Positions 1 to 64,000 of a stretch of 64,000 bases of DNA are shown in pieces (the first letter of the stretch is position 1; each line of letters starts with the position of its first letter). Source of the stretch: Salinicola acroporae (GTDB taxonomy: Bacteria; Pseudomonadota; Gammaproteobacteria; Pseudomonadales; Halomonadaceae); contig NZ_PZJW01000003.1 of assembly GCF_003206615.1 (NCBI RefSeq), positions 62,001 through 126,000 of the forward strand, in the 5' to 3' direction. Under the pieces are notes generated by a model, which worked only from the letters and a program-made list of their open reading frames with translations, did no database searches and was not told the origin of the DNA. The position numbers and the translations under genes were made by a program.

Positions 1-631
1 CGGGGCGGCTCGCCTGCATGGCGCGCCGGTGCGCCAGCGCGCTGATCCGCGCGGCGTGTCGCATCAGCGCCAGCTCGGCCTCGCTCTTGGTCAGGCGAAG
101 TTCGTGGATCAAGGCACTGACGTCGGCAAACCGGGTGGGGGCGACGGCACCCCGTCGCGCCCGGGCGCTCAGCTGTCCACGCACGCCCTCGGCGATGCCC
201 ATGGCGGCGGTGTCGGCCAGCGGCAGGTAGAGGGTTTGACGACCATCCAGCAGTTCGGTGAGGTTGTGGCGCTGGGTGTTATCGAACGCCTCGTCCATGC
301 CGTAATCGCGCACGGCCCCTTCGGGGCCGATACGAATGCCGGTCCAGGCCTCCTTCTCGGGATCCTTCTCCTGGCAGTAGAGGATGGCCTCGCCGGCTTC
401 CCGGCCGGGCAGCAGCACCAGCAGCGCGTCGGGTTCGGGAAAACCGCACAGATAGTGGAAGTCGCTGTTCTGGCGGAACGCGTATTCGCTGTCGTGATTG
501 CGCGTCTTGAGCGCGGCACCCGGCAACAGCACGGCGCTGTGTGCCGGCAATTCGGCCATCAGGCGCTCGCGACGGGCCGCAAACTCCTCTGGCGAGATGG
601 GGGCGGGACGCGGCAACGGCTCGGGTCGCAT
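1..631 (-). CDS. pepP: Xaa-Pro aminopeptidase (aminopeptidase P), N-terminal part, cut by window edge
   Basis: Reading the minus strand from the ATG at 631 gives an open frame to base 1 with no stop, beginning MRPEPLPRPAPISPEEF. The visible 210 residues are the creatinase/AMP_N N-terminal domain of aminopeptidase P, with the typical stretch RNHDSEYAFRQNSDFHYL near residue 44 and GFPEPDALLVLLPG after it. The metal-binding pita-bread catalytic domain lies beyond the window. The enzyme releases N-terminal residues preceding proline. It follows ygfB on the same strand with an 84-base gap, the order seen in enterobacteria and pseudomonads (ygfB-pepP). Identification is firm; the gene is partial only because the window ends. 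Confidence 0.93.
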   Translation of the reverse strand, partial: MRPEPLPRPAPISPEEFAARRERLMAELPAHSAVLLPGAALKTRNHDSEYAFRQNSDFHYLCGFPEPDALLVLLPGREAGEAILYCQEKDPEKEAWTGIRIGPEGAVRDYGMDEAFDNTQRHNLTELLDGRQTLYLPLADTAAMGIAEGVRGQLSARARRGAVAPTRFADVSALIHELRLTKSEAELALMRHAARISALAHRRAMQASRP

Positions 632-715
632 GTCTCTCTCCTTGAGCGAAGCGTCTCGGGATTCGCCGGGACGCCTGGAATATCGTCGATCACGCGCCTC
701 GCGGCGCGGGCGGGC

Positions 716-1333
716 TCAGTGCAGCGCCGACGGCATCTCGTCCTCGCCGCCGGCGGTATCGCCACTCTCGTTATCCACCTGCTCTACCTGGGGTTCTCCA
801 GGGTGCTGTTCGGTGTAGAGCAGCATCGCTGCCATCCGGGCATGTTCGGTCAGCGCGAAGAGATCGTTCTCGTTTTCGGGGTCGTCGGCGATATCGACAT
901 CGATCGCCGACAGCTGGCCGAGATCCTCCAGCGCCTCTTTCAACGGCGAGGACCAGTTCTCGTAGGTTTCGCCATCCACTTCGTTGACGACCTCGAGAAA
1001 GCCCTGGGTCCACTCCTTGAGCCCCTGGGCCCGCTCGGAGAGCGAAAACAGCTCGTCCGGCAACAGCGGCTCGAAATTGAGCTCGGCGGCGGAGAGCGCG
1101 TCCAGCGTCTGGCGGCGCCAGCCCAGCAGCACGTCCGCATCCTCACGGTTTTCCGGCTGTTCCACGTTGAGCGACAGGCAGACTTCCTCCAGCCATCCCT
1201 CGGCACTCAAATCGTGCAAACCGAGCTCGGCGCACAGTCGGCCGTCGAGAAACGCTGGCGACTGCATGCTGCCATGGGCCAGGAAGACATTGGCGACGGT
1301 GGAAAAGTCGAGCTGGTCGTTGATGATCGACAT
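716..1333 (-). CDS. ygfB: UPF0149 family protein YgfB
   Basis: About 205 residues, acidic and helical, matching the YgfB/YecA (UPF0149) family: N-terminus MSIINDQLDF, a central segment with LLGWRRQTLDALSAAELNF, and a GLKEWTQGFLEVV segment corresponding to the family's conserved linker helix. I chose the ATG at 1333 because it aligns with the family N-terminus; an ATG four codons upstream (1345) is also possible. It precedes pepP and is divergent from zapA, as in E. coli. In other gammaproteobacteria YgfB has been connected to gene regulation, but no enzyme activity is visible here. Confidence 0.9.
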   Translation of the reverse strand: MSIINDQLDFSTVANVFLAHGSMQSPAFLDGRLCAELGLHDLSAEGWLEEVCLSLNVEQPENREDADVLLGWRRQTLDALSAAELNFEPLLPDELFSLSERAQGLKEWTQGFLEVVNEVDGETYENWSSPLKEALEDLGQLSAIDVDIADDPENENDLFALTEHARMAAMLLYTEQHPGEPQVEQVDNESGDTAGGEDEMPSALH

Positions 1334-1571
1334 GTCGGCATCCATGATTGGGTGATCGCAAGAGCCGGCGGGCGCGAGGCGGCGCGTTGACCGCCAATAA
1401 CCGGCTCTCTATAGTGATTCCTCAATCGCGGCGGCACGCTCCCCGGGCCCTCGACCCCGCCCGGCGCAGCCGGTCACCGACCGCGGGCAGGGTAACGAAT
1501 CCGGACGCGCTCGGCGCGAATGCCTGCCATCTTACCGCATCGATCTTCACCGCCCACCCCGGAGCGACAAC

Positions 1572-1886
1572 ATGAGCGACACGTCTCGCCCGACGACCGA
1601 AGTCACCCTGCTGGGCAAACCCTACGTGATCGCCTGCCCGCCCGAGGAGCAGGATCAACTGAAGCGCTCCGCCCGCTACCTGGATCGCGCCATGCACGGC
1701 ATCCATTCGCGGGGCAAGGTGCTGGGTGCCGAAAAGATCGCGATCATGGCCGCCCTCAATATCACCCACGAGCTGCTGACGGCGCTGGACTCGCATCGCG
1801 CCGGCGAGCAGAGCCTGAGTGATTTGAGCGAGAGACTGGAACGCGCGCTGGCCAAGGCGGGCGAACCCGGCCGGCAGGCACCGTGA
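1572..1886 (+). CDS. zapA: Cell division protein ZapA
   Basis: 104 residues. The N-terminal half (TTEVTLLGKPYVIACP, then LKRSARYLDRAM and KVLGAEKIAIMAALNITHEL) is the ZapA domain, followed by a C-terminal helix (SLSDLSERLERALAKAG) able to form the coiled-coil tetramer. ZapA crosslinks FtsZ protofilaments at the Z-ring in the cytoplasm. Start ATG at 1572 follows GGAGCGACAAC. The 6S RNA gene lies directly downstream and ygfB is divergent upstream, the conserved gammaproteobacterial order. Confidence 0.95.
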   Translation: MSDTSRPTTEVTLLGKPYVIACPPEEQDQLKRSARYLDRAMHGIHSRGKVLGAEKIAIMAALNITHELLTALDSHRAGEQSLSDLSERLERALAKAGEPGRQAP

Positions 1887-1919
1887 TATCGAAAGCGCCA
1901 CCGGCATCGCAATCCGCCA

Positions 1920-1948
1920 TTGGGCAACGGGGGCCGCTCTGCTACGAT
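1920..1948 (+). promoter_or_regulatory. Candidate sigma-70 promoter of 6S RNA
   Basis: TTGGGC at 1920-1925 and TACGAT at 1943-1948 are separated by 17 bases, and the -10 box ends five bases before the first paired base of the 6S RNA closing stem (1953). The -35 match is weak (3/6), the -10 match 4/6. Confidence 0.5.
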
Positions 1949-1952
1949 GGTG

Positions 1953-2138
1953 GAGTTTCCTGGAGTGTGCGCCAGTCATTACAAGTCCCTCGAGCCTATG
2001 CGCAGTACCCAGGGGGCCAATTGCTAGGCAGGCCCGTGTGCATGTCCGCGCGTCGGAAAGCCTGAAGGCCTGCCTGCGGCCACCCACCTTGAACCAATAG
2101 GTTCAGGGCCAGAATGACAGCGGCACTCTGGGGAACTC
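1953..2138 (+). ncRNA. ssrS: 6S RNA
   Basis: About 186 nt between zapA and the 5-formyl-THF cyclo-ligase gene, the conserved location. The ends pair: GAGTTTCCTGGAGTG (1953-1967) with CACTCTGGGGAACTC (2124-2138). The 3' half carries the family signature ACCTTGAACC, a short loop, then GGTTCAGGG, as in E. coli 6S RNA. 6S RNA mimics an open promoter and sequesters sigma-70 RNA polymerase in stationary phase. Ends are inferred from the closing stem and could be off by several bases. Confidence 0.93.
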
Positions 2139-2140
2139 TC

Positions 2141-2821
2141 TTGTCGTTCAACAAGCCTACCGCCACGATCGACCCTGACGCAGCCCAGGCTGCCACGACC
2201 CTGTCGTCGGCCGTCGATGGCCGTCTCGATCGGCGCGAGCTTCGACGTGAACTGCGTCGTCGCCGTCGCGCACTGACCCCGGATCAACGACGCCACGCCT
2301 CCCGCGAGCTCTGCCGCCGCCTCAGGTGCCTGCCCGAACTGCAGCGCGCCCGCCGCGTGGCGCTCTATCTGCCCAACGATGGCGAGATCGATCCGCGCCC
2401 GCTGATCGACTGGTTCACAGCCCGTCGCGCCCACGTCTATCTCCCGGTATTACGCCCCCTGGTCGAGAACCGGCTGTGGTTCGTGCGTTATCGCGCCGGC
2501 ACCCGGATGACCCGCAATCGCTTCGGTATCGCCGAGCCGGACACCCGCTTCGGCGCCCATCGCGCCAACCGATTGCCCGCCTGGGCGTTGGATACCGTGC
2601 TGCTGCCACTGGTGGGATTCGACGACGATGGCCAGCGAATCGGCATGGGCGGTGGATTCTACGATCGCACGTTCGCCTTTGCCCGACGCCAGCGCCCCAG
2701 GCCCCGGCTGATCGGGCTCGCCCACGACTGCCAACGGGTCGACTCGCTGCCCATCGAGGGCTGGGACGTGCCGCTGGATGCCATCGTCAGCGACCGGCGC
2801 ATCGTCCGACCCGGTCGCTGA
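2141..2821 (+). CDS. ygfA: 5-formyltetrahydrofolate cyclo-ligase
   Basis: About 226 residues. The basic N-terminal helix (RRELRRELRRRRRALTPDQR) and the C-terminal motif IGMGGGFYDRTFAF, the ATP/folate-binding signature of the 5-FCL family, identify it. It converts 5-formyl-THF to 5,10-methenyl-THF using ATP. The frame opens at an ATG at 2114 inside the 6S RNA; I prefer TTG at 2141, preceded by GGGGAA in the last bases of the 6S sequence, but the start is unsure and could be further in. In E. coli the equivalent gene is co-transcribed with ssrS. Confidence 0.88.
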   Translation: MSFNKPTATIDPDAAQAATTLSSAVDGRLDRRELRRELRRRRRALTPDQRRHASRELCRRLRCLPELQRARRVALYLPNDGEIDPRPLIDWFTARRAHVYLPVLRPLVENRLWFVRYRAGTRMTRNRFGIAEPDTRFGAHRANRLPAWALDTVLLPLVGFDDDGQRIGMGGGFYDRTFAFARRQRPRPRLIGLAHDCQRVDSLPIEGWDVPLDAIVSDRRIVRPGR

Positions 2822-2873
2822 AGCACGAGGCTAGCCGGCACTGAATGGTCGACGGCGGCAGCGCCTGCAACGA

Positions 2874-2907
2874 AAACGGCCGGCAGCGTTTCCGCTACCG
2901 GCCGTTT
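2874..2907 (+). terminator. Probable terminator after ygfA
   Basis: A 10-bp perfect stem, AAACGGCCGG (2874-2883) with CCGGCCGTTT (2898-2907), with a 14-base loop and only a short T stretch, 50 bases after the ygfA stop. The symmetric A/T flanks mean it could work in both directions, also ending transcripts of the small gene to its right. Confidence 0.6.
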
Positions 2908-2993
2908 CGAGCCACACCCCACCAGCCGATCCTCTTCACCACGCCCTCATTCGCCGGCCGTCGCCAGCCGAATGATCCGGCGTGTTCCCGGCC

Positions 2994-3089
2994 TCAGGCG
3001 CCCAGCAGCGTCTGCGCGTAGCCTGTTGCCACCACGCCGACGCCGAAGATCAGTACCAATGCCATTACCAAGTCGGGCTTGCGTCTCAT
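2994..3089 (-). CDS. 31-residue single-pass membrane peptide
   Basis: Too short for ordinary gene calling. The ATG at 3089 is preceded on its strand by GGAG five bases away. The product begins MRRKPDLVMALVLIFGVGVV and ends ATGYAQTLLGA: a positively charged start followed by one hydrophobic helix of about 18 residues, so probably an inner-membrane peptide with cytoplasmic N-terminus. I do not know a named function. It sits alone between ygfA and ilvA. A longer in-frame start exists at 3194, but it lacks such a ribosome-binding site and adds a low-complexity leader. Confidence 0.6.
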   Translation of the reverse strand: MRRKPDLVMALVLIFGVGVVATGYAQTLLGA

Positions 3090-3300
3090 GTCGACTCCGC
3101 TGCGTTGGGTTCGGTCGCTGCCCCCCGCAGCGACGCGCACGACTATAGGGTCAGGCCAAAAACTTGACAAGAGTGTTTCCGGCCCGGATGACACCTTTTT
3201 TCGTTACCCAATAGTATCGGCACCAACACAAAAAGTTTGAGATCGGATTCAGGGACTTTTAGCGCCTATTTCATCCTTTCACGACGATTACCGACGAAGT

Positions 3301-4818
3301 CTAGGCCATGAACAGCCGGTAGGCCGTATTGTCAGTCTCCTTCCAGTAACGATAGCCGATGCGATCGAAGTGTTCCTCGGCATGGGCACGGTCGCCATTG
3401 GGCATCTGCAGTCCCACCAGCACCCGGCCGTAGGCGGCGCCGTGATTGCGGTAGTGGAACAGCGAGATGTTCCAGTCCGCCGGCAGGTGGGTGAGAAAGT
3501 TCATCAGCGCGCCAGGGCGTTCGGGGAATTCGAAGCGATAGACCTCCTCCTCGAAACGCTCCCGGGGTCGACCGCCGCCCAGATGGCGGATGTGAAGCTT
3601 GGCCAGTTCGTTGTCGGTGAGATCCTCGACCGGATAGTCTGCCTCGCGCAGGCGGCGGATCAGCTCTTCGCGATCCTCGCCCCCCGGTTTGACCTGAACA
3701 CCGACGAAGATGTGCGCGTTCTCCGGATCGGCGTAGCGATAGTTGAATTCGGTCACCATGCGCCGCCCGATCACCCGGCAGAACTGCTTGAAGCTGCCCG
3801 GCCGCTCGGGGATCTCCACCGCCAGGATCGCCTCGCGCTGCTCGCCCAGCTCGGTGCGCTCGGCGACGTGCTGGAGCCGGTCGAAATTGATATTGGCGCC
3901 CGAGTTGATGCACATCAGTGTCTGGTCACGCGCCTGGGTCTGCTGGATATACTTCTTGAGCCCCGCCAGCGACAGCGCACCGGAGGTTTCCGCCACCGCC
4001 CGCGTGTCATCGAACGTGTCCTTCACCGCCGCGCACATCTCGTCGGTGTTGACGGTGATCACGCCGTCGACGTGATGACGCAGGATCTCGAACGGCGCCT
4101 CGCCGATCTGCGCCACCGCGACGCCCTCGGCAAACACCCCGACCTGCTCCAGCGTCACCCGCTCGCCGGCCTCCATGGCCGCCTTGAGACAGGCGGAGTC
4201 CTCGGCTTCGACACCGAACACCTTGATCTCCGGTCGCAGATACTTGATGTAGGCCGCGATGCCCGCCAGCAGCCCCCCGCCACCGACGGGGACGAAGATC
4301 GCATCGAGCGGACCGGCGTGCTGGCGCAGGATCTCCATCGCCACCGTCCCCTGGCCGGCGATCACGTCGAAATCGTCGTAGGGCGGGATATAGGTATAGC
4401 CATGTTCGGCGATCAGCTCCCGGGCGTGGCTCAGCGCATCACCGAAGGCGTCGCCCTTGAGCACCACCCTGGCGCCCCAGCCCCGGACCGCCGACACCTT
4501 GATATCCGGCGTGACCCGCGGCATCACGATCACCGCCTTGACCCCCATCTGCCTGGCCGCCATCGCCAGCCCCTGGGCATGATTGCCCGCGGACGCCGCG
4601 ATCACGCCGTTGGCCTTCTGCTCGTCACTCAGTTGCGCCATCTTGTTGTAGGCGCCGCGAATCTTGAACGAAAAGACCGGCTGCAGGTCTTCGCGCTTGA
4701 TCAGAATCCGGTTGGAAAAGCGGCGGGAGAGCGCGGGCAGCGGGGAAATCGGAGTCTCCCGGGCCGCCTCGTAGACACGGGCCTGGAGGATCTTCTTGAC
4801 GATGTCTTCGAGTTGCAT
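3301..4818 (-). CDS. ilvA: Threonine ammonia-lyase, biosynthetic
   Basis: 505 residues from the ATG at 4818 (MQLEDIVKKILQARVYEAAR), close to the 514 of E. coli IlvA; the open frame extends upstream without family similarity. The PLP-binding lysine is in SFKIRGAYNKM (K52), the phosphate loop is VGGGGLLAG near 178-186, and the C-terminal 180 residues contain two ACT-like regulatory segments (EIPERPGSFKQFC and EFPERPGALMNFL) that bind isoleucine and valine in the family. It deaminates threonine to 2-oxobutanoate, the first isoleucine-specific step. It is divergent from rpiA across about 197 bases, an arrangement common in pseudomonads and relatives. Confidence 0.96.
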   Translation of the reverse strand: MQLEDIVKKILQARVYEAARETPISPLPALSRRFSNRILIKREDLQPVFSFKIRGAYNKMAQLSDEQKANGVIAASAGNHAQGLAMAARQMGVKAVIVMPRVTPDIKVSAVRGWGARVVLKGDAFGDALSHARELIAEHGYTYIPPYDDFDVIAGQGTVAMEILRQHAGPLDAIFVPVGGGGLLAGIAAYIKYLRPEIKVFGVEAEDSACLKAAMEAGERVTLEQVGVFAEGVAVAQIGEAPFEILRHHVDGVITVNTDEMCAAVKDTFDDTRAVAETSGALSLAGLKKYIQQTQARDQTLMCINSGANINFDRLQHVAERTELGEQREAILAVEIPERPGSFKQFCRVIGRRMVTEFNYRYADPENAHIFVGVQVKPGGEDREELIRRLREADYPVEDLTDNELAKLHIRHLGGGRPRERFEEEVYRFEFPERPGALMNFLTHLPADWNISLFHYRNHGAAYGRVLVGLQMPNGDRAHAEEHFDRIGYRYWKETDNTAYRLFMA

Positions 4819-5015
4819 TCGGGTATGTCCTGGCGAACAGCTGGGGTGCAGCGCTCCCGCCTCGAGAGCGGCGGGCTTTGATGGACCCGTATTGTTAGCA
4901 GACCCCGGCCCCGAGCGTCCAGCGACATCGGCAGCGTGTGCCGCTTGCTTTATACTGGCCGCGCTCCGAGCGTACCCCAATCGAACCCTTCTCCACTCAG
5001 CCTGCCGGAACCGAC

Positions 5016-5687
5016 ATGACCCAGGACGATCTCAAGCGCGCCGTCGCCGCCGCAGCCCTAGAAGACATCGACAACCTGCTGACCCCGGATGCGGTGATCG
5101 GCGTGGGCACGGGCTCCACGGCCAACCACTTCATCGACCTGCTGGCCGCCCGCCGACACGACTTCCGCGGCGCGGTCGCAAGTTCGGAAGCGACGGCAGC
5201 GCGGCTGAAATCCCACGGTATCGACGTGCTGGAGCTCAACCATGTCGGCACCGTCCCGGTCTATGTCGACGGCGCCGACGAGATCGATGCCAGACTGCGC
5301 ATGATCAAGGGCGGCGGCGCGGCGCTGACCCGGGAAAAGATCGTGGCCGCCTGCGCCGAGCGCTTCATCTGCATCGCCGATGCCAGCAAGCGGGTCGAGG
5401 TGCTGGGTGGCTTCCCGCTGCCGATCGAGGTGATTCCGATGGCGCGCTCCTATGTCGCCCGCGAAATGGTCAAGCTGGGCATCACGCCGGTCTATCGGGA
5501 TGGCGTGCTGACCGACAACGGCAACCGCATCCTCGACGGTTACGACAAGCTGTTCGACGAGCCCGAGGCGATGGAAGCGGCGCTGGATGCGCTGGTCGGC
5601 GTGGTCACCAACGGCTTGTTCGCCAAACGCCCGGCCGATGTGCTGATGCTGGGCAGCAACGCTGGGGTGGAGCGCCTGACCCGCTGA
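5016..5687 (+). CDS. rpiA: Ribose-5-phosphate isomerase A
   Basis: 223 residues, the usual RpiA length. Conserved blocks are present: [14 protein letters not shown] near 29-42 (phosphate binding), DGADEID near 84-90 and [14 protein letters not shown] near 97-110. It interconverts ribose-5-phosphate and ribulose-5-phosphate in the pentose phosphate pathway. Start ATG at 5016 was chosen from the family N-terminus ([10 protein letters not shown]); the frame is open further upstream. It ends nine bases before the convergent stop of the D-lactate dehydrogenase gene. Confidence 0.96.
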
Positions 5688-5696
5688 CCCGGCCCG

Positions 5697-6692
5697 CTAC
5701 AGCCGGTTGGGGCACTCGATACCTTCGGCGAAGGCCATCAGGTTGGCGCGGGTCACCTGGGCGATCTCGCGCAGCGCCTCGACGGTGAAAAACCCCTGGT
5801 GTCCGGTGATCAGCACATTGGGAAAACTCGCCAGGCGCGCGAACACGTCATCGTCGATGATCTCCGCCGAGTGGTCGCGGAAGAACAGCTCACTCTCCTG
5901 CTCGTAGACATCGATGGCCAGCGCGCCCAGTTGACGCGACTTCAGCGCGCCAATGACCGCGGGCGTATCGATCAGCGCCCCTCGCGAGGTATTGACCAGC
6001 ATGGCGCCCGGCTTCATCGCCGCCAAGGTCCCGTCATCGATCAGGTGATGGGTCTGCTCGGTCAGCGGACAGTGCAGCGAGACGATATCGGAGCGAGCCA
6101 GCAGCGCCTCGAGCGGGACCGCTTCCCCGTAGGCCTGGAACGCCTCGGCCGGATAGGGATCATGGCCCAGCACCTCGCAGCCGAGTCCTTTCAGGATGCG
6201 TGCCATGCACAGTCCGATCCGGCCCGTCCCGATCACGCCCGCCGTCTTGCCATGAAGGGTGACGCCCAGCAGCCCGTCGAGTGCGAAGTTGCCCTCGCGC
6301 ACGCGGTTGAAGGCCCGGTGAGTCTTGCGGTTCAGGGTCATGATCATCGCCAGCGCGTGCTCCGCCACCGCCTCCGGCGAGTAGGCCGGCACCCGCGCCA
6401 CGAACAGCCCGAGCCGATGGGCAGCCGCGAGATCGATGTTGTTGAAACCGGCGCAGCGCAGCACGATCGCACGGATCCCGAGGGTGGCCAGCGTGTCGAG
6501 CACGGCGGCGTCCAGGCAGTCGTTGACGAACACGCAGACCGCATCGCTGCCCGCTGCCAGCGTAACGGTGCCGGCATCGAGACTGGCTTCCTGGTAGTGC
6601 CACTCGATGTCGTCATCGGCATCTTGAACGGCAGCAAGTTCGTCGAAAAAGCGTCGATCGTAGGGCTGGGCACTGAAAACGGTAACTCGCAT
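5697..6692 (-). CDS. ldhA: D-lactate dehydrogenase (2-hydroxyacid dehydrogenase family)
   Basis: 331 residues from ATG at 6692 (MRVTVFSAQPYDRRFF), the size of LdhA. It has the Rossmann motif VIGTGRIGLCMARIL, the substrate-binding RCAGFNNIDL segment, the NTSRG motif with catalytic Arg, the catalytic Glu in YEQESELFF, and GHQGFFT, where the family's catalytic His lies. Such enzymes reduce pyruvate to D-lactate with NADH. It is convergent with rpiA and divergent from the HDAC-like gene with about 127 bases between starts. The substrate is assigned by family resemblance and could be a related 2-oxoacid. Confidence 0.88.
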   Translation of the reverse strand: MRVTVFSAQPYDRRFFDELAAVQDADDDIEWHYQEASLDAGTVTLAAGSDAVCVFVNDCLDAAVLDTLATLGIRAIVLRCAGFNNIDLAAAHRLGLFVARVPAYSPEAVAEHALAMIMTLNRKTHRAFNRVREGNFALDGLLGVTLHGKTAGVIGTGRIGLCMARILKGLGCEVLGHDPYPAEAFQAYGEAVPLEALLARSDIVSLHCPLTEQTHHLIDDGTLAAMKPGAMLVNTSRGALIDTPAVIGALKSRQLGALAIDVYEQESELFFRDHSAEIIDDDVFARLASFPNVLITGHQGFFTVEALREIAQVTRANLMAFAEGIECPNRL

Positions 6693-6819
6693 GGCGAAAA
6701 ACTCGCGGCAACGGAGGGCATCTCCCAGCGTAGCGATCCCTGGCGCCGCCGCCAGGGACCAAATGCCGCGGCCCAGTCCCGGCGGCTTTTCCATCGACCC
6801 GAGCGGAGGTCACTCGAGC

Positions 6820-7731
6820 GTGCTCCCTATCGTCCATCATCCCGGCTATAGCATCGAATGGCCCGAGCGCCATCCGTTCCCGATGGCGAAATTCCGAGTC
6901 CTGCGCCGACGCCTGTCGACGCTGGCGTTCGACGACCGTGACGACGTTTGCTGGATCACCCCTGCCCCGGCGACAAGTCAAGCGCTATTGCGTGGGCACA
7001 CCGCCGACTACCTGCAGCGTTTTTATCTGGGCGAGATGGCGACCACGCGGCGTACGCCGAGCGGCTTCCCCTGGTCACCCGCGCTGGTCGACCGCACCCT
7101 GCTGGAAGTCGGCGGGACGCTCGCCGCGGTGGACAGCGCCATGGAGACCGGGCTGGCGCTCAACACCGCCGGCGGCACCCACCACGCCTACGCCGATCGT
7201 GCCAGCGGCTACTGCCTGCTCAACGATCTCGCGGTAGCCGCCCATCACCTGCTGGCCGAGTATCGTCTCGAGCGGGTCCTGATCGTCGACTGCGACGTGC
7301 ACCAAGGGGATGGAACGGCCTGGATCTTCCGCGACGAGCCACGGGTCTTCACGCTGTCGCTCCACGGCGAGGCCAACTTTCCGTTCGAGAAGCGCCAGAG
7401 CGATCGCGACGTGGCGCTGCCGCGCGGTACCGGGGACGACGCCTATCTGGCGCGGCTCGAGGCGGCGCTGGACCCGATTCTGAACGACTTCCAGCCGCAG
7501 TTCGTGCTGTTCGATGCCGGCGCCGACGTCCACGCCGACGATCGGCTGGGCCACCTGGCGTTGAGCGACCACGGTCTCTATCGTCGCGATCACCGGGTGC
7601 TGGCGGACTGTCGCAGGCGCGGCATTCCCGTCGCCGGCGTCATCGGCGGTGGCTATGACCGCGACCTCGAGGCACTGGCCGAGCGTCACGCCCAGTTGTT
7701 TCTCGCCGCGCTGGCGTTGACCTCCGAATGA
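6820..7731 (+). CDS. Histone-deacetylase-like amidohydrolase
   Basis: 303 residues from a GTG at 6820 with GGAGGT nine bases upstream; this start gives the family N-terminus (LPIVHHPGYSIEWPERHPF). Active-site landmarks are present: the HH pair at about 121-122, zinc ligands in VDCDVHQGDG (D159, H161) and DDRLG (about D240), and GGGYD near 277-281. The length and short loops resemble the class IV-like (HDAC11-type) prokaryotic branch. Bacterial members deacetylate small molecules such as acylpolyamines or acetylated proteins; the substrate cannot be read from sequence. Its 3' end overlaps the convergent GT90 gene by 46 bases. Confidence 0.9.
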   Translation: MLPIVHHPGYSIEWPERHPFPMAKFRVLRRRLSTLAFDDRDDVCWITPAPATSQALLRGHTADYLQRFYLGEMATTRRTPSGFPWSPALVDRTLLEVGGTLAAVDSAMETGLALNTAGGTHHAYADRASGYCLLNDLAVAAHHLLAEYRLERVLIVDCDVHQGDGTAWIFRDEPRVFTLSLHGEANFPFEKRQSDRDVALPRGTGDDAYLARLEAALDPILNDFQPQFVLFDAGADVHADDRLGHLALSDHGLYRRDHRVLADCRRRGIPVAGVIGGGYDRDLEALAERHAQLFLAALALTSE

Positions 7732-8708
7732 AGGGGCAGCGGGGCGTCACGGGGCGAGAGCTGTCCGGAAAGCACGAAATAGCGGTGCATCACCAGCAGC
7801 GCGATCAGGTGCTCGAGACGCGTGTCGCGAAATCGATCCACGTGGGCGTTGGCGTTGCGGATGATCGCTTCGGCTTCCCCCGGACGCGCCGTGTAATAGT
7901 CCATCTTCTCCTCGAGGTCGTGGCAATCCTCGGCCAGCGGCACGTAGTGGACATAGGGTTCCAGCGTGCCTTCCATGAACCAGGTCTCGTAACGCGGAGG
8001 CGGCATCAGGCAGAGCGAGTTCGACGACAGGATCCACTTCAGATTGGTGGCAACGTCCTTGCCCTCGAGACTCAGTACGAACTTGTACTGCAGTTGCGCC
8101 TCGATCGACAGGTAGGGACGATAATCCGGTTGATGGTGCCGCCTGGCATGGCTCTGGCCGATATCCATCCGCGGGTGCCGGCATAACTGGCGCAGCACCG
8201 CTGCCCGGTGCTCGTGGAAACACTTTCCCCGCCAGACGACGCCGGTCTTCTTGTCGGCGTACCGCAACCGGTCGTTGGCGAAATGAAAGTGGCGCACGCT
8301 GTTGAGTTTCAACAGCAGATTGTTGGCGTTGCTCGGCGGGGTCTGGCGACAGATCGGACGGCTCTTGACGATCGTCGGCGTCTCGGCCACCCAGGTCACA
8401 TCGCCGAAGCGGTAGTTGAAACGCAGCTCGGGGTCGAAATGACGAACCACCCGCTTGGCATCCAGATAGTAGGCGCCGCGTCGTTCGTAGCGGAAATCGC
8501 CGATGCGCACCGCGGCCTCGTCGAGATCGAAGGGGCTCTGCTGACGATGGTAGTAGTCGACCCGCGCCAGCACGGCCTGGCGCTGCATGGGAGAGAGCGG
8601 CTCCACCAGCCGGTCCAGGCGCAGGCGATACAGACTGTCGGGCAGTAGCAGGCTGGCGATACCGCCAGCGTAGAATCGCAATTTGCGACTCCTGAAGCGC
8701 AGGTTCAT
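7686..8708 (-). CDS. Glycosyltransferase family 90 (CAP10-like) protein
   Basis: 340 residues from ATG at 8708 (MNLRFRSRKLRFYAGGIAS). It carries features of the GT90/CAP10 family: KSRPICRQTPPSNANNLLLK near residue 125, WRGKCFHEHRAAVLRQ, the Y..YLSIEAQ..KFVLSLEG segment with WILSSNSL and MPPPRYETWF. In bacteria these cytoplasmic enzymes typically transfer sugars to LPS or capsule, which suits the LPS region starting 2 kb away. Acceptor and donor are unknown. The longer frame upstream (to 8792) has no family similarity. Confidence 0.85.
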   Translation of the reverse strand: MNLRFRSRKLRFYAGGIASLLLPDSLYRLRLDRLVEPLSPMQRQAVLARVDYYHRQQSPFDLDEAAVRIGDFRYERRGAYYLDAKRVVRHFDPELRFNYRFGDVTWVAETPTIVKSRPICRQTPPSNANNLLLKLNSVRHFHFANDRLRYADKKTGVVWRGKCFHEHRAAVLRQLCRHPRMDIGQSHARRHHQPDYRPYLSIEAQLQYKFVLSLEGKDVATNLKWILSSNSLCLMPPPRYETWFMEGTLEPYVHYVPLAEDCHDLEEKMDYYTARPGEAEAIIRNANAHVDRFRDTRLEHLIALLVMHRYFVLSGQLSPRDAPLPLHSEVNASAARNNWA

Positions 8709-8836
8709 GGAGTGATACCGGAAGAGGGATTCAGGTCGTCCCACGATTGTCGTCGCCGGCGATGACAAGCGTCTGACACACCGACCCGGCATCCGCCCGA
8801 CGATTCAGCGCCCGGCGATAGCTCCCGAAGGCACGC

Positions 8837-9232
8837 TCACGCCTGCCCTGCCGCGCCCCCTTCACGGGGCTCTGCTGGCGTCCCCGACGGCCCGAACAGA
8901 TCGAGATGCGCATCGCCCCAGTTCTTGAGCGCCATCAGCACCGGCGTCAGCTCGCGCCCCAACGCCGTCAGACTGTACTCCACCCTGGGCGGCACCTCGG
9001 CGTGGACCTCGCGATGGATCAGGCCATCGACCTCGAGTTCGCGCAACTGGTTGGTCAGCATGCGTTGGGTGACGCCACCGATGCGCCGCCGCAGCTCACT
9101 GAAGCGCAACGTGCCCTCGTCGAGCAGATACCACAGCACGACACCTTTCCATTTACCGCAGATCAGACTCACCGCCGCCTCCACGGCGCAGCCGGGGCTA
9201 CCATCGAAACGGGAAAATCGCGCTTTGGCCAT
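8837..9232 (-). CDS. HxlR-family transcriptional regulator
   Basis: 131 residues with the HxlR winged-helix signature: [20 protein letters not shown], then [19 protein letters not shown] (recognition helix), [14 protein letters not shown] and [14 protein letters not shown]. It has a single cysteine, C15, in the position used for redox or quinone sensing in some relatives. It is divergent from the oxidoreductase gene 120 bases away, so it probably controls that gene and itself. Confidence 0.93.
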
Positions 9233-9352
9233 CCAGGTATCCTTTTTGACACTAGGGTAACGACAGGGAACTAACAGCGTTCGTTGTACGTACGTTGCCT
9301 CCGCGATTTTACTCTAGGATTCACGCAGACACCTCATGACTGGAGAACCCGA

Positions 9353-10366
9353 ATGAAAGCCGTCGCCTACCGCAACGCCGGGGCCATCGACCGCGATGAC
9401 GCCCTGATCGACATCGAACTCGACGAACCCACGCCCGGTGACCGCGACCTGCTGGTCGAGATTCACGCCGTGTCGGTCAACCCGGTCGATACCAAGGTGC
9501 GCGGCAATATGGCACCCGAGGCCGGCACGGCCCGGGTACTGGGTTGGGACGCGGCCGGCGTGGTCAAGGCCGTCGGCCGCGACGTGAAGGGCTTCACACC
9601 GGGAGACGAGGTCTGGTACTCGGGCGATCTGCAGCGCCCGGGGACCAATGCCGAATATCACCTCGTCGACGAGCGGCTGGTGAGCAGGAAGCCGACATCG
9701 CTGAGCTTCGCCGAGGCGGCTGCCCTGCCGCTGACCTCCCTCACCGCCTGGGAGATGCTGTTCGACCGGCTCGACGTGACGCGTTCCGTTCCCGGCGCGG
9801 CCAACGCCGTGCTCATCGTCGGCGGCGCTGGCGGCGTGGGTTCGATCGCCATCCAACTGCTGAAACGGCGGACCGATCTCACGGTCATCGCCACCGCCTC
9901 GCGCCCGGAAACCCGTGAGTGGGTGGAAAGCCTGGGAGCCGAAGCCGTGATCGATCATCGCCAGCCGCTGCCCGCGCAGATCGAGGCGCTGGGGTTCGGT
10001 GCCCCCGGCCTGGTCTTCTCGACCACCCACAGCGACAAGCATCGCGATGACATCATCGCGCTGATGGCGCCCCAGGGCCGGTTCGGATTGATCGATGACC
10101 CGGTCGGCTTCGTGATCGACGACTTCAAGCGCAAGTCGATCTCGATCCACTGGGAGCTGATGTACACCCGCTCGCTGTTCCAGACTCCGGACATGCACGC
10201 TCAGGGTGACATTCTCGAGCGGGTGGCGGCGATGGTCGATCGTGGCGAGATTCGCACGACGCTGACCGAGACGCTGGGCACCATCGACGCAGCCAATCTC
10301 AAACGAGCCCATGCCCTGATCGAAAGCGGGCGGGCACGAGGCAAGGTGGTGCTGGAAGGCTTCTAG
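9353..10366 (+). CDS. Zinc-type alcohol dehydrogenase-like / quinone oxidoreductase family protein
   Basis: 337 residues from ATG at 9353 (MKAVAYRNAGAIDRDDALID). It is a medium-chain dehydrogenase/reductase: GroES-like N-terminal domain (HAVSVNPVDTKVRG) and Rossmann domain with VLIVGGAGGVGSIAIQLLK near 150-168. The structural-zinc cysteines are absent, as in the quinone-reductase branch, so it is probably zinc-free despite the family name. Divergence from an HxlR gene is the usual setting for quinone- or aldehyde-inducible reductases. Substrate unknown. Confidence 0.9.
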   Translation: MKAVAYRNAGAIDRDDALIDIELDEPTPGDRDLLVEIHAVSVNPVDTKVRGNMAPEAGTARVLGWDAAGVVKAVGRDVKGFTPGDEVWYSGDLQRPGTNAEYHLVDERLVSRKPTSLSFAEAAALPLTSLTAWEMLFDRLDVTRSVPGAANAVLIVGGAGGVGSIAIQLLKRRTDLTVIATASRPETREWVESLGAEAVIDHRQPLPAQIEALGFGAPGLVFSTTHSDKHRDDIIALMAPQGRFGLIDDPVGFVIDDFKRKSISIHWELMYTRSLFQTPDMHAQGDILERVAAMVDRGEIRTTLTETLGTIDAANLKRAHALIESGRARGKVVLEGF

Positions 10367-10578
10367 GCACTGTCTGAAGAGTAGTGTGCTCGCCCATGTG
10401 ACGTTAAAAACCGGCTCGCTGAACAACGTTCAGAACGTCCGAAGGGCGAGCGGAGCGAGTCACATGCTCATTGACACCCCGGTAAACGGGTGTGCCAGTC
10501 CGGTCCGTTCTCGCCGGTTTTTGCCTTAGCTGCGCGCCCCGGCCTGGCCTTCGCTCGTCGACTTTTCGGACAGCACCT
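10367..10578. repeat. Large imperfect palindromic element, copy 1
   Basis: Fills the convergent gap between the oxidoreductase and waaA. Outer inverted arms: GGCACTGTCTGAAGAG at the left and, read on the other strand from the right, GGTGCTGTCCGAAAAG. Read from the waaA side it has GGCAAAAACCGGCGAGAACG, a hairpin made from ACACCC...GGGGTGT, TGAGCAT, then GAGCCGGTTTTTAACG. The order and wording match copies at 15746-15901 and 53661-53785. This copy has about 48 extra bases between TGAGCAT and the right-hand core arm. The right arm overlaps the waaA stop codon. The A/T-flanked stems at a convergent junction suggest a role as a bidirectional terminator. Confidence 0.75.
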
Positions 10579-11875
10579 AGGTCTCGTTTGTCGAGGCGAC
10601 GAGCATCGCCGCCACCGCCCGGCGGGTCTGCCGGAGCGCTCCCCGGTTGGCCTCGACCACGGCCCGCCCGGCCGCGCCAAGGCGGTGGCGGCGATCGTCG
10701 TCCTCGAACAGCGAGATCAGCGTGGTGCCTAGCGCTCCACCATCGGCGACCTCGAGCCTGGCCTCGCTGGCCGCCAGGGTGTCGGCGATCTCACGCAAGT
10801 TGTCGAGATAGGGGCCGCTCACCACCGCCACACCCAGCGCCGCCGGTTCGAGCAGGTTGTGACCGCCGATCGGCTCGAGCGAGCCACCGACGAAGGCGAC
10901 GTCGGCGCAGCCGTAGAGCCGCATCAGGTCGCCCATGGTATCGCCCAGCAGTACCGTGGTTTCCGCGGTGACCGGCCGCTGCGCGCCCAATCGCACGACC
11001 GACTCCCCTCGCTCGCGGCAGATCGCGTCGACGGCATCGAAGCGCTGGGGATGGCGCGGCACCAGAATCAGCAGCGCATCGGGGAAACGGCGTCTGAGCG
11101 CGGCATGCGCGATCAGCGCCTGTTCGTCTTCTCCCGGATGGGTGGAGCCCGCGATCCAGACTGGCCGCGCGCCCCAGCTCGCCCGTAATCGCCGGCTCAC
11201 GGCCACCGTCTCGTCGTCGACGGCGAGGTCGAATTTCAACGCCCCAGTGACCGTCACCCGCGTCGTCGGGGCGCCCAGCGAGACGAAACGCTCGGCGTCC
11301 AGTGGCGACTTGGCACCGATCCAGGCCACCGTTTCGAGCATACCCCGGCTCAGGGCGCCGAAGCGCTGGTAGAGCCGAAAGGCACTGGCGCTCAAGCGGC
11401 CATTGGCCACCACCACCGGCACGCCCCGGCGTCGGCACGCCGCCAGCAGGTTTGGCCAGAGCTCGGTTTCGGCGATGACCGCCAGGCGAGGATTCAGTCG
11501 GGCGATGAAACGTCGCGCGCTGATCGGAAAATCCAGCGGCAGGAAGTGGTGGGAGACCCGTTCGCCGAACGCCTGGCGAACGCGCTCGGCACCGGTGGCG
11601 GTCATGGTGGTGACGACCAGGTCGTGATCCGGGTGATCATCGAGCAGCGAGCGGATCAGGGGCGCCGCCGTGACGACTTCACCCACCGATGCGGCATGCA
11701 GCCACAGCCGCGGACGATCACCCTCCACGGTAATGAAGCCCAGCCGCTCGCGACGGGGGTGAGTGGGTAACCACTCACGCCACACCCGCCACCAGATCAG
11801 CGGCGACAACAGGTAGGCGGCCAGCGAGTAGAGCCAGCGCGCGAGCCGCGACGGGAGGCCGTGTCGAGCGCGCAC
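10577..11875 (-). CDS. waaA: 3-deoxy-D-manno-octulosonic acid (Kdo) transferase
   Basis: 432 residues from a GTG at 11875, six bases after hldE. It begins with a hydrophobic membrane anchor (LYSLAAYLLSPLIWWRVWRE), then LWLHAASVGEVVTAAPLI with the catalytic Glu, an ETELWPNLL motif, and a C-terminal GGSLEPIGGHNLLEPAA motif that binds CMP-Kdo. It transfers Kdo to lipid A on the inner face of the inner membrane. Presence of kdkA 5 kb away suggests a monofunctional enzyme adding one Kdo that is then phosphorylated, as in Haemophilus; that is inference. It is the last gene of the GT9-hldE-waaA unit. Confidence 0.95.
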   Translation of the reverse strand: MRARHGLPSRLARWLYSLAAYLLSPLIWWRVWREWLPTHPRRERLGFITVEGDRPRLWLHAASVGEVVTAAPLIRSLLDDHPDHDLVVTTMTATGAERVRQAFGERVSHHFLPLDFPISARRFIARLNPRLAVIAETELWPNLLAACRRRGVPVVVANGRLSASAFRLYQRFGALSRGMLETVAWIGAKSPLDAERFVSLGAPTTRVTVTGALKFDLAVDDETVAVSRRLRASWGARPVWIAGSTHPGEDEQALIAHAALRRRFPDALLILVPRHPQRFDAVDAICRERGESVVRLGAQRPVTAETTVLLGDTMGDLMRLYGCADVAFVGGSLEPIGGHNLLEPAALGVAVVSGPYLDNLREIADTLAASEARLEVADGGALGTTLISLFEDDDRRHRLGAAGRAVVEANRGALRQTRRAVAAMLVASTNET

Positions 11876-11881
11876 CGCGAC

Positions 11882-13312
11882 TCAGCGCTCGCGGTCGAGA
11901 ATGGTATCGATCATGGTGGTGGTCGAGACGCCATCCTCGAAGCCCAGCACCAGGACCTCGCCGCCATTGGCGATGACCGCCTCGCCGCCGGCGATATCCT
12001 CCGGCCGGTAGTCGCCCCCCTTGACCAGCCGATCCGGCAGGATCGCCTCGATCAGCCGCGCCGGCGTGTCCTCGCCGAAGGGAACGACCCAGTCCACCGC
12101 GGCCAACCCCGCCAGCACCTGTGCCCGGCGCGCCAACGTGTTGATGGGCCGCTTCGGCCCCTTGAGCCGCGCCACCGAGGCGTCGTCGTTGACCGCCACG
12201 ATCAGGCGGTCGCCGAGGCGCTTGGCCTGTTCCAGGTACGCCACGTGGCCGGCATGCAGGATGTCGAAGCAGCCGTTGGTCATCACCACGCGCTCGCCAC
12301 GGGCCTGCGCGGCACGCACCGCCCCGATGAGCGGGCCCTCCCCGATGACGCCGTATTCGGCCAGACTGTCGCCGTGCAGTGCCGTGTAGAGCTCCGCTAC
12401 CGACAGCACTGCGGTGCCGGGTTTCGCCACCACCAGCCCGGCGGCGAGATTGGCCAGCATCACCGCCTCGCCGAAGCCGTGGCCGGCGGCCAGCGCCAGC
12501 CCCAGTACCCCGATCACGGTATCGCCGGCGCCGGTGACGTCGAACACCTCCCGCGCATGGGTCGGCAGGTGGAGCGGGGCGAGGCCCTCACGAATCAGGG
12601 TCATGCCGCGCTCGCTGCGAGTGACCAGCAGCGCTTCCAGCGCCAGCGACGCCCGCAGCGCCTCGCCCTTTTCCGCCAGTTCGGCATCGTCGGCACAGGG
12701 CCCGACGATCGCCTCGAATTCGGCCAGGTTGGGCGTGATCACGCTGGCACCGCGATAGCGGCTGAAATCGCTGCCCTTGGGATCGACCAGCACCCGCTTG
12801 CCCGCCGCCCGGGCCGTGGCGATCAGCGCCTCGACCCGGTTCAGGCTGCCCTTGCCGTAGTCGGAGAGAATCACCACTTCGGCATCGCCCAGCGCGGCCT
12901 CGACCTTGGCGATCAGCGGCGCGGTATCGACATTCCACAGCGGCGATTCGAAGTCGAGACGGATCAACTGCTGGTTGCGACTCATGACGCGCAGCTTGGT
13001 GATCGTCGGTACTTCCGGGCTACGCTGAAAGTGAGCGCTTACATTCGCGGCTTCCAGCGCCCGTTCGAGATGGTCGGCATTGTCGTCGTGCCCCACCACG
13101 CCCGCCAGACTGGCGTGGCCTCCCAGCGATGCGATGTTGAGGGCCACGTTGGCCGCCCCGCCCGGACGGTCGTCGGCATCCTCCACCTTCACCACCGGCA
13201 CCGGCGCTTCGGGCGAGATCCGCGACGTCGCGCCATGCCAGTAGCGGTCGAGCATGACATCGCCCACCACCAGCAGACGGGCGTGCTCCAACTGCGAGAG
13301 ATCAACCTTCAT
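11882..13312 (-). CDS. hldE: Bifunctional D-glycero-beta-D-manno-heptose-7-phosphate kinase / heptose-1-phosphate adenylyltransferase
   Basis: 476 residues, E. coli HldE length (477). Residues 1 to about 320 are a ribokinase-fold kinase with [17 protein letters not shown] near 50 and the DVTGAGDT anion-hole/catalytic motif near 258. Residues about 345-476 are a nucleotidyltransferase with [20 protein letters not shown], holding the HAGH motif. It performs two steps of ADP-heptose synthesis in the cytoplasm. It overlaps the upstream GT9 gene by 11 bases and is followed by waaA after six bases. Confidence 0.96.
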
Positions 13313-14411
13313 GCGGCGGCTCCGTTACGTCATCGGCGTTGGCGGTATCGCGTGTCGCGGTCATCAGTCCATCCAGGTGCTCGACCACGTCGTCCAGCGT
13401 GATCAGTGCCATGGCATCGGCGTGGCGCACCCGCGTGCCCCAGTTGACGCTCTCGACGGACTTCTTCAGGTAGCGGCGCACGGCGTCAGGGTAGCGATTG
13501 ACGACGTGACTGCGCCAGCAGTACGGGGCCGCGCGATCCGGGTTGGTGGTGGCGTATAGCCCCAGCGTCGGCGTGCCCAGCGCATTGGCCATGTGGACCG
13601 GGCCGGAGTCGGGTGCGATCACCACGCGCGCCCGATCCAGCAGGGCCAGCAGGCCCTTGAGCGAGGTCCGCCCGATGGCGTCGATGATCTCGACCCCGGG
13701 CACCAGCCGGCGGATCTGCTCGCCCATGTCGCGCTCCAGGGGACTGCCGCCGCCACTCATGACGGTTCTCAACCCGTAGCGCTGCCAGGCGTGCTCGATC
13801 ACGGCGGCGTAGCCCTCGGCGGACCAGTTGCGGAAATTGCGCAGGCGCGGGTTGGCGCAAGGGCTGATCACCAGATAGGGCCGATCGCCGGTCAACTGGC
13901 GCGCTTCCTGGTAGGCGGCATCCGGCACCGGTAGCGACCAGTCGAGGCGGGTATCCTCGACCCCCAGCAGGCGGGCGAAATCCATGAAGGATTCGAGCAC
14001 GTGCGCGCGCGGATGGGGGGCCAGCTGGCGATGGGTGAACCAGTGCTGCCAATCCTTGGCCCGCGCCTTGTCGTAACCCACCCGCACGTCGCATTTCAGT
14101 CCCAACGACAGTACGCTTGCGCGCAGCGCCTGCTGCATGTGCAACAGCACATCGAAGCGGACGTCCTCGAGCTGACGCCAAATCGCTCGCATGCCCTGAA
14201 AACCGGTGGACTTGTCGTAGGTCACCAGATCGACGCCATCGAGACCGTCCAGCAGGGCATGTTCGGCCTTGCCGACGATCCAGGTGATCCGCGCCTCGGG
14301 CCATTGACGCTGCAGCGCGCGCACCGTGGGCACCAGGTTGCAGACATCGCCCAACGCGGAGAGACGCAGGATACCGATATGTCGCGGGCGCTCTGGCAGA
14401 GATTGCTTCAT
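13302..14411 (-). CDS. GT9-family ADP-heptose:LPS heptosyltransferase (type I-like)
   Basis: 369 residues from ATG at 14411 ([20 protein letters not shown]). N-terminal [18 protein letters not shown] is the acceptor-side motif of GT9 heptosyltransferases, and the C-terminal [17 protein letters not shown] binds the ADP-sugar. It transfers L-glycero-D-manno-heptose in the inner core. The first gene of the unit with hldE and waaA, overlapping hldE by 11 bases. It may be the heptosyltransferase I (WaaC) equivalent since a WaaF-type gene is at 28 kb; the exact linkage is not readable. Confidence 0.88.
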
Positions 14412-14536
14412 GGGCCTGAATGAATTCCCATTGGGTAAAACGCCCATTCTAACGGAAGTTGACCGGGCATGACTCGCAACCCGACCAACGCGCGTCAATC
14501 ATGGCGCCTCGACCGAACCCTCCAGATAAGACATTC

Positions 14537-15746
14537 ATGATCGAAGAATCTGCTCGCGGCACCACCAGCCGCATCGGCCATCTCGTCAGCCTCAGGAACC
14601 TGGGCGGCGTGGAACGCTACTTCACCCGCTTCTACGCCCGTCATACCCCCCCAGCACGACCACCACGTGCTGTTGCAGACCGACGAGGTCCATTCACTGC
14701 TTGAGCCGGCTTACGCCCCTCACCGCACGGGGCGGATGCACAGCATCAAGGGCGGGCGCTGGCGGATTCCCAAGTTCCTGCCGAGCGTGCGCCAGCGTTA
14801 TCAGCTCGCCATGATGCAGCGCCTGGGCCTGGACGCCGTGGTGGTCTGGAACAAGATCGTCAATCATCCGCTGGCGTTCGACGACAACATCCCGCTGATC
14901 CACTTCGAACGCGGGAGTGCATGGCTGGCAGCGGATGCACCCGGCCTGAGGCGTTATCTGGCGCGCCTAGACGGCGTGCTATGCAACTCCTACGCCGGCC
15001 TGCGGATGCTCCAGCTCAAGTGGCAGCTCGATCCCGATATTCCCTATCGCGTGCTGCAGAACGCCATCCGCCTCCCGGACCAGGCCTCCACTCACCCCGG
15101 CGATCGCTTCAGGCTCGGTTTCGCGGGTCGAATGACGGGCCTGAAGGCGCCGATGGTCGCCCTGGAAACCTTTGCCGAACTCAAGCAGCGCTGCCCCGAG
15201 GCGGAGCTGTGGATCGCGGGGAGCGGACCGCTGGAGCCGGTATTGAAGCGGTGGACGGCGCAATGGGGATTGAACGACAGCGTTCACTTCAAGGGCCTGG
15301 TCGACGACATGTCGGGCTTCTACGCCTCGCTTGACGCCTTCATCTGCCCCTCCTGGCGCGAACCCTTCGGCAACGTGGTCCAGGAGGCCCTGGCTCACGG
15401 CCTGCCCACGCTGGTCGGCAATGCCGATGGCCTGCCGGAGCTCGTGCACCACGGCGTCAACGGGGCCGTCCTGACCCCCGGCCGTTCGCGCCAAAGCCTG
15501 GCGCGCTATGATCCCCGCTGCGCCCAGGGGCCCGACGAGATCTACGACCCGACCACCGACCGCCTCGTCGAGGCTGGTGTTCTCGAGCCGACGGAGGCCG
15601 CCACAGTCCTCGAAGGCTGGGCCCGTGATCCGGCGCTGCGACGGCGCATGGCGCTTGCCGCACGCGAGCAGGTCGCACGCGAGTTCGATCTTGACCGCTA
15701 CGGGGAGACGCTGGTGGATTTCGTCGACAGCGTAATCCGTTCCTAG
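14537..15746 (+). pseudogene. GT4-family core glycosyltransferase, frameshifted in a C7 tract
   Basis: Two frames together form one glycosyltransferase. The first runs from ATG at 14537 (MIEESARGTTSRIGHLVSL) through VERYFTRFYARHTP; the second, shifted by one base, continues QHDHHVLLQTDEVHSLLEP to the stop at 15744-15746. The break is in seven Cs at 14646-14652: with six Cs the reading is continuous for 402 codons. The joined protein has FEAxxGS-like LIHFERGSAWL, GFAGRMTGLKAP, and the donor-binding CPSWREPFGNVVQEALAHG. Causes may be a sequencing error, a true pseudogene, or on/off phase variation by slippage. As sequenced, only an internal GTG at 14667 would give the C-terminal 359 residues. 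Confidence 0.82.
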
Positions 15747-15901
15747 GGTTTGTACGAAAAGTCAGCGAGCGAGGGCAAGACAAGGCAAAAATCGGCGAAA
15801 ACGGACCGGGCTGGCGCACCAGTTTACGGGGTGTAAATGAGCATTTTGAGCCGATTTTTAACGCCGTATTGCCGAGCGCAGCTAGTTTTCGTACAAAGCC
15901 C
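15746..15901. repeat. Large imperfect palindromic element, copy 2
   Basis: 156 bases between convergent glycosyltransferase genes. The ends are near-perfect inverted repeats: GGGTTTGTACGAAAA at 15746 and, on the other strand, GGGCTTTGTACGAAAA from 15901. Inside, GGCAAAAATCGGCGAAAACG and GAGCCGATTTTTAACGCC form a second inverted pair around a GTTTACGGGGTGTAAATGAG centre. Wording and order match copies 1 and 3. The left end starts in the last base of the upstream stop codon. Confidence 0.78.
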
Positions 15902-15906
15902 AGCGC

Positions 15907-17034
15907 TCACAGTGAGGCGAAGGAGTCCCGCAACTTCTCGGTCTGACGGCGATAGGAGTAATCGCTTACCAGCTCGGCCAGCTCGGCGCCAAGCGACTCG
16001 AGGTCCGATGTCGTCATCAACTCCTCGAGGCGGTCGACCCAGCCTCGGGTATCGCGACTGTCCAGCATCAGCTCGGCATGGTCGGCCTCGAGCAATTCGG
16101 CGGCACCGGTGGTGGACGAAAGCAACACCGGCGTGCCGCAGGCCATGGCCTCGAGCGACACGCGCCCGAACTCCTCGATGTGCGCCGGCAGCACGAACAG
16201 GTCGAGCGCGCCATAGATCGTCTCGACATCGCTGACCGTGCTGCGCCAGAGAAACCGCTCGGCGATGCCGGCTCGTTCGGCCTGGCGCTGGTAGGGGGCG
16301 AAATCGTCCTTGCCGACGACGAGAAAACGGCACCGCCCCGGCAGGCGTTGCTCCAGCCCGGCGGCCATCTCGATGAAGCCGGCCACGTTGCGCTTGGTGA
16401 AATTGCCCGAGGTGATCAGCCCGATCAGGCGGGTGTCGTCCTCGATGCCCAGTTCGCGCCGCCGCGCCGCGCGGCCTGCCGTGGCCCGCTCGAGATTGAA
16501 TATCTCGGGATCGTAGCCGGGGTAGCTGATCTCGATTCGCGAGTCGTCGATGCCGTAGCGATCGCGAAAATCCTTCGCCATCATTTGCGAATTGACCGCC
16601 AGGCGACGAAACCGGGCCCCCGTCAGCACCTGATCGTGAATGGCGGCCACCTCGTGCCCGGCGGGCAGATCGCGGCCATGGATGCGCTGGCTGGCGAGGT
16701 GCACGCAGTTGTGCATGTAGACGACATCGGGCGTCTCGACATCGCCGTGGCTGACCAGCATCGCCGGCCGATGACGTCGGCACCAGGCCTGCACGCGGCG
16801 GTTGAACCAGAACCGCCGAAAGGGTCCCTTGAATGGCCAGCGCTTGAGCCGAACCAGCTCGGCACCGGCGGCTTCCGCCAGCTCGCGCCGGCCTCGCTCG
16901 GCCAAAATCGTCACCCGATAGCCCAGGGTTTTCAGTGCCGCGGCCTGCTCGAAGGCATTGCGGCTGGCGCCGGTGCTCTTCTCCACCTGGCGAATGGCGA
17001 TCACGGCCAGTGGCGCTTGCGAATCTTCGGTCAC
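15907..17034 (-). CDS. Glycosyltransferase family 4, LPS core type
   Basis: 375 residues from a GTG at 17034 with GAGGAA six bases upstream; the frame is open for 49 more codons. The N-terminal half has ERGRRELAEAAGAELVRL and VVYMHNCVHLASQRI (acceptor side), and the C-terminal half has LITSGNFTKRNVAGFIEMA, then FVLPAHIEEFGRVSLEAMAC, the EX7E-like donor motif of GT4 enzymes. It resembles LPS core transferases of the RfaG group. Divergent from kdkA. Sugar and acceptor unknown. Confidence 0.87.
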   Translation of the reverse strand: MTEDSQAPLAVIAIRQVEKSTGASRNAFEQAAALKTLGYRVTILAERGRRELAEAAGAELVRLKRWPFKGPFRRFWFNRRVQAWCRRHRPAMLVSHGDVETPDVVYMHNCVHLASQRIHGRDLPAGHEVAAIHDQVLTGARFRRLAVNSQMMAKDFRDRYGIDDSRIEISYPGYDPEIFNLERATAGRAARRRELGIEDDTRLIGLITSGNFTKRNVAGFIEMAAGLEQRLPGRCRFLVVGKDDFAPYQRQAERAGIAERFLWRSTVSDVETIYGALDLFVLPAHIEEFGRVSLEAMACGTPVLLSSTTGAAELLEADHAELMLDSRDTRGWVDRLEELMTTSDLESLGAELAELVSDYSYRRQTEKLRDSFASL

Positions 17035-17217
17035 GACAGCTTCCTCGAGTTCAATGAACGCCCGACGGGTCGACCAATGCTCGGCGGTCCGAGACGCCGA
17101 CATGCGACAGCGGGTCCGCCCGGTTACAATGCGTCCCGCGGCTCGTCGCCGCCCTGCATGTCGCCACGCTTTCGGCGCCATGCCAACCCCGCTTCGGCCC
17201 TACGTCAAGGATCGGCC

Positions 17218-17955
17218 ATGTCGCTATCGACCTACCATCATCGGGACGCGCATATCTTATACGATCCGACGCGCCTCACTCAGCCCGACCTGCCGATTCT
17301 GCCCGAATTCGGCGAGGCCTGGCTCGACCCGGCTGCCTGGGCCGAACGCGGCCTGGTGGTCGGCTCGGCGCCCGGCCGCGGCGACAGCCAGTTCCTGGCC
17401 GTCGACGGGGCCGACTGGGTGCTGCGGCCCTATCGCCGGGGCGGCATGGCCGCCAAGGTCAGTCAAAGCAACTATCTCTGGACGGGGCTCGAGCGCACCC
17501 GCGGTTTCCGCGAGATGCGCCTGACCCGCGCGCTCCACCAACGGGGCCTGCCCGTTCCGGCGCCGGTGGCGACCATCGTGTCGAGACGCGCCCTGCGCTA
17601 CCGCGCGGCGCTGATCACCGAGCGCCTGCCTGGCAGCCGGGCGCTGGCGGACCGCCTGCCCGATGCTTCGCCGGCACTGCTCGCCGATGTCGGCGCCACC
17701 ATCCGCCGGTTTCACGATGCCGGGCTCGACCATGTCGACCTCAATGCGCGCAACCTGCTGGTTTCAGACGACGATAAGGTCTGGCTGATAGATTTCGACC
17801 GCTGCCGACTGCGCCCGGGAGGCGCCTGGCGTCAGCGCAATCTGTCACGACTCGAACGTTCCCTCGTTCGTTTCTCGCCCGCCAACGCGGAATCACTCTT
17901 CACCGCCATCGTCGAGGGTTACCAAGACACTCCGGTGGATCACCACAAGGCCTGA
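17218..17955 (+). CDS. kdkA: 3-deoxy-D-manno-octulosonic acid kinase
   Basis: 245 residues, the length of Haemophilus KdkA. It is a small protein-kinase-fold enzyme: basic VLRPYRRGGMAAKVSQSNYL near 68-87, catalytic loop HVDLNARNLL near 172-181 with D174, and the metal site IDFDRCRLRPGG near 191-202. It phosphorylates the Kdo residue of the inner core in the cytoplasm. AAGGA precedes the ATG. It opens a rightward run with pbgA six bases downstream. Confidence 0.93.
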   Translation: MSLSTYHHRDAHILYDPTRLTQPDLPILPEFGEAWLDPAAWAERGLVVGSAPGRGDSQFLAVDGADWVLRPYRRGGMAAKVSQSNYLWTGLERTRGFREMRLTRALHQRGLPVPAPVATIVSRRALRYRAALITERLPGSRALADRLPDASPALLADVGATIRRFHDAGLDHVDLNARNLLVSDDDKVWLIDFDRCRLRPGGAWRQRNLSRLERSLVRFSPANAESLFTAIVEGYQDTPVDHHKA

Positions 17956-17961
17956 CCCTTC

Positions 17962-19803
17962 ATGCAAGATACGCTGAGGCGCCGTTGGCGTGGCACGCTC
18001 CTTTTCGCCCTGGTCCAACTGCCGCTGGTATGGCTGATCGCCCTGCGTTACTCGCCCTACCTCGCCATGCCGCACGACCCCATGGGGATCGCCTATCTGA
18101 TCCTGACCTGGATCGGCCACTTCGGCATGCTGGTCCTGCTCGGCTGGCTCCCGCTGGCCGTGCTGGCGCTGGTGCTCAAGGCACGCTGGCTGTGGCTGCC
18201 GGCAACCCTGCTCGGGGCACTGGGGCTGAGCGCGCTGCTGCTGGACACGATCGTCTACGCCCAGTACCGCTTCCACGTGAATGCTTTCATGGTGTCGCTG
18301 TTCCTCAACGACAAGGATGGCGAGATCTTCAGCTTCACCACCACCACCTGGCTGATGGTGGTCGGCAGTGTGGTCGCGGCGCTGGCGCTCGAGGGCTGGC
18401 TCGCCCGGCGCCTGATCGTGGCCAACCTTGGCCGCCGCGTGCCGGTGGGTGTCTGCTGCGGGGTAGTGCTGGTAACGCTGCTCGGCAGCCACGGCTTGCA
18501 CATCGTTGCCGACGCCCGCTACCACCGCAGCGTGACCCAGCAAGTCGGTATCTATCCGCTGCTGTTTCCGGCCACCGCCAAGGATTTCATGGAGCGGCAC
18601 GGCTGGCTCGACCCCCGAGCCGCACGGGCCGAACGAGCCGACATCGACGCCAAGCAGGCACAGAATCTCGACTGGCCGAAGAACCCGCTGAGCTGCCAGC
18701 CCGGCACCAAGCCCAACGTCATGGTCGTCCTGATAGACTCCTGGCGCGCCGACGAATACGGCCCCCAGAACACACCCCATCTATACGCCGCATTGAACGA
18801 CAGCGGCCGCCGCTATCTCGAGCACTACAGCGGCGGCAATGCCACCCGAAACGGAACCATGAGCCTGTTCTACGGCCTCAGCGGCAACTATTACGCCTAT
18901 CTGGACGACACTCAGACGCCCCCGCTTCTGATCACGCAGCTGCAGAAACAGGGCTACGCGCTGGGCGTCTTCTCCTCGGCCAGCCTCGACAGCATCGGCT
19001 TCGACCGCACGATCTTCAGCTCGGTCGACCCGCTGCGACTGAGCACGCCAGGGGATTCTCCCGCCAGTCGCGACCGGCGAATGACCGAGGACTGGCTGGC
19101 CTGGTTCGACCACCAGGCACAGCAGGATGACACCCCCTGGTTCAGCATGCTGTTCTACGATGCGCCCCACGGCTACGACGTTCCCGAAGGCGCCGCCCAG
19201 CCCTACCAGCCTTCGGTGAAGGGCATGGATTATCTGGACCTGGGCCCGGACACCGACCCGGTCCCCTACGCCAACCGCCACCGCAATGCCGTGCACTACG
19301 ACGACGAGCTGCTCGGCCGGGTGATCGACGATCTCAAGGCCAAGGGCGAGTGGGACGACACGATGCTGGTGGTCACCGCCGATCACGGCCAGTCGTTCAA
19401 CGATTTCGGCAAGAACTACTGGGGCCACAACAGCAACTTCGCCTCGCCGCAGACCCACGTGCCGATGATCGTCACCGGCCCGGGGGTCGAGCCCGGACGC
19501 GTCGAGGGCATGACCAGCCATCTCGATGTCGCGCCGATGCTGATGCGCCACGCCCTGGGCTGCACCAACCCGCTCGCCGATTACGCCCAGGGCCAGGATC
19601 TGCTGACGCCGGGCATCGATCACCCCTGGGTCGAGGCCAGCAGCTACATCGACTACGGGATCATCGAGCCGGACCGCATCACCGTGGTCGATGGCACCGG
19701 CCAGTGGAGCATCGTCGACCGCCAGCTCGATCCCATCGACGACGCCGAGTTCTCGCCGGCGGTGTTCGAAGCGATGCAGTGGTTCCGTCAGTTCTACCGC
19801 TGA
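17962..19803 (+). CDS. pbgA: Inner-membrane sulfatase-fold protein PbgA/YejM (LapC)
   Basis: 613 residues. The first about 200 residues hold five hydrophobic helices (for example LLFALVQLPLVWLIALRYS and FGMLVLLGWLPLAVLALVLK), matching the N-terminal membrane domain. Residues about 250-610 are an alkaline-phosphatase/sulfatase-fold periplasmic domain with NVMVVLIDSWRADE, where the nucleophile position is not a normal SxR, and LVVTADHGQSFNDFG. In E. coli this essential protein senses periplasmic-leaflet LPS and, through LapB and FtsH, controls LpxC stability. Being next to kdkA ties it to the LPS genes here. Confidence 0.88.
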   Translation: MQDTLRRRWRGTLLFALVQLPLVWLIALRYSPYLAMPHDPMGIAYLILTWIGHFGMLVLLGWLPLAVLALVLKARWLWLPATLLGALGLSALLLDTIVYAQYRFHVNAFMVSLFLNDKDGEIFSFTTTTWLMVVGSVVAALALEGWLARRLIVANLGRRVPVGVCCGVVLVTLLGSHGLHIVADARYHRSVTQQVGIYPLLFPATAKDFMERHGWLDPRAARAERADIDAKQAQNLDWPKNPLSCQPGTKPNVMVVLIDSWRADEYGPQNTPHLYAALNDSGRRYLEHYSGGNATRNGTMSLFYGLSGNYYAYLDDTQTPPLLITQLQKQGYALGVFSSASLDSIGFDRTIFSSVDPLRLSTPGDSPASRDRRMTEDWLAWFDHQAQQDDTPWFSMLFYDAPHGYDVPEGAAQPYQPSVKGMDYLDLGPDTDPVPYANRHRNAVHYDDELLGRVIDDLKAKGEWDDTMLVVTADHGQSFNDFGKNYWGHNSNFASPQTHVPMIVTGPGVEPGRVEGMTSHLDVAPMLMRHALGCTNPLADYAQGQDLLTPGIDHPWVEASSYIDYGIIEPDRITVVDGTGQWSIVDRQLDPIDDAEFSPAVFEAMQWFRQFYR

Positions 19804-19921
19804 CGAACCCCGCGCTACAATGCCTCAGGCGCCGACCGGCGGCGACGCATCGCGTGGCTCGCGATGCCCCGCCGCCGGTCGCCGAATGACGCTCCACTCC
19901 CCCAACGATCCAGGACTGCCC

Positions 19922-20710
19922 ATGGCCGCCATTACCGGCGTGGTGATCACGCTCGACGAAGCCGACAACATCGAGGCCTGCCTGGCCTCGCTCGCGCGCG
20001 TCTGCGACGAACTGATCGTGGTCGACTCCGGGTCCCGCGACGACACCGTCGTACGGGCCGAGATGTTCGGCGCCCGCGTGATCCATCAGCCTTACCTGGG
20101 CGATGGCCCCCAGAAGCGGGTCGGACCGCAGGCCGCCAGCCACCGCTGGGTGCTGTCGCTGGACGCGGACGAGCGGCTCACCGACGAGGCCGTGGCAACG
20201 ATTCGCGCACTCGACCTGGACGGCGCCGGCCACGATGCCTATGCGCTGCGCCGACGCAATTTCATCGGCAGTCGCTGGATCCGTCACTGCGGCTGGTATC
20301 CGGACTACTGCATCCGGCTGTTCGATCGCGATCGCACCGGCTTCTCCGACAGCCGCCAGCACGCGTCGGTGCCAGCGACGAATCCGCAGCGCCTGGACGC
20401 CGACCTGGAACACTATTCGTTCGCCAATCTGGCCGAACTGTTCGGCAAGGCCAGCGGCCGCTTCTCCAATCGCGCGGCCAAGATCATGTACCTCAAGGGC
20501 AAGCGAACCAACGGCTGGTCGCCGGCACTGCACGGCGCCAATGCCTTCGTGCGCAAGTACCTGTTCCAGCGTGGATTCGCCGGCGGCCTCGACGGCGTCT
20601 CGGTGGCACTGTCGGCGGCGGTCAACGCCTACCTGAAATACGCCAAGCTGCTCGAGCTGCAGCGTGATGCCAAGGTGCGCGACGCCGAAGACTTCGACCG
20701 GATCTGGTGA
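19922..20710 (+). CDS. Glycosyltransferase family 2, LPS core (WaaE/KdtX-like)
   Basis: 262 residues from ATG at 19922. A GT-A fold: GVVITLDEADNIEACLASL at the N-terminus, DELIVVDSGSRDDT, and the divalent-metal site WVLSLDADERLTDEA. The RRRNFIGSRWIRHCGWYPD segment is typical of the WaaE/KdtX group that adds glucose to heptose I. About 118 bases after pbgA; the next gene begins four bases after its stop. Confidence 0.88.
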   Translation: MAAITGVVITLDEADNIEACLASLARVCDELIVVDSGSRDDTVVRAEMFGARVIHQPYLGDGPQKRVGPQAASHRWVLSLDADERLTDEAVATIRALDLDGAGHDAYALRRRNFIGSRWIRHCGWYPDYCIRLFDRDRTGFSDSRQHASVPATNPQRLDADLEHYSFANLAELFGKASGRFSNRAAKIMYLKGKRTNGWSPALHGANAFVRKYLFQRGFAGGLDGVSVALSAAVNAYLKYAKLLELQRDAKVRDAEDFDRIW

Positions 20711-20714
20711 ATCG

Positions 20715-21785
20715 ATGGAACGTCACCCGCTGCATATTCGTCACGTCAACCTGGCCCGCGGCTTTCGCGGTGGCGAGCGCCAGACGCTGCTGCTGATCGA
20801 GGCACTGGCCCAGGTCGAAGATGCGAAGCTCGAGATCACGCAGAGCCTGGCCTGCCGGCGCGACTCGCCGATGCGCACGGCGCTGGCCGACCGGGCACTC
20901 GGCACCGAGATCGAACTGATCGACGCCGATCATGCCCTGGCCGGGCATGGCCGACACCCGCGGGCGACCCTGGTCCACGCCCACGAGGCCAAGGCGGTGC
21001 ACTGGGCGTGGATCGAGCGTCGCCTGCGCGGCACGCCCTACCTCCTGACACGGCGTGTCCCCCAGCCGGTCAAGGACAAGCGCTTCAACCGTTGGACCTA
21101 CCGCGCCGCGGCAAGCGCCGTGGCGATCTCGTCGGTGATCGAGCACCATCTTCGCGATCGCGACTGGTGTCCCGTCACGCGCATTCCCAGCGTGCTCTCC
21201 GGCCACCCAGGCGATCCCGCCAAGGTGGCCGCACTGCGCGAGCGTTTCGCCGGCCACCGTATCATCGGCCATATCGGCGCGCTGGTGGATCGCCACAAGG
21301 GGCAGCGGGTCCTGCTGGCGGCGGCGCGGCGACTGCGCGAGACACACCCGGACGTTCGCTTTCTGCTGCTGGGCGAAGGCGGCGACGGCGCAGCGCTGAA
21401 AGCCGAAAGCGCCGATCTGGACAACGTCATCTGGGAGGGCTTCCAGCGCGATGTCGGTGACTATCTCGAGGTGATGACCCTGTTCGCGTTCCCCTCCCGC
21501 AACGAAGGGTTGGGCTCCACCCTGCTCGATGCCATGGATCATGGCGTGGCGATCGTGGCCAGCGATGTCGATGGCATTCCCGACCTGATCGAGGACGACG
21601 TCAGCGGCCTGCTGGTGCCTGCCGGCGATGCCGATGCGCTGACGGCGGCGCTGGTCGCGCTGCTGGCGGATCCCGTCCGTCGGCAACGGCTGGCGGCCAC
21701 CGCCAGCCAGCGGCTCGCCGCCTTCACCCCCGAAGCCATGGCAGCGGCCTACCTGGCGCTCTATCGCCGGATCATCGGCCGCTAG
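20715..21785 (+). CDS. Glycosyltransferase family 4
   Basis: 356 residues from ATG at 20715. N-terminal NLARGFRGGERQTLLLIEAL, a central linker with IGHIGALVDRHKGQRVLL, and the donor site LFAFPSRNEGLGSTLLDAMDHG followed by VAIVASDVDGIPDLIEDDVSGLLV typed as GT4/RfaB-like. Translationally close to the preceding GT2 gene, so the two probably act on the same core region. Donor sugar unknown. Confidence 0.88.
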   Translation: MERHPLHIRHVNLARGFRGGERQTLLLIEALAQVEDAKLEITQSLACRRDSPMRTALADRALGTEIELIDADHALAGHGRHPRATLVHAHEAKAVHWAWIERRLRGTPYLLTRRVPQPVKDKRFNRWTYRAAASAVAISSVIEHHLRDRDWCPVTRIPSVLSGHPGDPAKVAALRERFAGHRIIGHIGALVDRHKGQRVLLAAARRLRETHPDVRFLLLGEGGDGAALKAESADLDNVIWEGFQRDVGDYLEVMTLFAFPSRNEGLGSTLLDAMDHGVAIVASDVDGIPDLIEDDVSGLLVPAGDADALTAALVALLADPVRRQRLAATASQRLAAFTPEAMAAAYLALYRRIIGR

Positions 21786-21895
21786 CGCGCCCTCGGCGCG
21801 GGGCGCAATACTTGCACGGCGGGATCGTGGCATCATGACGCCCGAGTGGCCGCGCCCGAGCGGCACCGAGATCGTCAGCGAAGCGGAGCATAACC

Positions 21896-22993
21896 ATGAG
21901 CAAAATTCGGGTCGGCGTCATCTGCGGCGGCAAATCGGCGGAGCACGAGGTCTCGTTGCAGTCGGCCAGGAACATCGTCGACGCGCTGGATCGCGAGCGT
22001 TTCGAGGTCACGGTCATCGGGATCGACAAGCAGGGGCAGTGGCATATCAACGATGCCGCGGACTTCCTGCTGAACGCGGACGACCCGAGCCGGATCGCCC
22101 TCAATCCGTCCGCCGGCGATCTCGCACTGGTGCCAGGTCGCGAGCGCCAGCAGTTGATCGCCACCGAGTCGTCCCAAGGCACGCTGGGACAACTCGACGT
22201 GGTGTTTCCCATCGTCCACGGCACCCTCGGCGAGGACGGTTCTCTGCAAGGCCTGCTGCGCATGGCCAACCTGCCCTTCGTCGGCTCCGGCGTGCTCGGC
22301 TCGGCCGCCGGCATGGACAAGGACGTCGCCAAGCGCCTGCTGCGCGATGCTGGTATCCCGGTGGCGCCCTTCGTCACCCTGACCCGTCGTACGGCCGCCG
22401 AGGCCGATTTCGACACCCTCAGCGCGACACTTGGCTCGCCGCTATTCGTCAAACCCGCCAACCAGGGCTCGTCGGTGGGTGTCAGCCGGGTCGAGACCGC
22501 GCTCGAATTCCAGCAAGCGTTGGCGCTGGCGCTGGCCTTCGACCACAAGGTGCTGGTCGAATCCGCCGTGGTCGGCCGCGAGATCGAGTGCGCGGTACTG
22601 GGTAACGACGAGCCGGAGGCGAGCGTCTGCGGCGAGATCGTGGTCGAGAACGGCTTCTACTCCTATGACACCAAATACATCGACGACGACGCGGCCACCG
22701 TTGCCGTACCCGCCGACATCGAGGCCGGCGCGAGTGAAGCGATTCGCGAGATCGCGATTCGTACCTTCCAGGTGCTGGAGTGCGCCGGCCTGGCGCGGGT
22801 CGATGTCTTCCTCACCCCAGAGGGAAACATCGTCGTCAATGAAATCAACACGCTGCCGGGTTTCACGCGCATCAGCATGTATCCCAAGCTATGGCAGGCC
22901 AGCGGCTTGAACTACCCGGCTCTTGTCACCCGCCTGATCGAACTGGCCATGGCGAGACACGCCGGCGACATGGCGTTGAAGAGCGCGCGCTGA
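21896..22993 (+). CDS. ddl: D-alanine--D-alanine ligase
   Basis: 365 residues, DdlA-type by length and N-terminus ([19 protein letters not shown]). ATP-grasp features: [36 protein letters not shown] near 190, and the metal-binding [18 protein letters not shown] near the C-terminus. It joins two D-alanines for peptidoglycan precursor synthesis in the cytoplasm. It stands outside the usual mur/fts cluster, so a DdlB-type copy may exist elsewhere. Confidence 0.95.
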
Positions 22994-23118
22994 AACCGCC
23001 GGGAACTCGTCGATAACCTGCTTGTCTCGGATTGGTCATGATAGAGTCATGATGACTCCTCATGCGGTGCCTGGAATCGGCATCGAACGAATACGACGTT
23101 CACGGATCGAAGCGCGTC

Positions 23119-24681
23119 ATGACCATCTCTCGCGACACTCGACGTTGGTGTGCACTCACCTACATCGGCCTCTGTATCGGTTACGCCATCATGGTGGTCT
23201 GGGTGCTGCCCTGGTGGACACCCCTCGTCATCGCGCTCGCCTGGCTCGCCATCGGCCATCGCTTTCATTGGGGCCACGTCTCCCAGCGCGCCACCCAGCG
23301 CAAGGCGTGGCCATGGTCCGCTCTGCCACTGGTCCTGTGGTGGGTCTATATCTACCTCGACGACAGTTTCGGCCAACTCGACCTGGGGGCCGTGATCTTC
23401 CATCTCCAGGCCGGCATCGAGGAGAACGGCAGCACTGATCGCCAGATCGCCGGGGTCCTCTACACCGTGGCCGCCATCGCCATGCTGGTCGCCGTGACCT
23501 GGCTGGTCCGGTCCGATCATCGCTGGCGCCTGTGGGAACGGGTGCTGAGCCTGTTCCTGCTGGCGTTCAATCCGCTGCTGTTCGGGTTGTCGCTGCGCGG
23601 CGCCTCGGTGATCGACGACGACGAGAGCTGGCTCGACGATCGCTACCAGCCACCCGAGATCGTCGCCGAAGCGTCCCAGCCACCCAACCTGATCTATCTC
23701 TACATGGAGAGCACCGAGCGCACCTATGGCGATACCCAGCGCTTCGGCAACGCCTACGAGGACCTTGCCAGGCTGGGCCAGGAGGGCGTGGTGTTCCATG
23801 GCGTCAAGCAGCTCGACAACACCGGCTGGACGATGGCCGGCATGGTCGCCAGCCAGTGCGGGGTGCCATTGATGCCCGCCGGGCTGATGCACGACAACCA
23901 GTTCGAGCCGCTGTCGGACGTGCTGCCGGGGGTCGACTGTCTGGGCGACCTGCTGCACGCACGGGGCTACGATCTCACCTACATGGGCGGTGCCAGCACC
24001 AAGTTCGCGGGCAAGGCGAAGTTCTATCATGGTCACGGCTTCGATACCGTCCTCGGCCGCGATGAACTGGAGGACAAGGCACCGGCCGGGTATCTCAACG
24101 ACTGGGGACTCTACGACGATACGCTGCTCGACCTCGCCGAGAAGCGGATTCGACAGCTGCACGACAGCCGCAAGCCCTACGCCTTCTTCGGACTCACCCT
24201 GGCGGGCCACCCACCGTTCGGCAATCCGTCGCAATCCTGTATCGACAACCAAGGCGACTTCGACGGCACCGATATCCTCTATTCGGTCAAATGCACGGGT
24301 TGGCTGGTCAGGAATTTCATCGAGCGGCTTCGAGCCGAGGGGCTGCTGGACAACACCCTGGTGGTGGTCGCCAGCGACCATCTCTCGATGAAGAATTCGG
24401 CGTGGGAGGACCTGATCGCCGAAGAACGCGAGAACACGCTGATGATGCTGGGCAACGGCCTGCGTCCCCGCGTCATCGAACGCCCGGCAAGCATGGTCGA
24501 TGTCCTGCCGACGCTGCTGGAAGCCATGGGTTATACCATCCCGAACCATCGGGCCGGGCTGGGCGTCTCGCTGTTCTCCTCGTCTCCCACCCTGATCGAG
24601 CGCTACTCGCTGGACGAGATGAACCAGCGCATGCGCAGCGAGAACCGTCTGCAGGAGCAGCTCTGGAACGGCGTCAACTGA
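23119..24681 (+). CDS. LTA synthase/OpgB-type phosphoglycerol transferase (sulfatase family)
   Basis: About 520 residues. Four hydrophobic helices occupy the first 160 residues (LCIGYAIMVVWVLPWWTPLV, WPWSALPLVLWWVYIYL, VAAIAMLVAVTWLV, LSLFLLAFNPLLFGLSL). The rest is a periplasmic sulfatase domain: NLIYLYMESTERTY, NTGWTMAGMVASQCGVPLM with the likely nucleophile Thr, and VVVASDHLSMKNSAWED. This is the pattern of MdoB/OpgB, which moves phosphoglycerol onto membrane-derived oligosaccharides; in an LPS cluster it may instead modify the core. I chose ATG 23119; an upstream in-frame ATG is at 23062. Confidence 0.8.
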   Translation: MTISRDTRRWCALTYIGLCIGYAIMVVWVLPWWTPLVIALAWLAIGHRFHWGHVSQRATQRKAWPWSALPLVLWWVYIYLDDSFGQLDLGAVIFHLQAGIEENGSTDRQIAGVLYTVAAIAMLVAVTWLVRSDHRWRLWERVLSLFLLAFNPLLFGLSLRGASVIDDDESWLDDRYQPPEIVAEASQPPNLIYLYMESTERTYGDTQRFGNAYEDLARLGQEGVVFHGVKQLDNTGWTMAGMVASQCGVPLMPAGLMHDNQFEPLSDVLPGVDCLGDLLHARGYDLTYMGGASTKFAGKAKFYHGHGFDTVLGRDELEDKAPAGYLNDWGLYDDTLLDLAEKRIRQLHDSRKPYAFFGLTLAGHPPFGNPSQSCIDNQGDFDGTDILYSVKCTGWLVRNFIERLRAEGLLDNTLVVVASDHLSMKNSAWEDLIAEERENTLMMLGNGLRPRVIERPASMVDVLPTLLEAMGYTIPNHRAGLGVSLFSSSPTLIERYSLDEMNQRMRSENRLQEQLWNGVN

Positions 24682-24700
24682 GACGCCGGGAGTGATCCGC

Positions 24701-24722
24701 GTGGCTGGATTGGTCCAGCCAC
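24701..24722 (+). terminator. Weak candidate terminator hairpin
   Basis: A 9-bp perfect stem, GTGGCTGGA with TCCAGCCAC, loop TTGG, 20 bases after the upstream stop. There is no T tract, so it may be an RNA-stabilising or Rho-assisted end rather than an intrinsic terminator. Confidence 0.35.
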
Positions 24723-24852
24723 ACCCGGGGCCGTCTGGACCATCGACGGCCTGGCCGAAGGCGGCTGAGACCGGCGCGGAGGATCGGGGGAAGCGTCTCC
24801 GTTCACGCCGGTAGGGTGAGCCTGGTGACCGGGCTGGCGCGCCAGCCGATGA

Positions 24853-25797
24853 TCAAAGTCGCCCGGGTGAGCGCCGGCGATCTTCGGATGAGGCGTAACG
24901 GGGCCGTGGCCACTCGATCGGCCCCAGCTCGTCGCCGGGATCCAGCATCCCCGGTTCGGTTTCCGGCGCACACGAGCCCAACGCCTCGGCCACGCGAGTC
25001 AGGGCTTCCTCGCCACGGCAGTCGCCGACCACGCGTTCCCACCACTGCCGATGCACGGCGCGGACGACAACGGGTATCGACGCCAGCCCCAGACGCTGCG
25101 CCATCGCCAGCCGGTGGAGCCCCCGGTTTACCTTGAGCAACCGGCCCTCGCGGGTGACCGCAACACCCAGATCGTCCTTTCCCAGCTCGACGTCGAATCC
25201 CCGGACCGCCATGTCATCGAGGAAGCCGAGGTAGGTTCGCAGGTAGGCGAGTATCTTCTCTTCCGTGTCGAGCAGGATGCCCTGCTGGTAGGAAGACCAG
25301 GGGTGGCCCGACTCGAGCCGGGAGCGGTACTGACGAAAGCGTTCGGTCTGGGTCAGATCGCCCCGGTGCTCGTCGATATCGCTGATGAAGCGATAGCGCG
25401 AACCCCGGCGCAGATCGCCACGACTCAAATCCCAGTCACCTTCCCAGAGGAAAGCCGAGGAGGAGGGGCGCTTCCCCCCAACCCCCTTGGCGTTGAGATC
25501 GCGGATCAGCTCGCGCGGATCGACGTGGACCACCAGCGCCTCCGCCAGCCTCGCCTCGATCGAGCGCCGCGGCAGGCCGCGGCGCTCGATCCACCGGCCA
25601 CCGGCCTTGCCTTGGGCCCAGCACCGGTAGAGCGCTTCTTCCAGGGGCACGCCGACGCCCCGTTGGAAACCGTCACGAAACGCCGCCTGCCACCGCGCCC
25701 GACGAACGCCCCACTTCATGCGGGGATCGTGCAGTTCGCTGAACGCGTCATCCTCGGCGGGTAGACGCGGGGAAACGGGCGAAGAGGGCCGAGACAT
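24853..25797 (-). CDS. Uncharacterised protein of the LPS cluster with a ParB-like C-terminal motif
   Basis: 314 residues, strongly basic, no membrane segment or signal peptide. The N-terminal third is arginine-rich (MKWGVRRARWQAAFRDGFQR). Around residue 215, GRLLKVNRGLHRLAMAQRLG then IPVVVRAVHRQWW resembles the G-x-HRL-x-A-x-x-LG pattern of ParB/sulfiredoxin-fold domains, though the usual G(N/R)HR is LHR here. It is the last gene of the leftward run starting with hldD, 107 bases after the GT4 gene, in AT-richer surroundings. I cannot assign a function; related fold proteins are found in polysaccharide loci. Confidence 0.7.
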   Translation of the reverse strand: MSRPSSPVSPRLPAEDDAFSELHDPRMKWGVRRARWQAAFRDGFQRGVGVPLEEALYRCWAQGKAGGRWIERRGLPRRSIEARLAEALVVHVDPRELIRDLNAKGVGGKRPSSSAFLWEGDWDLSRGDLRRGSRYRFISDIDEHRGDLTQTERFRQYRSRLESGHPWSSYQQGILLDTEEKILAYLRTYLGFLDDMAVRGFDVELGKDDLGVAVTREGRLLKVNRGLHRLAMAQRLGLASIPVVVRAVHRQWWERVVGDCRGEEALTRVAEALGSCAPETEPGMLDPGDELGPIEWPRPRYASSEDRRRSPGRL

Positions 25798-25904
25798 GAG
25801 CAGTTTACACGGTCGGAGGGAAAGGAATCGGTATTATCAAACACTGTTCGTGATCGATACAGTCTAGCATACCACATTAATAAGCATGCTATGCAATTTC
25901 CTGC

Positions 25905-27077
25905 CTACGGCTCCTGTTCGCTCGTTGCACCAGGCGTCGTCGGCAGGTCGAGAAACTGCTGCATGATCCGGGTATCCCGAAATCGCTCGATCAACTCCGG
26001 ATCGGCTGCCAGCGATGGCGGATTCGCCAGTCCTTCCCGGATCTTGGCTGCCAGTCCGGTGACGGTGTTATCGGCGATCAGGCGTGCCTGGTCATGAATC
26101 AACACGTCGCGCACACCGCCGGGACAGTCGACCGCCACGCAGGGCGTGCCGCAGATCATGCTCTCAGCCAGCACGATACCGAAGGCTTCACTGCGCGAGC
26201 TCAACACGAACAGCCGGGCGTGTTTCATCCAGGGGTAGGGATTGGGCCGGCTGCCGACGAAATGGATCCGCTCACCCGCCCCTCGCTCCGCGACCAGCGC
26301 CTCCAGGCTCTCTCGCTTGGGTCCATCGCCGACGATGACCAGATCCTCTTCGATCTCCGCCTCGAGATAGGCCAGGATCAGCCACTCCTGGCGCTTGACG
26401 TCAGAGAGCCGCGAGACGTGGACGATGAACGGCCTGGCCGGCAGCTCCACCGGCTCCTCGGCCTGGCGACGGATGGCCTCGATATCGCACGGGTTCATGA
26501 TGGTCGCCCATCGATGAGGCCGAATCCCGTGATGGCCGAGCTGCTTCTCCAACTGCGCCCGCACGTTGGGGGTGTTGCAGACCACCTGCTTGCCCTCATA
26601 GAGCCGCCGGAGATAGAACCCCTTCAGCCTGCCCCCCTCGCTTCCGGGCCAGGAGACCGTCACCTGCCACAAGCGCGGATCGCGCCAGGACCAGACTGTC
26701 TCGAACGCCCCCTGTCCGCGCATGATGACGCGGTCGATCGGGCCGTGTTCGCCTTCGAGCCTGGCAACGAAACGCTGAAGGTAGCGGCCACCGTAGAAGC
26801 CGCGCCACAGGAAACCCGATCCCGGTAGCACGGGTTTCAGCAGCGCCCGCGTGACCAGGTCGTACACCAATCCCAGCCCGGTCTTGCGAAACGCCTTGTC
26901 GAAGTCGAGACGATGGACCGTCACCGCGTCGTCCGGGGCGAGTTCGTGCCCCCCCTTGAGCACCAGGACATGCACATCGTGTCCCTCCCGAGCCAGCACG
27001 TTGGCCAGATTGACCGTGACACGCTCGATGCCACCGATACTCAATTTGCGTACGACCAGCAATACTCTCTGGGTCAT
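25905..27077 (-). CDS. Glycosyltransferase family 4
   Basis: 390 residues from ATG at 27077 (MTQRVLLVVRKLSIGGIERV). Features: GGIERVTVNLANVLAREGHD acceptor loop, FIVHVSRLSDVKRQEWLI at the domain junction, and the donor motif LFVLSSRSEAFGIVLAESMI followed by CGTPCVAVDCPGGVRDVL. It fits the LPS/capsule GT4 group. It lies 25 bases after the next gene of the same run and probably adds an outer-core sugar. The terminal stop lies 107 bases before the uncharacterised gene. Confidence 0.9.
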   Translation of the reverse strand: MTQRVLLVVRKLSIGGIERVTVNLANVLAREGHDVHVLVLKGGHELAPDDAVTVHRLDFDKAFRKTGLGLVYDLVTRALLKPVLPGSGFLWRGFYGGRYLQRFVARLEGEHGPIDRVIMRGQGAFETVWSWRDPRLWQVTVSWPGSEGGRLKGFYLRRLYEGKQVVCNTPNVRAQLEKQLGHHGIRPHRWATIMNPCDIEAIRRQAEEPVELPARPFIVHVSRLSDVKRQEWLILAYLEAEIEEDLVIVGDGPKRESLEALVAERGAGERIHFVGSRPNPYPWMKHARLFVLSSRSEAFGIVLAESMICGTPCVAVDCPGGVRDVLIHDQARLIADNTVTGLAAKIREGLANPPSLAADPELIERFRDTRIMQQFLDLPTTPGATSEQEP

Positions 27078-27102
27078 GAAGTCATCATCCGTGTCATGTC
27101 GT

Positions 27103-27990
27103 TCACTCGCGCCTTGGCGACCCACCGAATATCAGCGGCTTGAGCTCAGGATAGCGGGCGAGACAGTTGGCGAACTGCACATCGTTACCGCCGCGCTTGA
27201 TATTATCTTCATGCAGTGCCGACTCCCCTGCTGCCGGGGTCGGTAGAAAGTCCACATTGTGCGGATTGATTCTGACGCAGCGCGTACCGGCCTTGAGAGA
27301 AGCCATCTTGAACCAGATGTCGTCAGCATTGGGCGCCAGAGCCCGAAAGGCCTCGACATCGAACACCATGAGGTCCAGTGCACCGGGCGGGTACAGCACG
27401 CCTCCGCTTCCGGTGGGCATCAGCGCGAAGTTGGGATGGATCGCGCCGGGGTCTCGGCGACTCTTGACCATCTGATAGGAAATTTCACCCGAGCCGGGCG
27501 AGCTCTCGCAGAGCATATGGCCGCGGTGGCAGACGATACAGCCGGGAAAGCGGGTCGCGCCGTCGACCAGCCGCCGCGCCCAATCCGAGGGATAGAGCAT
27601 ATCGTCGTCGGCGGTGATGATCGTGGCTGCCGGATAAGCTTCCAGCGCATGCACTAACTTGTCGTAGGAGCGGTAGTCTTCCTCGGTCACGACGATTTTC
27701 ACTCCCCGTCGCACCAGCCGCTGCAACGACCCCGGCAGGCTGCCAATCGTCTCTCTATCGCGACGGGAAAGATAAAGGTGGATGTCGAAGGTGTCGAGAT
27801 CCTGCTCGCAGAGGGATTCCAGTGTGGCGAAGACCTGAAGAATACGCGGCGGGTGGGTGGTCAATGAAATGATGAGCCGATCACCGCTGGAAGGGACGCG
27901 GCGAGATGACCATGGATTCTTCATTCGATAGTGCAGGAAACGAAGCGCTGATCGCAGTTTGCGTTTTCGCTTGGCAGTCAGTAGCGGCAT
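27103..27990 (-). CDS. Putative glycosyltransferase with DDD motif
   Basis: 295 residues. LIISLTTHPPRILQVFATL at about residue 38 and ATIITADDDMLYPSDWARRL near 120 (an acidic ADDD metal site) match a GT-A-like family found in LPS and capsule clusters. HPNFALMPTGSGGVLYPPGA and LAPNADDIWFKMASLKAG follow. No signal peptide; cytoplasmic. It stands between waaF (81 bases upstream in the transcript) and the GT4 gene. Substrate unknown. Confidence 0.78.
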   Translation of the reverse strand: MPLLTAKRKRKLRSALRFLHYRMKNPWSSRRVPSSGDRLIISLTTHPPRILQVFATLESLCEQDLDTFDIHLYLSRRDRETIGSLPGSLQRLVRRGVKIVVTEEDYRSYDKLVHALEAYPAATIITADDDMLYPSDWARRLVDGATRFPGCIVCHRGHMLCESSPGSGEISYQMVKSRRDPGAIHPNFALMPTGSGGVLYPPGALDLMVFDVEAFRALAPNADDIWFKMASLKAGTRCVRINPHNVDFLPTPAAGESALHEDNIKRGGNDVQFANCLARYPELKPLIFGGSPRRE

Positions 27991-28071
27991 GCTCGCTCTC
28001 GATGGATATGACGGACGATCAACGTCACGGACAGTGGACAGTAGCTAGCCGACCGGCCGCCGCTCGCGTCG

Positions 28072-29118
28072 TCAGCCTTGGATCGCCTGCTGAATGCTGT
28101 CAGGCAGCATCTGCTTGAGACAGTTGCGGTGCCCCAGCGGGCAAGTGCGCTCGAAACAGGGCGAGCAGGACAACGCCAGATAGTGGATATCGGCATTGTC
28201 GGTCAACGGCGGCGTATAGGCGGGCGACGACGAGCCATAGAGCGCTTGGATGCGGGTGCCGACCGCCGCGGCCACGTGCATCAACCCGGAGTCGTTGGTG
28301 ACCACCTGCTCGCAGGCGGCCAACAGGTCGACGGCATCCGCCAGCCGGGTCTTGCCGCACAGATTGTGGGCATGATCCAGGTCCCGGGTGATGACGTCGC
28401 CAGCCTCGGCATCCTTGGGACCACCCAGCACCCAGACGGCGTACCCCCGCGCGATCAACGATTCGGCCAGCTCGCGGAAATAGTCGAGCGGCCACTGCTT
28501 GGCCGGGCCGTACTCCGCGCCGGGCATCATGCCGATGGCGGGCCGCTCGCCCAATGCCAGCTCGCCACGCAGCGCTGCCTGGCGCGCCGTATCGACTCGG
28601 AGCCGCGGGTGCGGCGTTTCGAAATCGCCGCTGACCGCCGCGCGGGCGTCCAGCCCCAGCGCGACGAAGCGCTTGACGGTCTGATCGAGCACCGTCTTGT
28701 CGAGCCTGCGCCGGTCGTTGAGCAGCACATAGCGCTGTTCGCCGATGAAACCCGTGCGGCGCGGGATACCGGCCAGAAACGGCACCAGTGCCGACTTCAG
28801 CGAACGCGGCAGCACGATGGCGTGGTCGAAGCGCCCCCTCAGCGAGCGTGCGACATCGCGCCGTGTCTTCCAGCCGAACTCGCCATGTTTCACGTCCAGC
28901 GCGATGGCTTCGTCGACTTCCGGCATGCGCTCGAGAATCGGCAGCGACCAGCCCGGCGCCAGCACGCCGATCGTCGCGCCCGGATGGCGCCGTTTCAGCG
29001 TGATGAACAGACTCTGTGCCATGACCATGTCGCCAACCCAGGAGGGGCCGACAACGAGAAACCGTGGCGCGGCGTCGATCTCGACGACCTTGGCGTCGGC
29101 GAGCGGCGAATCAACCAT
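28072..29118 (-). CDS. waaF: ADP-heptose--LPS heptosyltransferase II
   Basis: 348 residues, WaaF length. N-terminal [19 protein letters not shown], central [20 protein letters not shown] and the donor site [33 protein letters not shown]-type segment near 255 identify it as GT9 heptosyltransferase II. It adds the second heptose of the inner core. It overlaps the hldD end by eight bases, so precursor synthesis and use are coupled. Confidence 0.94.
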
Positions 29119-30079
29119 TCAGCCATTCCAGATAGGCGGAAACGCCCTCGCGCACGGTCTTGAACTCGGCGCTGTAACCGGCGTCGCGCAGGCGACCGAT
29201 ATCGGCCCGAGTGTAGCTCTGATAGCGCCCCTTGAGCTCGTCGGGGAAGTCGATGTACTCGATCTGCCCCTTGCCGTAGAAGTCGATCGCGGTCTCGGCA
29301 ATGGCCTTGAACGGCTCGGCGCGTCCGGTGCCCAGGTTGAAGATGCCGGAGACCTCCGGGTTGTCCAGGAACCACAGGTTGACGTCGACCACGTCGCCCA
29401 CATAGACGAAGTCGCGGCTTTGCATGCCGGCCTCATAGCCGTCCCAGGCGCCGAACAGCCTGGGATTCTCGCCGCGCTGCACTTGGGTGTGATGATGGTA
29501 GGCGACGCTGGCCATCTTGCCCTTGTGCTGTTCCCTGGGGCCGTAAACGTTGAAGTAGCGAAAGCCCACGACCTGGCTGTCGAAATCGTCCCAGCGCGCG
29601 CGGACATACTGGTCGAACAGCAGCTTGGAGTAGCCGTAGACGTTGAGCGGCTTCTCGTGCTCGGGCGCCTCGACGAATACTTCGCTGCCGCCGTAGGTGG
29701 CGGCGGATGACGCATAGAGGAAGGGAATCCGCTTGCTCTGGCAGTACTCGAGCAGCACCTTCGAGTATTCGAAGTTGTTCTCCAGCATGAAGCGACCATC
29801 CCACTCGGTGGTATCCGAGCAGGCGCCTTCGTGAAAGATCGCCTCGATCGGGGGCAGGCCGCCGATCCCGCCGCGCATCTCCCCGCTGAGCTCTGCCTTC
29901 ACCCGGGCCAGGAAATCATCCTTGTCGAGATAGTCACCCAGCGTGCAGTCCGCCAGGTTGACGAACTTGGTGCCATCGCTGAGATCGTCGACCACCATGA
30001 CGTCCTGATGGCCGCGTGCGTTGAGTGCCTTGACCAGATTGGCCCCGATGAAGCCGGCCCCGCCCGTGACAACGATCAT
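29111..30079 (-). CDS. hldD: ADP-L-glycero-D-manno-heptose 6-epimerase
   Basis: 322 residues. An extended SDR enzyme: [19 protein letters not shown] binds [19 protein letters not shown] follows, and the catalytic Tyr/Lys pair is in [10 protein letters not shown] (Y-x3-K) with the [20 protein letters not shown] segment. It converts ADP-D-glycero- to ADP-L-glycero-D-manno-heptose, the last nucleotide-sugar step. First gene of a leftward run hldD-waaF-GT-GT4-unknown; divergent from glyQ. Confidence 0.96.
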
Positions 30080-30260
30080 GTCGTAACTCCTCTTCGATCG
30101 ACCCGGTTATCGGGCATGACGACTCCGACCCCGCGAGTCGCCCGACGTTCGATGACACGCCGCCAACGATAGCGTCCGATCGTCGCCGGTGCCTATAACC
30201 GATTGAGCGCTAATTGTATACTTGGCGGCTCACGAATTCATGGGCAACGGTGCGCAGTCA

Positions 30261-31223
30261 ATGACAGACTCGACGGCAGATGCGAAAACCTTTCAGGGGC
30301 TGATACTCGCCCTTCAGCAATACTGGGCGGAACGGGGCTGCGTGATCATGCAGCCACTCGACATGGAAGTGGGTGCCGGCACCTTTCATCCGGCCACGTT
30401 CCTGCGTTCGATCGGCCCGGAGAGCTGGAATGCCGCCTACGTCCAGCCGTCGCGCCGCCCCACCGACGGCCGCTATGGGGAAAACCCCAATCGTCTGCAG
30501 CACTACTACCAGTTCCAGGTGGTGATGAAGCCATCTCCGCAGGACCTTCAGGATCTCTATCTGGGATCGCTGGAGCGGCTGGGGATCGACCCGCGGGTTC
30601 ACGACATCCGCTTCGTCGAGGACAACTGGGAATCCCCGACCCTCGGCGCCTGGGGACTGGGATGGGAAGTCTGGCTCAACGGCATGGAAGTGACCCAGTT
30701 CACCTATTTCCAGCAGGCCGGAGGCATCGAGTGCTATCCGGTGACCGGCGAGCTGACCTATGGACTCGAGCGGATCGCGATGTATCTGCAGGACGTCGAC
30801 AGCGTCTACGACCTGGTCTGGACGATCGCCCCCGACGGCACCCGAGTCACCTATGGCGACGTCTATCTGCAGAACGAGCGCGAGCAGTCTACCTACAACT
30901 TCGAACATGCCGATGTTCCCTATCTGTTCGAGGCCTTCGATCACTGCGAGAGCGAATGCAACAAGTTGCTCGAGGCCAACCTGCCTTTACCGGCCTACGA
31001 GCAGGTACTGAAGGCTTCCCACACCTTCAACCTGCTGGATGCCCGCCACGCCATCTCGGTGACCGAGCGCCAACGCTATATCCTGAGGGTTCGCACCCTG
31101 GCTCGTGACGTCGCTCACGCCTACTACGGCTCACGGGAAGCCGCCGGCTTCCCGCTGGCACCCGAAGCGCTGCGTCGAGAGCTCACGCAGGCAACCTCGG
31201 AAACTCAACAGGGAGACGCATGA
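30261..31223 (+). CDS. glyQ: Glycine--tRNA ligase alpha subunit
   Basis: 320 residues from ATG at 30261. Class II synthetase core: [32 protein letters not shown] (motif 2 area) and [20 protein letters not shown], ending in a helical domain. With GlyS it forms the alpha2beta2 enzyme. A TATACT box about 40 bases upstream puts transcription start near 30230, which argues against in-frame starts at 30222; ATG 30240 stays possible. The stop overlaps the glyS start (ATGA). Confidence 0.96.
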
Positions 31224-33292
31224 GCATGGCAGTCAACACGCTACTGATCGAACTGGGCGTCGAAGAGCTGCCGCCGGGAGCGCTGGCCAACCTCGCCTTC
31301 GCCCTGCGCGACGGTGTCGCCAAGGGGCTCGACGAGGCCGAGATTCCCCATGGTACGGCGCACGCCCTCGCCTCGCCGCGGCGTCTTGCCGTGCGCATCG
31401 AGGCGCTCGCCGACAAGCAGCCTGATCGGGAGGTCGAAAAGCGCGGCCCGGCGCTGGCAGCCGCCTACAAGGGCGGCCAGCCGACCAAGGCAGCCGAAGG
31501 TTTCGCACGCTCCTGTGGCGTCACGGTAGACGATCTGATCCACCTGGAGACCGACAAGGGCACCTGGCTCGGCTACCGTGAACGACAGCAGGGAGACACC
31601 GTCGAGACACTGCTGCCTGCTATCGTCAATGCCGCCATCAGCGCCCTGCCGGTCCCCAAGAACATGCGCTGGGGCGCCTCGCGCATCGAGTTTTCGCGTC
31701 CGGTCCACTGGCTGGTGCTGCTTTACGGCGATCAGGTCGTGCCGGCCAGCGTACTCGGCCTGGAGTCCGGTCGTACGACACAGGGGCATCGCTTCCACGC
31801 CCCGGCCCCGATCGAACTCGCCCACGCCGACGACTATGAGTCCGTGCTCGAGAATGCTTACGTGCTGGTGAGTCTGGAACGCCGTCGCGAGCGTATCCGC
31901 GAGCAGGTACTCGCCGAAGCGGAAGTGCACGACGCCCAGGCGGTCATCGACGACGATCTGCTCGAGGAGGTCAATGGCCTGGTCGAGTGGCCGGTAGCGC
32001 TCACCGGCAGCTTCGACGAGCGCTTCCTCGAGGTGCCCGCCGAGTGCCTGATCTCCTCGATGAAGGCCAACCAGAAGTACTTCCACCTGCTCGATGCCGA
32101 CGGCAAGCTCAAGCCGCAGTTCATCACGCTGGCCAATATCGACAGCGAAGACCCGCAGCAGGTCATCTACGGCAACGAGAAGGTGATCCGCCCACGCCTG
32201 GCCGATGCCGCCTTCTTCTTCGAGACCGACCGTAAGAAGACACTGGAGGCCCGCCGCGAATCCCTGGCCAGCGTCGTGTTCCAGCGCGAGCTGGGATCTC
32301 TCGCCGACAAGGCCGCGCGCAGCGAGGTCGTCGCACGGTTCATCGCCGGCAAGATAGGCGGAGATTCCCAGGCGGCGGCCCGCGCCGCCCAACTGGCGAA
32401 GTGCGATCTGGTCACGGAGATGGTGCTCGAATTCCCCGAACTGCAGGGCATCATGGGCACCTACTACGCCCGTCACGACGGTGAATCGGAAGCCGTTGCC
32501 GAAGCCATCCACGAGCAGTACCTGCCGCGTTTCGCCAGTGACGGGATTCCGAGCACGCCCACCGGCATGGCGATCGCCCTGGCGGACCGCCTGGATACGT
32601 TGACCGGCATCTTCGGTATCGGCCAGCGCCCCACCGGCGCCAAGGACCCGTTTGCTCTGCGTCGTGCCACCATCGGCGTGCTCAACATCCTGATCAAGGG
32701 TGAGCTGGATCTGGACCTGCGCGAGCTGCTGGAACTTGCCGCATCCCAGCACCGGGCCCTGCCCAAGGCCGACGGCCTGGTAGACGACGTCATGGCCTAT
32801 ATGCTCGACCGGTTCCGCGCCTGGGCCCAGGACGAAGGCTTCCCGGTGGACGTCTACCTGGCCGTCCGGGCCCGGCCGGTGACGCGCCCGCTGGACTTCG
32901 CACGTCGTCTCCGCGCCGTCCACCGTTTCAGCCAGCGCGAAGAAGCCTCCTCGCTGGCCGCCGCCAACAAGCGGGTCTCCAACATTCTGGCCAAACAGGC
33001 ACACGATGCCGGTGCCAACGTGGATGCCAAGCTCCTCACCGAGGAGGCCGAGATCGCCCTGGCCAACGCCGTCGCCGATTGCCGGAGCCAGGTCGACCCC
33101 CTATTCCGCGAAGCAGCCTACGCGGAGGCTCTCGACATTCTCGCCACCCTGAGGGCCCCGGTGGATCGCTTCTTCGACGAGGTCATGGTCGCCGTGGAGG
33201 ACGACGCCGTGCGGACCAACCGACTGGCGCTGCTGGCCAGCCTGCAGGCGCTGTTCCTCGAAGTCGCCGACATCTCGGAACTGCAGCAGTAG
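31220..33292 (+). CDS. glyS: Glycine--tRNA ligase beta subunit
   Basis: 690 residues, E. coli length (689). Conserved blocks include [18 protein letters not shown] at the start, [34 protein letters not shown], and the C-terminal tRNA-binding region with [20 protein letters not shown]. It overlaps glyQ by four bases, so the subunits are translationally coupled. A parS site and a strong terminator follow the stop. Confidence 0.97.
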
Positions 33293-33305
33293 CCGCTGGC
33301 TTCAC

Positions 33306-33321
33306 TGTTTCACGTGAAACA
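33306..33321. other. parS centromere site 1 (perfect 16-mer)
   Basis: TGTTTCACGTGAAACA, identical to the general bacterial parS consensus, extended to an 18-bp palindrome by flanking C and G. It lies in the glyS-gmhB gap before the terminator. ParB binds such sites in origin segregation. Confidence 0.93.
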
Positions 33322-33326
33322 GCAGG

Positions 33327-33366
33327 GCCCGGCGTTCTGATCTAAGATCAGGGCGCCGGGCTTTTT
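33327..33366 (+). terminator. Intrinsic terminator of glyQS
   Basis: GCCCGGCG (33327-33334) pairs with CGCCGGGC (33354-33361); the loop contains a further CTGATCT/AGATCAG stem, and TTTTT follows at 33362-33366. A strong Rho-independent structure 35 bases after glyS, so gmhB is probably read from its own promoter. Confidence 0.88.
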
Positions 33367-33449
33367 CGTATTCGGGCGGGGTACCGCAAAGTCCAGGCAA
33401 AAGTTTGGCCGCCCGGGACCTGAGCCCGTCGGCGCCAAGCTCAAGCCGA

Positions 33450-33465
33450 TGTTTCACGTGGAACA
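33450..33465. other. parS centromere site 2 (15/16)
   Basis: TGTTTCACGTGGAACA differs from the consensus at one base and equals a half-and-half of the consensus and the Pseudomonas-type TGTTCCACGTGGAACA. It lies 144 bases after site 1, upstream of gmhB. Confidence 0.88.
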
Positions 33466-33552
33466 AGTTCGCCATCCAGACGTATCCGTTTTTACGTTAT
33501 TGTCAGCTGGTAAAATCGTGGACTCAAAGTCCTGGCCCATGGAGGCTGCAGC

Positions 33553-34107
33553 TTGAAGAAAGTGATCATTCTGGATCGGGACGGCGTCATCAACGAAGAC
33601 TCCGACGCCTACATCAAGTCAGTGGATGAGTGGCACCCCTACCCCACGGCGTTCCAAGCCATTGCAAGGCTGGGAGCCGCGGGCTGGACGGTCGCGGTAG
33701 CAACCAACCAGTCTGGCGTTGGCCGCGGCTATTACAGCGGAGAGACCTTGACGGCCATCCATGAAACGATGCTGGAAAAGGCTCGCCTGGCCGGTGGTGA
33801 GATAACCCGAGTGCTTCACTGCCCTCATCGCCCGGAGGCCGGATGCGACTGTCGCAAGCCCAAGCCAGGCATGCTGTTGCAACTGCAGCGGGATCTCGCC
33901 ATACCAAGCCTCGAGGGGAGCTGGATGGTCGGCGACAGCCTGCGCGATATTCAAGCTGGTATCGCGGCGGGCTGTCGTACGGCACTGGTAGAGACCGGCA
34001 AGGGCCAGCGCTACGTGGATCAGGTGCGATCCGCATTCCCTTCGACGTGGATATGCCACGACCTCGATGATTTCGTGACCAGGATCACTCGCGATCAGGC
34101 TGGCTAG
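33553..34107 (+). CDS. gmhB: D-glycero-beta-D-manno-heptose 1,7-bisphosphate 7-phosphatase
   Basis: 184 residues from a TTG at 33553 with GGAGG seven bases upstream. HAD-superfamily motifs: IILDRDGVINEDSDAY (nucleophile D9-type), VATNQSGVGRG (motif II Thr/Ser), and DCRKPKPGMLLQLQRD then MVGDSLRDIQAG (motifs III and IV). The Cys/His zinc knuckle CPHRPEAGCDC is intact. It removes the 7-phosphate in ADP-heptose synthesis. Its position after glyS is common in pseudomonads and relatives, and it complements hldE and hldD here. Confidence 0.95.
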   Translation: MKKVIILDRDGVINEDSDAYIKSVDEWHPYPTAFQAIARLGAAGWTVAVATNQSGVGRGYYSGETLTAIHETMLEKARLAGGEITRVLHCPHRPEAGCDCRKPKPGMLLQLQRDLAIPSLEGSWMVGDSLRDIQAGIAAGCRTALVETGKGQRYVDQVRSAFPSTWICHDLDDFVTRITRDQAG

Positions 34108-34153
34108 GACCGGAACCCTTCGTGATGCCCGATCCGAGATGGTGTCCACGGCT

Positions 34154-34169
34154 TGTTTCACGTGAAACA
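34154..34169. other. parS centromere site 3 (perfect 16-mer)
   Basis: TGTTTCACGTGAAACA in the gap between gmhB and the AsmA-family gene, 689 bases after site 2 ends and about 22 kb from dnaA. Confidence 0.93.
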
Positions 34170-34266
34170 GGTCACTGAGGCCAGTGGCTGTCGTCACTTT
34201 AAATCACAAACGCAACCCTCGTCCTGAACTACCCTTGGGTTATCCCCAACGGACGGGCTTACGGAA

Positions 34267-36345
34267 ATGACTTTGGGAAAGAAGATCAGCCTCTGGGTAG
34301 TGGCGGTCGTCATGATCATCCTGGTGGCGATGATCGTCATCATTCTCACCTTCGACTGGAACCGCCTGAAGCCGACTATCAATCAGCGCGTGTCGGAAGC
34401 CATTCACCGCCCCTTCGCCATCGAGGGGGATCTCAGTCTCGATTGGCAGCGCCCGGAAGGCGAGTCCGGTTGGCATAGCTGGGTACCATGGCCCCATCTG
34501 CGTGCCGAGGATATCCATCTGGGCAGCCCTGACACGGTTACCGACGCCGATCTGGCGAGCCTGACTGCACTCGACATCGTGCTGTCACCGCTCCCGCTGC
34601 TGCACAAGACGCTTTCCATACCCAATATCGAGATCACCGGCGGTGAGGCGACACTGGTCCGCCTCCAGGATGGCAGCAATAACTGGACATTCGATCTCGG
34701 TACCGGCGATGACGCATCGCAGCCGGATGACAGTGATCAGCAAGGCGGCTGGACTGTCGACGTGGGGGAGATTGCCTTCGACCCCATCGACCTTCATTAC
34801 CAGGATGCAACGCTGGCGGCCAATGTCGATGCCACGGTGGAGCTACTGGGTGAACCGATCGCCTTCGACGCGCTGACCGACAGCGAGAGTGCCGCCGGCC
34901 AGGCCGTCGCCGAGCAGCAGGTCGCCGACTATCGTTTCGGATGGCGCGCCCAGGGCAGCTACCAAAATCAGACTTTCGAGGGCAGTGGTCGGCTGGGCGA
35001 CCTGGCGGCGTTACGTCAGCGCGGTGCTGCCTACCCCGTACAGGCAGATCTCCAGGCGGGGGCGACCCGGGTGTCGGTCAACGGCACACTCACCGATCCT
35101 CTCGCTCCCAAGAAGATCGACATGGATCTCAGTTTCTCCGGCCAGAACCTGGGGGATCTCTACAACGTGATCGGCGTGACCTTGCCGGACACGCCCCCCT
35201 ACTCTACCCGAGGGCATCTCACCGCAAACCTGGACAGCCAGGAAGCGCTGTCGTTTCGTTATCAGGACTTTGACGGCCAGATCGGGGAGAGCGATATCCA
35301 TGGTGATCTCACCTACCTGCTCGGCGAGCCGCGACCGTCTCTCACCGGCGAGGTCGTATCGCGCCAGCTGAGATTCGCCGATCTGGCGCCGCTGATCGGT
35401 GCCGATACCGGCACCGAAGATCAGAGCGAAGGGAACCAGAGTGGGGAGAGCCAGCAGCCGCCGGACAAGGTGCTACCGGTCAGCGAGTTCCAGACTGCCC
35501 AGTGGCGGACCATGGATGCCGACGTCAAGTTTACGGCTCAACGTATCGAACATGGTGATTCGCTGCCGCTGGACGACCTCTATACCCACGTGACCCTGAA
35601 AGACGGCGAGATCCTGCTGGATCCACTGCGTTTCGGCGTTGCTAGCGGCAACCTCAATACCACGCTGCGGCTCGATGGTAGCCAGGAGCCGATGCAGAGT
35701 CGTGTGGACATGCACATTCGCCGCCTGCTGCTCAGCGAGATGTTTCCCGATGTTGACCTGATGCAGAACAGCCGTGGCGAACTCAACGGCGATGCCACGC
35801 TCAGTGGCACGGGCAACTCGGTGGCCGCCATTCTCGGCAGCAGCAACGGCAGTTTGCAGATGTTGATCAGCGATGGCGTCATCAGCCAGAACCTGATGGA
35901 ACTGGCCGGGCTCAACGTCGGGAACTATCTCGTGGGCCAGCTGTTCGGCGACGAGCAGGTCGATATCAACTGTGCGGCCACCAACCTGGAGGTCGACGAC
36001 GGCTTGGCGAAGACCCGCTTCTTCGTCATCGACACGGAGAACGCTCTGATCCGGGTCGACGGCACGGTCAATTTCAAGACGGAAGGCCTGGATCTGAATA
36101 TCGAACCGGAGAGCAAGGGCGCGCGCGTGTTCACCTTGCGCTCACCGCTCTATGTGCACGGCACCATGAAGAATCCGTCACCCGGGGTCGATGCCGGCTC
36201 GCTGTTGGCACGGGGTGCGGTAGGGGCATTCCTCGGGACCGTGGCGACGCCAGCGGCAGCGCTGTTGGCATTAGTATCGCCGAGCGCCGATGAAACCACG
36301 CCATGTAACGACTTCCTGAGTCAGATTCAGACCGACTCCCATTGA
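34267..36345 (+). CDS. AsmA-family envelope protein
   Basis: 692 residues. One N-terminal membrane helix (ISLWVVAVVMIILVAMIVII) followed by a long periplasmic beta-rich body: PTINQRVSEAIHRPFAIEGDL at about 38-58 is the AsmA N-terminal signature, and LNGDATLSGTGNSVAAILG near 505 begins the C-terminal AsmA-like block (FKTEGLDLNIEPESKGARVF near 600). AsmA-like proteins are now linked to phospholipid transport to the outer membrane; this one's cargo is unknown. Lone gene with parS sites on both sides. Confidence 0.88.
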   Translation: MTLGKKISLWVVAVVMIILVAMIVIILTFDWNRLKPTINQRVSEAIHRPFAIEGDLSLDWQRPEGESGWHSWVPWPHLRAEDIHLGSPDTVTDADLASLTALDIVLSPLPLLHKTLSIPNIEITGGEATLVRLQDGSNNWTFDLGTGDDASQPDDSDQQGGWTVDVGEIAFDPIDLHYQDATLAANVDATVELLGEPIAFDALTDSESAAGQAVAEQQVADYRFGWRAQGSYQNQTFEGSGRLGDLAALRQRGAAYPVQADLQAGATRVSVNGTLTDPLAPKKIDMDLSFSGQNLGDLYNVIGVTLPDTPPYSTRGHLTANLDSQEALSFRYQDFDGQIGESDIHGDLTYLLGEPRPSLTGEVVSRQLRFADLAPLIGADTGTEDQSEGNQSGESQQPPDKVLPVSEFQTAQWRTMDADVKFTAQRIEHGDSLPLDDLYTHVTLKDGEILLDPLRFGVASGNLNTTLRLDGSQEPMQSRVDMHIRRLLLSEMFPDVDLMQNSRGELNGDATLSGTGNSVAAILGSSNGSLQMLISDGVISQNLMELAGLNVGNYLVGQLFGDEQVDINCAATNLEVDDGLAKTRFFVIDTENALIRVDGTVNFKTEGLDLNIEPESKGARVFTLRSPLYVHGTMKNPSPGVDAGSLLARGAVGAFLGTVATPAAALLALVSPSADETTPCNDFLSQIQTDSH

Positions 36346-36351
36346 GAGGAA

Positions 36352-36367
36352 TGTTTCACGTGAAACC
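36352..36367. other. parS centromere site 4 (15/16)
   Basis: TGTTTCACGTGAAACC, one mismatch at the last base, six bases after the AsmA gene stop. Confidence 0.88.
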
Positions 36368-36379
36368 TGATGAACGGAG

Positions 36380-36395
36380 GGTTTCACGTGAAACA
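36380..36395. other. parS centromere site 5 (15/16)
   Basis: GGTTTCACGTGAAACA, one mismatch at the first base. It begins 28 bases after site 4, placing two sites less than three helical turns apart. Confidence 0.88.
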
Positions 36396-36530
36396 CCTCA
36401 CTCTTGTATACGTCAAAACCCAGAGCACCGATGCCGCGGAAGGAGGGGCCGGAGCTAGCCGGCCGAGTCAGGGGGCTAGTACCCGACAAGCATATTGCCG
36501 AGCTGGGTGATGCCAAGGGAGCGACAATAC

Positions 36531-36576
36531 GAAATCCGCCATGGCTGAACGCGAACTACTCACCGTGGCGGATTTC
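36531..36576 (-). terminator. Hairpin after the 132-residue gene
   Basis: GAAATCCGCCA (36531-36541) pairs perfectly with TGGCGGATTTC (36566-36576), 24-base loop, 18 bases after the minus-strand gene stop. The A/T ends make it a plausible bidirectional terminator serving both the AsmA gene and the leftward gene. Confidence 0.6.
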
Positions 36577-36594
36577 CAAGCGGTAGGGATGACA

Positions 36595-36993
36595 TTATTG
36601 AGAGTTCTTGCGGTACTGCTCGCCCAACGATTCCAGCGCACCAATGAGCTTCTCGATCTCGGCATTGAAGCGCTGCTGCTGTTGAGCATAGAAATGGCGG
36701 GTGTACGAGGAGCCTTTATGCTTGTTCACCAAGTTGGAAAACTGTGATTCCAGCTGCTCGGTATGGAAACGCAGACGCTCGGTCAGGAATTCGGCATGCC
36801 CCTGATGGCAGGCCACGTCCATCAATGCCCTGACCTGAACCGTCAGCAGATAAAGCTGCAGCACATTACGGTCCTGCACCTCTTTCTGAGTGGAGACGCT
36901 ATCGTCCAGCAGGTTGATCGAACTCATCTGACAGCAGCCGCTATCGTCGGTCAGCGGGCGATTCTGGGCATTCTCTTGCTGAGTCTGGAACAT
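36595..36993 (-). CDS. Uncharacterised 132-residue helical protein
   Basis: Begins MFQTQQENAQNRPLTDDSGC, then a CC pair (residues 20-21) and long amphipathic helices rich in Gln and Glu (VQVRALMDVACHQGHAEF; RFNAEIEKLIGALESLGEQY). No signal peptide or membrane helix, so cytoplasmic. Codon use looks less GC-biased than in its neighbours. A ribosome-binding stretch AAAAGGAGG lies upstream of the ATG on its strand, which supports a real gene. No family recognised. It sits between the parS cluster and the divergent aldehyde dehydrogenase gene. Confidence 0.7.
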   Translation of the reverse strand: MFQTQQENAQNRPLTDDSGCCQMSSINLLDDSVSTQKEVQDRNVLQLYLLTVQVRALMDVACHQGHAEFLTERLRFHTEQLESQFSNLVNKHKGSSYTRHFYAQQQQRFNAEIEKLIGALESLGEQYRKNSQ

Positions 36994-37197
36994 GGTCAGA
37001 CCCTCCTTTTAGGTCGCTGAACCATACGATCCATGGTACCACCAGCATGTTTCCTGACCGTTCGCCATTGGTCGAACCCTCCGCCGGCTCATTGGTCGAG
37101 GAAGTCGCCTAAAGCGTAATGGCACGAAGGCAGTGGAGAGCGCAGATTGGGAGAGAAAGCTAGAGGTCGCTACCCTCAATAATCGGAGACGCTCATC

Positions 37198-38718
37198 ATG
37201 CGCTACGCCAACCCCAACACAGCCGATGCCATCGTCGGCTTCGAGAAGCGGTACGAGAACTACATCGGCGGTGAATGGATACCGCCGGCCGAGGGGCGGT
37301 ACTTCGAGAACATCACCCCGGTTACCGGGGAAGTGTTCTGCGAGGTCGCCAGATCCAGTCAGAAGGATATCGATACCGCGCTGGACGCCGCCCACAAGGC
37401 TGCTCCGGCGTGGGGAAAGGCCTCCGTACAGGAGCGTTCGACGTTGCTGCTGAAGATCGCCGATCGCATGGAGCAGAATCTGGAAATGCTGGCGGTCGCC
37501 GAGACCTGGGACAACGGCAAGGCAGTGCGCGAGACGCTGGCAGCCGACATCCCGCTGGCGATCGACCATTTCCGCTATTTCGCCGGCTGCATTCGGGCCC
37601 AGGAAGGGACCACCGCCGAGATCGAAGACAACACGGCGTCCTACCATTTCCACGAACCGCTGGGCGTCGTCGGTCAGATCATTCCGTGGAACTTCCCGAT
37701 CCTGATGGCCACCTGGAAACTGGCGCCCGCACTGGCCGCCGGCAACTGTGCCGTGCTCAAGCCCGCCGAACAGACCCCGGTCTCGATCTTCAAGGTCATC
37801 GAGATCATCCATGATCTCCTGCCGAAGGGCGTCATCAATATCGTCAACGGCTATGGCGAAGAGGCCGGCCAGGCGCTGGCCACCAGCAAGCGCATCGCCA
37901 AGATCGCCTTCACCGGTTCGACGCCCATCGGCTCGCACATCATGAAATGCGCCGCCGAGAACATCATTCCCTCCACGGTGGAGCTGGGCGGCAAATCCCC
38001 GAACATCTACTTCGAGGACATCATGTCCGCCGAACCGGCGTTCATCGACAAGTGCGCCGAAGGGCTGGTGATGGGCTTTCTCAACCAGGGCGAAGTCTGC
38101 ACCTGCCCTTCCCGCGCCCTGGTCCAGGAGTGCATCTACGACGAGTTCATGGCCAAGGTCCTCGAGCGAGTCAAGAAGATCAAGCGTGGTCACCCACTGG
38201 ATACCGAGACCCAGGTCGGCGCCCAGGCCTCCCAGGAGCAGTTCGACAAGATCATGTCGTACATGGACGTGGCGCGGGACGAAGGTGCGGAGTTCCTCTC
38301 CGGCGGCGAGCGGGAATCGCTCTCCGACGATCTCTCTCGGGGTTACTACATCCAGCCCACGCTGCTGAAGGGCAACAACAAGATGCGCGTGTTCCAGGAG
38401 GAGATCTTCGGCCCGGTGGTCTCGGTCACGACCTTCAAGGACGAGGAAGAAGCCCTGGCCATCGCCAACGACACCGAATTCGGACTGGGTGCCGGGGTCT
38501 GGACCCGCGACATCAACCGCGCCTATCGCATGGGCCGGGGCATCCAGGCCGGCCGGGTCTGGACCAACTGCTACCACCAATATCCAGCCCATGCCGCCTT
38601 CGGAGGGTACAAGAAGTCCGGTGTGGGTCGGGAAACCCACAAGATGGCGCTGGAGCATTATCAGCAGACCAAGAACCTGCTGATCAGCTACGACATCAAT
38701 CCCATGGGTTTCTTCTAG
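37198..38718 (+). CDS. exaC: NAD-dependent aldehyde dehydrogenase, ExaC type
   Basis: 506 residues, typical for the acetaldehyde dehydrogenase ExaC/AldB group. Landmarks: [20 protein letters not shown] near 161-180 (cofactor), [12 protein letters not shown] near 238-249, general base E263 in [10 protein letters not shown], catalytic C301 in [11 protein letters not shown], and [10 protein letters not shown] near 400. It oxidises acetaldehyde and related aldehydes. Start ATG at 37198. A direct repeat CATTGGTCGA lies 100-130 bases upstream and could be a regulator site. A GNRA-capped hairpin follows the stop. Confidence 0.92.
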
Positions 38719-38733
38719 ACCGACCGATGAGGT

Positions 38734-38755
38734 CCGGGGTCCGCAAGGGCCCCGG
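38734..38755 (+). terminator. Candidate terminator of exaC
   Basis: CCGGGGTCC (38734-38742) and GGGCCCCGG (38747-38755) form a 9-bp stem (one G-U) closed by a GCAA tetraloop, 16 bases after exaC. No T tract follows. Confidence 0.42.
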
Positions 38756-38904
38756 CGCGCGGGTGGTAGGGGTGGCGAGCTCGACGGCTTCGCCACCCTT
38801 CGGCGCGCCCGGTTCACGGACGCCGGCTTGATCCACGTTGTGTCGGGCCGATCTTTACTTGGCTACAGTGAGATGAGGACAGACTACAGAAGAGGGACAG
38901 CGCC

Positions 38905-39213
38905 ATGACCAACATGACGACCTTCCTGGGCAGTCTCGATCGACCGTCTCCCCCCGCCGATCTGAATCGCGAGCTGCGCGCACTCTGGTGGGCCGGCAAG
39001 TCCGAGTGGTCCAAAGCCCACGATCAGGTGGATTCCGCAGCCGGCCGACGGGCCGCCTGGGTGCACGCCTATCTTCACCGCTGGGAAGGCGATATCGGCA
39101 ATGCCGGTTACTGGTATCGGCAGGCGGGACGCCAGGTGCCGGACCAGAGCCTCGACGACGAGTGGCAGGAGATCACCCGGTCACTGCTCCGAGAACTCGC
39201 GCCTCAACTTTGA
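38905..39213 (+). CDS. Conserved small protein of unknown function
   Basis: 102 residues, no signal or membrane helix. The middle is Trp- and Tyr-rich: RALWWAGKSEWSKAHDQVDS, AAWVHAYLHRWEGDIGNAGY and WYRQAGRQVP, a pattern I recognise from short gammaproteobacterial proteins without assigned function. The helical spacing resembles a single TPR-like unit. GAGGGACAGCGCC precedes ATG 38905. Convergent with the following gene (18-base gap). Confidence 0.78.
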   Translation: MTNMTTFLGSLDRPSPPADLNRELRALWWAGKSEWSKAHDQVDSAAGRRAAWVHAYLHRWEGDIGNAGYWYRQAGRQVPDQSLDDEWQEITRSLLRELAPQL

Positions 39214-39231
39214 TCCACGCCGGACAGCGGA

Positions 39232-40206
39232 TTACGCCTGGGCCGACTGGATCAGTTCGGCGAAGCGGTTCAGGTCGACGTTGCCGCCAGAGAGCACGAT
39301 CCCGACACGCTGCCCCTCGATCCTCGTATGGCCGGCCAAAGCCGCCGCCGCCGCCAGGCAGCCCGTGGGCTCGACGAACTGCTTCATGCGACCGGCCAGG
39401 AAGCCCATCGTCTCGACCAGCTCGGCGTCGGTGACGGTCATGATCTCGTCGACGCACTGCTGCAGTACCGGGAACGTCAGGCTGCCCAGCGCCTGGGTCT
39501 GGGCGCCATCGGCGATCGTGCGCGGGGTGGCAATCGAGACGATCTCGCCACTGGCCAGGCTTCTCTGGGCATCGTTGCCGGCTTCCGGCTCGACCCCGAT
39601 GATCCGGCAGCTCGGGTAGCGCGCCCTGGCGACCGTGGCACAGCCCGACAACAGCCCGCCACCGCCCAGCGGCACGATCAGCGCATCCAGCTCACCGACA
39701 TCGTCGAACAGCTCCTTGGCGGCGGTGCCCTGCCCGGCCATGACGTGTGGGTGATTGAACGGCGGAATCAGCGTCAGGCCCTCGGCCTCGGCCAGTTCCC
39801 GGCCCAGCGCCTCGCGATCCTGGGTATAGCGGTCGTAGAGCACCACTTCGGCACCGTAGCCCCGCGTGGCCGCGATCTTGATCGCCGGCGCATCCTCGGG
39901 CATCACGATGACGGCGCGAATGCCATGCAGCCTGGCCGAGAGCGCGATCGCCTGGGCATGATTGCCGGAGGAGAAGGCGATCACTCCCGCGGCCTTCTGC
40001 TCACGATCGAACTGGCTGATGGCGTTGTAGCCACCCCGAAACTTGAAGGCGCCGATGCGCTGGAGATGTTCCGCCTTGAAATGCAGCGAAGCGCCGCTGC
40101 GCTCGTCTGCCGCCGTCGAACGCAGCACGGGGGTGTGGTGGGCAATGCCCGCCAGCCGCCGGTGCGCCGCCGCCACGTCGTCGTAATCGATCGCCAGGTT
40201 GGTCAT
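39232..40206 (-). CDS. PLP-dependent threo-3-hydroxyaspartate / threonine ammonia-lyase-type enzyme
   Basis: 324 residues from ATG at 40206 with GGAGAG six bases upstream. Fold-type II PLP enzyme without ACT domains: PLP lysine in AFKFRGGYNAI (about K54), IAFSSGNHAQAIAL, phosphate loop VPLGGGGLLSGCA near 177-189, and IVLSGGNVDLNRF near the end. This matches the group of threo-3-hydroxyaspartate dehydratases, serine racemases and catabolic threonine dehydratases; the exact substrate cannot be told apart by eye. It differs from the biosynthetic IlvA at 3.3 kb. Confidence 0.85.
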   Translation of the reverse strand: MTNLAIDYDDVAAAHRRLAGIAHHTPVLRSTAADERSGASLHFKAEHLQRIGAFKFRGGYNAISQFDREQKAAGVIAFSSGNHAQAIALSARLHGIRAVIVMPEDAPAIKIAATRGYGAEVVLYDRYTQDREALGRELAEAEGLTLIPPFNHPHVMAGQGTAAKELFDDVGELDALIVPLGGGGLLSGCATVARARYPSCRIIGVEPEAGNDAQRSLASGEIVSIATPRTIADGAQTQALGSLTFPVLQQCVDEIMTVTDAELVETMGFLAGRMKQFVEPTGCLAAAAALAGHTRIEGQRVGIVLSGGNVDLNRFAELIQSAQA

Positions 40207-40313
40207 GCTCTCTCCTGTCTCCGGCGCCACTGACATTCCGCGGCGCGCTGCGTAATATGCCAGCCAAAGTGTCATCGATGATGATGGCTCGACGGCTGCA
40301 AGGAAAGGGACAG

Positions 40314-40787
40314 ATGCGATCATACGACTGGATATGGCAGACCGGGCCAGAGCTCGACCCCGCCGGGCTGTATACCCTGCTGTCGCTGCGCGAGGCGGTG
40401 TTCGTGGTCGAACAGCAGTGTGCCTATCAGGAGCTGGACGGCCGCGACCTGGCGGCATCGACGCACCACCTGCAGGTCCTGGCGGCGAACCAGCTTGCAG
40501 CCACCCTGCGGCTGCTGGTGCCCGATCCGGTCGACCAACCGGCCTCCATCGGGCGCGTCGTCATCCACCCCGCCCATCGCGGTGGCGGCCTGGGCCACGA
40601 CCTGATGCGAGCCGCGCTGACGCGCATCGAATCGCTGTGGCCCGGCCGCAGCGCCCGGCTGTCCGCCCAGGCGCATCTACAAGCCTACTACGGCCGTCAC
40701 GGCTTCGAACCGATCGGCGATATCTATGTGGAAGACGGGATTCCGCATATCGATATGCAGCGGACGCGAGACACACAAGGTAAGTAA
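40314..40787 (+). CDS. elaA: GNAT-family acetyltransferase, ElaA type
   Basis: 157 residues from ATG at 40314 after AAGGAAAGGG. N-terminal LYTLLSLREAVFVVEQQCAY is characteristic of ElaA, followed by the acetyl-CoA loop IGRVVIHPAHRGGGLGHDLM near 93-112 and AQAHLQAYYGRHGFEPIGD. Acceptor unknown. Divergent from the dehydratase, convergent with gabT. Confidence 0.9.
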   Translation: MRSYDWIWQTGPELDPAGLYTLLSLREAVFVVEQQCAYQELDGRDLAASTHHLQVLAANQLAATLRLLVPDPVDQPASIGRVVIHPAHRGGGLGHDLMRAALTRIESLWPGRSARLSAQAHLQAYYGRHGFEPIGDIYVEDGIPHIDMQRTRDTQGK

Positions 40788-40807
40788 GCGCTCACTTTTA
40801 TCGAGGC

Positions 40808-40840
40808 GAAAAAAGCCGACGCTGGACAACAGCGTCGGCT
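40808..40840 (-). terminator. Intrinsic terminator of the permease-gabT operon
   Basis: AGCCGACGCTG (40814-40824) and CAGCGTCGGCT (40830-40840) make a perfect 11-bp stem; on the minus strand a run of Ts follows. A second hairpin, CCACCCCGCC with GGCGGGGTGG at about 40853-40873, lies between it and the gabT stop. The convergent elaA transcript can use the same stem. Confidence 0.85.
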
Positions 40841-40885
40841 CGTTTCGGCGTGCCACCCCGCCAGGCGGGGTGGACATCGCGCCGT

Positions 40886-42163
40886 TCAGGCGCCGAATTC
40901 GCTCAGCATCGATTCGATCAGGTCGAGCCCCTCCTCCAGCACGTCGTCGCCGATGGTGACCGGCATCAGGAAACGGATGGTGTTGGCGTAGAGACCACAG
41001 GAGAGCAGGATCAGGCCGCGCTCGCGAGCGGTCTTGCAGAGCTTGCCCGCCAGTTCGGCATTGGGCACGCCGCTCTTCTTGTCGCTGACCAGATCGAACG
41101 CCGCCATGGCACCCAGGTTGCGCGCGTTGGCGACCGAGGCGTAGTCCTGCTGCCACTTGTCGAAGCGCACCTTGAGCTTCTCGCCCAGCGCCTGGCTCTG
41201 TTCCAGGATGCGCTCTTCCTCGAACACTTCCAGCACGGCCAGTACCGCGGCGCAGGAAACGGGGCTACCGGTGTAGGTGCCGCCCAGCGAGTTGCCGCCG
41301 GAGGCGTCCATGACCTTGTCGGTACCTACCACGGCCGAGATCGGCATGCCGTCGGCCATGCTCTTGGCCATGGTCATGATGTCCGGCTCGACGCCGCTGT
41401 GCTCGATGGCGAACAACTTGCCGGTACGGCCGAAGCCGGACTGCACCTCGTCGACGATCAGCAGGATGCCGTGCTCGTCGCAGATCTCGCGAAGCGCTTT
41501 CAGGAAGCTGGCCGGCGCCGCATGGAAGCCACCCTCGCCCAGCACCGGCTCGATCACGATGGCGGCGGTATCGCTGGGGTTGGCATCGGTCTTCAGCACC
41601 ATCTTGAGGTGGCGTAGCGCCTCTTCCTCGCTGACGCCGATGGACGGCACCGGATAGGGCGCGCGGTAGACCTGGCCCGGCATCGGGCCGAAGTCGTTGC
41701 GGTACGGCGCCACCTTGCCGTTCATCGCCATGGTCATGAAGGTACGCCCGTGGTAACCGCCGGTGAAGCAGATCACACTGGAGCGCCCGGTGGCGGCCCG
41801 CGCCACCTTGACCGCATTTTCCAGCGCCTCGGCGCCGGAGTTGGCCAGCATCACCTTGGCGTGGCCACGGACCGGCGTCACTTCACTGAGCTTCTGCGCC
41901 ACGCGCACATAGCCCTCGTAGGGCATGACCGTCTGGCAGGTGTGCATGACACGGTCGAGCTGCGCCTTGACCGCCTCGACCACCTTGGGGTGGCGATGGC
42001 CGATGTTGAGTACGCCGATGCCGCCAGCGAAGTCGATGAAGCGCTTGCCGTCCTCGTCCCACAGTTCGGCGTTCTCCGCCCGCGCGGCGAACTCGACCGC
42101 CGGGCTGGCCGCACCGCTGGCCACGTAGCGCTGCTTGAGTTCGTTGAGTTCTGCATTGGTCAT
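40886..42163 (-). CDS. gabT: 4-aminobutyrate aminotransferase
   Basis: 425 residues, E. coli GabT length (426). Class III aminotransferase: VMLANSGAEALENAVKVARA near 105-124, CFTGGYHGRTFMTMAMNG, IVDEVQSGFGRTGKLFAIEH near 235-254 and the PLP lysine in MTMAKSMADGMPISAVVG near 268. It transfers the amino group of GABA (and often 5-aminovalerate) to 2-oxoglutarate. It follows the permease gene by 91 bases, on the same strand. Assigned by family; beta-alanine or ornithine specificity is less likely. Confidence 0.92.
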   Translation of the reverse strand: MTNAELNELKQRYVASGAASPAVEFAARAENAELWDEDGKRFIDFAGGIGVLNIGHRHPKVVEAVKAQLDRVMHTCQTVMPYEGYVRVAQKLSEVTPVRGHAKVMLANSGAEALENAVKVARAATGRSSVICFTGGYHGRTFMTMAMNGKVAPYRNDFGPMPGQVYRAPYPVPSIGVSEEEALRHLKMVLKTDANPSDTAAIVIEPVLGEGGFHAAPASFLKALREICDEHGILLIVDEVQSGFGRTGKLFAIEHSGVEPDIMTMAKSMADGMPISAVVGTDKVMDASGGNSLGGTYTGSPVSCAAVLAVLEVFEEERILEQSQALGEKLKVRFDKWQQDYASVANARNLGAMAAFDLVSDKKSGVPNAELAGKLCKTARERGLILLSCGLYANTIRFLMPVTIGDDVLEEGLDLIESMLSEFGA

Positions 42164-42254
42164 GGATCACTCCTCCTGACACGGCATCGGATGCCGTTAA
42201 CGTGAATCGCGCGTCGTCGTCGGTTTCGGCAGGCGGCGCGCCATGAAATCGGGA

Positions 42255-43676
42255 TCAGGCTTTATCGTAGGCTGCCCGAATGAGGCGATCGCCCATCTCT
42301 CGACCGTAGTGCCGCCGAGCCCATCCGTACAGTGCCAATCCGGCGATCATCCAGCCAGCGAAGATGGACCACTCGACGGAAGTCAGCGCCGAAGGGCTGC
42401 CTGGCAGGTAGAGACAGGTCATGCCCAGCGACAGCAGCACTGCCAGCACACCGACCAGCTTGCCGGCACCGACATGATAGGGACGCGGCATGTCAGGCTC
42501 GCGATAGCGCAGGATGACGAACGATAGCGCCACGAACAGATAGGCGAGCACGATACCCAGGCCGCCGGCATCGACCAGCCATACCAGCGCCGGACGCCCG
42601 AAGAACGGCGCCGCGGTGGAGAGCACGCCGATCAGGATGATCGCGTTGGTCGGAGTCTTGTAGCGTGGATGCAGCTTGCCCAGGAACGCGGGCAGCATGC
42701 CGGAGTGCGCCAGGGCGTAGATCGCCCGTGATCCGCCGATGTAGAACGCGTTCCAGCTGGTGATGATCCCGGCGATCCCCGCCAGCACCATCAGATTGCC
42801 GGCCCAGTCCCCGTCGAACACCGCCGTCATCGCGTCCGGGACGCTGAGCGAACTCCCCTTGAGCGTCTCGTTGTCGAGCATCAGACTGGTGCCGAGAATG
42901 ATCAGGGTGTACCAGCACACCGCCATGATGACCGAGAGCACCAGCACCTTGCCGATATCGCGGAATGGCAGGTTGATCTCCTCGGCCGCCTGGGGAATCA
43001 CGTCGAAGCCGACGAACAGGAACGGGACCAGCACCAGTACCGCCACGATGCCGCCGAAGGCGCCGTGCTCGCCGCTGGCGAACAGCGGCTGCATGTTGCC
43101 GCCGTCGCCGGTGAACAGCGATCCGGTCACGAACATCACGCCCGCCACCAGGATCAGCCCGGTAACGACCTTCTGCAGCAGCGCCGCGGTGGAGATCCCC
43201 ACGTAGTTGACGGCCATCATCACCAGCGAACCGAGTACGCCCACCGCGACCCAGGTCGCCTTGACGTCCCAGCCGGCGATGGTCCACAGGTCGCCGACGG
43301 CGTAGCCGGGGAACAGGTGCTCGACGACCGTCGGCAGCGCCACCGCCTCGAACGACGCCACGCTGACATACCCCAGCACGATGCTCCAGGTGCAGACGAA
43401 CGAGGCGAAATGGCCCAGCGCGCGATAGCTGTAGACGTGCTCGCCACCGACCTGGGGCATCGCCGACGCCAGCTCGGCATAGGTCAGCCCCACCAGCAGC
43501 ACCGCAATGCCGCCGATGACGAAAGCGAGTATCGCGCCCACGCTGCCGCCATCGAGGATGGCGCTACCGGTCAGGACTATCCAGCCCCAGCCGATCATGG
43601 CGCCGAAAGCCAGGGCCAGGACATCCGCTCGTGCGAGGACTCGCACGAGCTCCGCGGGTTGAGGAGCATTCGACAT
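42255..43676 (-). CDS. APC-superfamily amino acid permease, probable GABA importer
   Basis: 473 residues with about 12 membrane helices. The APC consensus at the start, LALAFGAMIGWGWIVLTGSA (helix 1, with the unwound GAMIGWG), and FLFVGFDVIPQAAEEINLPF near 235 identify an amino acid permease. Being upstream of gabT and divergent from a GabR-like regulator suggests GABA or a related omega-amino acid as substrate; this is inference from context. Confidence 0.87.
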   Translation of the reverse strand: MSNAPQPAELVRVLARADVLALAFGAMIGWGWIVLTGSAILDGGSVGAILAFVIGGIAVLLVGLTYAELASAMPQVGGEHVYSYRALGHFASFVCTWSIVLGYVSVASFEAVALPTVVEHLFPGYAVGDLWTIAGWDVKATWVAVGVLGSLVMMAVNYVGISTAALLQKVVTGLILVAGVMFVTGSLFTGDGGNMQPLFASGEHGAFGGIVAVLVLVPFLFVGFDVIPQAAEEINLPFRDIGKVLVLSVIMAVCWYTLIILGTSLMLDNETLKGSSLSVPDAMTAVFDGDWAGNLMVLAGIAGIITSWNAFYIGGSRAIYALAHSGMLPAFLGKLHPRYKTPTNAIILIGVLSTAAPFFGRPALVWLVDAGGLGIVLAYLFVALSFVILRYREPDMPRPYHVGAGKLVGVLAVLLSLGMTCLYLPGSPSALTSVEWSIFAGWMIAGLALYGWARRHYGREMGDRLIRAAYDKA

Positions 43677-43770
43677 GAGGGGGTCTCTTCAGGTTGTTTT
43701 TGATAGGCCGGATCCCGCCGCGGGACTCGGCCCTGACGCCACGCTATCACTCCGCTGGGCAAGCGGGACT

Positions 43771-43800
43771 AGACCACTTCCCGACGGCGGTGGACCACAT
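43771..43800. promoter_or_regulatory. Candidate operator: repeated GACCAC in the permease/regulator gap
   Basis: AGACCACTTC at 43771 and GGACCACATG at 43792 place the hexamer GACCAC at 43772 and 43793, 21 bases (two helical turns) apart on the same face, as expected for a dimeric MocR regulator. TGGACCACAT recurs at 43877, just inside the regulator gene. Confidence 0.4.
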
Positions 43801-43854
43801 GGAGCTCTCCCCGCATAATCCGCGGACGTTTCCGCGTCTCTCGTGAGGTAGGCC

Positions 43855-45291
43855 ATGGACGACCGTCGTCAGGCGCTGGACCACATCCGGCAAGGCTACC
43901 TGGCCCAGCCCGACCACCTGACCAAGTACTGCCGTCTCGAGCAGACCCTGCTGACGCTCATCGAGCAGCGGTGGCAGAACGGCCAGCGGCTGCCCGGGCA
44001 TCGCACCCTGTGTGGCGCGCTCGGCATGGCCCGCAACACGCTGGCCGGCGTCGTCGAGAGTCTGATCCGCCAGGGTCATCTGGTGACCGACCACGGCAAG
44101 GGCACCTGGGTATGCAAGCACTCACCCCTGCGAGAGCAACGGGTTGCCGACATCGGGCCGATCTCCCGCCGCGCCGGTGATCTGCTGAATGACGTGGGGG
44201 CCAGCCCGCTGCAGAGCGGCGCCTTCGTGCCGGGCGTTCCGGATATCGCGCACTTCCCCATTGCCCGCTGGCGACAGCTCTACTCGCGGATCACCGTACC
44301 CCACAACACGCTGCTGCTCGCCTACGCATCCGGCGGCTACGGCCCCTTGAAACGTGCCATCGCCGGCTACCTCGCCCGGTGGCGGGGCATCGACTGCGGA
44401 CTGGACCAGATCGTCATCACCGAGGGCGCCCATCATGGCTTGCAGCTATGCGCCCTGACGCTGGCCGACCATGGCGATCGTGCGGTCATGGACTCGCCGT
44501 TCTACTGGGGCGCGCGCAACGTCTTCCAGGCCGCCGGCCTCGAGATAGACCACGCCATCTGGGAGCCGCATCACGGGTATGTCGGTTCGCTGCCTCGGCC
44601 ACACCCCAGACTGCTCTACTTCACCGGCGCCCACCATTATCCGTTGGGGGTGTCATCAGTAAGCACTCACAAACATGGATTGATCGACGCTCTCGAACCG
44701 GACTGGATTCTGGAGGACGACTACGAGTTCGGCGACGGCGGGCACCACGAGCTGGCCTTCGATCCCGAGCGCGGCAACCAGATCCTGGTCGGATCCTTTT
44801 CCAAGCTGATGTTTCCGGGCCTGCGTCTGGGATACCTGATCGTGCCGAGGGGGCTGAGCACCGCGATCAACCGGGTACGCACCGGCGTCTTTCGCGAAGG
44901 GCGCCTGCTGGACCAGGCGGTGCTGGCCACGTTCATCGACGACGGCGATCTCGACCGCTGGTGTCGACGCATGGCGCAGGAGTACCTGGAGCGCCAGCAA
45001 CGGCTGCACGAGCTGCTGGCCGACGTCCCCGGGGTCACCGATCTCTCGCCGCCGGCCGGCAATATCAGCTTGAGTCTGGCACTCTCGCCCACACTCGACG
45101 ACGAGCGCCTGGCGCAACATCTGCTGAACCGGCACCACCTGGTCACCCGGCCGCTGAGCCGGGTCTGCGGACCGGGCGACCCTCGCCGCGGGCTGATACT
45201 CGGTGTCGGCATGGTCGAAGGCAAAGCACTGGAGCGCCAGGGCCGGCGCCTGGCCGAGGGCATCCGCGAGTTCGTCGCCCAGCAGCGCTGA
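43855..45291 (+). CDS. MocR/GabR-type transcriptional regulator with aminotransferase domain
   Basis: 478 residues. N-terminal GntR-type winged helix (LLTLIEQRWQNGQRLPGHRT, then LGMARNTLAGVVESLIRQGH) joined to a fold-type I aminotransferase domain from about residue 110, with VITEGAHHGLQLCALTLAD and the PLP lysine in LVGSFSKLMFPGLRLGYL near 320. Such proteins bind PLP and an amine to switch transcription. Divergent placement before the permease-gabT genes makes it a GabR-like activator candidate. Confidence 0.9.
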   Translation: MDDRRQALDHIRQGYLAQPDHLTKYCRLEQTLLTLIEQRWQNGQRLPGHRTLCGALGMARNTLAGVVESLIRQGHLVTDHGKGTWVCKHSPLREQRVADIGPISRRAGDLLNDVGASPLQSGAFVPGVPDIAHFPIARWRQLYSRITVPHNTLLLAYASGGYGPLKRAIAGYLARWRGIDCGLDQIVITEGAHHGLQLCALTLADHGDRAVMDSPFYWGARNVFQAAGLEIDHAIWEPHHGYVGSLPRPHPRLLYFTGAHHYPLGVSSVSTHKHGLIDALEPDWILEDDYEFGDGGHHELAFDPERGNQILVGSFSKLMFPGLRLGYLIVPRGLSTAINRVRTGVFREGRLLDQAVLATFIDDGDLDRWCRRMAQEYLERQQRLHELLADVPGVTDLSPPAGNISLSLALSPTLDDERLAQHLLNRHHLVTRPLSRVCGPGDPRRGLILGVGMVEGKALERQGRRLAEGIREFVAQQR

Positions 45292-45323
45292 GCGGCTCTC
45301 GGCGCCGCTGCCCCCTGCCCCTG

Positions 45324-46478
45324 TCAGGCCGTCTCCCCGATCGGGGTGGCCTCGGCGACGCGCTCGTCGCGAATACGCCGCTCGGACTCGGGGTCGAACA
45401 CCACCATGCGCGAGACGTCGAAGGCGAACCGGGTCCGCTCGCCCGGACGTAACGGCGTGCCGGGGCGCATGCGAGCGTTGACATGGGTTCCACCCAGCGT
45501 CGTCACCACATAGAGATCCGCCCCGGTCGGCTCGACCAGCGCGACCGGCAGCTCCGCCTCGTGGATGTTGCCCTCGCGATGATTGGCACTGGCCGGGTCG
45601 GTGATCGCCTCGGGCCGCAGCCCCAGGATGACGTCGCGGTCGCGCCAGTCACGCAGTGCGTCACGGTCGCGCACGATCGGCAGTGTCAGGGTGGACGCCT
45701 CCGTCGCCACCTGGGCAACCGGCAGCCCATCCTGCTCGACGATCCGCGCCTTGACCAGGTTCATCGACGGCGAGCCCATGAAGCCGGCGACGAACAGGTT
45801 GTTGGGGTCGTCGTAGACCGCCTGCGGCGTCCCCAGCTGCTGCAGCTCGCCGCCACGCATGACCGCGATCCGGGAGGCCAGTGTCATTGCCTCGATCTGG
45901 TCGTGGGTGACGTAGACGATCGTGGTGCCCAGGCGCTGGTGCAGCTGCTTGATCTCGGTGCGCATGTCGACGCGCAGCTTGGCATCCAGGTTCGACAACG
46001 GCTCGTCGAACAGGAACAGCTGCGGATCGCGCACCAGCGCCCGCCCCATCGCCACCCGCTGGCGCTGGCCGCCGGAGAGCTGGCCCGGCTTGCGGTCGAG
46101 CAGGTTCTCGATCTGCAGCAGCTTGGCGACCCGGTCGATCGCTTCACGGCGCTGCTTGCGCGGGACCTTGCGCATCTCCAGCCCGAAGCCGATGTTGCCG
46201 GCCACGGTCATGCTCGGGTAGAGCGCATAGGACTGGAACACCATGGCGATATCGCGCCGGGAGGGGTGCACGTCGTTGATGCAGCGGCCGTCGAGCAGCA
46301 GCTCGCCCTCGCTGATCGAGTCGAGGCCGGCGATCATGTTCAAGAGCGTCGACTTGCCGCAGCCCGATGGCCCCACCAGGACCAGGAAGTCGCCCTGCTC
46401 GATCGCGATGTCGATGCCCTTCAGGACATGGGTCTCGCCGAAGCGCTTGTGAACGTTGTTGATATGCAGAAAGCTCAT
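45324..46478 (-). CDS. Sugar ABC transporter ATP-binding protein
   Basis: 384 residues, MalK/UgpC/GtsD type. Walker A GPSGCGKSTLLNMIAGLD near 37-54, Q-loop in MVFQSYALYPSMTV, signature QLSGGQRQRVAMGRALVRDP near 133-152, Walker B LFLFDEPLSNLD, then a C-terminal OB-fold regulatory domain (GLRPEAITDPA; GTHVNARM). It powers the importer encoded by the three genes upstream. Sugar not fixed by sequence; the arrangement resembles the glucose/mannose Gts system of pseudomonads. Confidence 0.93.
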   Translation of the reverse strand: MSFLHINNVHKRFGETHVLKGIDIAIEQGDFLVLVGPSGCGKSTLLNMIAGLDSISEGELLLDGRCINDVHPSRRDIAMVFQSYALYPSMTVAGNIGFGLEMRKVPRKQRREAIDRVAKLLQIENLLDRKPGQLSGGQRQRVAMGRALVRDPQLFLFDEPLSNLDAKLRVDMRTEIKQLHQRLGTTIVYVTHDQIEAMTLASRIAVMRGGELQQLGTPQAVYDDPNNLFVAGFMGSPSMNLVKARIVEQDGLPVAQVATEASTLTLPIVRDRDALRDWRDRDVILGLRPEAITDPASANHREGNIHEAELPVALVEPTGADLYVVTTLGGTHVNARMRPGTPLRPGERTRFAFDVSRMVVFDPESERRIRDERVAEATPIGETA

Positions 46479-46485
46479 GTGATCC

Positions 46486-47361
46486 TCAACCCTTGACCGA
46501 TCCCGACATCAACCCGCGCAGGAAATACTTGCCCGCGAGGATATAGACGATGAGCGTCGGCACCGCCGCCACCATCGCTGCCGCCATGTTGACGTTGTAG
46601 GCCTTCACCCCGGTGGAGCTGTTGACCAGATTGTTGAGTGCCACCGTGATCGGCGCGCTGTCGCCGGAAGCGAACGAGACGCCGAACAGGAAGTCGTTCC
46701 AGACGTTGGTGAACTGCCAGATGATGGTGACCACGATGATCGGTACCGACGCCGGCAGCAGGATCCGGAAGAAGATGGTGAAGAAACCGGCACCGTCGAG
46801 TTGCGCCGCCCGAACCAGTTCGTCCGGAAAGCTGGCATAGAAGTTGCGGAAGAACAGGGTCGTGAACCCGATGCCATAGACGATGTGGACCAGCACCAGC
46901 CCACCGGTGCTGTTGGCCAGATGCAGAATGCCCAGCACCCGGGCCATCGGCAGCAGGATGATCTGGAACGGGATGAAGCAACTGAACAGCATCAGGCCGA
47001 ACACGATCTTGTGGCCGCGGAACTTCCACTTGGTCAGCACGTAGCCGTTGAACGCGCCCAGCAGCCCGGAGATCAGCACCGCCGGTACCACGATCTTGAT
47101 GCTGTTGAAGAAGTAGCCGTGCACCCCGTTGCACTCGAGGCCGATGCAGGCACTGCCCCAGGCTTCGCGCCAGGGATCCAGGGTCCATTCGCCGGGCAGC
47201 GCCAGCATGTTGCCCTGATGGATCTCCTCCAGCGTCTTGAACGACGTGGTCAGCATCACGTAGAGGGGCATCAGATAGACGACCGCAAACAGCACCAGGA
47301 TCGCGTAGAGCACCGCCCGGGTCGCCAGACCCCGGCGTGCCGTGAAGGAAGCGGCACTCAT
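46486..47361 (-). CDS. Sugar ABC transporter permease (MalG/GtsC-like)
   Basis: 291 residues with six membrane helices, beginning ATRAVLYAILVLFAVVYLMP. The coupling-helix EAA motif is in ELVRAAQLDGAGFFTIFFRI near 190-209. It forms the membrane channel with the partner permease, whose stop overlaps this start by four bases (ATGA). The ATPase gene follows after seven bases. Confidence 0.92.
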   Translation of the reverse strand: MSAASFTARRGLATRAVLYAILVLFAVVYLMPLYVMLTTSFKTLEEIHQGNMLALPGEWTLDPWREAWGSACIGLECNGVHGYFFNSIKIVVPAVLISGLLGAFNGYVLTKWKFRGHKIVFGLMLFSCFIPFQIILLPMARVLGILHLANSTGGLVLVHIVYGIGFTTLFFRNFYASFPDELVRAAQLDGAGFFTIFFRILLPASVPIIVVTIIWQFTNVWNDFLFGVSFASGDSAPITVALNNLVNSSTGVKAYNVNMAAAMVAAVPTLIVYILAGKYFLRGLMSGSVKG

Positions 47362-48263
47362 GATCGGGGCTCCCGCAGCTCGGAGTAGAGATAGGGGATG
47401 ATCAGCGCGGCGATCACCGCCAGCATGAACACCGCGCTGGCCGCGGCGATACCCATTTCGTTACGCGAGAAAGCGTAGGAGTACATGAAGGTCGCCGGCA
47501 CCGCGGTGGCATTGCCCGGCCCGCCGCCGGTCATCGCCACGATCAGGTCGAAGCTCTTGATCGCCAGATGCGCCAGTACCACGACTGCGCTCAGGAAGAC
47601 CGGTCGCAGCTGGGGGATGATGATGCGGGCATAGATCTTCCAGGCCGGGGCGCCGTCGATCTGGGCGGCCTTGATCATCTCGCCGTCGATGCCGCGCAAC
47701 CCCGCCAGGAACATCGCCATGACGAAGCCGGTGGCCTGCCAGACCGCGGCGATCACCACGGTGTAGATCGCCATGTTGGAATCGATCAGCCAGTTGAAGC
47801 TGAAGCTCTGCCAGCCCAGGTCGTGCATGGTTTTCTCCAGCCCCAGCCCGGGGTTGAGAAACCACTGCCAGGCGGTACCGGTGACGATGAACGAGAGCGC
47901 CATCGGGTAGAGATAGATGGTGCGCAGCACGCCCTCGGCCCGGATCCGCTGATCGAGCAGAATCGCCAGTATCAGGCCCAGCACGATACAGCTGATGATA
48001 TAGAGCAGCCCGAAGACCCAGATGTTGTGCAGCGCGATCCCCCAGGTCCAGGAGGTCCACAACCGCGACCACTGGTGCAACCCGACCCAGGTGTAGTCCG
48101 GCATCATGCCGGAGTCGCTGAACGAGATGTAGCTGGTCCAGGCGATGAAGCCATAGACGAAGAACAGGACCAGAACGCAGGAGGGCGACAGCACCAGCTT
48201 GGGTAGCCAGCGCTGCAGGCGCTCCCGCGCACCACCGTCCTGCTCCGGAGAAGCATTGGACAT
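47358..48263 (-). CDS. Sugar ABC transporter permease (MalF/GtsB-like)
   Basis: 301 residues from ATG at 48263 (MSNASPEQDGG). Six or more helices (LVLSPSCVLVLFFVYGFIAW first) and the EAA coupling motif in GEMIKAAQIDGAPAWKIYAR near 205. An alternative start 17 codons upstream (48314) lies inside the intercistronic hairpin and is less likely. Pairs with the following permease to carry the sugar released by the binding protein. Confidence 0.92.
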   Translation of the reverse strand: MSNASPEQDGGARERLQRWLPKLVLSPSCVLVLFFVYGFIAWTSYISFSDSGMMPDYTWVGLHQWSRLWTSWTWGIALHNIWVFGLLYIISCIVLGLILAILLDQRIRAEGVLRTIYLYPMALSFIVTGTAWQWFLNPGLGLEKTMHDLGWQSFSFNWLIDSNMAIYTVVIAAVWQATGFVMAMFLAGLRGIDGEMIKAAQIDGAPAWKIYARIIIPQLRPVFLSAVVVLAHLAIKSFDLIVAMTGGGPGNATAVPATFMYSYAFSRNEMGIAAASAVFMLAVIAALIIPYLYSELREPRS

Positions 48264-48291
48264 CACATCACTCTCGGCTCGTGAACGAGAC

Positions 48292-48311
48292 GCCCCGCCT
48301 GGCGGCGGGGC
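48292..48311 (-). promoter_or_regulatory. Intercistronic hairpin between binding-protein and permease genes
   Basis: GCCCCGCC (48292-48299) and GGCGGGGC (48304-48311), a perfect 8-bp stem with a 4-base loop, lies in the 54 bases between the two genes. In maltose-type operons such stems protect the upstream mRNA and lower downstream expression, giving more binding protein than channel. Confidence 0.55.
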
Positions 48312-48317
48312 CAATCA

Positions 48318-49610
48318 TCAGGACGTTGCGCCCTGCACCGCCATCGCCAGTTGCTCGGCGGCGACATCGCTGGGCATGTCGCTGTTGACGAACGAGGAGA
48401 TGATGTCGAAGACGGCGTTCTTGACCGACGCCGGTGCGGCATAGCCGTGCGCCATGCTACCCATCAGGGTGTGGTTCTTGGCCGCAGCCTTGACCTGTTC
48501 GTAACCGCGCTGGGCGCAGGCGTCCAGCTTGTCGGCGGAGAGGTCCATCCGCGCCGGCACGGAGCCCTTGATCTGGCTGAAGGCGATCTGGAACTCGGGC
48601 GAGCCGATGATCGTGGCCATGGTCTGCTGCATCTGCTGCTGCTGGGCATCGTCGGTATCGAACATGATCATCAGGTCGCTGTTGAAGGTCACGGCGTCCT
48701 GGGTGCCCGGGGTACGGAAGCACATGAAGTCCTTGCCCGGCGTGAGATTGGCATTGAGGAACTCGCCTTTCGCCCAGTCGCCCATGATCTGGTAGAGCGC
48801 CTTGCCGTTGATCACCATCGCCGTGGCCAAGTTCCAGTCACGGCCGGGCGAGTTGTCGTCCTTGTACTGCAGCAGCTCGCGCAGATGGTCGAACGCCTGG
48901 GCCATGGTGGCGGAGTTCAGCGCCTCGGGATCGAGGTCGATCATCGCCTTGCGGTAGAAGTCGGCGCCCCCGGTGGCCAGCACCACGTTCTCGAACACCG
49001 TGGTGTCCTGCCATGGCTGGCCGCCATAGGCCAGGCCGGTGTAGCCCGCGTCCTTGGCCTTCTTCAGCGACGCGATGAAGTCGTCCCAGGTCTTGGGCTG
49101 CTCGATATCCAGTTCATCCATCAACGACTTGTTGGCCCAGACCCAGTTGGTCGAATGGATCTCGAACGGCGCACCGATCCAGTGGCCCTCGTACTTGGCG
49201 AACTGCTGCAACGGCTGCGGGAAGACCTCATCCCATTTGCCTGCCTCGGCGACCTCGTCGAGCGAGCTCAAGGCGTCGCGCTTGGCCCAGTCCTGGGCAT
49301 CGTAGCCGAGCACCTGGGCCGCCGTCGGCGGGTTGCCCGAGGTGATCCGCGAGCGCAGCACGGCCATGGCGTTGGTGCCGGCGCCGCCCGCTACCGGCAT
49401 GTTCTTCCAGCCGATTCCCTGCTCCGACAACCCATCCTTGAGCGCACCCAGCGCCTTGGCCTCGCTGCCCGAGGTCCACCAGTTGAGCACCTCGACCTCG
49501 CCGTTGGTAGCGGTATCGGCAGCCATTACACTCGTCGGCAGCGCAAGCGCGAATGGCAGCAGAGCCAGTCCCAGGCAGTTCATGAAGATCTTGTTTCGAT
49601 TGGCATGCAT
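48318..49610 (-). CDS. Sugar ABC transporter substrate-binding protein
   Basis: 430 residues. A Sec signal peptide of about 30 residues (LGLALLPFALALPTSVMA, cleavage after A-x-A-like VMA-A) is followed by a family 1 solute-binding protein: VEVLNWWTSGSEAKALGAL, GTNAMAVLRSRITSGNPP, WIGAPFEIHSTNWVWANKS and a C-terminal VFDIISSFVNSDM. It captures sugar in the periplasm for the three downstream genes. AAGAGGAA precedes the ATG. By resemblance to GtsA glucose is likely, but other hexoses are possible. Confidence 0.93.
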   Translation of the reverse strand: MHANRNKIFMNCLGLALLPFALALPTSVMAADTATNGEVEVLNWWTSGSEAKALGALKDGLSEQGIGWKNMPVAGGAGTNAMAVLRSRITSGNPPTAAQVLGYDAQDWAKRDALSSLDEVAEAGKWDEVFPQPLQQFAKYEGHWIGAPFEIHSTNWVWANKSLMDELDIEQPKTWDDFIASLKKAKDAGYTGLAYGGQPWQDTTVFENVVLATGGADFYRKAMIDLDPEALNSATMAQAFDHLRELLQYKDDNSPGRDWNLATAMVINGKALYQIMGDWAKGEFLNANLTPGKDFMCFRTPGTQDAVTFNSDLMIMFDTDDAQQQQMQQTMATIIGSPEFQIAFSQIKGSVPARMDLSADKLDACAQRGYEQVKAAAKNHTLMGSMAHGYAAPASVKNAVFDIISSFVNSDMPSDVAAEQLAMAVQGATS

Positions 49611-50051
49611 CCCTTCGATTCCTCTTCTTGTTGGGGAGCGGTATCTCGTTCTTTTACGAAACGGCCCACTTTATTCGATGCCTTGGTGGGGTGATCGCGA
49701 CTATTGCCCAACCGCTTTTGCCTAACAATACAACCATGGATGCACGCCCGGTCGCGTCGGGTGCCACTGGCCGACGCCACCGCGCATGGTGGTGCGCTTT
49801 CCGGCCAGACGGGCTCGGCTTCTCCACCCAAAGTCGCATCGACCAATGCGCTATATCGCGGGGCCGAGGTCACGGCCGATTGAATTCGACAAGGCGGGCT
49901 GCCGCGCCAACGACAGGCAAAAAAAACGGCCCATCCCGAGGGATGAGCCGCTGGTTCGACAGGCCCGCGCTGGCGGACCCGGTACTAGGGCCTTGTCCAG
50001 TCACGCAACGAAGCCTGAGCGGATTCGACGTGTAACCCGAAGGGACGGCCC
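49611..50051. other. Gap between gyrB and the ABC operon: promoter region and gyrB terminator, no gene seen
   Basis: 441 bases. The right-hand part holds the gyrB terminator at 49919-49950. The left-hand part should contain the promoter of the sugar importer; I could not pick -35/-10 boxes or a regulator operator with confidence. No open frame here has a credible start and composition. Confidence 0.6.
49919..49950 (-). terminator. Intrinsic terminator of gyrB
   Basis: On the minus strand CGGCTCATCCC pairs with GGGATGGGCCG (one G-U) and is followed by eight Ts. About 100 bases after the gyrB stop; it ends the dnaA-dnaN-recF-gyrB direction of transcription. Confidence 0.88.
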
Positions 50052-52469
<2,418 letters not shown>

Positions 52470-52485
52470 TCACTCCATGGTGAAA

Positions 52486-53571
52486 TCATTCCGAATGCAG
52501 CCGCCCGCCGGCCAGTTTCGATGCCACGACATCCGTTTGTGGCTGCCAGACGTCGGCCAGCGCCGCGCGATCGACGCTGGTGATGAAGACCTGGCAGTTG
52601 AGCCGCTCCAACCATTGGCAGAAGATCCGCCGATGATCGCCGTCGAGCTCCGCCGGCAGGTCGTCGATCAGGTAAAGGCAGGTGCCTCCCGTCAACTGCT
52701 CGAGCAGGCGTCCCTGGGCCAGTTTCATGGCGCTGACCACCAGCTTCTGCTGACCGCGCGACAATACCTCCACCGCGGGATGGCGGCCGACGCGAATGCG
52801 CAGGTCGGCACGCTGTGGCCCCTGCTGGGTAAAGCCCATCTGGCGATCGGTATCGCGCCCGGCCTCGAAGACCTCGAGCAGGGCCCGCTGCCGATCCCAT
52901 CCCCGCGAGTAGCGCAGCGTCAGATCCGGCAATGGCAGCAGCGCCGCCAGGGTCTCTTCGAACACCGGCAAGAAGCGCGTCATGTAGCTCGCGCGCAGCC
53001 CGTCCAGACGCTCGCTCCAGTGGGCGAGTTCACGCTCCCAGACATGGATCGACTGGACGTCGATTCTATCATGTCTGAGCAGGGCATTCCGATGTTTCAA
53101 GGCCCTTCTGACCCGCTTCCAGCTGTCCAGAAACTCCCGCTCGGCGTGAAACACGCCCCAGTCGAGGAACTCGCGTCGGGCGGCCGGCGAGCCTTCGAGA
53201 AGACGGAAGGCATCGGGGTTGATCAACTGCAGCGGCAGCGCCTCGGCCAACTGGGTGATGCGCGCGGCGCGTTCGCCATTGACCCGCAGCTCGAGCTCGG
53301 TGCCATCGCGGCGGCGACGCACCCCGACCGGCAGTGGCGGGTCGCCGGCCAGCCGCCCGAACAGCGTCACTTCATCGGCGTCGTGGTCGATCAGCGCCTT
53401 GAGCTTCTGGGTCCGGAACGACCGCGCCATCCCCAGCACGTGGATGCCCTCCAGCAGCGACGTCTTGCCGCTGCCGTTGGGCCCGGTGATCAGATTGATG
53501 TGCGGCCCGGGTGCCATCTCGAGCGCCCCCAGATTGCGCAGGCCGTGGAAACTCAACCGATCGAGCGGCAT
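52486..53571 (-). CDS. recF: DNA replication and repair protein RecF
   Basis: 361 residues from ATG at 53571 (MPLDRLSFHGLRNLGALEMA). SMC-like ATPase: Walker A LITGPNGSGKTSLLEGIH near 27-44, signature LSRGQQKLVVSAMKLAQG near 270, Walker B CLYLIDDLPAELDGDHRR near 298. It loads RecA at gaps with RecOR. It is 19 bases from gyrB, but 220 bases from dnaN because of an inserted palindromic element. Confidence 0.97.
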   Translation of the reverse strand: MPLDRLSFHGLRNLGALEMAPGPHINLITGPNGSGKTSLLEGIHVLGMARSFRTQKLKALIDHDADEVTLFGRLAGDPPLPVGVRRRRDGTELELRVNGERAARITQLAEALPLQLINPDAFRLLEGSPAARREFLDWGVFHAEREFLDSWKRVRRALKHRNALLRHDRIDVQSIHVWERELAHWSERLDGLRASYMTRFLPVFEETLAALLPLPDLTLRYSRGWDRQRALLEVFEAGRDTDRQMGFTQQGPQRADLRIRVGRHPAVEVLSRGQQKLVVSAMKLAQGRLLEQLTGGTCLYLIDDLPAELDGDHRRIFCQWLERLNCQVFITSVDRAALADVWQPQTDVVASKLAGGRLHSE

Positions 53572-53660
53572 GGCACGTGACAACTCATGGCAAGAGACGA
53601 GAGGAAACGCCCGGACTGCGGGCAGCGTGGAAAGAAGCACCCGAACATTTAACCGCCGAG

Positions 53661-53785
53661 ATGGAAGAAGTTGGCGAGCGACGATCAGGCGCGGCAAAAA
53701 TCGGCGAACCAGCGGAGCTTATGTGGGTATAAGTGAGCAAGGTTCGCCGGTTTTTAACAAAGCATGATCGAGCGCAGCCACTTCC
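53661..53785. repeat. Large imperfect palindromic element, copy 3
   Basis: About 125 bases between dnaN and recF. Inner arms AAAAATCGGCGAACC (53696-53710) and GGTTCGCCGGTTTTT (53741-53755) match 14/15 as inverted repeats; between them is GTGGGTATAAGTGAGCAA, matching the GGTGTAAATGAGCAT centre of copy 2, and the outer parts GTTGGCGAGCGACG and CGAGCGCAGCCACTTCC correspond to GTCAGCGAGCGAGG and CGAGCGCAGCTAGTTTTC there. The outer inverted arms are shorter than in copies 1 and 2. Confidence 0.72.
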
Positions 53786-53791
53786 CTGCAC

Positions 53792-54895
53792 TCAGAGGCG
53801 CATCGGCATGACGACGTAGCGCGCATCCCCACCACCCGGCTCTTCCATCAGGGCCGAGCTGTTGGCGTCCGACAGCGTCATCTGCATGCGGTCGGCATCC
53901 AGCACGTTGAGCACGTCGATCAGATAACCGACGTTGAAGCCGATCTCCAACGCATCGCCCGAGTACTCGATGCTGACGTTCTCCTCGGCCTCTTCCTGCT
54001 CGGGATTGTTGGCCATCACCTTGAGGTTGTTCTCCTCGAGGTGGAGGCGCACGCCGCGGTACTTCTCGTTGGAGAGGATCGCCGTACGCGCCAGGTTCTG
54101 GCGCAGTTCGCCGCGCTCGGCGATGAAGACCTTGTCGCCGCCTTTGGGAATGACCCGGTCGTAATCGGGGAACTTGCCATCGACCAGCTTCGAGGTGAAG
54201 GTGAATTCACCGGTGTTGGCGCGGATGTGGTTGGAGCCCAGCATCAGCTCGACCGGCTCGTCGCTGCCGTCGAGCAGACGCGTCAGCTCCAGCACGCCCT
54301 TGCGCGGCACGATCAGCTTGCGCGGTGCCTCCATCTCGATCTCGGCGCTGCGTTCGCAGACCGCCAGACGGTGGCCATCGGTGGCGACCGTGCGCACCAG
54401 ATGGTCGGCCAGTTCGAGCAGCATGCCGTTGAGGTAGTAGCGCACGTCCTGCTGGGCCATGGCGAACGAGGTCGAGTCGATCAGGTACTTCAGCGTGCCG
54501 CGCGGCAGCGACAGGGTGGTGTCGTTCTGACCATCTTCGATGTTGGGGAACTCGGCTACCGGCAGCGTGGAGAGCGTGAAGCGCGAACGCCCGGCGCGCA
54601 GCACGACACGGCCGTCCTCCAGCGAGAAGCTGATGTCGGACTGGTCCGGCAACGATTTGCAGATATCCATCAGCTTGCGCGCCGGCACCGTGACGGAGCC
54701 TGGCTCGTCCACCAGCGCCGGCGTGGCACGGCCGATCAATTCCACCTCGAGATCGGTACCAGTCAATGCCAGTTGCTCGTTCTGGACTTCGATCAGCACA
54801 TTGGAGAGCACCGGCAGGGTCTGGCGGCGCTCGACCACCCCGGCCACCAGTGTCAGCGGGCGCAGCAGGGCTTCGCGAGAGATGGAAAATTTCAT
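53792..54895 (-). CDS. dnaN: DNA polymerase III subunit beta (sliding clamp)
   Basis: 367 residues, E. coli length (366). Three clamp domains; N-terminus MKFSISREALLRPLTLVAGV, central DGHRLAVCERS near 176, and C-terminus DARYVVMPMRL, the canonical clamp ending. It tethers polymerase to DNA. Between dnaA (166-base gap) and recF. Confidence 0.98.
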   Translation of the reverse strand: MKFSISREALLRPLTLVAGVVERRQTLPVLSNVLIEVQNEQLALTGTDLEVELIGRATPALVDEPGSVTVPARKLMDICKSLPDQSDISFSLEDGRVVLRAGRSRFTLSTLPVAEFPNIEDGQNDTTLSLPRGTLKYLIDSTSFAMAQQDVRYYLNGMLLELADHLVRTVATDGHRLAVCERSAEIEMEAPRKLIVPRKGVLELTRLLDGSDEPVELMLGSNHIRANTGEFTFTSKLVDGKFPDYDRVIPKGGDKVFIAERGELRQNLARTAILSNEKYRGVRLHLEENNLKVMANNPEQEEAEENVSIEYSGDALEIGFNVGYLIDVLNVLDADRMQMTLSDANSSALMEEPGGGDARYVVMPMRL

Positions 54896-55061
54896 TGGGG
54901 CTCCGTTGTTGGTTCAATAAGCCTGAAGTTGAATCCGGTAACCGGTGGATCGCTTTGCATCATGGGACGGACGAGGAAACCGTCGGGCCGCGCCGTCTCA
55001 TTCTTGCCGTGCCGGTCGTCGCTAGCAATCCCCGAGGCCAGGGAATTCGTTACACGCCGAC

Positions 55062-56540
55062 TCAACTGGTCAGCAGTCGCATCAGATTCTTGTAGTCCTC
55101 GCGGATGTCCGCGCTCTCCTCCTTCAGCGCCACCACCTTGCGACAGGCGTGCAGCACCGTCGTGTGGTCGCGGCCGCCGAAGGCGTCACCGATCTCGGGC
55201 AAACTGTGGTTGGTCAGTTCCTTGGCCAGCGCCATCGCCACCTGGCGCGGCCGCGCCACCGAACGCGAGCGACGTTTGGAGAGCAGGTCGGCCAGCTTGA
55301 TCTTGTAATATTCCGCCACCGTGCGCTGGATGTTCTCGATGCCGACCTGCTTGTCCTGCAGCGCCAGCAAGTCCTTGAGCGATTCGCGGATGAAATCCTG
55401 GGTGATCGGCTTGCCCATGAAGTGGGAGTCGGCAATCACCTTCTTGAGCGCCCCCTCCAGCTCGCGCACGTTGGAGCGGATCTTCTGGGCAATGAAGAAC
55501 GCCGCATCGTGGGGCAGATCGACCTCGGCCTGATCCGCCTTCTTCATCAGGATCGCCACCCGGGTTTCGAGTTCCGGCGGCTCGATCGCGACCGTCAACC
55601 CCCAGCCGAAACGCGACTTCAGGCGCTCCTCGACGCCGCTGATCTCCTTGGGATAGCGATCAGAGGTCAGGATCATCTGCTGCCCGCCTTCCAGCAAGGC
55701 GTTGAACGTGTGGAAAAACTCCTCCTGGGAGCGCTCCTTGCCGGCAAAGAACTGGATATCGTCGATCAGCAGCGCATCGACGCTGCGATAGAAGCGCTTG
55801 AAATCGTTGATCGCGTTGAGCTGCAGCGCCTTGACCATGTCGGCGACGAAACGCTCGGAGTGAAGATAGACCACCTTGGCGTTGTCTCTGAGACCCGCGA
55901 GATGGTTGCCCACCGCATGCATCAGGTGGGTCTTGCCCAGACCCACGCCACCGTAGAGAAACAGCGGATTGTAGGCCCCGCCTGGGTTCTCGGATACCTG
56001 ACGCGAAGCGGCCCGCGCCAGTTGGTTCGACTTGCCCTCGACGAAGGTTTCGAAGGTGAAATTGGGGTTGAGTCCGCTGCCGTGCTTGAGGCTGCCCTCG
56101 ACCTGGACCTGGCGCTCGCTGCCCCGCCGTCCACTCTCCTCGCGTTCACGGGCTCGATCGAGCTGCTTCTCCTCGGCCGCCTCGTTGGAGCGCGGGCTCG
56201 TCTGTATCCCCGGGGCCGCGGATCGCTGAGGCTGACGACTCGGGGCGGAAACCGGCGCACCAAGATCCCGCGGCGACACCGCCGCGGCCCGTCGGCTACC
56301 CACCGTCAGATGGACCTTGGGAGGCTTGCTGCTGGAGGCAACCTCGCGCAACAGTTCGTTGATCCGCTTCAGGTACTTGTCGCTGACCCAGTCACGGACG
56401 AATCGATTGGGGGCCAACAGACAGAGTTCGTCCACTTCGCCGTCCTCCGCCTGCAGAGGACGAATCCAGGTATTGAATTGCTGAGAGCTCAACTCATCCT
56501 GCAGCGAGTTCAGACATTGTTGCCAGAGAGCGACAGACAC
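55062..56540 (-). CDS. dnaA: Chromosomal replication initiator protein DnaA
   Basis: 492 residues from a GTG at 56540 with GAGG four to five bases upstream. Domain I ([20 protein letters not shown]), a long charged linker at about 85-150, AAA+ domain III with Walker [19 protein letters not shown] near 190 and Walker [21 protein letters not shown] near 245, and domain IV with [17 protein letters not shown] that reads the DnaA box. It opens oriC, which begins directly upstream. Confidence 0.98.
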
Positions 56541-57144
56541 ACGACCTCACCGAACGTTGAGAGAGAATGGAAAAAACGGCCGCACATTGTAGCGTCGGCC
56601 TGCCAGGTTATCCACACGAAGTCGATTTTCCAACGACTGTGGATAAGTCGACGCTCATCGCTGGCAATGCTGTGGATGTCCAGGGCAATCCGCGTGGACA
56701 AGACGGTGTGGGCGGTCTTGTCGCCAGTTGGCGATCCTCACCCTATGCACGGCTCATGCGCAACTTCCCCACAACCCAAAAAACCTAACAACTTCATGAT
56801 ACAAAATGAATTTTATGGGTTATCCACAAAGGTTATCCCCGTCGTTAACCACATGGTGTGATTGACACTCTCGCGGAACTGCGATCTCGCATCTCCATCC
56901 GGTTGCCGGCATCGCCACCACAATCGTCGATGGCCGCCCACGTCATCGGTCTTCCGTCCAAGGCATGACGGCTGGTGATTCACTCACAACGGGGTGTGGA
57001 TAATTCACGGAAAAATTGCACCCGAACCGCGGATTCACTAGAATTCCCGCTCTTGAGTCGAGTGAGCCCGCTTCCCGCGAATGCGTCGGGCGTCCCGCTT
57101 CAACCAGTTTTCTTTAGAAATCAACTAATTGGGAATCAGCAACT
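56541..57144. other. Chromosomal replication origin (oriC)
   Basis: 604 bases between divergent dnaA and rpmH with no gene. Perfect DnaA boxes TTATCCACA: 56608-56616 (+), 56638-56646 (-), 56820-56828 (+) and 56995-57003 (-). A one-mismatch box TTATCCCCG is at 56833-56841 and a weak one at 56671. The stretch at about 56768-56826, with ACCCAAAAAACCTAACAAC and ATACAAAATGAATTTTATG, is clearly AT-rich in a GC-rich setting and is the likely unwinding region, right beside the third box. Few GATC sites are visible. Confidence 0.92.
57016..57044 (+). promoter_or_regulatory. Promoter of rpmH-rnpA
   Basis: TTGCAC (57016-57021), 17-base spacer, TAGAAT (57039-57044): 4/6 and 5/6 matches to the sigma-70 boxes. 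Start near 57051 gives a leader of about 94 bases. A DnaA box (56995-57003) lies just upstream of the -35 box. Confidence 0.75.
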
Positions 57145-57279
57145 ATGAAACGCACCTTCCAGCCCAGCGTTCTGAAGCGTAAGCGCGTCCACGGTTTTCG
57201 CGCCCGCATGGCCACCAAGAACGGTCGCCAGGTCATTGCCCGTCGCCGTGCCAAAGGCCGTAAACGCCTGAGCGCCTGA
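57145..57279 (+). CDS. rpmH: 50S ribosomal protein L34
   Basis: 44 residues, too short for standard calling: [20 protein letters not shown] then [20 protein letters not shown] and RLSA. This is the full-length, highly basic L34. rnpA follows after 11 bases. The universal rpmH-rnpA pairing next to oriC supports it. Confidence 0.98.
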
Positions 57280-57290
57280 TCGGACGCCGG

Positions 57291-57674
57291 GTGTCCGATC
57301 AGCGTTTTCCCCGGCAACTGCGATTGCTGAATGCCGGGGACTACAAGCACGTCTTCGACCACGCTCCCTACAAGGTCCATGGTAAAGGATTGCTGGCGTT
57401 GGCCCGACCCAACGCGCTTGGCCATCCACGGATCGGGTTGATCTTCAGCAAGAAGAACGTGCGCCGTGCCGTCGACCGCAATCGCCTCAAGCGCCTCGTG
57501 CGCGAATCCATTCGCCATCAACAGCATCGTTTACCGGCAGTGGATATCGTCATACTCGCGCGACGAGGGGTACATGAGCTGGACAACGCCAGCGTCGCCC
57601 GCCAGCTCAATGGCATGTGGCGACGGCTGGAGAAGTCCGCTCGCCAGATGCGTCAAGACGTTTCGTCTTCCTGA
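57291..57674 (+). CDS. rnpA: Ribonuclease P protein component
   Basis: 127 residues from GTG at 57291. N-terminal LRLLNAGDYKHVFDHAPYKV binds pre-tRNA leader, and the signature KKNVRRAVDRNRLKRLVRES near 63-82 is the RNR motif that contacts RNase P RNA. It assists 5' maturation of tRNA. Next gene is yidC, with no yidD between. Confidence 0.96.
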   Translation: MSDQRFPRQLRLLNAGDYKHVFDHAPYKVHGKGLLALARPNALGHPRIGLIFSKKNVRRAVDRNRLKRLVRESIRHQQHRLPAVDIVILARRGVHELDNASVARQLNGMWRRLEKSARQMRQDVSSS

Positions 57675-57779
57675 TCGGACATCCCCGCGCCGAAGGCCGG
57701 GGAGCACCGGCGAACCTCGCCGGTCGATCGCCGATGCCCGGCGCCCACCGACCCATTCCCTTACCGGGCAGACCCCTAT

Positions 57780-59468
57780 ATGGATTTGAAACGACTCCTT
57801 TTCGTGATTCCGTTGGCCGTGCTGGCCTACCTGCTGATCATGCAGTGGAATCAGGACTACGGTCAGCACGTCGTGAACAACCCGGCGCCGGAGATGGCGG
57901 CTTCATCGGGTAACGGCAATGACGGCGAGAGCAGCGCCCTGTCCGCACCGACGGGTAGCAACGGCAAAGCCAAGCCGATTCAGGACGACATGCCTGCCGA
58001 CGCCGATCCGGCCAAAGGCAGCAACCTGATCCAGGTCCAGAGCGACGTGCTGGACCTGCGTATCAATCCCAACGGCGGCGATATCGTCTACGCCGCGCTG
58101 TTCGGTCATGATCAGGCGCTCGACTCCGACACCCCCTTCGTTCTGCTCAGCGACAACAACGTGCGCAGCTACGTGGCCAAGTCGGGGCTGCAGATCGAGG
58201 GCCACTCCGGTCGGATCCCGTTCACCGCCGACCAGAACAGCTACCAGCTCAGCCAGGGTGAAGACTCGATCAACGTCGACCTGCATGGCAGTGTCAACGG
58301 CGTCGATATCATCAAGCGCTTCGTGATCGACCGCGACAGCTACGCGATCAAGGTCGAATACCTGATCGACAACGAGAGCCAGCAGCCGGTCACCGCCCGC
58401 TTCATCGGCCAGCTCGCCCGCGATCAGAGCGCCGACCCGACCAATGGCCAGGGTGTCGGCATGCACTCGTTCCTGGGCGCCGCGTTCTCCTCGCCGGACG
58501 AGAAGTACAGCAAGGTCGACTTCGACGACATCCGCAAGGGCAACTTCCAGAACCGCGACGTGAAGGGTGGCTGGGTCGCGATGATCCAGCACTACTTCAC
58601 CTCGGCCTGGGTGCCCAATCCGGACCAGCAGAACCTTTATTACGGCAGCGTCGACAATCGCGACCGGACCGTCGCCGCCTTCGCCGGACCCAACCAGACC
58701 CTCGAGCCGGGCCAGCAGGCGACGCTCGCGGCCACCCTGTTCGTGGGCCCGAAGGTTCAGGATCGTCTCGAGGCCGTGGCACCGAACCTGGAGCTGACCG
58801 TCGATTTCGGCTGGTTGTGGTTCCTGGCCAACCCGCTGTTCTGGCTGCTGGAGAAGATCCATGGCCTGATCGGCAACTGGGGCTGGTCCATCGTCCTGCT
58901 GACCGTCTGCGTCAAGATCGTGCTGTTCCCGCTGGCGGCCAAGGCCTACAAGTCGATGGCCCGGATGCGCAAGATGGGCCCGGAGATGAAACGGCTCAAG
59001 GAGCAGTACGGCGACGATCGCCAGAAGATGTCGCAGGAGATGATGAAGTTCTACCAGAAGGAGAAGATCAATCCTCTGGGAGGCTGCCTGCCGATGGTGA
59101 TCCAGATGCCGGTGTTCATCGCGCTCTACTGGATGCTGATGGAGTCGGTGGAGCTGCGCCATGCGCCGTTCATGCTGTGGATCAACGATCTCTCGGCCAA
59201 GGACCCCTACTTCATCCTGCCGATCATCATGGGCGCCACCATGCTGCTGCAGCAGTTCCTGAACCCGACCCCGCCGGACCCGATGCAGGCGAAGATCATG
59301 AAGATGCTGCCGGTGGTCTTCACCTTCTTCTTCCTGTGGTTCCCGGCCGGCCTGGTGATCTACTGGATCGTCAACAACTCGATTTCGATCCTGCAGCAGT
59401 GGTTCATCACCAACAAGGTGCTCAAGGAGGATGCCGGCAACGGCAAGGCCGTGAAAGCCAAGGGCTGA
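57780..59468 (+). CDS. yidC: Membrane protein insertase YidC
   Basis: 562 residues. N-terminal helix (MDLKRLLFVIPLAVLAYLLI), a periplasmic beta-domain of about 300 residues (for example IEGHSGRIPFTADQNSYQLS), then the conserved insertase core from about 355: WSIVLLTVCVKIVLFPLAAK with the hydrophilic-groove Lys region, MSQEMMKFYQKEKINPLGGC loop, and terminal helices (VVFTFFFLWFPAGLVIYWIV). It inserts and folds inner-membrane proteins. 105 bases separate it from rnpA. Confidence 0.97.
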   Translation: MDLKRLLFVIPLAVLAYLLIMQWNQDYGQHVVNNPAPEMAASSGNGNDGESSALSAPTGSNGKAKPIQDDMPADADPAKGSNLIQVQSDVLDLRINPNGGDIVYAALFGHDQALDSDTPFVLLSDNNVRSYVAKSGLQIEGHSGRIPFTADQNSYQLSQGEDSINVDLHGSVNGVDIIKRFVIDRDSYAIKVEYLIDNESQQPVTARFIGQLARDQSADPTNGQGVGMHSFLGAAFSSPDEKYSKVDFDDIRKGNFQNRDVKGGWVAMIQHYFTSAWVPNPDQQNLYYGSVDNRDRTVAAFAGPNQTLEPGQQATLAATLFVGPKVQDRLEAVAPNLELTVDFGWLWFLANPLFWLLEKIHGLIGNWGWSIVLLTVCVKIVLFPLAAKAYKSMARMRKMGPEMKRLKEQYGDDRQKMSQEMMKFYQKEKINPLGGCLPMVIQMPVFIALYWMLMESVELRHAPFMLWINDLSAKDPYFILPIIMGATMLLQQFLNPTPPDPMQAKIMKMLPVVFTFFFLWFPAGLVIYWIVNNSISILQQWFITNKVLKEDAGNGKAVKAKG

Positions 59469-59488
59469 CACGGATCTCCCCCGCACCT

Positions 59489-59516
59489 CCAGACCCCCGC
59501 CCCGGCGGGGGTCTGG
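59489..59516 (+). terminator. Probable terminator of yidC
   Basis: CCAGACCCCCGCC (59489-59501) and GGCGGGGGTCTGG (59504-59516) form a 13-bp perfect stem 20 bases after yidC, followed only by CGTTTC, so it may be partial or Rho-assisted; mnmE lies 96 bases further on. Confidence 0.6.
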
Positions 59517-59612
59517 CGTTTCAGGCTCTGGCTTTTCCACACTGGCATTCCACGGAGCGCCCCCGGACAATGCCCGCCAAGCCGGCCACGATATCGATTC
59601 TCGGAGAAGCTC

Positions 59613-61004
59613 ATGAACGCGCCGTCCCCCTCTTCCCACGCGCCGCTCTACCGCCAGGACACCATCGCGGCCCTGGCCACGCCGCCCGGGCGCGGCGGCG
59701 TCGGCATCGTCCGCGTTTCGGGGCCGTCGGCAAAGACCCTGGCGGAGCGCATTCTCGGGCATCATCCGACGCCGCGTTACGCTCACTACGGGCCGTTCCA
59801 CGGCGAGGATAGCGTCATCGACGAGGGCATCGCCCTCTACTTCCCCGGCCCCCACTCCTTCACCGGCGAGGACGTGCTGGAGCTTCAGGGCCACGGCGGC
59901 CCGGTACTGATGGACATGCTGCTGGAGCGCTGCGTGCAACTGGGCGCACGGCTGGCCCGGCCGGGCGAATTCTCTGAGCGCGCCTTCCTCAACGACAAGC
60001 TCGACCTGGCCCAGGCCGAGGCGATCGCCGACCTGATCGACGCCAGCTCACGGGCCGCAGCTGAAAATGCCCTGCGTTCGCTACAGGGCGAATTCTCGCA
60101 GCGCGTCTCGCAGTTGGTCAGCGAGTTGATTCAACTGCGTCTCTACGTCGAGGCGGCCATCGACTTCCCCGAGGAGGAGATCGATTTCCTCGCCGACGGC
60201 GTGGTCGCCGCCAGGCTGGCGACGCTGCGCCAGACGCTGGAAACCGTCCGAGCCGCCGCCAACCAGGGTGCACTGATGCGCGAGGGCATGAACGTGGTGA
60301 TCGCGGGGCGCCCCAACGCCGGCAAGTCGAGCCTGCTCAACCGGCTGACCGAGCGCGACAGCGCCATCGTCACCGAGATCGAGGGCACCACCCGCGACGT
60401 GCTGCGCGAGCATATTCATCTCGACGGCATGCCACTGCACGTGATCGATACTGCCGGCCTGCGCGACACGCCGGATGCCGTGGAAAGGATCGGCGTCCAG
60501 CGCGCCTGGGCGGAGATCGAGAAGGCGGATCGGGTGCTGCTGCTGGTCGATGGACGCGAGACGGCATCGCTCGACCCCACGAGAATCTGGCCGGAGTTCG
60601 TCGCGCGCCTGCCCGACCCCAGCCGGTTGACCCTGGTGCGCAACAAGATCGACCAGAGCGGCGAGGGTAGCGACTTCGACCTGTCCACAACGCCTCCGGT
60701 GATCCGGATATCGGCGGAGACCGGCGCCGGTGTGGATAACCTGAAAGCCCATCTCAAGGCGGTGATGGGCTTCGATGCCACCACCGAAGGCCGCTTCTCC
60801 GCCCGCCGCCGCCATCTCGATGCGCTCGACCGGGCGGCCCAGGCATTGTCCAGCGGCACGGCCCAGCTCGAGGGTGCGGCTGCCGGCGAACTGCTCGCCG
60901 AGGACCTGCGCGACGCCCAGCAGTCGCTCAACGAGATCACCGGCGAATTCACCGCCGACGATCTGCTCGGCGAGATCTTCGGCAGCTTCTGCATCGGCAA
61001 GTAG
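59613..61004 (+). CDS. mnmE: tRNA uridine-5-carboxymethylaminomethyl modification GTPase MnmE
   Basis: 463 residues. N-terminal folate-binding domain ([20 protein letters not shown]), helical domain, and an inserted GTPase at about 225-385: G1 [18 protein letters not shown]2 [16 protein letters not shown]3 [11 protein letters not shown]4 VRNKIDQS. The C-terminus FCIGK holds the essential Cys. With MnmG it modifies wobble uridines. In many relatives mnmG, rsmG, parA and parB follow; here a convergent regulator follows instead. Confidence 0.97.
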
Positions 61005-61063
61005 AACAGCAAGTGAGCCGTATATGCTTACTGGGCGTGTCGCCAGCAGCCGGTCCAGATGTC

Positions 61064-62500
61064 TCAGGCCAGACGCCTGGGCCGGCACCCCTCGCTCGCC
61101 TGCTGGCCCACCATCTCACCTACCCGCGCGACCGCCCGGGCGGTCGCGGTATCGAACACGGCGTGGTTGAGGCGCAGGCAGTGGCGATACTTGCCGGTGG
61201 CGGAGAACATCACGCCGGGGGCGATACGAATGTCCTCCGCCATCAGCCGCTCGTTGAGCGCGACGGTGTCGATACCTCCCTCGCACTGCAGCCATAGCAT
61301 GAAGCCTCCGGCCGGATAGCTGACCCGGGTCGAGGCCGGAAAGGCGTCGGCGATCAGGTCCAGCATCAGATTGCGATTGCGCTGATACTGGGCCCGCATC
61401 CGGCGCAGGTGGGGATCGTGGTGCCCCTCGCGGATGAACTCGGCCACCGCCATCTGCCCGTGGGTGGCGGTGGCGCCGGTACCGACGTACTTCATGTGCA
61501 GCGCCCGCTCGTGATAGCGGCCCGGCACGATCCAGCCGAGGCGCAGCCCCGGGGCCAGGGTCTTGGAGAACGAACTGCACAACAGCACCCGCCCATCCTC
61601 GTCGAAGGACTTGATCGTCGCCGGGCGTGGAAAGGCGTAGCTGAGGTCGCCATAGACATCGTCTTCGATGATCGCCACGTCGAAGCGCTGCGCCAGGGCG
61701 TAGAGCGCCCGCTTGCGCTCGAGCGACAGCGTATAACCGAGCGGGTTGTTGCAGGTCGGCGTCACCTGGATGGCACGAATCGGCCACTGCTCCAGGGCCA
61801 GCTCCAGCGCTTCGAGGCTGATCCCGGTTTCGGGGTCGGTGGGGATCTCCATCGCCTTCATGCCGTAGGCGCGAATCGACTGCAGGGCGCCATAGAAGCT
61901 CGGCGAATCCACCGCGATGATACCGCCGGGTTCGCACACCGCGCGCATGGCGATCGAGATCGCCTCGTGGCAGCCGGTGGTGACCACGATGTCGTCCGGG
62001 TGCAGCCGGCAGCCGTGACCGACCGCGAGGCGCGCGATCTGCTCGCGCAATTCGGGGCGCCCGTGCAGGGTATCGTAGTTGAGCCCGATCAGGTCCTGAC
62101 GCCGAATGACACGGGACAGCGCCCGGAGCAGCGGCTTGAGCGTCGGCGCATCGATGTCCGGCATCCCTCGGCCCAGGTTGTCCATGCTGGCGTCCGGCAG
62201 TACGCAGGTGCCCTCGCGCACCTGTTCCCACTGCGAGACTTCCACTGGCCGCTGCGCCGTTCGTCCAGCCGGTGGCGGCAGCGGCCGCTCCCGCTGAGGC
62301 GAGACGAAATAACCTGACTTGGGCCGCGCCTCGATCAGTTGTGCATCTTCCAGTTGATGGTAGGCGTGCTGCACGGTGGAGAGGCTGACCCCATGTGCCT
62401 GTGCCAGGGCGCGCACCGAGGGCAACCGGTCGGCGGGCCGGTAATAGCCCTTCTGGATGCGCTCGCGCAGATGATCGGCCAGTCGTTCGTAGCGGTGCAT
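61064..62500 (-). CDS. MocR-type GntR/aminotransferase transcriptional regulator
   Basis: 478 residues from ATG at 62500 (MHRYERLADHLRERIQKGYY). GntR winged helix in the first 70 residues (RLPSVRALAQAHGVSLSTVQ), linker, then aminotransferase-like domain with VVTTGCHEAISIAMRAVCEP and PLP lysine in LCSSFSKTLAPGLRLGWI near 307. It is divergent from the DUF1127-PhzF genes and probably regulates them in response to an amine; repeated ATACAGAT elements lie between. Convergent with mnmE (59-base gap). Confidence 0.92.
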   Translation of the reverse strand: MHRYERLADHLRERIQKGYYRPADRLPSVRALAQAHGVSLSTVQHAYHQLEDAQLIEARPKSGYFVSPQRERPLPPPAGRTAQRPVEVSQWEQVREGTCVLPDASMDNLGRGMPDIDAPTLKPLLRALSRVIRRQDLIGLNYDTLHGRPELREQIARLAVGHGCRLHPDDIVVTTGCHEAISIAMRAVCEPGGIIAVDSPSFYGALQSIRAYGMKAMEIPTDPETGISLEALELALEQWPIRAIQVTPTCNNPLGYTLSLERKRALYALAQRFDVAIIEDDVYGDLSYAFPRPATIKSFDEDGRVLLCSSFSKTLAPGLRLGWIVPGRYHERALHMKYVGTGATATHGQMAVAEFIREGHHDPHLRRMRAQYQRNRNLMLDLIADAFPASTRVSYPAGGFMLWLQCEGGIDTVALNERLMAEDIRIAPGVMFSATGKYRHCLRLNHAVFDTATARAVARVGEMVGQQASEGCRPRRLA

Positions 62501-62554
62501 GGGACCTCCGGAGACTATGGCCTCATTGTGTATGCTCGCTGCCGTCACTTCACG

Positions 62555-62637
62555 ATACAGATGCTGTCGAAGTCGGGCATACAGATGGCCTCATCGGGTT
62601 TCTGTATCCTCGATATAGCATTTTTCTGGATCTGTAT
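62555..62637. promoter_or_regulatory. Candidate MocR operator: four ATACAGA-type half-sites
   Basis: ATACAGATG occurs at 62555-62563 and 62579-62587 (24 bases apart). The inverse occurs as TCTGTAT at 62601-62607 and ATCTGTAT at 62630-62637. All lie in the gap between the regulator and the DUF1127 gene, giving two direct pairs in opposite orientation. Confidence 0.55.
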
Positions 62638-62693
62638 GGAGCCATCTTCTCGCCGTAGTCTGGATCCATCGTTCAGATACCGGGAGTCGTCCC

Positions 62694-62927
62694 ATGCGCC
62701 TTGCCCTGTTTTCTCCTCTGTTTCCGGCTTTTTCCCGCTGGAGAGCCGCGTCGAGCACAACTCAGAAGTCCGGCATCCAGGACACCCGACGCATCTACCG
62801 GCCCGGGCCCTGGGTGCGCTGGCGTACCCGCCAGCAGTTGGCACAATTGGATGCGCGACAGCTAGCGGATATCGGGCTCACGCCGGCCCAGGCACGACAC
62901 GAGATCCATCAGCCGTTCTGGCGCTAG
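62694..62927 (+). CDS. DUF1127 small protein
   Basis: 77 residues, highly basic. The second half, VRWRTRQQLAQLDARQLADI then GLTPAQARHEIHQPFW, is the DUF1127 domain with its RxxLxxLdxrqLxDiGL pattern. Some members bind RNA or act in phosphate and virulence regulation elsewhere. It starts the unit divergent from the MocR regulator, 43 bases before the PhzF-family gene. Confidence 0.88.
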   Translation: MRLALFSPLFPAFSRWRAASSTTQKSGIQDTRRIYRPGPWVRWRTRQQLAQLDARQLADIGLTPAQARHEIHQPFWR

Positions 62928-62970
62928 TCCCCAACCCCGAGAAGAGGTCCATCCACGACAAGGAGAAGGC

Positions 62971-63870
62971 ATGACCCAAACGTTACAAACTCAGATACCG
63001 GTCGGGAAACGCGAGCCCTATCGCTACATTCTGCTGGATGTCTTCACCGATACCCCTTTCGCGGGCAACCCGCTGGCGGTATTCCCCGATGCAGCCGACC
63101 TGGATGGCGATGCCATGAAGCGCATCGCCAAGGAGCTTAATCTTTCGGAAACCGTGTTCATTACCGATCGCCGGCAGATCGATAACGTCAGCATTCGGAT
63201 ATTCACGCCCGTGGGAGAAATTCCTTTTGCAGGGCACCCCACCGTGGGTACCGCTTGCTTGCTGAAAGCGCTGGGTTGGCACGATGGTGAACGTCCCCTG
63301 CTGTTGAGGGAAGGCGTTGGTGATGTGCCGATCCGCTTCATGGGCAAACGTGCGCGCCTGACCACGGCGATGCCGCTCGAGATCAGCCCGTGTCCTCTCA
63401 CGATCGAGATGGCAGCAGAATCACTTGGTCTGCCGACGATTGCCATTGCCTCACCACCCGTGGCCGCGTCCTGCGGTATACGCTTCAATCTGATCGAGAT
63501 AACCGACCTCGACAGTCTCCGACAGGCCCAGGTCAATGTTGCCAGGCTTCAAAGCGTGTTCCCGAATCCCGCTGATCGCGACCTCTATCTTTATGTTCGC
63601 CAATCGGCGCAGCAGTTGCGCACACGCATGTTCGCACCTGCGATGGGGATTCCCGAAGATCCCGCAACGGGTAGCGCAGCGGCGCCTTTGATCGGTTATC
63701 TCTCCCGCCAAGCGTCCTTCGATCGAACGCTGGATTGGCATCTGATACAGGGCGTCGAGATGGAGCGCCCCAGCCATATCTACGGCCAGGTCGAGCATGG
63801 GACCCACGGAGATCTCATTCATATCGAAGGCGAAGCCGTCATCGTCGGCGAGGGAACTCTCTATCTCTGA
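62971..63870 (+). CDS. PhzF-family isomerase/epimerase-like protein
   Basis: 299 residues. YILLDVFTDTPFAGNPLAVF at the start, LNLSETVFIT with the catalytic Glu, RIFTPVGEIPFAGHPTVGTA, and the C-terminal EDPATGSAAAPLIGYL are the PhzF family marks in two pseudo-symmetric halves. PhzF itself isomerises a phenazine precursor; relatives act on unknown small molecules, and no phenazine genes are near. AAGGAGAAGGC precedes ATG 62971. Confidence 0.92.
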   Translation: MTQTLQTQIPVGKREPYRYILLDVFTDTPFAGNPLAVFPDAADLDGDAMKRIAKELNLSETVFITDRRQIDNVSIRIFTPVGEIPFAGHPTVGTACLLKALGWHDGERPLLLREGVGDVPIRFMGKRARLTTAMPLEISPCPLTIEMAAESLGLPTIAIASPPVAASCGIRFNLIEITDLDSLRQAQVNVARLQSVFPNPADRDLYLYVRQSAQQLRTRMFAPAMGIPEDPATGSAAAPLIGYLSRQASFDRTLDWHLIQGVEMERPSHIYGQVEHGTHGDLIHIEGEAVIVGEGTLYL

Positions 63871-63938
63871 GCGACACGATTCCGCACCAGCCAGCGCTAT
63901 ACTGGCGGCAATGCAAGCGTTCAGGGCGAGGCGAGACG

Positions 63939-64000
63939 ATGTCGGAAGCGGTCAACGGTGACGCAGGGGTTTACCACGGCGAATACAAGGTACCAGGCGG
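63939..64000 (+). CDS. Start of a lipoate/biotin ligase-like protein, cut by window edge
   Basis: ATG at 63939 after GGGCGAGG opens a frame to the window end, reading MSEAVNGDAG then VYHGEYKVPGG. The HGEYKVPGG motif is typical of a lipoate-protein-ligase-associated domain (continuing KL in relatives). Only 20 residues are visible, so the call is tentative. Confidence 0.5.
   Translation, partial: MSEAVNGDAGVYHGEYKVPG

What the first reader, a model, noticed from the sequence alone, without database searches (positions are those of the whole stretch)
62549..62693. Four ATACAGA-type half-sites between a MocR regulator and DUF1127-PhzF genes
ATACAGATG at 62555 and 62579 and its inverse TCTGTAT at 62601 and 62631 are unlikely to cluster by chance in 83 bases of GC-rich DNA. 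They form a probable regulator-binding array controlling the divergent genes. The pairing of MocR, DUF1127 and PhzF suggests a small uncharacterised amine-responsive unit.
Basis: partly seen in the sequence, partly recalled or inferred. Interest (0 to 1): 0.5.

Follow-up and report, generated by a model that had tools for sequence, protein, structure and literature searches.

The report
Conserved four-box switch for YjiR-type regulator
Four short repeated DNA words between two back-to-back genes are most likely a widely conserved docking site for a vitamin-B6-type regulator that sits beside a tiny DUF1127 protein gene in many Gammaproteobacteria, E. coli included; it is a good example of a known kind of switch, not a new kind.

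Summary
In detail: four half-sites (62555, 62579, 62601, 62631; spacing 24/21/30) lie between a MocR gene and DUF1127-PhzF in a Salinicola-like genome. They look like the operator of a YjiR-type MocR. E. coli K-12 yjiR (52% identical) is divergent from yjiS (DUF1127) and its intergenic region has four boxes with the same 24/21/30 spacing. Of 153 loci, nine of them duplicate genomes, 147 carry the array; 0 of 3060 shuffles do. Among 151 family genomes, 69 of 72 with this MocR have the site, 3 of 79 without. A DUF1127-type motif follows in 146 of 147. PhzF is optional: 41 of 68 family loci, 0 of 71 others. A hexamer [TC]ANNNT lies exactly 18 nt after box 4 in 125 of 138 arrays, which suggests an activated promoter; this is inference, and E. 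coli is an exception. Amine-responsiveness is untested. Four-box MocR operators were described in 2016 (PMC5320631), so this is a new member of a known kind. The useful point is a predicted YjiR-yjiS link, testable in E. coli K-12.

The parts
61064..62500 (-). MocR-subfamily (YjiR-type) regulator gene, 478 aa
   Evidence: GntR HTH plus aminotransferase I/II domains; 52% identical to E. coli YjiR over 465 aa; 98% to Salinicola lusitanus
62555..62562 (+). Box 1, ATACAGAT
   Evidence: conserved
62579..62586 (+). Box 2, ATACAGAT, 24 nt after box 1
   Evidence: conserved
62600..62607 (-). Box 3, TTCTGTAT on the plus strand (inverse box), 21 nt after box 2
   Evidence: conserved
62630..62637 (-). 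Box 4, ATCTGTAT on the plus strand (inverse box), 30 nt after box 3; covers the -35 position of the presumed DUF1127 promoter
   Evidence: conserved
62656..62661 (+). Presumed -10 hexamer TAGTCT of the DUF1127-PhzF promoter, 18 nt after box 4
   Evidence: position read; [TC]ANNNT at this exact gap in 125 of 138 distinct arrays; that it is a promoter element is inferred
62694..62927 (+). DUF1127 small protein gene, 77 aa (YjiS-type partner)
   Evidence: Pfam PF06568 E 1.6e-12
62971..63870 (+). PhzF-family isomerase gene, 299 aa, 43 nt after DUF1127; optional part of the presumed operon
   Evidence: Pfam PF02567 E 4.4e-59; TIGR00654 above cut-off

Best explanation
The four half-sites are the conserved operator of the adjacent MocR regulator, the Salinicola member of the E. 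coli YjiR group. Shown by sequence: four boxes with fixed order, orientation and (mostly) spacing 24/21/30, conserved with this regulator from the Salinicola family to Pseudomonas and Enterobacterales; absent in 76 of 79 family genomes without the regulator; one strong site found per genome scanned; a [TC]ANNNT hexamer phased exactly 18 nt from box 4. Inferred: PLP-loaded regulator dimers bind boxes 1-2 and 3-4. Binding at box 4, which stands where a -35 would be, recruits RNA polymerase to transcribe DUF1127 and, in this genome, PhzF. Occupancy of the array shuts off the regulator's own promoter, as in the GabR and PdxR divergons. DUF1127 is the constant target and PhzF a lineage-specific addition. 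The small-molecule signal is unknown; PLP itself, or an amino compound that reacts with PLP, is most likely from the fold.
For: 147 of 153 loci have it, 0 of 3060 shuffles; spacing 24/21/30 in 105 of the 147. E. coli K-12 yjiR-yjiS has GTACAGAT, ATGCAGAT, GTCTGTAT, ATCTGTAT at L074 7115, 7139, 7160, 7190. Sequence-only model R1 finds a site in 12 of 12 genomes with the MocR (six of them supplied training sequences) and in 0 of 6 without; any other match has E of 0.0136 or worse, apart from opposite-strand matches at the same place. Over 151 family genomes, 69 of 72 with the MocR have a site versus 3 of 79 without; leaving out the 13 training genomes, 56 of 59 versus 3 of 79. DUF1127-type motif within 800 nt downstream in 146 of 147 array loci, 0 of 153 on the opposite strand. 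[TC]ANNNT at gap 18 in 125 of 138 arrays; the mean over 45 gaps, that one included, is 4.6. It is also at gap 18 in 19 of 28 distant loci. PLP lysine K313, N252, D281 and R443 are invariant in 152 of 152 close and 28 of 28 distant aligned proteins. Divergent MocR regulators often activate the neighbour and repress themselves (PMC5320631, introduction passage).
Against: No binding or expression data. The hexamer is a strict TANNNT mainly in the Salinicola family (60 of 66 arrays); in the Pseudomonas/Enterobacterales set it is CANNNT (64 of 72 fit [TC]ANNNT but only 1 is TANNNT), a poor -10. I chose the pattern after seeing the column profile. E. coli K-12 has GGATGA at that gap. The consensus promoter scan found none in the window region, but shuffles give only 0.2, so that is uninformative. 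An E. coli study lists constitutive sigma-70 promoters for both yjiR and yjiS (PMC3946193, passage), and an SsrB site was proposed for Salmonella yjiS (PMC11707872, passage). Many sequences are close relatives; nine loci are duplicate genomes. The R1 searches scored a capped set of first-look candidates per genome (up to 150, 29), so further weak sites may have been missed. Three MocR genomes lack the site (G028, G044, G105), and three without the MocR have a match (G001, G056, G078).
Confidence: 0.72

Rival explanations
1. Same operator and same regulator, but pure repression: the MocR covers both promoters, and a ligand or loss of PLP releases it.
For: Box 4 overlaps the -35 position, where a repressor would also block polymerase; EnuR, another MocR member, is described as a repressor (PMC8739950, start of abstract in the listing); E. 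coli yjiS is listed with a constitutive promoter (PMC3946193, passage).
Against: A repressed promoter needs a workable -35 of its own; in the window the hexamers at spacers 16-18 from TAGTCT match TTGACA at 2 of 6 or fewer (read). Rigid phasing of the hexamer to box 4 is easier to explain by contact with polymerase.
Confidence: 0.27
2. The boxes are bound by a different regulator and lie beside the MocR only by position.
For: No binding data exist; 6 of 153 loci lack a good array.
Against: Presence of the site follows presence of this MocR (69 of 72 versus 3 of 79 family genomes).
Confidence: 0.05
3. Chance clustering of a common word.
For: The 7-mer is mildly over-represented in the window (7 versus 1.9).
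Against: Expected about 1e-7 times per window; conserved at 147 of 153 loci.
Confidence: 0.005

Closest known systems
E. coli yjiR-yjiS divergent pair
   Same: MocR 52% identical; DUF1127 partner; four boxes with identical 24/21/30 spacing
   Different: No PhzF in the stretch viewed; an extra half-site ATACAGAG at L074 7097-7104; no [TC]ANNNT at gap 18
MocR operators with four boxes (Suvorova and Rodionov 2016, PMC5320631, Table 2)
   Same: Four boxes in two inverted pairs, divergon, conserved TGT group; '<- <- -> ->' is listed for 8 regulogs and 39 regulons. If ATCTGTAT is taken as the forward box (my reading), the window array has this layout
PdxQ MocR regulons with a COG384/PhzF target (PMC5320631)
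   Same: MocR regulator with a PhzF-family target
   Different: PdxQ regulons also hold pdxO/pdxH and transporters; only DUF1127 and PhzF follow the window site
GabR of Bacillus subtilis and PdxR divergons
   Same: MocR fold; self-repression with activation of the divergent gene (PMC5320631 introduction passage)
   Different: Different targets (GABA use, PLP synthesis); GabR is a modest sequence match (PDB 4n0b, E 1e-19)
MpaR of Pseudomonas aeruginosa
   Same: MocR regulator that drives a neighbouring gene through a short upstream word (PMC10790758, passages)
   Different: One 7-base word, ATCTGAT, 61-62 bp upstream of the start, not a four-box array; cyanide-linked

Membership tests
MocR/GabR subfamily of GntR regulators | N-terminal GntR winged HTH plus C-terminal aminotransferase class I/II domain | tested here: met
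   PF00392 residues 4-66 E 2.3e-17; PF00155 residues 134-458 E 5.3e-37
MocR/GabR subfamily of GntR regulators | PLP Schiff-base lysine and carboxylate-type arginine | tested here: met
   K313 and R443 invariant in 152 of 152 and 28 of 28 aligned proteins; one of 182 was dropped for length. K313 aligns with the FSK lysine of solved aminotransferases; the roles of these residues are recalled
MocR/GabR subfamily of GntR regulators | Binds PLP and its operator | not testable with these tools
   needs purified protein
YjiR orthologous group | Close homology to E. coli YjiR and divergent DUF1127 neighbour | tested here: met
   52% over 465 aa; yjiS DUF1127 in the same arrangement
YjiR orthologous group | Same operator spacing as E. 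coli | tested here: met
   24/21/30 in both
YjiR orthologous group | Monophyly in a tree of all MocR paralogues | not tested
   no tree was built
PdxR equivalog (NCBIfam NF052282) | Score above curated cut-off of 320 bits | tested here: not met
   288.2 bits
PdxQ regulon type | Controls pdxO/pdxH and a transporter | tested here: inconclusive
   Only one strong operator found in the own genome, next to DUF1127 and PhzF; weaker sites elsewhere cannot be excluded
PhzF isomerase family | PhzF family model above cut-off and PhzF catalytic motifs | tested here: met
   TIGR00654 181.7 bits, cut-off 76.2; NLSE, FAGHP and ED.ATGSA motifs shared with PDB 1u1v. That these hold the catalytic residues is recalled

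The most novel reading that the evidence does not exclude
YjiR-type MocR regulators are PLP-based activators dedicated to DUF1127 small proteins, with box 4 of the array standing in for the promoter's -35. Because E. coli YjiS is reported to bind the sensor kinase PhoR, and a yjiS mutant to raise pstS expression (PMC12501420, passages), this would be a conserved route by which vitamin B6 or amino-compound status tunes two-component signalling, with PhzF as a lineage add-on that makes or removes the signal.
Probability: 0.2. Interest if true: 0.62.

Novelty: new member of a known kind. Interest (0 to 1): 0.38.

Why it matters
It gives a specific, cheap prediction in a model organism. YjiR is listed among E. 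coli transcription factors of unknown function (PMC9308461, passages), and YjiS is a small protein with phenotypes whose transcriptional control is unsettled (PMC11707872, PMC12501420, passages). The conserved four-box operator with a phased hexamer says YjiR controls yjiS, and shows where to mutate.

Tried and rejected
Chance: rejected. PhzF as core partner: rejected. Of 68 loci from the family search that I counted, PhzF lies within 2 kb in 41, is absent in 26, and one (L042) was too short. One of the 41, L017, is a 28-residue match only. L016 (9 mismatches) was kept; L025, L071, L072 and L073 were dropped for poor arrays, though L025 and L071 do have PhzF. Of 71 named loci L083-L154 (L142 left out), mostly Pseudomonas and Enterobacterales, 0 have it within the 4 kb held. 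In a set of ten genomes, four without the MocR have a PhzF match and two of the four with it have none. PdxR identity: rejected by cut-off. A genome-wide regulon: no second strong site in 12 genomes, within the capped candidates scored; the E. coli record behind L074 was not held, so E. coli was not scanned.

Method slips and limits: my first DUF1127 pattern had a wrong spacing and found nothing, even at known sites; it was corrected and widened. In one search the spacing grid was narrow; a wider grid gave shuffle totals of 8 in 5 and 9 in 4 of 2900 (letters shuffled singly), so distant loci with totals of 8-9 are not significant one by one; 10 of the 28 distant loci had 7 or fewer, 0 of 2900 shuffles did. 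Of 37 distant matches, only the 28 that came with loci were examined. I looked for matched changes of HTH residues and box letters: residues 28 and 44 differ between groups, the box letters do not split cleanly, so I draw nothing from it. L075-L082 and L142 are the same contigs, by length, as family loci, so 153 loci are 144 genomes; without the nine, 139 of 144 have the array. The promoter count (138) removes identical stretches only. R1 was trained on 26 of these operators. On checking I lowered the best explanation from 0.78 to 0.72 and raised the repressor rival from 0.25 to 0.27, because the Pseudomonas hexamers are CANNNT and the promoter scan is uninformative.

Papers: PMC5320631 outline, sections 7 (part 1) and 11, and passages; PMC11707872, PMC12501420, PMC6550539, PMC9308461, PMC3946193 and PMC10790758 passages only; PMC8739950 listing only. 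Supplementary tables and RegPrecise could not be read. Print status: no paper in the held library has DUF1127 together with MocR. The listings for yjiR/yjiS, DUF1127 with GntR and PhzF with MocR (10 of 13 listed) showed no title or abstract start on this operator; most of those papers I did not open.

Full report
What is there. The window lies in G000, a 4.37-Mb genome; its MocR protein is 98% identical to that of Salinicola lusitanus. That the family is Halomonadaceae is recalled from the named members. On the minus strand a MocR-type gene runs from the ATG at 62500 to 61064; on the plus strand follow a 77-aa DUF1127 gene (62694-62927) and a PhzF-family gene (62971-63870). Between them are four 8-base boxes: ATACAGAT at 62555, ATACAGAT at 62579, TTCTGTAT at 62600 and ATCTGTAT at 62630. 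Starts are 24, 21 and 30 bases apart.

Chance. The word ATACAGA is seen 7 times in the window against 1.9 expected, and four of the seven are in this 83-base stretch; a Poisson estimate puts that near 1e-7 per window.

Conservation. A search of 151 family genomes found the MocR at E 1e-100 or better in 72; these loci, E. coli K-12 and 80 named loci from genome contigs make 153. The array was found with 8 or fewer mismatches of 32 in 147, and in 0 of 3060 dinucleotide shuffles, the best of which reached 9. The six others had 9 (four), 13 and 15 mismatches. The spacing 24/21/30 is the commonest, 105 of 147. Over 97 distinct arrays of that spacing the CAG/CTG cores are almost invariant in all four boxes, and A-rich tracts lie between boxes 1 and 2 and between boxes 3 and 4.

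E. coli. In K-12, yjiR (MocR) and yjiS (DUF1127) are divergent. YjiR is 52% identical to the window protein over 465 residues. The intergenic DNA carries GTACAGAT, ATGCAGAT, GTCTGTAT and ATCTGTAT with starts 24, 21 and 30 apart, the same as in Salinicola. Of 5426 E. coli genomes, 3675 hold at least 80% of a 201-base stretch with this intergenic region.

The site follows the regulator. A sequence-only model of the operator (R1, 26 sequences) found a site in 12 of 12 genomes with the MocR, six of which had given training sequences, and in 0 of 6 without it; any other match had E 0.0136 or worse, apart from opposite-strand matches at the same place. Over the 151 family genomes, 72 have a site at E 0.01 or better: 69 of the 72 with the MocR and 3 of the 79 without. 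Leaving out the 13 training genomes this is 56 of 59 against 3 of 79. Of the three, G001 (E 2.3e-4) was not examined; the other two are weak, E 0.004. Only capped first-look candidates were scored (up to 150 per genome, 29). This argues that the MocR itself reads the boxes and that the site is local.

Core and cargo. A DUF1127-type motif follows within 800 nt in 146 of 147 array loci, with 0 of 153 on the opposite strand. By Pfam model, 69 of 72 family genomes with the MocR have a DUF1127 protein somewhere, against 12 of 79 without. PhzF lies within 2 kb in 41 of 68 family loci (one of them only a 28-residue match), is absent in 26, and one was too short; it is found at 0 of 71 named loci, mostly Pseudomonas and Enterobacterales. 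In two Salinicola relatives without PhzF (L075, L076) the gene that follows PhzF in the window comes directly after DUF1127. In a set of ten genomes PhzF matches do not follow the MocR, while DUF1127 does, 4 of 4 against 0 of 6. So PhzF is an optional part of the operon. Among 28 more distant MocR loci (41-49% identity), 6 have a PhzF match downstream on the divergent side and 4 a DUF1127 motif.

Promoter logic. A [TC]ANNNT hexamer lies exactly 18 nt after box 4 in 125 of 138 distinct arrays; the mean over the 45 gaps tested, that one included, is 4.6. In the distant group it is at gap 18 in 19 of 28. In the window this is TAGTCT at 62656-62661. I chose the pattern after seeing the column profile. 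In the family set it is a strict TANNNT in 60 of 66; in the Pseudomonas/Enterobacterales set 64 of 72 fit but only 1 is TANNNT, so there it is a poor -10. Box 4 occupies the place of a -35, and in the window no hexamer at spacers 16-18 matches TTGACA at more than 2 of 6 (read). The consensus scan found no promoter, but would find only 0.2 by chance, so that says little. This is the picture of a promoter that needs an activator touching polymerase, but it is inference. E. coli K-12 is an exception: its hexamer at that gap is GGATGA, and an E. coli study lists constitutive promoters for both genes (PMC3946193, passage). In the Pseudomonas/Enterobacterales set a reverse-strand TANNNT lies between boxes 1 and 2 in 53 of 72 distinct arrays, a candidate -10 of the regulator's own promoter; it sits in the conserved A-rich tract, so it is only suggestive of self-repression.

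Sensor. K313 (PLP lysine), N252, D281 and R443 are invariant in 152 of 152 close and 28 of 28 distant aligned proteins (one protein was dropped for length). This fits a PLP-based sensor of an amino compound or of PLP, but the ligand is unknown. The 'amine-responsive' label is plausible, not shown.

What is known. Suvorova and Rodionov (PMC5320631, sections and passages) describe MocR operators of two to four boxes, including '<- <- -> ->' in 39 regulons, divergons with self-repression, and PhzF (COG384) among targets. YjiS in Salmonella (PMC11707872) and DUF1127 proteins binding PhoR (PMC12501420) have been studied; word searches found no MocR in either text and no yjiR in the first. YjiR has been called a MocR-family regulator in print, and its deletion in an EHEC strain had no effect on mouse gut colonisation (PMC6550539, passages). 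The finding is therefore a well-conserved new member of a known kind, with a testable link between YjiR and yjiS.

Noticed in passing
G000:C31:138218-138322 (L226): A second DUF1127 match elsewhere in the same genome, in a longer frame, with no R1 match at E 1 or better; family genomes with a DUF1127 match carry one to four of them.
   Followed up: partly
L074 7097-7104: E. coli K-12 has a fifth half-site ATACAGAG between yjiR and box 1 of its array.
   Followed up: no
L184-L211: More distant MocR regulators of the same class have related four-box arrays, mostly spaced about 25/21/31, with words such as GTACAGTT and AACTGTAC, some next to DUF1127 or PhzF; perhaps a wider operator family.
   Followed up: partly
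window 63939-64000: Gene start after PhzF (MSEAVNGDAGVYHGEYKVPG...), which in two Salinicola relatives without PhzF follows DUF1127 directly; lipoate-ligase-like from memory, not tested.
   Followed up: partly
L017 and L018, upstream positions 56 and 86: Halotalea-type loci carry an extra inverse box TTCTGTAT 30 nt before box 1.
   Followed up: no
G001:C34:6519-6599: An operator-like site (E 2.3e-4) in a family genome without a MocR match at the cut-off used; could be a diverged or decayed locus.
   Followed up: no
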